Assembly: GCF_003477995.1 (NCBI RefSeq) | Contig: NZ_QUEM01000035.1 | Coordinates: 1 to 31,433 of the forward strand | From: Bacteroides sp. OF04-15BH | GTDB taxonomy: Bacteria; Bacteroidota; Bacteroidia; Bacteroidales; Bacteroidaceae | DNA: 31,433 nt | Direction of reading: 5' to 3' | Shown: positions 1 to 31,433 of the stretch, one piece after another | Layout of the letters: the number at the start of each line of letters is the position of its first letter | Numbering within the stretch: the first letter of the stretch is position 1 | Translations under genes and position numbers: made by a program | The notes under the pieces: generated by a model | What the model was told of the DNA's origin: nothing | The model's database searches: none | The model's input: only the letters and a program-made list of their open reading frames with translations

Positions 1-138
1 CAATCTCCGGAGGGATTCTTTTTTGTATCTACCTCTTTCTTTTTATTATTCCAATTCTTAGGTTCTATATTCTTATGGCTCACCCGATATTTAGTGGGGA
101 AAAATAAAATTATCTATGTATCGTGGGAATTTCGATGA
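1..138 (+). CDS. C-terminal fragment of an unidentified membrane protein (5' end outside window)
   Basis: The reading frame is open from the first base to a TGA at 136-138 and gives 45 residues. The middle is strongly hydrophobic (FFLLFQFLGSIFLWL) and is followed by basic residues (RYLVGKNK), the pattern of a last membrane helix with a cytoplasmic tail. The stop overlaps an ATG at 135 that opens the next frame (ATGA overlap), which is typical of translationally coupled genes and supports this being real coding sequence. The family cannot be recognised from so short a piece. Confidence 0.4.
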   Translation, partial: QSPEGFFFVSTSFFLLFQFLGSIFLWLTRYLVGKNKIIYVSWEFR

Positions 139-404
139 TAGAGTCTTTGGTAAGTTTTATATTACCCTTTAATATATTATTCTGTTCTACAGTAGTAAAA
201 GTAGAAAGTAATGCAGAGACTCCGTTCATTCATTTGGATTAGATTGCTTCTGTAGAGTATGTCCATGATTCGAATATAGAATTCAAGGGATGGTTCACCT
301 GATAAATCGTGGGATAAAGAAATAAGCTTATTTTTACGGTATGCAAATTCACTACAGGTGTCTGCATGAAGCCATTTTCAAGGTGTGGATCAATTCGTCA
401 GTGA
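135..404 (+). pseudogene. Probable decayed 6-bladed beta-propeller lipoprotein gene (N-terminal remnant)
   Basis: From the ATG at 135 the frame reads a hydrophobic leader ending in a cysteine (NILFCS, lipobox-like). It then gives ETPFIHLD, a TAG at 240-242, IASVEYVHDSNIEFKGW, stops at 300-305 and 315-317, and in the same frame TGVCMKPFSRCGSIRQ before a TGA at 402-404. The blocks resemble, from memory, the Bacteroides 6-bladed beta-propeller family: a 'L..IASVEYVPLET..EF..KG' strand followed by 'TGKCI+.F.RKG.GP.EY'. All blocks lie in one frame separated by stops, which suggests decay by substitution. No similarity search was possible, so the family call is an inference. The frame continues without recognisable motifs to about 620. 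Confidence 0.35.
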
Positions 405-574
405 AGATTCATGATTATCGGATTTTGTTTAACCTTTCTCTTTGAAGCAGGGGCCATGATCAGATACGATGTGATGATAGAAACCATATTGTTAATTCCC
501 TTTTCATTCTATTTTGTACTAAAAATTGAGGGAAATGCGAAAGTGTGCACAAATTGTTTCTTTTTTAACTTCTT

Positions 575-608
575 TTTGTCGCTACCTCAAATAAAAGCTG
601 TATCTTTG
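575..608 (+). promoter_or_regulatory. Candidate Bacteroidales promoter for the acyl-CoA synthetase gene
   Basis: TATCTTTG at 601-608 matches the TAnnTTTG -7 consensus, with TTTG at 575-578 as a -33 box. The 22-base spacer is slightly longer than the usual 19-21. Transcription would begin near 615, leaving a leader of about 100 bases before the ATG at 717. Confidence 0.5.
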
Positions 609-716
609 TTTGAAATTTGACAATCCCGTTATTCTGTGAATGTTTTTTGGGCTATAATTTGAGCAAAAAGTAATCAGATATAATAAAGGGAGAACAAAAG
701 GAAAGAATAGAAGCAG

Positions 717-2372
717 ATGATAGAACGTTTTTTGAGCAAAACGAAATTTACTTCTCAAGAGGATTTCGTGAAGAACTTCAAGATTAGGGTTCCTGAGAAT
801 TTTAATTTTGGATATGATGTAGTGGATGAGTGGGCCAAAGAAGCCCCAGGTAAGATTGCTTTATGTTGGACCAATGACTATGGACGCGTGCGCAGGTTTA
901 CTTTTGCTGAAATGAAAGAGTACACGGATCGCACTGCGGCTTATTTCTTGTCTTTGGGTATTCGTAAGGGAGATCGTGTCATGCTGATGCTGAAGCGTCG
1001 CTATGAATTCTGGTTTTCTATTATTGCCTTACATAAGATCGGTGCTATTACCATTCCGGCAACTCATTTGCTCACGAAGCATGATATCGTATACCGAAAC
1101 CGGGCTGCTGAAATCAAGATGATTGTTTGTGCCGGCGAAGACAACATTCTGAATCATGTTCGTGAATCACTGCCAGATTCACCATCTGTTGAAACCGTTA
1201 TTTCTGTCGGTCCGAAAGTGCCTGAAGGATTTGAAGATTTCTATAAGGGACTGGAAGACGCTCCGGAATTCGAGAAACCGCAGCATCCGAATACAAATGA
1301 TGATATCTCTTTGATGTATTTTACATCGGGAACTTCCGGCGAACCGAAGATGGTTGCCCACGACTTTACTTATCCGCTTGGTCATATCGCCACCGGATGC
1401 TTCTGGCACAACCTGAATGAGCACAGTCTGCATTTGACGGTAGCAGATACCGGTTGGGGTAAGGCCGTGTGGGGAAAGCTTTACGGACAGTGGATTGCAG
1501 GAGCTACTGTTTTTGTTTACGACCACGAAAAGTTTGTTCCGGCAGATATTCTGCAGATGATTCAGGACTACAAGATTACTTCCCTGTGTGCTCCTCCGAC
1601 CGTATTCCGCTTTTTGATTCGTGAAGACCTGTCCCAGTACGACTTGTCATCATTGAAGTATTGTACGATTGCGGGCGAAGCCTTGAATCCGGTGGTTTAC
1701 GAGAAGTTCTACGAGCAGACCGGCATTAAGCTGATGGAAGGTTTCGGACAGACAGAGACAGCCCTTTCTATTGCCACATTCCCTTGGATGAAGCCGAAGC
1801 CAGGTTCCATGGGTAAGCCCAACCCGCAATATCATGTGGGCCTGCTGAAGGAGGACGGAACTCAGGCCGGTCCTAACGAACAGGGACAGATTGTCATTTA
1901 TACCGATAAGGGAAAACCGCTGGGACTGTTCAAGGAGTATTACCGTAATCCGGAATTAACCCGCTCCGTATGGCACGATGGAATCTACTATACTGGCGAT
2001 GTGGCCTGGTATGACGAAGACGGTTATTTCTGGTTTATCGGTCGTATTGATGATGTCATCAAGAGTTCCGGCTATCGTATCGGTCCATTCGAAGTGGAGA
2101 GTGCGCTGATGACCCATCCTGCCGTTTTGGAATGTGCCATTACGGGAGTTCCTGACGAGATCAGAGGACAGGTAGTCAAGGCTACCATTGTGTTGACCGC
2201 TGCCTATAAGGACAAGGCAGGTGAGAATCTGGTTAAGGAACTGCAGAATCACGTGAAGCAGGAAACAGCTCCTTACAAGTATCCGCGTGTGATCGAGTTT
2301 GTAGATGCTCTTCCGAAGACCATCAGCGGAAAGATCCGTCGAGTAGAGATTCGCAAAGGCGATGAGAAATAA
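717..2372 (+). CDS. AMP-forming acyl-CoA / acetyl-CoA synthetase family enzyme
   Basis: The 551-residue protein is a full-length ANL-superfamily adenylating enzyme. Visible core motifs are the phosphate-binding loop [11 protein letters not shown] (201-211), EGFGQTET (341-348), [20 protein letters not shown] (424-443), and the C-terminal [10 protein letters not shown] with the catalytic lysine K539. It should activate a carboxylic acid to an acyl-adenylate and transfer it to CoA in the cytoplasm. Overall length and the EGFGQTE and [18 protein letters not shown] motifs fit the medium-chain/acetyl-CoA synthetase-like group common in Bacteroides. The preferred acid cannot be read from sequence. 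It appears to be a single-gene transcript, with a promoter at about 575-608 and a large hairpin at 2411-2486 closing it. Confidence 0.9.
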
Positions 2373-2410
2373 ATCTCTTTTCTTCTTGTAACAGAAAAGA
2401 ATATAACATA

Positions 2411-2486
2411 AAGGTATAAATTTCTTTTTGTGAGGGTTCTCCATGTACCGAACTCTGTCAAAAAGAAATTTATACCTTATTTTTTT
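2411..2486 (+). terminator. Long AT-rich hairpin followed by a T tract
   Basis: A perfect 20-bp inverted repeat (2411-2430 with 2459-2478) is extended inside by a 7-bp stem with one G-U pair (2433-2439 with 2450-2456) around a 10-base loop. Seven T residues follow at 2480-2486. It lies 38 bases after the synthetase stop, so termination is the simplest role. The stem is longer than needed and its outer part is almost GC-free, so a mobile-repeat origin is possible. Confidence 0.65.
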
Positions 2487-2990
2487 GATGTTAATGCCTT
2501 GGATATGACATTTGATGGGGCTGTGAGCGGGCAGGGCAGATATTCCTTTTAAAGAACGGACTGTTTGTATGTATTGCAGTTGGGGGATTCTCGATTTCTA
2601 GTTTGTTGAGAGCAGGATAAAACGGAATTCTAAATCTCTAAAAGGTATTGTGCGAAAAAAGTCTATACAGAAAGAAGTTCTGCAAAGAACGTTTTAGAGA
2701 AACGCGCATGGCTTCAGCAGGAACATTTTACAAAGCAAAAGAAAGGCTGATGCTATGGCTTGATAAGGATTTTGACAGGATGCTTTGACTATCCAGTATT
2801 TAAACTTATCACTTTTCGGAGTGATCATCTTCTGGTTAAGTTCTCTTCTTTTTTGATTCAGTCAAGGAGATATTCTTTTTTCTTGTTTTATCGGATTATA
2901 AGCAATGCTACTTCAGAATCCCGCCTGATAAGATACAAAATTGTTAAAGGATAAGAAAAAAAATGTTTTTGATTTTATCCTGAGTGAATA
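2487..2990. other. Gene-free interval between the synthetase and GH2 genes
   Basis: About 500 bases with short frames only. The longest plus-strand frame here (64 codons at 2760-2954) has no recognisable motif, no plausible leader and an AT-rich, low-complexity translation. I see no RNA gene or repeat. It is treated as intergenic. Confidence 0.5.
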
Positions 2991-3024
2991 TTTGATTTTT
3001 TTTACTTTCTTTGTTTTACATTTG
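2991..3024 (+). promoter_or_regulatory. Candidate promoter for the GH2 gene
   Basis: TACATTTG at 3017-3024 matches TAnnTTTG, with TTTG at 2991-2994 upstream (22-base spacer). The predicted start near 3031 leaves a leader of about 70 bases. That leader contains a small 6-bp stem-loop (3051-3056 with 3064-3069). Confidence 0.5.
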
Positions 3025-3101
3025 GGAGAAAACTAATATTTTCTAAACATAGAACCGTTACCGGGTTCTTTACTTAAAACGAAAACAGATAATCTAAAAC
3101 A

Positions 3102-5624
3102 ATGATTGGAAACAAAATGAGAGGTGTGATGCTCTTTTCGTTGGCATGGGCCATGAGCCTGAATGCCCAGACACGTACGGAGCGTTTACTCGAAAAGGGT
3201 TGGACTTTTACCAAAGGAGACAGTACTGTTTATTCGGCAGTAGATTTTAATGACAAAGGATGGCAAAAAGTAACAATCCCACACGATTGGGCTATTTACG
3301 GTCCTTTCAGTATTGATAATGACAAGCAGAACACTGCCATTCAGCAGGACGGACAGAAAGAGGCTATGGAGCATGCCGGAAGAACCGGAGGTTTGCCTTT
3401 TGTGGGCACCGGCTGGTATCGTCTGGATCTGAAGGTTCCTGAATATACCGCAGGAAAGAAGTGTGTGCTGTTGTTCGACGGAGCCATGAGCCATGCCCGT
3501 GTGTTCATCAACGGAAAGGAAGCCGCATATTGGCCTAACGGATACAATGCCTTTATGGTAGATGCTACGGATTACCTGAAACAGGGAGAAACCAATGTAC
3601 TGGCCGTACGTCTGGAGAATGAGAACGAGTCTTCCCGCTGGTATCCCGGTGCCGGACTTTATCGGAATGTCCGTCTGATTGTTACTGACGATGTGCATGT
3701 TCCGGTTTGGGGTACGCAGTTGACCACTCCGGTTGTGCAGGAAGATCATGCCAAGATTCTCTTGAAAACCAAATTGGAATTCCCCAAGGACAAGAAGTTA
3801 AACGATTATAGAATTGTTACCGAAATTAAGGATGCAGCAGGTAAGGTGGTTGCTACCAACGAGCGTGAAGGAGGTGCCGATGGTGTATTTGCCGGTGCCA
3901 ACACCTTTGAGCAGGAACTGGTTGTAGCCGATCCTCAGTTGTGGTCGCCCGAAACTCCGGTGCTCTACACGGCTGTGTCTAAAATCTACGAAGGCAGCGA
4001 ACTGAAGGACGAGTATGAGACTCCGTTCGGAATCCGTACGTTGGAGATTATACCGGACAAGGGATTTTTCCTGAATGGCAAACCGTTGAAGTTTAAGGGA
4101 GTCTGCAACCATCATGATCTCGGACCTTTGGGAACGGCTACAAACGAAGCGGCACTTCGCCGTCAGATCCGAATCATGAAGGATATGGGCTGTAATGCCA
4201 TCAGAACTTCGCACAACATGCCTTCTACCGAGCTGGTGCGTATCTGCGACGAGATGGGTATGATGCTGATGCTGGAATCCTTCGATGAGTGGCAGACAGC
4301 CAAGGTGCAGAACGGATACCATAAGTATTTCAAGGATTGGGTGGAAAAGGATCTGGTGAATCTGGTGCATCATTTCCGCAACAATCCGAGTGTGGTGATG
4401 TGGTGTATCGGAAACGAGGTGCCCGATCAGTGGAACGGACATGTAGGTGCCAAGCTGACCCGCAAGTTGCAGGACATCTGTCATCGTGAAGATCCTACCC
4501 GTCCGGTGACATTGGGAATGGATGCTCCCGATGCGGTGGTCAACAATAATATGGCAGCCGTATTGGATGTGCCGGGCTTCAATTACCGTCCGCACAAGTT
4601 CCAGGAGAATTATGCCAAGTTGCCGCAGCAGATCATTTTGGGTAGCGAAACGGCATCTACGTTGAGTTCACGTGGAGTATACAAGTTCCCGGTTGAGCGT
4701 CGTTCGATGATGAAGTACGATGACCACCAGGCTTCTTCTTACGATGTGGAGCACTGCTCTTGGTCAAACCTTCCGGAGGACGATTTCATGCAGCACGAAG
4801 ACAATCCATACTGCATCGGAGAGTTCGTATGGACCGGATTCGATTATCTGGGCGAGCCTACACCTTATTACTCTGATTGGCCAAGCCATTCTTCTCTGTT
4901 TGGTATTGTCGATCTGGCCGGTATTCCGAAAGACCGTTACTACCTGTACCGCAGTCATTGGAACAAGGAGAAAGAAACCCTGCATGTGTTGCCGCACTGG
5001 ACCTGGACCGGTCGTGAGGGCGAGGTGACTCCGGTATTTGTCTATACCAATTATCCGTCTGCCGAGCTCTTCATCAATGGCAAGAGCCAGGGCAAGCGCA
5101 CCAAGGATACCAGCGTGACCATCGACGGCAGCAAGGACGAGAAGTCGCAGAAAGAGTTCAAGCGCCAGAGCCGTTACCGCCTGATGTGGATGGACACCAA
5201 ATACGAGCCCGGAACGCTGAAGGTGGTGGCTTATGACGAGCAGGGCAAGGCTGTGGCCGAGAAGGAAATCCACACCGCCGGCAAGCCATACCGCATTGTG
5301 CTGAGCGCCGACCGCGATACGATCACTGCCGATGGCAAGGATCTTTCTTTTGTTACGGTAAGTGTGGTAGATAAGGATGGCAATCTCTGTCCGAATGCCG
5401 ACAATCAGATTTCCTTTAAGGTGAAGGGAGCCGGTACTTATCGTGCGGGAGCCAACGGTGACCCGACCAGTCTGGAGTCCTTCCAGAAACCTCAGATGAA
5501 GGTGTTCTCCGGAATGATGACCGCCATTGTCCAGTCCGAAGAAAAGGCCGGAACCATCCGTCTGGAAGCTTCTTCCAAAGGATTGAAGAAAGCGGAAATT
5601 ATTATCCGCAGTGAGAAGAAATAA
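3102..5624 (+). CDS. Secreted GH2 glycoside hydrolase (beta-galactosidase type)
   Basis: The 840-residue protein starts with a signal peptide ending LNA|Q near residue 22; M6 is an alternative start. The GH2 order is visible: sugar-binding jelly roll (about 25-195, with HDWAIYGPF and the GTGWYR and RWYPGAGLYRNV blocks), Ig-like domain (200-312), and TIM barrel (about 313-610). CIGNEV carries the acid/base E439, ILGSET carries the nucleophile E516, and WTGFDYLGEPTPY is the conserved late barrel motif. The C-terminus has a DUF4982-like domain (about 635-725) and an invasin/Ig-like domain (about 730-836). It probably cleaves terminal beta-galactosides (possibly another beta-glycoside) in the periplasm or at the cell surface. 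No SusC/SusD pair lies nearby, so it is an orphan rather than part of a visible polysaccharide locus. Confidence 0.9.
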   Translation: MIGNKMRGVMLFSLAWAMSLNAQTRTERLLEKGWTFTKGDSTVYSAVDFNDKGWQKVTIPHDWAIYGPFSIDNDKQNTAIQQDGQKEAMEHAGRTGGLPFVGTGWYRLDLKVPEYTAGKKCVLLFDGAMSHARVFINGKEAAYWPNGYNAFMVDATDYLKQGETNVLAVRLENENESSRWYPGAGLYRNVRLIVTDDVHVPVWGTQLTTPVVQEDHAKILLKTKLEFPKDKKLNDYRIVTEIKDAAGKVVATNEREGGADGVFAGANTFEQELVVADPQLWSPETPVLYTAVSKIYEGSELKDEYETPFGIRTLEIIPDKGFFLNGKPLKFKGVCNHHDLGPLGTATNEAALRRQIRIMKDMGCNAIRTSHNMPSTELVRICDEMGMMLMLESFDEWQTAKVQNGYHKYFKDWVEKDLVNLVHHFRNNPSVVMWCIGNEVPDQWNGHVGAKLTRKLQDICHREDPTRPVTLGMDAPDAVVNNNMAAVLDVPGFNYRPHKFQENYAKLPQQIILGSETASTLSSRGVYKFPVERRSMMKYDDHQASSYDVEHCSWSNLPEDDFMQHEDNPYCIGEFVWTGFDYLGEPTPYYSDWPSHSSLFGIVDLAGIPKDRYYLYRSHWNKEKETLHVLPHWTWTGREGEVTPVFVYTNYPSAELFINGKSQGKRTKDTSVTIDGSKDEKSQKEFKRQSRYRLMWMDTKYEPGTLKVVAYDEQGKAVAEKEIHTAGKPYRIVLSADRDTITADGKDLSFVTVSVVDKDGNLCPNADNQISFKVKGAGTYRAGANGDPTSLESFQKPQMKVFSGMMTAIVQSEEKAGTIRLEASSKGLKKAEIIIRSEKK

Positions 5625-5636
5625 AAAATGACCTGT

Positions 5637-5690
5637 AAAAGTTTTCTTGTGCTTCCCTGTTTCCGGGGAAGACAGGAAAACTTTTCATTT
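5637..5690 (+). terminator. Hairpin terminator after the GH2 gene
   Basis: Arms 5637-5657 and 5666-5685 pair almost completely (10 bp perfect at the base, one wobble and one bulged G further in), followed by a T-rich stretch. The hairpin starts 12 bases after the GH2 stop. It overlaps an in-frame upstream extension of the next gene, which argues that gene starts at 5709. Confidence 0.8.
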
Positions 5691-5708
5691 TTAAAACCGT
5701 CTGATTTT

Positions 5709-6803
5709 ATGAAACGTTTTCGGTATGCGATACGTCAGTTTCACCGATGGTCGGGTTTGCTGGTTGCGATTCCTTTTGTTGTGATCAGCATTACGGGAGC
5801 CTGTCTGGCTTTTGAACCCCAGTTCCTTCGGCTGATGCATTCGGAACTTTATGAGCTTCCCCGGCCTTATGCAGCGGGCGAAGTTTCCATCCGCTCCGTT
5901 TCCGAAAAGGTAGAGCGGCAGTTGCCCGTCGGGATGACTTTAGGCGCCTTGCAGATCGGTCGGCCTGATGAAGCCTGGATTTATGAGATCAGCAGCATGC
6001 GCAAGGCCGAGCTGTTTGTCGACCCTTCATCCGGAAAGATTCTGGGAATGATTGACCACGATCAGGGAGGCTTCTATCAGTTGCGGAAGCTGCACCGCTG
6101 GTTGGGCGATACGCTCAACCGGGAGAGCGATGCGCCGTGCGTCGGTCGGATTGTCGTCGGTGTGTTTACGGCCTGGAGTATTCTGGTGATTCTTTCCGGA
6201 TTCTATCTGTGGTTTCCCCGAAGCCGCAAGTCTTGGGCTCTGCGTTTCCGTTGGCCCGGATGGAGTGCGTCGGGATATGCACCCGAGTATCAGCGTCACA
6301 CTCTGATAGGAATCTGGTGCGGTGTTCCGGTAATCGCTCTGGCACTTACCGGACTGACCTGGTCTTTTCCGGCGTATCGTGACGGTTTCTTTGCCTTATG
6401 GGGAGCCGATTACAGTCAGCGCAAAATAAAGTCTGCTGAGGCGGACACGACAGACTGCCGGTATTTATGGGATCAGGCATGGCCTTTGATCCGTCAGGCA
6501 CATCCGTCTTTGAAGAAAGTGCAATTTGAAGAAACGGCGGTAGAGGTTACCTCCTTGCGTCCTTTTCCCGGGATTACCGTAACAGACCGCTATTTGTTGT
6601 CGTCGGCTTCCGGAGGGCTGAATTCTTTTCCTCGTGAGGCGGAGCGGGCACGCAATGTCCGTTCCGGAATCGTGCTGGTGCACGAAGGGCTTTGGATGGG
6701 ACTGTTCTCGCAATGTCTCACTTTTCTTTGGGCCTTGTCCGGCGCTTATCTTTCCTGGTCGGGCGTTCGTTTGTGGAGGTATCGCAGATTGCGGAAAAAA
6801 TAG
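5709..6803 (+). CDS. PepSY-associated transmembrane (PepSY-TM) protein
   Basis: The 364-residue inner-membrane protein has four predicted helices: about 17-35, 146-168, 200-220 and 333-353. The PepSY-TM signature is visible as FHRWSGLLVAIPFVVISITG near the N-terminus and KLHRWLGDT before helix 2. Histidines H12, H129, H197 and H325 sit at membrane edges and could ligate heme or metal. A PepSY-like region (VDPSSGKILGM) lies in the first large extracytoplasmic loop. Related Bacteroidetes proteins are often linked with iron-siderophore reduction or uptake, but no such partner is seen here, so the role is open. The start at 5709 was chosen because the longer frame from 5628 would be translated through the terminator hairpin. 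Confidence 0.8.
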   Translation: MKRFRYAIRQFHRWSGLLVAIPFVVISITGACLAFEPQFLRLMHSELYELPRPYAAGEVSIRSVSEKVERQLPVGMTLGALQIGRPDEAWIYEISSMRKAELFVDPSSGKILGMIDHDQGGFYQLRKLHRWLGDTLNRESDAPCVGRIVVGVFTAWSILVILSGFYLWFPRSRKSWALRFRWPGWSASGYAPEYQRHTLIGIWCGVPVIALALTGLTWSFPAYRDGFFALWGADYSQRKIKSAEADTTDCRYLWDQAWPLIRQAHPSLKKVQFEETAVEVTSLRPFPGITVTDRYLLSSASGGLNSFPREAERARNVRSGIVLVHEGLWMGLFSQCLTFLWALSGAYLSWSGVRLWRYRRLRKK

Positions 6804-6936
6804 AATTTGAAGTGTTTTTCAAATGATCTCGATGAAATGAAAAAATGATTGAGATCATATTGTAAAATCATCAGCATCATTTTTCAGGTTCTTCAGATAC
6901 TGTTGTTCTTTCAGAAAGTTTCTTTGGAGAAGAAGG

Positions 6937-6979
6937 AAAAAAGGAGTTGCTTCACCATGCGTGAGGCAACTCCTTTTTC
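6937..6979. terminator. Bidirectional terminator between convergent genes
   Basis: An 18-bp stem (6938-6955 with 6961-6978, only a G-U pair inside) closes on a CATGC loop. It has A residues on one side and T residues on the other, so it works in both directions. It serves the PepSY-TM gene from the left and the DUF308 gene from the right. A weaker imperfect stem lies at 6822-6859. Confidence 0.85.
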
Positions 6980-7064
6980 TATCCTGTATTCTTCAGCAGA
7001 GCGGTTCACCTTACATGCAATTCCTTCTTTATCCGGGAATCGCAGCATGATTGTATCTTGTTGC

Positions 7065-7619
7065 TTACTGCTGTTTCTGCAATTTATTGAATTCCTTCTG
7101 TGCTTTCTTGATGCGCACTCCATTGATCAGTTCGGCTATTCCGTAGAAGATGGAGGTATAACCCAGAATCAGGAAAGGCAGGGAAGCGGTTTCCATCGGT
7201 TTGAGCAGGATGAGCAGTCCCATACCCAGTACGGCCAGTGAGAACACATACATATACCACGCAATCCGGATGATCTTCCGGAATTTGATGAACGTGAAAA
7301 TCTGGTTGGCACCCGCCAGCATGATGATGATTCCCAGCACAAACATCAGATAGGCGATGAACAGTTCCGGAAATACGGCCATGAAAATACCGAAAAGAAA
7401 ACTGCCCAGTCCCACAATCGGGAATACCGGTTTGTAATATACCTCCTTGCTTTTGGTGGCAATCAGATAATTGATGAGCGAGTAACATCCGGAGATTCCA
7501 AACAGGATGCCGATAATCATGACCAGCGCCACCGTCATGCGTTCCGGATTCAGCACCAGAAGCAGACCGATAAGAATGGAGCAGAGTGCTCTGAATATAA
7601 AACTATTCGTATAATTCAT
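7065..7619 (-). CDS. HdeD/DUF308 family membrane protein
   Basis: The 184-residue protein is mostly membrane helices: six hydrophobic segments of about 20 residues, arranged as repeated pairs with GI, GL and NP motifs typical of DUF308 (for example IGLLLVLNPERM, VLGIIIMLAGANQIF, GLLILLKPMETASLPFLILG). The C-terminal tail (RIKKAQKEFNKLQKQQ) is charged and probably cytoplasmic. The start at 7619 (MNYTNSF) is chosen because a TATGTTTG promoter box lies just upstream at 7646-7653; the longer frame would start inside or before it. E. coli HdeD is linked to acid resistance, but the role in Bacteroidales is unknown. It stands alone between two terminators. Confidence 0.8.
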   Translation of the reverse strand: MNYTNSFIFRALCSILIGLLLVLNPERMTVALVMIIGILFGISGCYSLINYLIATKSKEVYYKPVFPIVGLGSFLFGIFMAVFPELFIAYLMFVLGIIIMLAGANQIFTFIKFRKIIRIAWYMYVFSLAVLGMGLLILLKPMETASLPFLILGYTSIFYGIAELINGVRIKKAQKEFNKLQKQQ

Positions 7620-7645
7620 AATGGTAGTTGTTTTAGAGATTGATA

Positions 7646-7653
7646 CAAACATA
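7646..7653 (-). promoter_or_regulatory. Candidate -7 box for the DUF308 gene
   Basis: Read on the minus strand this is TATGTTTG (TAnnTTTG), 27 bases before the ATG at 7619. No good TTTG -33 box is visible. Confidence 0.4.
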
Positions 7654-7727
7654 CGAAAAAAAACAGACCGGTGAAAGGTTTTCTGCGGAAAAACTGTTTC
7701 CCTGAACACCGGATACAGAACAAAAAA

Positions 7728-7762
7728 CTCCGGTTCCCACCAGGAAGTGTAGAGAACCGGAG
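7728..7762 (-). terminator. Terminator of hydA
   Basis: A 9-bp perfect stem (7728-7736 with 7754-7762) is followed on the minus strand by TTTTTT (complement of 7722-7727). It lies 66 bases downstream of the hydA stop. Confidence 0.8.
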
Positions 7763-7828
7763 ATTTATATTTTCAGTCTGTAAAAGTCTGGTCTCAGGAA
7801 TAAGTTTCCCGTGTCTGACGTTTACGGA

Positions 7829-9280
7829 TTACTGACCTTCTTTCTTTTTCAGCTCGGCATCGAACTGACGGATGGCCTGCATACCCTCGTTGCATGCGCA
7901 AGGACCGCTGATACAGCCGCCCGGGCAAGCCATTACCTCGATCATCTTTGTCGGGCACTTGCCGGTCTTGGCATAAGCGCGCAGCTGACCGATAGACTTC
8001 TTGTCCAGGTTGGCTATGATAGTTCCCTGCATGGTCTGGTCGCCTACCATATTCTTCACGGCAGTGAACACACCACCGGTCTTTGCAAAACCGTGTGCGT
8101 CGTGTCCGGCATGCTCTTCCGGCAGGAAGTCCTCGCAATCGTCAATCTTGATGTCCAAGCCTTCCAATACAGCCTCTACCTCGCGGAAAGTCCATACGAA
8201 ATCCACATTCGGATTCTTGTTTCCTTCGGCACGCTTGGAAGCACAAGGAGCGATGAACACATTGATTCCGTCCGGATATTTCTTGCGTGCATACTCAGCG
8301 ATGTAATACATTGGAGAACCAGTGGTAGAAACATAAGGTTTCATGTCCGGAATATGCTTGTTGACCAGTTCTACATAAGCCGAGCAGCAGCTGGTGGTCA
8401 TAAACGGAGCACCTTCTTCCATTCTCTCCTTGAACTCGGCAGCCTCGTTGCGGATGGTCTCTTCGGCACCGTAAGCCACCTCAAGAACATCGTCGAAACC
8501 GATGGCCTTGAAAGCACCCAATACCTTTTCGATAGGCTGTTTGAACTGAGCCAGGATAGAAGGAGCCACCATGGCAACCACTTTCTTTTCCTTCTTCTTG
8601 ATTTCCTTCAGCACATCGAATACGCAGCATGCGTCGAAGATGGCACCAAACGGACAAGCGTTCATACACTTGCCGCAGTAGATACACTTCTCCGGATCGA
8701 TATGTTCCACTCCGTACTCGTCCTTTGAGATGGCCTTTACCGGGCATGCCTCTTCACAAGGCACAGGGATATAGACGATAGCGTGGTACGGACATACCTG
8801 ATGACATTTGCCACAGCTGATACAAGTATCGTGGTCAATCACTGCCTTTCCGTCGTGGTCGTAAGAAATGGCATTCTTCGGACAGTTGTTGTAGCAAGAC
8901 TGGGCTGCACAACCGCGGCACAGATTACTAACCTCGTAGTTGATCTTCACGCAAGAAGAGCAGGCCTCGTCCATCACGCTCAGGATGCTCTTGTTCGGGC
9001 GCAGGCCGTTGCGGTCGAGCATCTTCTGGGCATAGCTGGAGAGCGGTTCGTTTTCGTCCTTCTCATCCTCCATGTCGAAGCCCATCATGGCCATGGTTTT
9101 ATACTTGGTTACGGCGCGTTCCTTGTAAACGCAGCAACGTCCCTTTGGCTTTTGTTTGCGCGGATGCAACTCGATGGGGAGACCGTCGATTTTTTCCAGC
9201 AACTCGTCATTTTTCCACATTTTTACCAGTTTAGCCAGCAACTGGTATCGAATGTACATAATATTATTTGTGTATGCCAT
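7829..9280 (-). CDS. hydA: Monomeric [FeFe] hydrogenase with N-terminal ferredoxin-type clusters
   Basis: The 483-residue enzyme interconverts protons and H2, taking electrons from ferredoxin, and probably disposes of fermentation reductant. The N-terminus is cysteine-rich: CSSC (107-110), CRGC (121-124), then two 4Fe-4S motifs CX2CX2CX3C (C153/156/159/163 and C199/202/205/209). The H-cluster domain shows TTSCCSAY (C298, with C299 as the likely proton-relay cysteine), APCASKRAE (C346) and MACPGGCISGPC (C452 and C456), so all four cluster ligands are present. The L1 motif reads SCCSAY rather than the usual SCCPxW, and L3 ends GCISGPC rather than GCxxGGGQP; this fits the monomeric group B-type enzymes reported in Bacteroides (recalled, not searched). 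The start at 9280 is preferred because 9322 falls on a promoter box. The maturases are divergent at 9510. Confidence 0.93.
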   Translation of the reverse strand: MAYTNNIMYIRYQLLAKLVKMWKNDELLEKIDGLPIELHPRKQKPKGRCCVYKERAVTKYKTMAMMGFDMEDEKDENEPLSSYAQKMLDRNGLRPNKSILSVMDEACSSCVKINYEVSNLCRGCAAQSCYNNCPKNAISYDHDGKAVIDHDTCISCGKCHQVCPYHAIVYIPVPCEEACPVKAISKDEYGVEHIDPEKCIYCGKCMNACPFGAIFDACCVFDVLKEIKKKEKKVVAMVAPSILAQFKQPIEKVLGAFKAIGFDDVLEVAYGAEETIRNEAAEFKERMEEGAPFMTTSCCSAYVELVNKHIPDMKPYVSTTGSPMYYIAEYARKKYPDGINVFIAPCASKRAEGNKNPNVDFVWTFREVEAVLEGLDIKIDDCEDFLPEEHAGHDAHGFAKTGGVFTAVKNMVGDQTMQGTIIANLDKKSIGQLRAYAKTGKCPTKMIEVMACPGGCISGPCACNEGMQAIRQFDAELKKKEGQ

Positions 9281-9321
9281 AATGAATAACAGTAATTGGG
9301 TTTGAGTATACAATTGGTGCA

Positions 9322-9329
9322 CAAAAATA
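9322..9329 (-). promoter_or_regulatory. Candidate -7 box for hydA
   Basis: The minus strand reads TATTTTTG (TAnnTTTG), 42 bases before the ATG at 9280. A convincing -33 TTTG is not seen. It shares the 229-base divergent region with the hydE promoter. Confidence 0.4.
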
Positions 9330-9478
9330 ATGAAAAAAAGTATTTTTTAAAAGATGCAGCCACTTTTATTTCCCGCTTCTCCCTGTTTTTGATTACTGCT
9401 TTGTGTGTTTTTATAAAAAAAGCGAATCCGGCCTACTATTTTTTAATGATTCTTGCGCGTGTTCTATATAAGAATTGA

Positions 9479-9486
9479 TAACTTTG
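9479..9486 (+). promoter_or_regulatory. Candidate -7 box for hydEGF
   Basis: TAACTTTG matches TAnnTTTG and ends 23 bases before the hydE ATG at 9510. A weak -33 candidate (CTTG) lies at 9452-9455. The close spacing implies a short leader and rules out the upstream in-frame ATG at 9453 as start. Confidence 0.5.
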
Positions 9487-9509
9487 TAATCATTTTAATT
9501 ATAGACTTT

Positions 9510-10574
9510 ATGTATGATTCGATAAATGACTCCACGCTTGAGGCCTGGGTGGGTACGCTCAGCCGCGGAGAGAGTCTGGGGCGTGAAGACTATCTGCGCC
9601 TGCTTTCGCTGTCCGATCACGACCAGCTTGCCTGGCTGATGGGACAGGCACGTGCTGTGGCCGACCGTGAGTTTGGCCGTGGTGTCTACATCCGCGGACT
9701 GATCGAGATATCCAACCACTGCAAGAACGGCTGTTATTATTGCGGCATCCGTAATGCCAATGCCTGTGTGGAGCGCTATCGTCTTTCGTCCGAGGAAATC
9801 ATGGCCTGTTGCCGTCAGGGATATGAACTGGGCTTCCGCACCTTTGTGCTTCAGGGGGGAGAAGACCCGTTTCAGGATGACGACTGGCTGTGCGAGGTCA
9901 TCGCCCGCATTAAGGAGGAGTATTCCGACTGTGCCCTGACACTGTCTGTCGGTGAGCGCAGCGAGCAGGCTTACGAACGCTTTCGCCGGGCCGGGGCCGA
10001 CCGCTATCTGTTGCGTCACGAAACGGCCAATGCGGTGCACTATTCCATGTTGCACCCAGAGAGCATGTCCTTTGAAAACCGGATGCTCTGTCTGCGCACC
10101 CTCAAGGCCCTGGGATTCCAGACCGGTGCCGGCATGATGGTCGGTTCGCCGGGACAGACCCTGGAATGTCTGGTGGATGATTTGCTGTTTTTGGAGGCCT
10201 TACAGCCGCAGATGATCGGCATGGGGCCTTTCATTCCCGCGCCGCACACTCCGTTTGCCAAGGAACCGGCCGGCAGTGTGCCGCTCACCCTGTTGCTGCT
10301 TTCGGTGCTCCGTCTGCGCTTTCCACGCGTCCTGCTGCCCGCCACGACGGCCTTGTCGACCCTCGACCCGCAGGGACAGGAGAAAGGACTGTTGGCCGGA
10401 GCCAATGTGATTATGCCCAATCTGTCGCCCCTGACGGTGCGCCGCAAGTATGCGCTTTATGCCGACAAGAAGTATCTGGGCAACGAGGCGGCCGAGCAGA
10501 TCGGGCGTCTGGACGAGAAACTGAAAAAGATCGGTTTTCATATAAGTTACGAGAGAGGAGATTTTAAACCATAA
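9510..10574 (+). CDS. hydE: [FeFe] hydrogenase maturase HydE (radical SAM)
   Basis: The 354-residue radical SAM protein helps build the diiron subcluster of the hydrogenase active site, working before HydF loading. The SAM-cluster motif CKNGCYYCGIR (C71, C75, C78) is intact. It is followed by the GG-type SAM motif LQGGEDP and by LLRHETAN, typical of the HydE/biotin-synthase-like fold, then MMVGSPGQT and GMGPFIPAPHTPFA, which is characteristic of HydE. It is the first gene of hydE-hydG-hydF, 11 bases ahead of hydG. The start was moved from 9453 to 9510 because the -7 box lies at 9479-9486. Confidence 0.93.
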   Translation: MYDSINDSTLEAWVGTLSRGESLGREDYLRLLSLSDHDQLAWLMGQARAVADREFGRGVYIRGLIEISNHCKNGCYYCGIRNANACVERYRLSSEEIMACCRQGYELGFRTFVLQGGEDPFQDDDWLCEVIARIKEEYSDCALTLSVGERSEQAYERFRRAGADRYLLRHETANAVHYSMLHPESMSFENRMLCLRTLKALGFQTGAGMMVGSPGQTLECLVDDLLFLEALQPQMIGMGPFIPAPHTPFAKEPAGSVPLTLLLLSVLRLRFPRVLLPATTALSTLDPQGQEKGLLAGANVIMPNLSPLTVRRKYALYADKKYLGNEAAEQIGRLDEKLKKIGFHISYERGDFKP

Positions 10575-10585
10575 CACATAATAAC

Positions 10586-12007
10586 ATGATATATAATCTG
10601 AAATCATTACGAGCAGAAGAATTTATCAGTCACGAAGAGATTCTGGCTACTCTGGAATATGCGCGGGAGCATAAGAACGACCGCGAACTGATTCTCTCCA
10701 TTCTGGAGAAAGGCGAACAGATGCAGGGCATCACCCATCGTGAGGCCGCCGTGCTGGTTACGGTGGAAGACCCGGAACTGACCGAGCGCATGTTTCATCT
10801 GGCACGCCGCATCAAAGAGCACATCTATGGCAACCGCATCGTGATGTTTGCTCCGTTGTACTTGTCCAACTATTGTATCAACGGCTGTGTCTACTGCCCT
10901 TATCATGCCAAGAACAAGACCATTCGCCGCAAGAAACTTTCACAGGAGGAAATCCGTCAGGAAGTGATAGCCTTGCAGGACATGGGTCACAAGCGTCTGG
11001 CTCTGGAAACAGGCGAGGACCCTAAGAACAACCCGATAGAATATGTGTTGGAGAGCATCAAGACCATCTACGGTATCAAGCACAAGAACGGTGCCATCCG
11101 ACGCGTGAATGTAAACATTGCCGCTACCACCGTAGAGAACTACCGCCGTCTGCACGATGCCGGCATCGGTACTTATATCCTGTTCCAGGAAACTTATCAT
11201 AAGGAGAACTACGAACGTCTGCATCCAACAGGACCCAAGAAGGATTATGCCTACCACACCGAAGCTATGGACCGCGCCATGCAGGGCGGTATTGACGATG
11301 TGGGACTGGGTGTTCTCTTCGGTCTGAACAACTATGCCTACGATCTGGTGGGCCTGTTGATGCACGCCGAGCATCTGGATCAGACCTATGGCGTGGGACC
11401 GCATACCATCAGTGTGCCTCGTCTCTGTCCGGCCGATGATATTGATACCAAGGATTTTGAGAACTGTCTGCCCGATTCCATTTTCCATAAGATTGTGGCC
11501 GCCATCCGTATCGCCGTGCCTTATACCGGCATGATCATCTCAACCCGTGAGAGTAAGGCCAGCCGGGAGAAGGCGCTCGAACTTGGAGTTTCCCAGATCA
11601 GTGGCGGATCGCGCACCAGTGTGGGCGGTTATGTGCACGAGGAGAGTGCCGAAGAGAATTCCTCACAGTTTGATGTGAGCGACCGCCGTACACTGGACGA
11701 GATTGTGGGCTGGCTGCTCGATTTGGGCTATGTGCCCAGCTTCTGCACGGCCTGCTATCGTGAAGGACGCACTGGCGACCGCTTTATGTCGCTGGCCAAA
11801 CGCGGACAGATTGTGAACTGCTGTGCCCCGAATGCGCTGATCACCCTGAAAGAATATTTGCAGGACTATGCTTCGGAGCCTACCAAGGCCAAGGGCGTGG
11901 AAATGATTCGCCAGGAAATTGCCAAGGTGCCTAACCCGGTTATCCGTGAGCGCGCCGAGCGTTTCCTTCAGGAAATCGAGCAGGGAGCACGCGACTTCCG
12001 TTTCTGA
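10586..12007 (+). CDS. hydG: [FeFe] hydrogenase maturase HydG (radical SAM tyrosine lyase)
   Basis: The 473-residue enzyme splits tyrosine to supply CO and cyanide on iron for the H-cluster. The radical SAM motif is CINGCVYC (C97, C101, C104), and ALETGEDP follows as the SAM-binding glycine motif. The HydG-specific C-terminal cluster motif CX2CX22C is visible as C387, C390 and C413 (SFCTACYREGRTGDRF to VNCC). The length is normal for HydG, and ThiH lacks this tail arrangement. It sits 11 bases after hydE and 56 bases before hydF, so it is in the same transcript. Confidence 0.95.
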   Translation: MIYNLKSLRAEEFISHEEILATLEYAREHKNDRELILSILEKGEQMQGITHREAAVLVTVEDPELTERMFHLARRIKEHIYGNRIVMFAPLYLSNYCINGCVYCPYHAKNKTIRRKKLSQEEIRQEVIALQDMGHKRLALETGEDPKNNPIEYVLESIKTIYGIKHKNGAIRRVNVNIAATTVENYRRLHDAGIGTYILFQETYHKENYERLHPTGPKKDYAYHTEAMDRAMQGGIDDVGLGVLFGLNNYAYDLVGLLMHAEHLDQTYGVGPHTISVPRLCPADDIDTKDFENCLPDSIFHKIVAAIRIAVPYTGMIISTRESKASREKALELGVSQISGGSRTSVGGYVHEESAEENSSQFDVSDRRTLDEIVGWLLDLGYVPSFCTACYREGRTGDRFMSLAKRGQIVNCCAPNALITLKEYLQDYASEPTKAKGVEMIRQEIAKVPNPVIRERAERFLQEIEQGARDFRF

Positions 12008-12063
12008 TTCCACGGCCTTATACCTTATCTTATAAACCAACATCAGAAGAATAGAAAATCAAT

Positions 12064-13260
12064 ATGGAAGTTGCACGTTCCAATCGTTTTCACATCGGTT
12101 TCTTCGGTCCCTGCAATGCCGGAAAATCCTCCCTGCTGAACGCACTGGTGGGGCAGGATGAGGCCATTGTGTCCGACATGGCCGGAACGACCACCGATGT
12201 GGTGAAAAAGAATATGGAGATCAGTGGTGTGGGACCGTGTGTGCTGCTCGATACGGCAGGATATGACGATCAGAGCGAGCTGGGACTGCGCCGTGTGGAC
12301 AAAACCCGCAAGGAAGCCGCCCGGGTGGATCTGGCCATTCTGGTACTCGGTGCTTATGACTCTCAGGCACTTGCCGATGTTCAGGAGTGGAAACGCCACT
12401 TTGAGCGGGCTGGCATCCCCCAAATCTATGTGCTGAACAAGGCCGACCTGTTTGCCGATGCGACCGGACAGGCGGCTCTTTGGGAAGAGGCGCTTCAAGT
12501 GGCTTGCTTGCCGGTATCGGCCCGTTATCGTGCTGGCATGGATTCGTTGTTGGGCCGCATTACAGAAGCCTTGAAGCAGAAAGACGAGATAGACGATCTG
12601 ACCGGCAATCTGGTACAGTCGGGTGATTCGGTGCTGCTGGTCATGCCGCAGGACATTCAGGCTCCGAAGGGACGTCTGATTCTTCCGCAGGTACAGACTT
12701 TGCGCAACCTGCTCGACAAGCAATGCTCCGTGATGTGTTGCACACACGACCGCATGGCCGATACGCTGAAGCTGCTGTCCGCACCGCCCAGCCTAATCAT
12801 TACCGATTCGCAGGTCTTTCCTCAAGTACGTGCCCTGTGCCCGCCGGAAAGCAAACTGACTTCTTTTTCCGTACTCTTTGCCCGTTACAAGGGAGATATT
12901 CCAACCTTCTTGCAGGGAGCGGCCGTGTTGCGCAGTTTGCGTCCCGATGCCCGGGTCCTGATAGCCGAATCGTGTTCGCACACGCCCAAGAACGAAGATA
13001 TCGGTCGTGTCAAGTTGCCCCGTTTGCTGCGTGCCAAGAAAGGCCATGAATTGCAGATAGATATTGTGGCCGGCAACGATTTCCCCGATGATCTGCGCTT
13101 TTATGATCTGATTATTCATTGCGGGGCCTGCATGTTCACGCGCCGTCATGTTCTGGCGCGTATTGCGGCAGCACGGGCGCAGGGTGTGCCCATCACCAAT
13201 TACGGAATAGCCATTGCCGAGCTGAACGGTATTTTGCCCGACGTGGTTTATCCCGGTTAG
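12064..13260 (+). CDS. hydF: [FeFe] hydrogenase maturase HydF (GTPase scaffold)
   Basis: The 398-residue protein is the scaffold on which the 2Fe precursor is carried and delivered to apo-HydA. The N-terminal Era/TrmE-like GTPase has a P-loop GPCNAGKSS (15-23), switch GTTTD (41-45), DTAGYDD (63-69) and NKAD (125-128). The C-terminal cluster-binding motif CxH...HCxxC is present as C304, H306, H352, C353 and C356 (ESCSHT and IIHCGACMF). It completes the maturase set. The next gene begins 54 bases later without a visible terminator. Confidence 0.95.
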   Translation: MEVARSNRFHIGFFGPCNAGKSSLLNALVGQDEAIVSDMAGTTTDVVKKNMEISGVGPCVLLDTAGYDDQSELGLRRVDKTRKEAARVDLAILVLGAYDSQALADVQEWKRHFERAGIPQIYVLNKADLFADATGQAALWEEALQVACLPVSARYRAGMDSLLGRITEALKQKDEIDDLTGNLVQSGDSVLLVMPQDIQAPKGRLILPQVQTLRNLLDKQCSVMCCTHDRMADTLKLLSAPPSLIITDSQVFPQVRALCPPESKLTSFSVLFARYKGDIPTFLQGAAVLRSLRPDARVLIAESCSHTPKNEDIGRVKLPRLLRAKKGHELQIDIVAGNDFPDDLRFYDLIIHCGACMFTRRHVLARIAAARAQGVPITNYGIAIAELNGILPDVVYPG

Positions 13261-13314
13261 TTCGGTGACTGAAGAACGATACAAATAATTTTTTATCTTA
13301 AAGTAACCCAAACC

Positions 13315-15081
13315 ATGAATTTAAAACTGTTTTGTGTGGCTTGCCTTACGCCCCTGAGTATGGCACTGTATGCCCAGAAGGTATTTGAAATGGAACGCTA
13401 CGGACTGGTGCCCGATAAGAAAAAGGATATGTCGGTCAAATTGCAGAAGGCTATCGACAAAATCCGTAAGGAAGTGAAGCCCGGCGAAGAATACATCCTT
13501 CGTTTCAAGAGTGGCCGTTATAACTTCTATCCGGAGAATGCCGTCAAGAAAACCTATTATGTGTCCAATCACGACCAGCCCAATCCGAAGAGCATCGGTA
13601 TCGCTCTGGAGGATCTTTCCAACATGACACTCGACGGAGGCGGCGCACAATTCATATTCCACGGTACCATGGTGCCTCTGGCTCTGGTCAATTCCACCAA
13701 TTGCACGCTGGAGAATTTCTCCATCGACTTTGACAATCCCCACATCACTCAGATTGAGATTGTGAAGAACGAGGGCAAGGGCGGCATGACCTTCCGGGTG
13801 GCTCCCTGGGTGCAGTATAAGATTTCGAAGGATACGGTGTTCCATGCCTATGGTTCCGATTGGGATCTGGTGCCGTCTTCGGGCATTGCCTTTGAGAAAG
13901 ACACCAAACATATTCTTTACAACACCGGCGATCTGTTCTACAGCACCAAGGGAGTGCATGAAGTGGGCGACCGCCTGTTGCATGCCCCTCTGTGGAACGA
14001 TGCCCGCCTGAAAGAAGGCACAATCGTGGCCATGCGTGCGTGGAACCGTCCTACACCGGGCGTATTCTTGTCGCACAACACCAATACCACTCTGAAGAAA
14101 GTCAGCGTGCACTATGCGCAGGGCATGGGACTGATTGCCCAGTTGTGTGACAACATTCACATGGATGGTTTCAATGTGTGTCTGGACAAGAACTCCAACC
14201 GTTACTTCACGACTCAGGCGGATGCCACCCACTTCTCACAGTGCAAGGGCAAGATCACCTCGGTGAACGGCCTTTATGAAGGTATGATGGACGACGCCAT
14301 CAATGTGCATGGCATTTATCTGAAAATCATGGAGCGTCTGGACGACCATACCCTCCGTGCCCGTTACATGCACGACCAGGCCTGGGGATTCGACTGGGGT
14401 TATGCTGGCGACACCGTGACCTTTATCCGCACGCAGACCATGGAGTATCTGGACGGCGTGAACCGTATTGCCGAGATTACTCCGCTCGACGGGAAGAACG
14501 GTATCGGCATGCGCGAGTTCAAGATCCGCTTCGAGCAGCCTGTTCCGGCAGAGGTAGACGGCAAGACTTCCTTCGGCATTGAGAATCTGACCTGGACTCC
14601 GGAGGTTTACTTTGCCGGAAATACCATTCAGAACAACCGTGCCCGCGGTTCTCTTTTCAGCACTCCGAAAAAGACTCTGGTGGAGAACAACCAGTTCCTC
14701 AACACCTCTGGTTCGGCCATCCTGTTGTGTGGCGACTGCAACGGCTGGTATGAAACCGGTATGTGCAAGGATGTGACGATTCGCAACAACAAGTTTGTCA
14801 ATGCCCTCACCAGCATGTATCAGTTTACCAACGCGGTGATTTCCATCTATCCGGAAATTCCCGATCTGAAGAACCAGGTGAAGTACTTCCATAAAGGTTC
14901 CGTGCTGATTGAGAACAATGAGTTCCACATGTTCGATGCTCCTGTGCTCTATGCCAAGTCTATTCAGGGACTGGTATTTCAGAACAACAAGATTATCCAG
15001 AACAACGATTACAAGCCTTTCCACTGGAACAAGCAGCGTTTCTTCCTGGAAAAGGTAGACCAGGTGAAGATTCAAGACTAA
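13315..15081 (+). CDS. glaB: GH110 alpha-1,3-galactosidase
   Basis: The 588-residue protein has a signal peptide (about 1-20, ending ALYA|Q) and a parallel beta-helix body with repeated N-rich turns (ENNQFLNTSG, IRNNKF, IENNEFHMF, FQNNKII). The family hallmarks SIGIALEDLSNMTLDGGGA (93-111), TTQADATHFSQCKG and YEGMMDDAINVHG (D303, D326, D327) match GH110, inverting exo-enzymes that remove terminal alpha-1,3-galactose, for example from blood group B or linear Gal-alpha-1,3-Gal structures. Linear versus branched preference cannot be told from sequence. It probably acts in the periplasm on host mucin glycans. It follows hydF by 54 bases with no terminator between and no clear promoter of its own, so partial co-transcription is possible. 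A strong terminator lies at 15128-15165. Confidence 0.92.
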   Translation: MNLKLFCVACLTPLSMALYAQKVFEMERYGLVPDKKKDMSVKLQKAIDKIRKEVKPGEEYILRFKSGRYNFYPENAVKKTYYVSNHDQPNPKSIGIALEDLSNMTLDGGGAQFIFHGTMVPLALVNSTNCTLENFSIDFDNPHITQIEIVKNEGKGGMTFRVAPWVQYKISKDTVFHAYGSDWDLVPSSGIAFEKDTKHILYNTGDLFYSTKGVHEVGDRLLHAPLWNDARLKEGTIVAMRAWNRPTPGVFLSHNTNTTLKKVSVHYAQGMGLIAQLCDNIHMDGFNVCLDKNSNRYFTTQADATHFSQCKGKITSVNGLYEGMMDDAINVHGIYLKIMERLDDHTLRARYMHDQAWGFDWGYAGDTVTFIRTQTMEYLDGVNRIAEITPLDGKNGIGMREFKIRFEQPVPAEVDGKTSFGIENLTWTPEVYFAGNTIQNNRARGSLFSTPKKTLVENNQFLNTSGSAILLCGDCNGWYETGMCKDVTIRNNKFVNALTSMYQFTNAVISIYPEIPDLKNQVKYFHKGSVLIENNEFHMFDAPVLYAKSIQGLVFQNNKIIQNNDYKPFHWNKQRFFLEKVDQVKIQD

Positions 15082-15127
15082 AGGACGCCGCCTCCGTATT
15101 TCGGTAGGAGGGTCCTCAAAAACATAG

Positions 15128-15165
15128 ATCCGGAAAGAGAAGGCGCTTCTCTTTCCGGATTTTTT
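15128..15165 (+). terminator. Terminator after glaB
   Basis: A perfect 15-bp stem (15128-15142 with 15146-15160) around a GCG loop is followed by five T residues. Confidence 0.9.
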
Positions 15166-15205
15166 ATGCAAAAGCAGGGGAAAAGTAAAAAAATATACGG
15201 AAAAA

Positions 15206-15237
15206 TTTGGTTTGCAACCGTAAAATCACTACCTTTG
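15206..15237 (+). promoter_or_regulatory. Promoter of the tRNA-Gly gene
   Basis: TTTG (15206-15209), a 20-base spacer and TACCTTTG (15230-15237) match the Bacteroidales consensus closely. The expected start is near 15244, 17 bases before the mature tRNA end. Confidence 0.75.
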
Positions 15238-15260
15238 CAACGCAAAAGAAAAAAAGACAT

Positions 15261-15333
15261 GCGGAAATAGCTCAGTTGATAGAGCACTAGCCTTCCAAGC
15301 TGGGGGTCGCGGGTTTGAGCCCCGTTTTCCGCT
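15261..15333 (+). tRNA. tRNA-Gly (anticodon TCC)
   Basis: The 73-base cloverleaf folds with acceptor stem GCGGAAA/TTTCCGC, D stem GCTC/GAGC, anticodon stem CTAGC/GCTGG (one G-U), anticodon TCC at 15294-15296, five-base variable loop and T stem GCGGG/CCCGT (one G-U) with loop TTTGAGC. The discriminator base is T and CCA is not encoded, as usual in this phylum. It reads GGA and GGG codons. Confidence 0.95.
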
Positions 15334-15337
15334 CTGG

Positions 15338-15366
15338 AGCCAACCTTATTGAGGTTGGCTTTTTTT
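15338..15366 (+). terminator. Terminator after tRNA-Gly
   Basis: A perfect 9-bp stem (15338-15346 with 15352-15360), loop TATTG, is followed by six T residues. Confidence 0.9.
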
Positions 15367-15404
15367 GTACTTCCGCGCGGCATCATGGAGCGCCGGGAGC
15401 CGAT

Positions 15405-15452
15405 AAAAAAATGTTCCCAATGATTTTCGAAAATCATTGGGAACATTTTTTT
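15405..15452 (-). terminator. Perfect 48-base palindrome, probable terminator of the repeat-protein gene
   Basis: The sequence equals its own reverse complement over 48 bases with no spacer (axis between 15428 and 15429). It begins with seven A and ends with seven T residues. It lies 58 bases downstream of the minus-strand gene that ends at 15511, and its A/T tails let it terminate in either direction. Confidence 0.75.
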
Positions 15453-15510
15453 AAATCATTGAGATGATTTTGAACGCTTGTGCCGCCCCGGTTATCAGAA
15501 GGGCAGTCTT

Positions 15511-16410
15511 TCAGCGTTTATACAGAATCATTTCCCCGTTGTGCGTGGCAATCCAGTTATTGTTGAGTACTTTGATTTCGTCATACTCACAGGGGATGAT
15601 TTTCTTTCCGTTCCGGTCAGAGAGTCCTTTCTTGTTCTTTTGGGTCAGGATAAACTCTCCATAGAAAAACTGTATCCGGTCATATTCACAGGGAATGATT
15701 TTCTTGCCGTTCTGGTCGTACACGCCCCGCTTGTTGTTCTGCACCAGAAAGAAATAATTGTTCTGAAAGGTAATGTCGTCGTAGACACAGGGAAGCACCT
15801 TCTTTCCGTTGCGCGTATAGATGCCTTTCTTGTTTTTCTTGGTCAGCATAAATTTGCCGTAGAACGGTTGTATCTGGTCAAACTCGCAGGGGATGATGGT
15901 CTTTCCGTTGCGGGTGTAAATACCTTTTTTCCCTTCGTTTTCCAGCAGATAGTCATCATAGTAAAGAGTGATGTTGTCGTTTTCGCAGGCAATGACCTTT
16001 TTACCGTTCTTCTTGCAGATTCCTTTTTTATGATCCTTGATAATCAGAAAGTCTCCGTTCTGAAACTTGATGTCATCATATTCACAGGCAATGATCTTCT
16101 TGCCGCTTTTGTTGTATAACCCCTGTTTTCCGTCTTTTTCCACCAGATATTCCCCATGAAAATTCTTGATTTTGTCAAATTCGCAGGGAATGATTTTCTT
16201 TCCGGTATAGGAGTATAGTCCCTTTTTCCCTTCTTTGGTAATCAGATAGGCTCCCCCAAAGGATTTGATCTGATCGAAAGAGAACGGGATAATCCTTTGT
16301 GTATGAATTCTGTTCTGTCTGTTTTGGGCAGACAAAGGGACTGTATGCATACACAAAACACCGTTTAAGAACATGAACGTTAACAGTATTTTGACTATAT
16401 TCCGATACAT
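15511..16410 (-). CDS. Exported WG-repeat-like protein with 33-residue repeats
   Basis: The 299-residue protein starts with a hydrophobic signal peptide (MYRNIVKILLTFMFLNGVLC..., possible cleavage near LSA|Q, residue 28). The rest is a chain of repeats of the form GKKIIPCEYDxI-x10-KNKKGIYxRN. The GK that opens each unit falls at residues 70, 103, 136, 169, 202, 235 and 268, exactly 33 apart, with a degenerate unit from about 37. This resembles WG (KWG) repeats, but the diagnostic tryptophan is replaced by K or R in every unit (KKG, KQG, KRG); the only tryptophan is W286. Function is unknown; such repeats are thought to mediate binding. Its sequence is lysine- and asparagine-rich, unlike its neighbours. 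It stands alone between a -7 box at 16439 and the palindrome at 15405. Confidence 0.85.
   Translation of the reverse strand: MYRNIVKILLTFMFLNGVLCMHTVPLSAQNRQNRIHTQRIIPFSFDQIKSFGGAYLITKEGKKGLYSYTGKKIIPCEFDKIKNFHGEYLVEKDGKQGLYNKSGKKIIACEYDDIKFQNGDFLIIKDHKKGICKKNGKKVIACENDNITLYYDDYLLENEGKKGIYTRNGKTIIPCEFDQIQPFYGKFMLTKKNKKGIYTRNGKKVLPCVYDDITFQNNYFFLVQNNKRGVYDQNGKKIIPCEYDRIQFFYGEFILTQKNKKGLSDRNGKKIIPCEYDEIKVLNNNWIATHNGEMILYKR
15514..16302 (-). repeat. In-frame tandem array with 99-base period
   Basis: Seven clear units and one degenerate unit lie within the gene at 15511-16410, each 33 codons with no length variation. Unit starts (minus strand) are near 16203, 16104, 16005, 15906, 15807, 15708 and 15609. 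Units differ by substitutions only. Confidence 0.85.
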
Positions 16411-16438
16411 GGTATTTATTTAATTATTTTTTCAAAAG

Positions 16439-16446
16439 CAAATGTA
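16439..16446 (-). promoter_or_regulatory. Candidate -7 box for the repeat-protein gene
   Basis: The minus strand reads TACATTTG (TAnnTTTG), 28 bases before the ATG at 16410. A weak -33 (CTTG) lies at about 16467-16470. Confidence 0.45.
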
Positions 16447-16576
16447 GTATATTTCATAAGATATTACAAGCGGAAATGAAATACATTTTCAGCAGTTTCT
16501 GCATTTCTTTCTTTTGGCGGCCTGTTCCTGCACGCCCCGTTTCTTTTTTATGAAATGCCATCCTGTTCCGATGCGC

Positions 16577-17404
16577 TCATTGCGGGCGGTTGCTCTCTTC
16601 CTGCGGCCAGGGCTTCACTTTGAGGAACTCCCCTGGAGTGGTTCCCGTCACCTGTTTGAACACCCGGTTGAAGTTGCCCGGAGTGGAGAACCCGGTTTCG
16701 TAGGCGGTTTCCTGAATCGTGTGGTTGCGGTCGGCAAACATTTCGATGGCGCGGGTGATGCGGAGCGTGTTCAGATAGTTGCTGAACCGGATGCCCGAAC
16801 GGTTCAGCAGGCGGCTCAGGTTGCGCACGGAGAACCCGAACTCGCGGGCCACCTGTTCGATTTTCAGGTCCTCGCAGGCATGTTCGCGCATATAGTTCAG
16901 GGCCGGCCGCAGGCGGGTGTCGTTCGGAAGCGTTATTGTTTTGAGCTGGATGCCTTGGCTGGGGCTCAGTTCCGGAAGCATGCGGAAAAAGAAGTACGCG
17001 TAGTGATAAAGGTCCGGTCTGTCGTCTTTTCGGATCACCGGTCCGCAGTTGGAGATGAAACGCAGGTTTTCGGCAATGATTCCGTTGCAGTGATACACGG
17101 AGAACCGCGCGTTCTCTTTCTCTACCGAGGCGGCATAGAAGATGACCAGCGAGGCCTGCCGGTTGTTGGTGGAGAGGTCGTGCTCCATGTTGGCCGGAAT
17201 CCAGGCCAGATGCTTTTCCGGCACAAAAAAGTTCTCCTCGCCGATTTGCACATGCAGTGTGCCCGACAGCGTGTAGATAATCTGCGATTTCCGGTGCGTG
17301 TGCGGAGTGAGCTTGATGTCCTCCCATCCGGTCCGCTTCACGAGAATCTCCTCTTCGGCAGACTGGTTGATGGTTTGTATATAGTTTCTTTGTTCTTCGT
17401 TCAT
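16577..17404 (-). CDS. AraC-family transcriptional regulator
   Basis: The 275-residue protein (from MNEEQRNYIQT) has an N-terminal cupin-like sensor (about 20-110: TPHTHRKSQIIYTLSGTLHVQIGEENFFVPEKHLAWIP read in pieces) and a C-terminal AraC double helix-turn-helix (about 165-265). EQVAREFGFSVRNLSRLLNR is the first recognition unit, and IQETAYETGFSTPGNFNRVFK the second, followed by TGTTPGEF. The effector is unknown. It is divergent from the TolC/HlyD/MFS operon with overlapping promoter boxes between them, so it most likely controls that operon and perhaps itself. The start at 17404 is chosen because the longer frame from 17464 would overlap the candidate -7 box at 17462-17469. Confidence 0.9.
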   Translation of the reverse strand: MNEEQRNYIQTINQSAEEEILVKRTGWEDIKLTPHTHRKSQIIYTLSGTLHVQIGEENFFVPEKHLAWIPANMEHDLSTNNRQASLVIFYAASVEKENARFSVYHCNGIIAENLRFISNCGPVIRKDDRPDLYHYAYFFFRMLPELSPSQGIQLKTITLPNDTRLRPALNYMREHACEDLKIEQVAREFGFSVRNLSRLLNRSGIRFSNYLNTLRITRAIEMFADRNHTIQETAYETGFSTPGNFNRVFKQVTGTTPGEFLKVKPWPQEESNRPQ

Positions 17405-17438
17405 GGGGATTTTCTGTTGGCTTTTTCTGCTAATAATA

Positions 17439-17453
17439 TTGCATAATTTGCAA
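17439..17453. promoter_or_regulatory. Candidate operator in the AraC/efflux intergenic region
   Basis: TTGCA-N5-TGCAA is a perfect 5-5-5 inverted repeat between the araC-type gene and the divergent -7 boxes. It is the only clear dyad in the gap and could bind the regulator; short dyads also arise by chance. Confidence 0.3.
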
Positions 17454-17461
17454 AATCGGTA

Positions 17462-17469
17462 CAAAAATA
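17462..17469 (-). promoter_or_regulatory. Candidate -7 box for the AraC regulator
   Basis: The minus strand reads TATTTTTG (TAnnTTTG), 57 bases before the ATG at 17404. It lies only six bases from the opposing -7 box. Confidence 0.4.
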
Positions 17470-17475
17470 ATCAAT

Positions 17476-17483
17476 TATCTTTG
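17476..17483 (+). promoter_or_regulatory. Candidate -7 box for the efflux operon
   Basis: TATCTTTG matches TAnnTTTG. Transcription would start near 17490, with a leader of about 105 bases to the TolC ATG at 17597. TTTG at 17447-17450 is too far away (25-base spacer) for an ideal -33. Confidence 0.5.
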
Positions 17484-17596
17484 TCTCACCAATAGAAAAT
17501 GACTCAAAACAGAGTTTTAGCTATAGGCTGTCGGATGTGAACCCGGCAGATGTGGCCATCTGGAAAAGATTGAGTAACAGTAGTATTTGTATACAG

Positions 17597-18904
17597 ATGA
17601 CAGGTAAGAGATTGTTTTTGTATTTGGGCTTTCAAAGCCTGTTGGGGTTGGCTGTGGCCCAGCCCCGTGTGGTGACTCTTGAGGAATTGTTTCAGTGTAT
17701 CGACGCCTACAACCGGAATGTCAAGTCGGGCGAGTTGCAGATCCGACAGTCCGAGGCGGCTATTGAGGTTGCGAAAAACGACCGTTTGCCTTCGTTGCAG
17801 CTGTCGGCCGACTGGCGTTATATCGGCGACGGCTTTACGACCGACCGTAACTTCTCCAACGGAGAACCGGCAGACATGCCTCATGCCGGAAATTCCTTCC
17901 TCCTGAAGGCTACACAGACGGTTTACCAGGGCGGAGCCATTTCGCGGAATATCGAGCGCAGTAAGATTCATAAGAAAGTAGCCGAGGACCGATTGCACAA
18001 AACGCGTCAGGATGTTCGTTTTCTGCTTTTGGGGCACTATCTGGACATCTTCCAGTTGTCCAATCAGAAAAAGGTTTATGAGCGCAACATCGAGCAGACC
18101 CGGCTGCTGGTGCGCGATATGGAAGCTGCCTACCGTCAGGGTACGGCTCTGAAGAGCGACATCACCCGTTATGAGCTCCAGTTGCAGAACGTGCAGCTGC
18201 GCCTCACCCATGTTCAGAACCAGATGGACATCCTGAACCATCAGCTGGTCACTTCCATCGGCTGGCCCGTTACTACGGTGATCGAGCCGGATACAACGAT
18301 GCTGAAGCAGACCGCCGTGGAGCGTCTGCCCGAGAAAAGCTGGATTGAAAGAGCGCAGGATGCCCCGCAGATGCGTCTGGCCCGCGCGCAGGTAGATTTA
18401 AGCAAGAACAGCGAACAGTTGCTGAAAGCCGGTATGCGTCCGCACCTTTTCCTGAAAGCTGAGCATGAGTTTTCCGGTCCGATATTGGTAGAAGTGCCGG
18501 CCATTGACAAGAACTTCGGGTTCTGGAGTGCCGGTGTGGGCTTGTCCTATAATATTGATGCCCTGTACCGCAACCGGCGCAAGCTGAAGCAGAACAAGGT
18601 GGAGCAGCTCGACATGCAGGAGAAGGCCGCTTTGGCCGAAGAAGAACTGCTGAACGACATTCACGAGGCTTATGTCAATCTGGATGAGGCTTACGTGCGG
18701 TTGGAAACACAGAAGAAGAGCGTGCAGCTGGCGCATGAGAACTATTACATCGTGAAGCAGCGCTACATGAACGGACAGGCGCTGATTACCGATATGCTCG
18801 ATGCCAGCAACACCCAGCTTGAGATGGAACTGGAACTGGCCAATGCCCAGATCGGCATTCTGTATCAATACTATCTGCTGCGCAAGGTGGCAGGTATTCT
18901 GTAA
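17597..18904 (+). CDS. TolC-family outer-membrane efflux protein
   Basis: The 435-residue protein starts with a signal peptide (MTGKRLFLYLGFQSLLGLAVAQ). The body has two TolC halves of long amphipathic helices: about 28-215 (VTLEELFQCIDAYNRNVKSGELQIRQSEAAIEVAKNDRLPSLQLSA, read in pieces) and about 250-430 (RARAQVDLSKNSEQLLKAGMRP...LDEAYVRLETQKKSVQLAHENYYIVKQRYMNGQALITDMLDA, read in pieces). The closing YxxGxxxxxDxLDA-like block is the usual TolC signature. It forms the outer-membrane channel for the adaptor and pump encoded next, 48 bases downstream. The upstream in-frame ATG at 17537 would add residues without a leader, so 17597 is preferred. Confidence 0.88.
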   Translation: MTGKRLFLYLGFQSLLGLAVAQPRVVTLEELFQCIDAYNRNVKSGELQIRQSEAAIEVAKNDRLPSLQLSADWRYIGDGFTTDRNFSNGEPADMPHAGNSFLLKATQTVYQGGAISRNIERSKIHKKVAEDRLHKTRQDVRFLLLGHYLDIFQLSNQKKVYERNIEQTRLLVRDMEAAYRQGTALKSDITRYELQLQNVQLRLTHVQNQMDILNHQLVTSIGWPVTTVIEPDTTMLKQTAVERLPEKSWIERAQDAPQMRLARAQVDLSKNSEQLLKAGMRPHLFLKAEHEFSGPILVEVPAIDKNFGFWSAGVGLSYNIDALYRNRRKLKQNKVEQLDMQEKAALAEEELLNDIHEAYVNLDEAYVRLETQKKSVQLAHENYYIVKQRYMNGQALITDMLDASNTQLEMELELANAQIGILYQYYLLRKVAGIL

Positions 18905-18952
18905 GAAAAACAAAGCAATTCTGTAAAACGAAAATAAAAGGATAACAATAAT

Positions 18953-19987
18953 ATGATCAAGAACAAAAGACGGGCTATACCCAATTTCTTCATTGCCTTG
19001 TGCTTGGTAGCCGGCATCAGCTGGGTGGGCGGCAAGTTCATTCATCTCTCCAACGTGGAGTTTACAGACAATGCCCAGATCAAACAGCACCTCACTCCGG
19101 TGAACACCCGGGTGCAGGGATTTATCAAGAAGATTTATTTCGACGAGTATCAGAATGTGAAGAAAGGCGATACGCTGGTGGTCATTGAGGACATCGAATA
19201 CCAGCTGCGTGTGGCTCAGGCGGAGGCCGACCTGCAAAATGCCCTCACCGGAAAGGATGTGATGCACACAACGATTAACACAACACACAACAACATACTG
19301 GTGACTGATGCCGCCATCGAGGAGCAGCGCATCCGTCTGAAAAATGCCGAGACCGACTACAAGCGTTACCTGGAACTGGTCAAGCAGGAGGCTGTCACCC
19401 CGCAACAGTTCGACCGCGTGCAGACGGAGTATGAGGCTACCAAAGCCAAGTATGAACAGCTGTTGCGACAGAAGGAGTCGGCCTCGCTGGTCAAGCAGGA
19501 GCAGACCCAGCGTCTGGGACAGAATGAATCGGCCATCAAACTGGCGCAGGCCGCTTTGAAGCTGGCCAAACTGAACCTGTCCTATACCGTTATTCTGGCC
19601 ACAACCGACGGAGTGACCGGCCGCAAGGATATTCACGAAGGCGAGCTGGTGCAGCCGGGACAGACTCTGGTCACTCTGGTCGACGGTACCGAGAAATGGA
19701 TTATAGCCAACTATAAGGAAACCCAGACAACCAATATGAAGGAAGGACAGCGGGTGGAAGTGAAAGTCGATGCCATCCCCGATGTGACCTTCGAAGGACG
19801 TATCACCTCCATCTCCGATGCCACCGGAGCAGCCTATTCCGTTATTCCGCAGGATAATTCAGCCGGAAACTTCGTCAAGGTGGAGCAGCGCATTCCCGTG
19901 CGTATCGAATTCACCGAGAACAATTCCAGAGAGAACCTGTCGCGTCTGCGTGCCGGCATGAACGCGGAATGCTCTGTAAAAATGTAA
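18953..19987 (+). CDS. HlyD/EmrA-type membrane-fusion protein
   Basis: The 344-residue adaptor has one N-terminal membrane helix (about 11-30), then a first lipoyl half (VNTRVQGFIKKIYFDEYQNVKKGDTLVVIED, about 50-80). A long coiled-coil hairpin follows (about 83-205, rich in Q, E, K and A), then the second lipoyl half (ATTDGVTGRKDIHEGELVQPGQTLVTLVD) and a beta-barrel region (KEGQRVEVKVDAIPDVTFEGRITSIS). EmrA-like adaptors link an MFS pump to TolC. It is 48 bases after the TolC gene and 14 bases before the MFS gene. Confidence 0.9.
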   Translation: MIKNKRRAIPNFFIALCLVAGISWVGGKFIHLSNVEFTDNAQIKQHLTPVNTRVQGFIKKIYFDEYQNVKKGDTLVVIEDIEYQLRVAQAEADLQNALTGKDVMHTTINTTHNNILVTDAAIEEQRIRLKNAETDYKRYLELVKQEAVTPQQFDRVQTEYEATKAKYEQLLRQKESASLVKQEQTQRLGQNESAIKLAQAALKLAKLNLSYTVILATTDGVTGRKDIHEGELVQPGQTLVTLVDGTEKWIIANYKETQTTNMKEGQRVEVKVDAIPDVTFEGRITSISDATGAAYSVIPQDNSAGNFVKVEQRIPVRIEFTENNSRENLSRLRAGMNAECSVKM

Positions 19988-20001
19988 AGGAGTAGGTGCA
20001 G

Positions 20002-21570
20002 ATGGCAGAAGTTCGTCCTAGAATCAGCTATTTCAAGGAGGGGATACCTACTCCCGTCTGTATGTTCCTGTCCATGTTCTTTGCCATGGTCTTCCAGTTC
20101 AACGGAGGAGTGTTTCTGCCCACGGCCTATCAGATGTCGAGCGCCCTGGGATGCATACAGGAAGATGTCAATATGGCGGCCTATGCTTCCTACATTGGCA
20201 TGACGGTGATTTTCCCCATTCTGTTTCGTTTGAAAGCCCGTTTCACCACGCGCCGTATCCTGCTTACGGTGTGCGCCGTGCTGGTTACGTGTAACCTCAT
20301 TACGCTGCACACCGATCAGGTGCCGGTATTTGTCGTGGTGTGTTTCATCTCCGGATTTTTCCGTATGTGGGGCACCTTCGAGTGCTTCTCCAACACACGG
20401 TTGAGTGTCACTCCCTCAGGCAACTTTTCCGTGTTCTATCCGGTGATTTATATCGTGGTACTCGAGAGCATCCAGCTTTCGGGGCTGGTAGCCACACATT
20501 TGAGCGACTGGGCCACCTGGCGCTATATGCACTGGCTGGTCATCGCTTTTTTGCTGGTCGTGTGGCTGCTTGTTTTTCTGTGCACCCGCCCGGTACGCAA
20601 CGGCAAGAAGGTTCCTCTTTACGGAGTGGACTGGGTGAGTGCCTTTTTATGGACCTTGATTCTCTTTTCCGTGGTGTTTATCTGCATCTACGGAGAATAC
20701 TACGACTGGCTGGACAGTGCCAAGATCCGTCTGGCTCTGGTGGTGGCCGCCGTGTCGCTGATGGTCAATATCAACCGCATGTGTATGCAGAAGCGCCCTT
20801 ACATTGACATACAGGTGTTCCGCTACCGGCATTTCCCCACCATCCTGTTCCTGTTTCTGATGCTCTGCTTCTTTCTGACGGTTTCGTCCGTGCTTCAGAA
20901 CCTGTTCATGACTTCGGTGCTGGGCTACGACAGCCTGAATGCCGTGTCGCTCAACTGGTATGTCTTTGTGGGCATTCTCATCGGTGCGGCAACGGTGTTC
21001 TACCGTCAGGTAGTCCTGCGCAAGGGCTTCAAATTCTTGATTTTCGTGGGCTTCCTGCTGATTGTCGCCTATCAGTATTACATGTATTTTCTGATTGATC
21101 CGGAGCTCAACATCGAGAGTTTCTATGTACCCAATCTGCTCAAGGGCATCGGTTATGGCATCCTTTATATCTGTCTGACCATCTACATTGCCAAGAGTGT
21201 CCCTTTCAAGCATTTCTTTCAGGGACTCTGTGTGCTCAGTTTCATCCGTACCAGTGTGGCTACCCCTTTGGGTACTGCTATTTTGAACCGGGCCATGAAA
21301 TATATGCAGAAAGACAATATCGGGCTGCTCAGCCGCAATATTGACCAGAGCTATACCACGCAGACGGGCCATTCCGGTTTTCAGGAACTCTATGCCGAGG
21401 TGATCCGTCAGACCATGCTGACCAGCCTGAAGGAACTGTTCGGAGTGGTGTGTATCATCGGTTCCGTGTTCCTGCTGGCGGTACTGTTCTTTCACCCGAT
21501 CCGTTCGCGGTGGCACTATTATCAGCGGCGTCACCGCTCACAATCCCTGCAACATCTTCATCGTTCATAA
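20002..21570 (+). CDS. MFS efflux transporter (DHA2/EmrB-like), inner-membrane pump
   Basis: The protein of about 522 residues has roughly 14 hydrophobic segments, as in the DHA2 drug:proton antiporters that pair with EmrA-type adaptors. Canonical MFS motifs are weak: the loop after helix 2 reads FRLKARFTTRRILL, in the position of motif A, and no clear EmrB 'motif C' was recognised. It is therefore a divergent Bacteroidetes member. The ATG at 20002 has a good AGGAG nine bases upstream (19988-19992), unusual for this phylum, so it is preferred over the GTG at 19996. The substrate is unknown; toxic organic compounds, bile salts or fatty acids are possible. It is the last gene of the operon. Confidence 0.85.
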   Translation: MAEVRPRISYFKEGIPTPVCMFLSMFFAMVFQFNGGVFLPTAYQMSSALGCIQEDVNMAAYASYIGMTVIFPILFRLKARFTTRRILLTVCAVLVTCNLITLHTDQVPVFVVVCFISGFFRMWGTFECFSNTRLSVTPSGNFSVFYPVIYIVVLESIQLSGLVATHLSDWATWRYMHWLVIAFLLVVWLLVFLCTRPVRNGKKVPLYGVDWVSAFLWTLILFSVVFICIYGEYYDWLDSAKIRLALVVAAVSLMVNINRMCMQKRPYIDIQVFRYRHFPTILFLFLMLCFFLTVSSVLQNLFMTSVLGYDSLNAVSLNWYVFVGILIGAATVFYRQVVLRKGFKFLIFVGFLLIVAYQYYMYFLIDPELNIESFYVPNLLKGIGYGILYICLTIYIAKSVPFKHFFQGLCVLSFIRTSVATPLGTAILNRAMKYMQKDNIGLLSRNIDQSYTTQTGHSGFQELYAEVIRQTMLTSLKELFGVVCIIGSVFLLAVLFFHPIRSRWHYYQRRHRSQSLQHLHRS

Positions 21571-21574
21571 TCAC

Positions 21575-21619
21575 GAAGGCCCCGGCGAATGGGAATCAAA
21601 TCCCATTGCCGGGGCCTTC
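21575..21619. terminator. GC-rich hairpin between convergent genes
   Basis: A 12-bp stem (21575-21586 with 21608-21619) is extended by 7 bp (21588-21594 with 21601-21607) past one bulged G, with a six-base loop. It starts four bases after the MFS stop and 36 bases beyond the POT transporter stop. The T tract is poor on both sides. Confidence 0.7.
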
Positions 21620-21654
21620 AATATTTTGAAGTTGTCTTTTTCGTTACGGGGCCG

Positions 21655-23256
21655 TTATTCCAGTCCGTGCATCATTTTTTTCAGAATGCCCGTCAGGCAG
21701 AACAGAATTACCGCCGCTACGGCACTCATGATGGCAAAGAGCATGAAGAAGTCAAACAGATCGGCCACATGATAGCCCAGCAAGTGCTTGTCCACTCCTT
21801 CCTCAGGATAATAGCTGCTCAGCATGCCGGCAAATTTGTTGGCCGCTGCCGTACTCATGTACCACACACCCATCATCAGTGAGGAGAAACGTGCCGGAGA
21901 GAGTTTGTTTACCATAGACAGACCGATGGGGGAGAGACAGATTTCGCCCATGGTGTGCAGCATATACAGACTGGTGAGCCACAACATGCTGACTTTGACA
22001 TTCGGGTCCAGATCCTTCACTCCGAAAGCGATGACCACATAACCCACAGCCAGCAGCAACAGACCGATGGCCTGTTTCATGGGCGACGACGGTTCCAGAC
22101 CGCGCTTGTCCAATGCGCCCCACAGAGCGGTGAAGAGCGGGGTGAGGCACACCAGCATTACCGGGTTGAATGACTGGAAATAAGAAGCCGGCATTTCCCA
22201 GCTGCCCAGATGGCGGTCGGTCTGCTCGTCGGCAAAGAAGGTAAGCGAAGCGCCTGCCTGCTCGTAGGCCGACCAGAAGAAGATCACGAAGAAGGCAATG
22301 ATATAAATCACTCCGATGCGTGCTTGTTCGATGCGGGTGAGCGACTTGTCCGTGATGATAATCACCGGCACCACGATGCTGATGGCATAGATGGCCGTAC
22401 CGATCAGGTCAGCGCCCTCGAAGATGCGGTTCCAGTCGTGCAGATAGTTCCAGTTGATGGAGAAGAGCAGAAACAGCACGACGGCCGACAGAATGCCCAG
22501 AATGGTTTTACGGCTGGAACCCGATTTCGTCGGAGCGGCTGCAACTTGCTGTGTGCCGGTTCCTGTCTGCTGTGTGCCGGCCGTAGTCTGCTGCGCGTTG
22601 GCTTTGGCAGCCGGAACCGTTCCGATGGGTGCTCCTTCAGGAGTCACGATATATTTGTTCTTGAACGCACAGAAAAGTACCGTTCCCAGAATCATACCGA
22701 CACAGGCCGAAAGGAATCCCCATTTGAAATCGTCCGGATTGCCCGTGTCGCCTACGAAGCCACACCACAGCGGCGCGATGAAGGAACCCACGTTCACACC
22801 CATATAGAAGATGGTGAAGGCCGAGTCCTTGCGGTGGTCTGTCGGTTCATACAGGTCGCCCACCATAGTCGAGATGTTCGGTTTGAAGAAACCGTTTCCC
22901 ATAATCAGCGTGAAGAGTCCGAGGAACATGAGCGGCACCGACAGTCCGGTCTGCTGATGGAAGCACGCGCTCAGGAACATGAAGAACTGTCCCAGAGCCA
23001 TGATCACGGCACCGAACACGATGGATTTCCGGTTGCCCCAGTAGCGGTCGGCAATGTATCCGCCGATCAGCGGGGTGAGGTAGACCAGTCCGGTGTAGCT
23101 GCCGTAGATTTCCGAAGCCAGTTCCTTGTTGAAGAGCAGCGCCTGCGTCATATACAGGATGAAGATGGCGCGCATGCCGTAATAGCTGAAGCGTTCCCAC
23201 ATTTCCGTGGCAAACAAAAGATAAAGTCCTTTAGGATGTTTTGCTGAAAAACTCAT
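21655..23256 (-). CDS. POT/PTR-family proton-dependent oligopeptide transporter
   Basis: The 533-residue inner-membrane symporter imports di- and tripeptides with protons. The signature ExxERFxYYG is present (E18MWERFSYYG), as is the second family motif FYMGVNVGSF (about 150-159). FFWSAYEQAGASLTFFAD matches the helix 7 substrate-site region. Between the two six-helix halves lies an unusual Gln/Thr/Gly/Ala-rich linker (about 203-249, with QQTTAGTQQTGTGTQQ). The start at 23256 (MSFSAKHPKG) is favoured because the longer frame from 23373 would begin inside the preceding glutamine synthetase terminator. It lies downstream of glnN on the same strand but is separated by that terminator. Confidence 0.9.
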   Translation of the reverse strand: MSFSAKHPKGLYLLFATEMWERFSYYGMRAIFILYMTQALLFNKELASEIYGSYTGLVYLTPLIGGYIADRYWGNRKSIVFGAVIMALGQFFMFLSACFHQQTGLSVPLMFLGLFTLIMGNGFFKPNISTMVGDLYEPTDHRKDSAFTIFYMGVNVGSFIAPLWCGFVGDTGNPDDFKWGFLSACVGMILGTVLFCAFKNKYIVTPEGAPIGTVPAAKANAQQTTAGTQQTGTGTQQVAAAPTKSGSSRKTILGILSAVVLFLLFSINWNYLHDWNRIFEGADLIGTAIYAISIVVPVIIITDKSLTRIEQARIGVIYIIAFFVIFFWSAYEQAGASLTFFADEQTDRHLGSWEMPASYFQSFNPVMLVCLTPLFTALWGALDKRGLEPSSPMKQAIGLLLLAVGYVVIAFGVKDLDPNVKVSMLWLTSLYMLHTMGEICLSPIGLSMVNKLSPARFSSLMMGVWYMSTAAANKFAGMLSSYYPEEGVDKHLLGYHVADLFDFFMLFAIMSAVAAVILFCLTGILKKMMHGLE

Positions 23257-23316
23257 TTTTGTTCTGTTGTTTTTATGATCGTTTTGTTTTAAGTTTCGGT
23301 TCGGACAGATATAAAC

Positions 23317-23365
23317 AAAAACGAGAAAGTGGCGTCTGCATGAGGCGCACCTTCTCGTTTGTTTC
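23317..23365 (-). terminator. Terminator of the glutamine synthetase gene
   Basis: An imperfect stem (23321-23334 with 23346-23358, one mismatch and one bulge) lies 25 bases downstream of the glnN stop. On the minus strand it runs into GTTTTTGTTT. It separates glnN from the POT gene. Confidence 0.65.
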
Positions 23366-23382
23366 AGATACAATCTCTTGTA

Positions 23383-25575
23383 TTATCTGATGAACAGAAG
23401 TTCTCTGTATTTCGGCAGTGGCCACAGCTCGTCGTCCACGATCAGTTCGAGCTTGTCCACATGATATCTGATTTCCTCCAGTTTCGGTGCCACGGTGTCG
23501 TGATAAGCGATTGCTTTCTCGCGCTCGCTCTCAATCTGGTTGGCCACCTTGCGGGCTTCGATCAGTTTCTCCACATTTTCGGTGATGAAGCTGGAGTGTG
23601 CGGCGATGTTACGGATCAGTTCCACGTTCTTGGCGCTCAGTCGGGCTGCCTCCTCTGCCGGGAAGATCTGCTGCATCTTGTGCACATTGTCAATCAGTGT
23701 GCTCTGGTAGCGGGTAGCCACCGGAATGATGTGGTTCATACACAGGTCGCCGAAGATGCGGGCCTCGATCTGAACCTTCTTGGTATAAGTTTCCCACTTG
23801 ATTTCGTTACGTGCTTCCAGTTCCGAGCGGGTAAATACGTGTGCTTTTGCAAACATATCCACAGAACTCTGGTCCAGATAGCGGTCGAACACCAGCGGAC
23901 AGCTGGATTCCACATCCAGTCCGCGGCGTGCAGCCTCCTCTTTCCACTCGTCGCTGTAACCGTTTCCGTCGAAGTGGATCGGCTTGCAGGTCTTGATGTC
24001 CTCGCGTACGATCTTCAGGATAGCCTTGGTCTTTTCCATACCGCCGGCAATCAGCGCGTCGACACGCTCCTTGAAGTTGATCAGCGCCTCGGCTACGGCA
24101 GAGTTCAGTGCAATCATTGCGCTGGCGCAGTTAGCCTCAGAACCTACGGCACGGAACTCGAAGCGGTTTCCGGTGAAGGCGAATGAAGAAGTACGGTTGC
24201 GGTCTGTATTATCGATCAGCAATTCCGGGATTTCCGGAATATCCAGTTTCATTTCATGCTTGCCGGCGATGGTAATCAGTTCGTCGTCGCTGGCGTTCTC
24301 CAGATGACTCAGGATTTCTGTCAGCTGGTCGCCGAGGAAAGAAGACACGATTACCGGAGGAGCCTCATGACCACCCAGACGGTGTGCGTTTGTGGCGCTC
24401 ATGATGGAAGCCTTCAGCAGACCGTTGTGCTTGTAAACCGCCATCAGGGTTTCCACGATGAAGGTTACGAAGCGCAGGTTGTCCTGCGGGGTCTTGCCCG
24501 GTCCGTGCAGCAGCACACCGTTGTCGGTAGCCAGTGACCAGTTGTTGTGTTTTCCGGAACCGTTGATTCCGGCAAACGGTTTCTCATGCAGCAAGCAGCG
24601 GAATCCGTGTTTGCGGGCCACCTCTTTCATGAGCGACATGATGAGCATGTTATGGTCGATGGCCAGGTTACACTCCTCATAAATCGGAGCCAGCTCAAAC
24701 TGGTTCGGAGCCACCTCGTTGTGGCGGGTCTTGCAAGGAATACCCAGCTCCAGCGCCTGAATCTCCAGGTCAGACATGAAGGCAGCCACACGGCTTGGGA
24801 TAGAACCGAAATAGTGGTCGTCCATCTGCTGGTTCTTGGCCGAGTCGTGTCCCAGAAGCGTACGGCCGGTCATGAGCAGATCGGGGCGGGTGGCATACAA
24901 GCCTTCATCCACCAGGAAGTACTCCTGTTCCCAACCCAGGTTTACGATGACCTTCTTCACTTCCGGATCAAAATAGTGGCACACATCTGTGGCCGCCTTG
25001 CTCACTGCGTGGATGGCCTTTTTCAGCGGTGCCTTATAATCCAAAGACTCACCGGTGTAAGAGATGAAAACGGTAGGAATCATCAGCGTGTCACCGATGA
25101 CAAACACCGGCGATGCATGATCCCATGCCGAGTAGCCGCGAGCTTCGAAAGTGGAACGGATACCACCGTTCGGGAAAGAAGACGCATCGGTTTCCTGCTG
25201 TACGAGCTGCTTTCCGGAGAATTCTTCGATCATTCCTCCCTTGCCGTCGTGCTCCACAAAAGCGTCATGCTTTTCGGCAGTACCTTCGGTCAGAGGCTGG
25301 AACCAGTGTGTGCAATGGGTTACTCCCAGTTCCATGGCCCATTTCTTCATACCTTCGGCCACCTGATCGGCTGTTTTCAGATCCAAAGAGGCACCGTTGT
25401 CCATCACGTCGCACATTTTCTGGTATGCCTCTGCCGACAGATACTTATACATTTTCTGACGTGTAAAGACATACTTCGCAAAAAATTCCGACGGACGCTC
25501 TTCGGGTTTGTTAAACGCCACGGCCTTTTTCTTAAAAGCCTCACCGACTACTTCAAATCTTAATGATGATGACAT
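23383..25575 (-). CDS. glnN: Glutamine synthetase type III
   Basis: The 730-residue enzyme makes glutamine from glutamate, ammonia and ATP. The length identifies the large GSIII class (types I and II are about 350-470 residues). Active-site blocks visible are GWEQEYFLVD (214-223), NEVAPNQFELAPIY (286-299), NGSGKHNNWSL (338-348) and RLGGHEAPP (399-407). The N-terminal portion (RPSEFFAKYVFT, GGIRSTFEARGY, GESLDYKAPL) is specific to GSIII. It acts as a cytoplasmic oligomer and is a main ammonia-assimilation route in Bacteroides. A -7 box at 25635-25642 and the terminator at 23317-23365 mark it as a single-gene unit. Confidence 0.96.
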   Translation of the reverse strand: MSSSLRFEVVGEAFKKKAVAFNKPEERPSEFFAKYVFTRQKMYKYLSAEAYQKMCDVMDNGASLDLKTADQVAEGMKKWAMELGVTHCTHWFQPLTEGTAEKHDAFVEHDGKGGMIEEFSGKQLVQQETDASSFPNGGIRSTFEARGYSAWDHASPVFVIGDTLMIPTVFISYTGESLDYKAPLKKAIHAVSKAATDVCHYFDPEVKKVIVNLGWEQEYFLVDEGLYATRPDLLMTGRTLLGHDSAKNQQMDDHYFGSIPSRVAAFMSDLEIQALELGIPCKTRHNEVAPNQFELAPIYEECNLAIDHNMLIMSLMKEVARKHGFRCLLHEKPFAGINGSGKHNNWSLATDNGVLLHGPGKTPQDNLRFVTFIVETLMAVYKHNGLLKASIMSATNAHRLGGHEAPPVIVSSFLGDQLTEILSHLENASDDELITIAGKHEMKLDIPEIPELLIDNTDRNRTSSFAFTGNRFEFRAVGSEANCASAMIALNSAVAEALINFKERVDALIAGGMEKTKAILKIVREDIKTCKPIHFDGNGYSDEWKEEAARRGLDVESSCPLVFDRYLDQSSVDMFAKAHVFTRSELEARNEIKWETYTKKVQIEARIFGDLCMNHIIPVATRYQSTLIDNVHKMQQIFPAEEAARLSAKNVELIRNIAAHSSFITENVEKLIEARKVANQIESEREKAIAYHDTVAPKLEEIRYHVDKLELIVDDELWPLPKYRELLFIR

Positions 25576-25634
25576 ATAGTAATTCTGTTTTATTGGATTG
25601 TTGTTCCTAGTGTATAGTACTTCTTTTTCGCGTG

Positions 25635-25642
25635 CAAAGATA
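25635..25642 (-). promoter_or_regulatory. Candidate -7 box for glnN
   Basis: The minus strand reads TATCTTTG (TAnnTTTG), 59 bases before the ATG at 25575. A clear -33 is not seen. Confidence 0.45.
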
Positions 25643-25797
25643 AGATTTCCTTATGAAAATCCCTTTTGTTTTTTCTATTTTGTTTTCAAAAAGTCTGTTT
25701 TCTCCTTTATTGAAAGCATATTTCTTGCTTTTTGCCCGAATAACTGTTGAAACGTACGGCAAATCCTGCTTTGTGGAGACAGAATGCTTTTTCGTTC

Positions 25798-26685
25798 TCA
25801 GTCAATGAAACGGCGGGTCAGATCGCCGAACTCGTCGATGCGGCGGTCGCGGAGGAACGGCCACCAGCGGCGCACGTTTTCCGATCTTTCCAGATCCACT
25901 TCCACCACCACATTTTCCTCCTGGTCCTTGGAGGCGCGGTACAGGAATTCGCCCTGCGGTCCGGCAATGAAGCTGCTGCCCCAGAAGGTGATTCCGTTGG
26001 TCTGGCCGGACGGGTCCGGCTCCCAGCCCACACGGTTCACGGCGATGACCGGCAGTCCGTTGGCCACGGCATGTCCGCGCTGCACGGTGGTCCATGCCTC
26101 GCGCTGTCTTTCCTGCTCCTCTACCGGGTCGCTGCTCTCATAGCCGATGGCTGTAGGATAGATAAGCAGTTCGGCACCCTGCAAAGCCATCAGGCGCGCT
26201 CCTTCGGGATACCACTGGTCCCAGCACACCTGCACGCCCAGTTTTCCCAGCGAAGTCTGAATCGGCTTGAAGCCCAGGTCACCCGGAGTGAAGTAGAACT
26301 TTTCGTAATAAGCCGGGTCATCAGGGATGTGCATCTTGCGGTATTTTCCGGCGATGCTTCCGTCGGTGTCGAACACCACAGCCGTGTTGTGATACAGTCC
26401 GGCCGCTCTTCTTTCAAACAGCGAGGTGACGAGCACAATGCCGAACTGCTTGGCCAGTTCGCCGAAGAAGGCGGTCGACGGGCCCGGTATCGGCTCGGCC
26501 AGATCGAACAGGTTCGTGTTCTCGGTCTGACAGAAATAAAGCGAGTTGTGCAGTTCCTGCAACACCACGAGCTGTGCTCCCTGCTTGTGTACGGATTCTA
26601 TGTTTTTGGCCAGTTTCAGAAGGTTGTCTTTGGTATGCTCTGTATTGGCCTGTTGGATAATGCCTACTTTGATTTTTCTTGCCAT
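25798..26685 (-). CDS. aguB: N-carbamoylputrescine amidase
   Basis: The 295-residue nitrilase-superfamily enzyme hydrolyses N-carbamoylputrescine to putrescine, CO2 and ammonia. The catalytic triad is E44 (LQELHNSLYF), K117 (KYRKMHIPDDP) and C154 (VQVCWDQWYPEGAR). WGSSFIAGPQGE and the C-terminal RRWWPFLRDRR are typical of AguB rather than of other nitrilases. It is the third gene of the minus-strand operon, 36 bases after aguA. No clear hairpin follows its stop. Confidence 0.94.
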   Translation of the reverse strand: MARKIKVGIIQQANTEHTKDNLLKLAKNIESVHKQGAQLVVLQELHNSLYFCQTENTNLFDLAEPIPGPSTAFFGELAKQFGIVLVTSLFERRAAGLYHNTAVVFDTDGSIAGKYRKMHIPDDPAYYEKFYFTPGDLGFKPIQTSLGKLGVQVCWDQWYPEGARLMALQGAELLIYPTAIGYESSDPVEEQERQREAWTTVQRGHAVANGLPVIAVNRVGWEPDPSGQTNGITFWGSSFIAGPQGEFLYRASKDQEENVVVEVDLERSENVRRWWPFLRDRRIDEFGDLTRRFID

Positions 26686-26721
26686 AATGATTTGTTTATG
26701 AAATGATGATGGGATAGGGGG

Positions 26722-27849
26722 TTACAACACACCGGCCGGATATTGCATGGTGCAGCAGTGCAGCGATCCGTGCTGTTCGATGAGCACTCGGCAGTCGATG
26801 CCCACGATGCTGTGTTTCGGGAAAGCCTTCTGCAACTGCTTCAGGGCCAGTTCGTCCTTGCTCGGCTGATTATAGGTAGGCATCAGCACGGCATCGTTCA
26901 GGATCAGGAAGTTGGCGTAAGTGGCCGGCAGGCGTTGTCCGTCCTCGTCGAACGCCGCGTCCGCCATCGGCAGCGGCACCAGTTTGTAGGGCTCACCCTC
27001 CAGCGTGCGGAACTCCTTGAGCTGCTCTTCCATGCGGAACAGCTCCTCATAGTGCTCGTCGTCCTTGTCGGTGCACTGCACATAAGCGATGGTGTCGTTC
27101 GGGCAGAGGCGCGCCAGGGTGTCCACATGACTGTCCGTGTCGTCGCCCGCCAGATAACCGTGGTCCAGCCACAGCACCCGTTTGGCATGGAACGCCTGTT
27201 TCAGATACTCCTCGATTTCCTCGCGGCTCTTCGGCTCATTGCGGTTCGGTGCCAGCAGACAGGGAGAAGTGGTCAGGATGGTACCCTCGCCGTCGCTTTC
27301 GATGGCGCCTCCTTCGAGCACGAAGCCCAGATGGTTCCGGTAGTCGCCCCGCACCATCTTCGCGGCAAAGAGGCGGCGGTTGATCTGGTTGTCGTGGTTG
27401 GCGGCAAACTTCATGCCCCATCCGTTGAAGCGGAAGTCCAGCAGTTCGGCACCCTGTTCGCTCATACACGTGATGAAGCCGTGGTCGCGCGCCCACGTGT
27501 CGTTGGTGGGGCATTCCATCCAAAGGATATTTGGCAACACATTTGCCGGCAGTTTCTCGGAGAGCAGCTTCTCCACCGCCTCCTTTTCCGGAGTGACGAT
27601 GAGTAGCTTCTCGCGGCTGGCAATCTCGTAGGCCATGCGCACATAGCACTCCGTCACCTGCGGCAACAGGTCGCACCAGTCGGTGTCCTTATGCGGCCAG
27701 GTGAGCTGCACACCGCTCTGCGGATACCATTCCGCCGGCAGAAACGGCCCCTCAGCCTTCGGTAACTTCACGACGTGTCCCTCTTCGAACTTCAGTTCCA
27801 GAGTGAGGTTATCTTTTTCCTGACTTCTGACATTGAATTGTAGTCCCAT
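26722..27849 (-). CDS. aguA: Agmatine deiminase
   Basis: The 375-residue enzyme of the peptidyl-arginine-deiminase fold converts agmatine to N-carbamoylputrescine and ammonia, the step before AguB. Conserved blocks are NDTWARDHGF (116-125), LEGGAIESDGEGTILTT (178-194), GDDTDSHVD with H241, and GSLHCCTMQYP, whose C365 follows the histidine as in the catalytic cysteine motif. A second cysteine, C366, follows directly where most members have a hydrophobic residue. The start at 27849 (MGLQFNV) is chosen because it begins four bases after the preceding stop, indicating translational coupling; the longer frame would overlap the upstream gene by about 70 bases. Confidence 0.93.
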   Translation of the reverse strand: MGLQFNVRSQEKDNLTLELKFEEGHVVKLPKAEGPFLPAEWYPQSGVQLTWPHKDTDWCDLLPQVTECYVRMAYEIASREKLLIVTPEKEAVEKLLSEKLPANVLPNILWMECPTNDTWARDHGFITCMSEQGAELLDFRFNGWGMKFAANHDNQINRRLFAAKMVRGDYRNHLGFVLEGGAIESDGEGTILTTSPCLLAPNRNEPKSREEIEEYLKQAFHAKRVLWLDHGYLAGDDTDSHVDTLARLCPNDTIAYVQCTDKDDEHYEELFRMEEQLKEFRTLEGEPYKLVPLPMADAAFDEDGQRLPATYANFLILNDAVLMPTYNQPSKDELALKQLQKAFPKHSIVGIDCRVLIEQHGSLHCCTMQYPAGVL

Positions 27850-27853
27850 TCTA

Positions 27854-28396
27854 TTATGCTTTGTTTTCTTTTGGTTTACGATCAAAAAACGGATTCTTGG
27901 ACGCGGCTGCCACCGGGATGGCAATCACGTTGCGACAGTCTGCGGCGGGCCATCCCAACCGCTGGGCGGCGCTTCCGGCCGAGTACATCACCCGGGTGTC
28001 TACATGCAGGCGGGCTGCTGTGGCGCAGGCCGATCCCACGGCGATGCCCACATCAATGGAGTTGAAGGCACAAGGCGCGTCCGCACCCTTTTCCGCACAG
28101 GTGGGCGCTCCGCAATAGGCGCAGTTCAGTCCCAATGTCTGCTCGCGGGTGCCGATGAGCACCACCGCTTCCGCCTCGCGGATGTTTCCGGCGTCGCGCA
28201 GGAAGAACTTGAACCCGTTGCTCTCGTACATGGTTTCCATGGTGGAAGCCAGCAGTTCCAGTTCCTCTTTCGTGTCGCACAGACCTATTTCAATCAGATC
28301 CATGCCCTTGGCCTTGGGAGCGGTGCGGGCGGCCCGCATCATCTCTTTTGCCGCGCTTACGGCCAGTTCATGTCTGAGTTCTCTTTCATTCTTCAT
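27854..28396 (-). CDS. DUF2148 (ferredoxin-domain) iron-sulfur protein
   Basis: The 180-residue protein carries a cysteine set suited to a 4Fe-4S cluster: C92, C95, C100 and C109 (CAYCGAPTCAEKGADAPC). Around it are IDVGIAVGSACATAARL and MYSAGSAAQRLGW, typical of DUF2148. The biochemical role of the family is unknown. It is the first gene of the operon with aguA (four bases apart) and aguB, so it is co-expressed with agmatine degradation; a functional link is only suggested by the order. Confidence 0.85.
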   Translation of the reverse strand: MKNERELRHELAVSAAKEMMRAARTAPKAKGMDLIEIGLCDTKEELELLASTMETMYESNGFKFFLRDAGNIREAEAVVLIGTREQTLGLNCAYCGAPTCAEKGADAPCAFNSIDVGIAVGSACATAARLHVDTRVMYSAGSAAQRLGWPAADCRNVIAIPVAAASKNPFFDRKPKENKA

Positions 28397-28427
28397 ATTG
28401 TTGGAATTCTATTCGCAAAAACAAATG

Positions 28428-28435
28428 CAAAGATA
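28428..28435 (-). promoter_or_regulatory. Candidate -7 box for the DUF2148-aguA-aguB operon
   Basis: The minus strand reads TATCTTTG (TAnnTTTG), 31 bases before the ATG at 28396. The -33 position reads GAAA, not TTTG. The box is overlapped by the inverted repeat at 28431-28466. Confidence 0.45.
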
Positions 28436-28466
28436 GTGAAAAAGCTAAAAAGGATTTTCACTATCT
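28431..28466. repeat. 12-bp perfect inverted repeat overlapping the promoter box
   Basis: Arms 28431-28442 and 28455-28466 are exact reverse complements with a 12-base spacer. The proximal arm covers most of the -7 box (28428-28435). It could be an operator, or the terminator of the upstream CD225 gene (ending at 28489) reused as promoter sequence. Confidence 0.7.
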
Positions 28467-28488
28467 CACACGAAAAATAAACTTTTTC

Positions 28489-28911
28489 CTAGAAAAAAAT
28501 ACCCTCTGCATTCAGGGATTTGATGATGGCCGCGCCGTGGAACGCCAACAGCATCAGGTAGAGCAGCAGACCGCAGGCAATGCCTATTTTGATCAGTCGG
28601 CCCGTGTCCTGACTCATGATGCGCGCTTCGGCAATTTTTCCCTCATGATAGAGGTCCTGAATGCGGTAGGCCCGGAGCAGTCCCACAATGCCGAAGGGCA
28701 GGCAGATGAATACGGTGATGAGCGATATGAGCCACCAGGTGCTGGGCATCGGCACGACTGTTCCCTCCAGTTCCCGGCAATGATCGGCACGGACCCACTC
28801 TTCGGAGTTTTCCGTGCGCACCAGAGCCGTGGGCAGGAGGGTGCGCGCCTTGAGTTCTTCTTTGCTGAAAGGTCCCTGAACCTTATTCTTTCGTTTGATA
28901 TAATATTTCAT
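28489..28911 (-). CDS. Small GYF_2 + CD225/dispanin membrane protein
   Basis: The 140-residue protein has two parts. Residues 1-50 (YYIKRKNKVQGPFSKEELKA, then LPTALVRTENSEEWVRADHCREL) match the GYF_2 (DUF4339) domain, a probable peptide-binding module facing the cytoplasm. Residues about 58-135 hold two membrane helices (STWWLISLITVFICLPFGIVGLLRA and IGIACGLLLYLMLLAFHG, read in pieces) around AYRIQDLYHEGKIAEARIMSQDTGRLIKI, the CD225/dispanin pattern. Function in bacteria is unknown. The start at 28911 (MKYYIKR) is the domain boundary and lies 29 bases after a TATCTTTG box; the longer frame from 29166 has no plausible content. Confidence 0.82.
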   Translation of the reverse strand: MKYYIKRKNKVQGPFSKEELKARTLLPTALVRTENSEEWVRADHCRELEGTVVPMPSTWWLISLITVFICLPFGIVGLLRAYRIQDLYHEGKIAEARIMSQDTGRLIKIGIACGLLLYLMLLAFHGAAIIKSLNAEGIFF

Positions 28912-28940
28912 AACCGTCCGATGTTTTGAAAGTCTATTAT

Positions 28941-28948
28941 CAAAGATA
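28941..28948 (-). promoter_or_regulatory. Candidate -7 box for the GYF_2/CD225 gene
   Basis: The minus strand reads TATCTTTG (TAnnTTTG), 29 bases before the ATG at 28911. Confidence 0.45.
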
Positions 28949-29749
28949 ATTGTTTCCCAAATAAAATACAACGAAAGGCGCAAAAAAATGTGAACGCTTG
29001 CCGGGGCATTATGACAGACGGTTCTGCTTATCCGCTTGCATTCTGCTGCCGTTTGGCCGGAATCCCTGACAGACACCTTTTTCAAACCGAGTGTTTTAGA
29101 AATCTTCCTGAATAAATATGCGGTATAATGGGCTAAGAAAACTGCATATATACGGGGTTTATACAAAAATGTTACGAAAATGCGGAGCGCTTACCGCGCT
29201 CCTTCGCCCCAAACAGCACGGTGGTTGCCGGAAATCACCACGGTGGTTTTCTGAATTGCCCGGGATGAAGTGCAAGAATCATCGTGATGCCTGCTTTTGA
29301 AGGCTGGAAAAGTAAAAGTTTTTGTCTTTCTTTTTCCGGATGAGGCGTGCGTGAGTGTGCGGGTTTTGTGCTTATCTGTTTGGTGTATAGTTTGTTGTGG
29401 GGATATTTGCTTGTTGAGAATCGTGTTTTTGAGAGTTTTGTGGGTTGGGGTGTGAGGAATGGAAGTTTCAGAGGGTGGTTTTGACAAAATGACAGAAGAG
29501 GGAGTTGGGGGAGGTAAGTAAAGTATATATTGGAAAACAATAATAATTCGCAATGGGAAATAGGACATTACTTTAATGAGTTCTGTCCTATTTCCTTGTA
29601 ATATTACTTTCTTTTTACTTTACTTGTCACATGGGCTTTTATCCTGTATTTTTGTCATAATCGTATTAATGTTTATATTGATGATGGTAGAAAACGAATG
29701 GTGATCTCTATAATCTTATTGATTCTGAAAAGAAATATTTGACTTGTTA
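28949..29749. other. Gene-free interval of about 800 bases before the recombinase
   Basis: No credible gene is seen; the frames present have low-complexity translations and no motifs. It contains a 7-bp GC-rich stem (29184-29190 with 29196-29202), a repeated CACGGTGGTT around 29218 and 29242, a G/T-rich, C-poor segment (about 29340-29520) and a 12-bp inverted repeat (29556-29595). Base composition changes from moderate GC to AT-rich across it, which may mark the edge of an acquired region. Confidence 0.5.
29556..29595. repeat. 12-bp perfect inverted repeat downstream of the recombinase
   Basis: Arms 29556-29567 and 29584-29595 are exact reverse complements with a 16-base spacer. It lies 155 bases beyond the recombinase stop. 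There is no T tract on the minus strand, so it is a poor intrinsic terminator and could instead be a protein-binding or recombination site. Confidence 0.6.
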
Positions 29750-30556
29750 TTACCATGTTATAATTTTGTCGACAATCTCTTGTTGTTCGGCACTACTACG
29801 TCTCAGATAAATTCGGGTAGTTTCTATGCTTTCATGCCCCATTAAATCTGCAAGCAAAGAAATATCGTTGAATTTTTCTAAGAAATTTTTGGCAAAGCGA
29901 TGTCGGAATGAATGAGGGTAAACTACTTTCTCATTCAAGCCATATTTGATTGCATAGTTTTTTAATTGTTGCGCTATTCCTCTGGTAGTGATACGTTCAC
30001 CGAAGCGATTAAGAAAAAGATACCCAGTAGCTCGATTGGCTATACCAAGCCATTCTGTGGCTTCTTTACGTAAGGTTTTCGGAATATAGATACGGCGTAT
30101 TTTGCCACCTTTGGTGTAGATGTCAAAATAACCGATTTGAACGTGTTCCACCTTCATTTGTATTAATTCGCTAACTCTGGCTCCTGTGGCTGCAAGGAAA
30201 CGAACTACGAAATACCACTCTTTGTTCTCCTCTTTTTTGAGTTTATTCTTGAAAAAAATATAGTCGGCATTGCTGATTACATTTTCCAGATAGCTACGCT
30301 GTTGTACCTTGACGGATTTTAATCTCAAACGAGATTTTCCTATGCTTTCAAGATACTTGTTTATTGCCTGAATACGAAGATTTACAGTTTTAGGCTTGAA
30401 TTTTTCAATAAGGTAAGTTTTATACACAAGTAGGTTACGCTTATTCAGTTCTTTGTGTCGGGAATAGTATTCTCTTACGGTATAGAGATAAGCTGCAATC
30501 GTGTTCTCCGCCATATTTCCTTGATGGAGATACATTTCAAAATTTTCAATATTCAT
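29750..30556 (-). CDS. Tyrosine recombinase (site-specific integrase/invertase)
   Basis: The 268-residue recombinase has an N-terminal SAM-like core-binding domain (about 1-85, NMAENTIAAYLYTVREYYSRH) and a catalytic domain with the full residue set: R127 (ATGARVSEL), K152 (TKGGKIRRIYIP), H215 and R218 (PHSFRHRFA), H241 (LMGHESIETT) and Y250 (RIYLRRSS). It should be active. The size is small, without the extra arm-binding domain of phage or ICE integrases, as in invertases that shuffle neighbouring genes. Its gene is back to back with hsdS, the start codons overlapping by two bases (30555-30556), and hsdS partners of this kind are classic substrates. The start at 30556 (MNIENFEM) is preferred over 30592. 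The AT-rich composition differs from the genes to the left. Confidence 0.93.
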   Translation of the reverse strand: MNIENFEMYLHQGNMAENTIAAYLYTVREYYSRHKELNKRNLLVYKTYLIEKFKPKTVNLRIQAINKYLESIGKSRLRLKSVKVQQRSYLENVISNADYIFFKNKLKKEENKEWYFVVRFLAATGARVSELIQMKVEHVQIGYFDIYTKGGKIRRIYIPKTLRKEATEWLGIANRATGYLFLNRFGERITTRGIAQQLKNYAIKYGLNEKVVYPHSFRHRFAKNFLEKFNDISLLADLMGHESIETTRIYLRRSSAEQQEIVDKIITW

Positions 30557-31433
30557 GTTTGATACATTATTAGTTAAACAATTCACTATCAATAATAATG
30601 TATACTATTTACAAATCAATAATTCCTATTATGAGAAGTTTCTTGCTACTGGGAAGGTGAAATGTATTGATGACGAGATTCCGTTTGAAATTCCCCAGGG
30701 GTGGGAATGGACGCGTATCGGTAATATTTTTAATCATACAAGTGGAAAACAGCAAAGTAGTAGCAACAAAAATGGCGGAACTCCACAGAAATTTATTACT
30801 ACATCCAATCTTTACTGGGGGTATTTTGTCCTTGATAATGTAAAAGTTATGAATTTTACAGAGAAAGAGATAAAAACTAGTTCTGCTACTAAAGGCGATT
30901 TACTTGTTTGTGAAGGAGGAGCAGGTTACGGTCGTTCTGCGATTTGGAATTATGATTATGATATTTGTCTTCAAAATCATATTCATAGATTGAGACCGCT
31001 TGTTGATGGCACTTGTGAATATGTATATTATTTTATATATCTACAAAAGGAGAGTAATAATCTAGCTTCTGTAGGAACAGCTATGCCAGGACTTTCTGCC
31101 AATAGGTTGAAAAATTTACTGATACCACTACCGCCTATAGTAGAACAGAATAGAATTACAAATAAACTTAAAGAAGTATTTACTGTGGTCGAGAAATATG
31201 ATAAGGTGCAAGAAGAACTAAACCTCTTAAACTCTTCGCTCAATGAAGTTATCAAAAAGAGCATTTTACAAGAGGCAATCCAAGGAAGGCTTGTATCACA
31301 AATTATAGAAGAAGGCACAGCGCAAGAATTGGTTGAACAGATACAGCTGGAGAAACAGAATCTTGTTAAAGAAGGCAAGCTTAAAAAGTCAGCTTTGACA
31401 GATTCCGTTATCTATAAAGGTGACGATAACAAG
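30555..31433 (+). CDS. hsdS: Type I restriction-modification specificity subunit HsdS, partial (probable silent or invertible cassette)
   Basis: The frame is open from an ATG at 30555 to the window end (293 codons, no stop). Residues 1-24 (MFDTLLVKQFTINNN...) match nothing I know. From residue 25 the protein reads as HsdS: YYEKF, DDEIPFEIPQGWEWTRIG, a target-recognition domain, GLSANRLKNLLIPLPPIVEQNRI (PLPP from 191), then the coiled spacer ending EGKLKKSALTDSVIYKGDDNK. The closing GDDNK is the usual lead-in to a second YYEK..EIPFEIP block, so the window stops at the junction with the next recognition domain. The frame begins abruptly at that same junction motif (INNSYYEKF), lacks a normal HsdS N-terminus and has no visible promoter. 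This suggests a 5'-truncated cassette exchanged by the adjacent recombinase. HsdS sets the DNA target of the HsdM/HsdR complex. Confidence 0.8.
   Translation, partial: MFDTLLVKQFTINNNVYYLQINNSYYEKFLATGKVKCIDDEIPFEIPQGWEWTRIGNIFNHTSGKQQSSSNKNGGTPQKFITTSNLYWGYFVLDNVKVMNFTEKEIKTSSATKGDLLVCEGGAGYGRSAIWNYDYDICLQNHIHRLRPLVDGTCEYVYYFIYLQKESNNLASVGTAMPGLSANRLKNLLIPLPPIVEQNRITNKLKEVFTVVEKYDKVQEELNLLNSSLNEVIKKSILQEAIQGRLVSQIIEEGTAQELVEQIQLEKQNLVKEGKLKKSALTDSVIYKGDDNK
30562..30603. repeat. 11-bp perfect inverted repeat between the recombinase and hsdS
   Basis: Arms 30562-30572 and 30593-30603 are exact reverse complements separated by 20 bases. It lies immediately upstream of the recombinase start and inside the first codons of the hsdS frame. 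ATCAATAAT is also directly repeated at 30588 and 30615. It is a candidate recombinase-binding site or operator. The spacer is longer than the 6-8 bases of a simple tyrosine-recombinase core, so an operator role is equally possible. Confidence 0.6.

Follow-up and report, generated by a model that had tools for sequence, protein, structure and literature searches.

The recombinase gene and the silent hsdS cassette

The window analysed here, a 31,433-nt stretch of DNA from Bacteroides sp. OF04-15BH, carries at its right-hand end a gene for a PsrA/CreX-like tyrosine recombinase (29750..30556, minus strand) and, divergent from it, the start of an hsdS frame. Read from its ATG, the recombinase has 268 aa; an alternative TTG start lies upstream at 30592. 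A Pfam domain search matches the protein to PF00589 (E = 3.7e-29). In an alignment of 86 sequences that includes the window's, H215, R218, H241 and Y250 are found in all 86, and R127 and K152 are kept in 85, the window's again among them, with one gap at each position in the remaining sequence. The tyrosine recombinase catalytic set is complete in the window gene, which has no internal stop; the initial annotation had described a complete small recombinase with these six residues, and both the Pfam match and the alignment agree with it. Over its 268 aa the protein is 63.4% identical to one annotated psrA on an S. dysgalactiae plasmid. The nearest solved structures by sequence are Xer-type recombinases for this protein and type I S subunits for hsdS, and the family assignment of both is settled by the sequence matches. 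Between the chromosome genes and the recombinase gene, at 29556-29595, lies a 17-nt inverted repeat with a 6-nt loop that looks terminator-like by eye.

On the plus strand, the first 810 bases of the hsdS frame (30624..31433) are open up to the window end, where the frame is cut. PF01420 matches residues 47-211 of the ORF from 30555 (E = 1.3e-15), corresponding to about 30693-31187 on the plus strand. Farther along, the central conserved region (31269..31433, plus strand) has 82% DNA identity to a Phocaeicola plebeius silent copy; relatives have a second repeat (IR-B) here. Likeness to other hsdS copies begins at the TCC codon at 30624, which bears out the earlier description of a frame starting at a recognition-domain junction. 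The frame had also been described as showing no TAnnTTTG promoter, and none is present on the plus strand of 30300-30660, nor on either strand around the 66-bp spacer (30557..30622) that separates the recombinase start from the recombination site and lies outside the expected invertible segment.

The start codons of the two genes had been annotated as overlapping, and the two shared bases are there. However, the ATG at 30555 is probably not used as an hsdS start, because silent copies mostly have an in-frame stop upstream of the site. With hsdS copies classed as active or silent by a GDDN-type motif just before the site, 36 of 40 silent-class copies have such a stop within 25 codons, compared with one of 22 active-class copies; the four silent-class copies without it are the window's, L030, L061 and one copy of L051. 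The window's silent hsdS copy, probably without its own start, agrees with an inverting type I restriction-modification locus: as the initial annotation supposed, 30624-31433 on the plus strand is the beginning of a truncated cassette, cut by the window end.

A predicted recombination site constrained at the DNA level

The predicted recombination site, TTCCT plus ATTATGAGAAG, occupies 30623..30638 on the plus strand and matches the consensus exactly. When up to three mismatches are allowed, 0.44 chance matches are expected in the whole window and two are found, one being this exact match. The site opens the counterpart of the first repeat shared by relatives (IR-A; 30623..30711, plus strand), which leads into the first recognition domain. 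An inversion boundary had been proposed within or beside the recombinase start; it is placed not in that start but at 30623, 66 bp upstream of the recombinase ATG, and by analogy with a mapped Enterococcus site the crossover is expected inside 30623-30632. There is no inverted repeat of the cassette within 29000-31433 of the window, where one member only can lie, and the cassette's partner must therefore lie beyond the window. Judging from relatives, the window's silent copy would be opposite in orientation to the active copy.

Opposite hsdS copies with common repeats are present in 26 of the 27 related loci checked for inverted repeats; L007, with one copy, has none. The first repeat, located where the first recognition domain begins, usually measures 66-124 bp, falling to 16-30 bp in L019, L033, L034 and L041, and the middle repeat (IR-B) usually measures 170-280 bp. 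Among the 22 loci aligned, TTCC[CT]ATTATGAGAAG opens the first repeat in active and silent copies alike, and the sequence to its left is unrelated (in L051, the offset between active and silent copies is two bases out). The inverted repeats that the initial annotation expected are therefore present in relatives and begin at the predicted place. In 20 TTCCY pairs, identity between active and silent copies is 20-30% upstream, 98-100% from −5 to +9, and 82-94% from there to +64. Additional evidence for the site came from codon choice at 62 sites, picked by protein motif alone from 39 sources: the second Tyr is TAT, Glu is GAG and Lys is AAG in 62 of 62 cases each. Since these codons are invariant while neighbouring Glu and Lys codons vary, the constraint acts on the DNA.

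The site and the recombinase also occur together across genomes. Among 251 Bacteroidaceae genomes, 13 have the 16-mer, 23 have a recombinase match (E ≤ 1e-80) and 12 have both (Fisher p = 1.7e-13); the site is found in one of the 228 genomes with no recombinase match, and a reversed-pattern control of the site has 0 occurrences in the 251. The loci used for site discovery overlap these genomes, so the association tests specificity and not discovery, and its informative part is the rarity of the site elsewhere. Recombinases in the genomes that have only the recombinase are 62-76% identical, except for that of G002 (94%), whose site (L002) is one mismatch off. A 16-mer scan of a viral collection returned 17 contigs, in five of which tblastn matched a recombinase or an hsd gene. 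Of the contigs filed as viral, L115 has hsdR, hsdM and hsdS, and L119 has a 79% identical recombinase with the site.

Locus layout in relatives

A recombinase scan of one genome per species (84,980 species) yielded 118 loci, the best 80 of which were retained. The neighbours predicted for the window (hsdR, hsdM and a second, opposite hsdS) are found in close relatives: where the recombinase is at least 78% identical and the full 10 kb on the hsdS side is available, 20 of 22 loci have the order hsdR-hsdM-hsdS(+)/hsdS(-)-recombinase. The two exceptions are L038, in which no hsdS was found, and L045, which adjoins an Eco57I-type gene. An annotated Segatella hominis plasmid has the identical layout, the window corresponding to its recombinase-proximal end. 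As a point against an inverting hsdS system, searches with tblastn detected no hsdS near the recombinase in L038, L043-L046, L048, L052 and L057, each with at least 8.9 kb of flank.

Cassette families occupy both active and silent slots. The silent domain of the window shares 87.5% identity with a domain in the active slot of Parabacteroides chinchillae (L005) and 83% with one in the silent slot of Prevotella corporis (L018). Among 56 distinct cassettes, 66 cross-locus pairs reach at least 50% identity; 34 are active-silent, 22 silent-silent and 10 active-active, where a slot-blind expectation from 23 active and 32 silent cassettes is 32.7, 22.0 and 11.2, with the reservation that related pairs are not independent. 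In L006 (7508-8543), extra hsdS-like fragments lie between two hsdS genes together with further CAAGT sites, which may give this locus more than two second domains to draw on.

Some recombinases of the family have other neighbours. In L043, L044 and L045, at about 3800-10800 of each locus, the recombinase is 76-78% identical to that of the window and has as its neighbour an ORF of about 1305-1321 aa, which in L044 matches an Eco57I methylase and a ResIII helicase in Pfam. These loci have inverted partial copies of the large ORF that start near its NPPY motif, and two site classes with different five-base tags, TAAGT+ATTAT[AG][AG]GAAC and A[TC]GCT+ATTAT[AC]GGAAA, bracket the inverted Eco57I-type gene fragments. 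This looks like an inverting single-chain restriction-modification gene, and since the sites bracket fragments of such a gene, hsdS is not the only partner of this recombinase family. In L052 (4500-9800), a 71% identical recombinase lies beside glycine-rich ORFs (ALK_LTK_GRD in Pfam) in both orientations, with inverted similarities.

Rearrangement in Enterococcus faecalis plasmids

Evidence for alternative arrangements came from ten E. faecalis plasmid records, nine of which have a recombinase 65.5% identical to the window's; the tenth, L129, has none in the stretch examined. Near-identical records differ by clean inversions in six pairwise comparisons (e.g. L124 versus L128 and L121 versus L126), and the inversions end at sites of the form CGCCT+ATTAT[GA]AGAAG. 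The ten records hold 55 sites in all. In the CGCCT class, three left flanks are joined to four right sides, with 10 of the 12 combinations seen; for the TTTAC/TATCC class, three left flanks and two right sides give five of six combinations. The right side of one class never stands behind the left flank of the other in the ten records. L125 has TATCC in both members of a pair where other records have TTTAC. In every CGCCT case, the variant at arm position 6 travels with its domain, which places the crossover of this class within the ten bases CGCCTATTAT. An inverting type I system with an integrase and inverted hsdS copies, as here, has been described in E. faecalis (PMC7394358); the plasmid loci compared here, with 5-mers TTTAC/TATCC and CGCCT, may or may not be that system.

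Proposed mechanism and comparison with known systems

We estimate a probability of about 0.9 that the recombinase, silent cassette and site are part of an inverting hsdS system that switches methylation. In this model, the recombinase would act where each recognition-domain cassette begins, on a short site made up of five bases plus ATTATGAGAAG, and the DNA between an active hsdS and the silent, opposite hsdS beside the recombinase would be inverted. Inversion at TTCCT sites would swap the first recognition domain, and CAAGT sites would probably swap the second; because a recognition domain is swapped, the methylation and restriction motif of the cell would change. By analogy with relatives, the window recombinase would invert DNA at its predicted site, and we infer that the window strain has an active partner and switches. 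The initial annotation stated that hsdS genes beside such recombinases invert, and this is supported by the Enterococcus plasmid arrangements and by the experiments of others on PsrA/CreX (PMC6620402, PMC7096588).

This kind of system is already known: there is an established literature on inverting type I loci with PsrA/CreX, and a REBASE survey reports inverting type I systems in many species (PMC7394358). In the Streptococcus pneumoniae cod/spnIII (Spn556II) locus, where PsrA and CreX are the same protein, the recombinase lies beside silent hsdS copies, as in the window. The pneumococcal site consists of 5 bp plus the core ATTATGGGAA, and flanking sequence upstream of IR1 is needed too (PMC6620402, PMC7096588, PMC4948785). 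All three repeats have this conserved core, with CTCTT in front of it in the 15-bp and 333-bp repeats and GAAAC in the 85-bp repeat (PMC6620402). In vitro, PsrA inverts between all three repeat kinds, the sequence upstream of IR1 being needed in vivo (PMC7096588). The window differs from pneumococcus in its core, ATTATGAGAA, in its 5-mers (TTCCT and, in relatives, CAAGT) and in its Bacteroidaceae host. Its core departs from the published pneumococcal core at one of ten bases, and its site is of the roughly 15-bp kind that marks these systems; its closeness to PsrA (63%) refers to the protein annotated as such in S. dysgalactiae. CTCTT also occurs in loci titled Clostridia, Gastranaerophilales, Tannerella, Bacteroidales and Ruminobacter and on a Ruminococcus plasmid, and GAAAC also occurs in the S. 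dysgalactiae locus.

Two further systems have been compared. The hsdS "Shufflon BB" of Bacteroides fragilis (BF1839-1842) and its relative in 638R resemble the system proposed here in their Bacteroidales host, in hsdS domain shuffling and in a tyrosine integrase by the last hsdS (PMC3090145). The printed 38-bp repeat, the one compared among the four repeat sets there, lacks ATTATGAGAAG, the best placement leaving 4 mismatches in 11. The window was also considered as a member of this shufflon; it does not carry the printed 38-bp repeat at its site, and its arm has at least four mismatches in 11 bases to that repeat. In Streptococcus suis SsuCC20p, hsdS domain shuffling on short repeats likewise depends on a recombinase (xerD), but the 14-bp repeats, TAAATCATCATTTA and TAAATGATGATTTA, which form identical sets for the cassettes, are a different site from the window's (PMC10790761). 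Full-text literature searches found no paper with TATGAGAAG together with hsdS.

General homologous recombination between the longer repeats could instead swap the domains, with little part for the recombinase. The long IR-B repeats of relatives are consistent with this possibility, as are pneumococcal data showing that the 15-bp inversion is strictly CreX-dependent but that loss of CreX leaves the inversion rate of the 85-bp repeat unchanged and the 333-bp repeat still inverting (PMC6620402). Since these two repeats invert without CreX, not all of the switching has to depend on the recombinase. The pneumococcal inversions are nonetheless RecA-independent according to the same source, identity in relatives peaks over 16 bp and not over the whole repeat, and for one class in Enterococcus the crossover is narrowed down to 10 bp of the site. 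We therefore give homologous recombination as the main cause a low, though not negligible, probability.

The window end and strain variability

The inverting system proposed here would continue to the right of the window, whose sequence ends in ...GGTGACGATAACAAG. The last four bases, CAAG (31430..31433, plus strand), are the first four of the second site class, CAAGT plus arm, and the window stops inside it. Of 47 strings GGTGA[CT]GATAACAAG in the loci, 45 go on with TA[TC]T..GAG, i.e. with this second site class. The arm of the CAAGT class is less uniform, ATTATGAGCAG and ATTGGGAGAAG being the commonest; the same enzyme presumably serves these sites. In 42 loci with a recombinase at least 78% identical, contig ends within 1.5 kb fall 16 times on the hsdS side versus four times on the other (p 0.012); in 38 more distant loci, where hsdS is often on both sides, the counts are 12 versus seven (p 0.36, not significant). 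The window end is probably an assembly break at the switching region.

G143 and G184, the closest to the window among 399 genomes, have about 94-97% DNA identity over the left flank, and both lack the site and a recombinase match (E ≤ 1e-80). Collinearity of G143 with the window ends at 29510, where other genes follow; the contig of G184 stops about 1 kb past its last match to the window. Because close genomes are without the site and recombinase and G143 carries other genes past 29510, the locus looks like an accessory island in the window's lineage.

These absences, and the fact that the window shows no other parts of the locus, would also fit a decayed remnant, in which the recombinase and half an hsdS were left after loss of the remaining locus. 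We consider this improbable, given that the recombinase retains all catalytic residues without an internal stop, no stop interrupts the cassette frame between 30624 and the window end, the site is an exact consensus, and the window stops inside a second site, where the locus would continue. Very improbable, too, is a mobile-element integrase merely sitting beside an ordinary hsdS. Many integrases are tyrosine recombinases, the locus varies between strains, and one relative is on a plasmid near other integrases. On the other side, 20 of the 22 well-covered relatives have the two genes next to each other in the same orientation, both hsdS frames contain the shared site, whose DNA sequence is frozen, and the protein is 63-65% identical to the annotated PsrA and to the recombinase of the rearranging Enterococcus loci.

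A possible five-base address

Beyond an inverting hsdS system as such, the five bases before the arm could be an address shared by the two sites of a pair and recognised through base-pairing as strands are exchanged. A single recombinase would bind the same arm throughout, and only sites with the same tag would recombine, so that cassettes for the first domain would go into first-domain slots alone and those for the second into second-domain slots alone. This portable two-address design would apply to loci titled Bacteroidales, Treponema, Clostridia, other Bacillota, Fibrobacter and Ruminobacter, and to the Eco57I-type gene. We regard this reading, taken as a whole, as an even bet.

The idea is suggested by 5-mers that match within a pair and differ between pairs of one locus. 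In 41 pairs from 38 loci, paired by downstream similarity alone, the five bases before the arm are identical in 39; 86 loci entered this test, and a locus needed at least two usable arm sites to yield a pair. The two discordant pairs, in L055 and L061, disagree because pairing by downstream identity chose a site of another class. Two different 5-mers, each in both orientations, occur in 19 of 81 loci, and one such 5-mer in 25, counting sites that lie up to 6 kb from the recombinase and have no more than one mismatch in the arm. A context-filtered census, which lost many sites, has an address in both orientations in 27 of the 33 loci with at least two filtered sites.

Several observations argue against a strict rule. 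In L062 (CTACT/TTGTT) and L072 (CCGAC/CAGGC), the two members of the second pair have plainly different 5-mers, and the in vivo result for the pneumococcal GAAAC repeat (PMC6620402) does not favour CreX acting there. Within-pair identity of the 5-mers could also stem from shared ancestry, which pairing by downstream similarity lessens but does not remove. Full-text literature searches found no statement of the address idea, PMC6620402 coming nearest, and it is possibly a new point.

Implications

If the address reading is true, the difference between CTCTT and GAAAC in pneumococcus would serve to lock the register, beyond any mere weakening of the site. One enzyme could then serve register-locked cassette exchange, and the domain repertoire of a locus would be sortable by short site tags. 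The analysis assigns to a gut-type Bacteroidaceae lineage a methylation system that varies between strains and is probably switchable, and supplies an exact 16-base marker for finding such loci, even where assemblies break.
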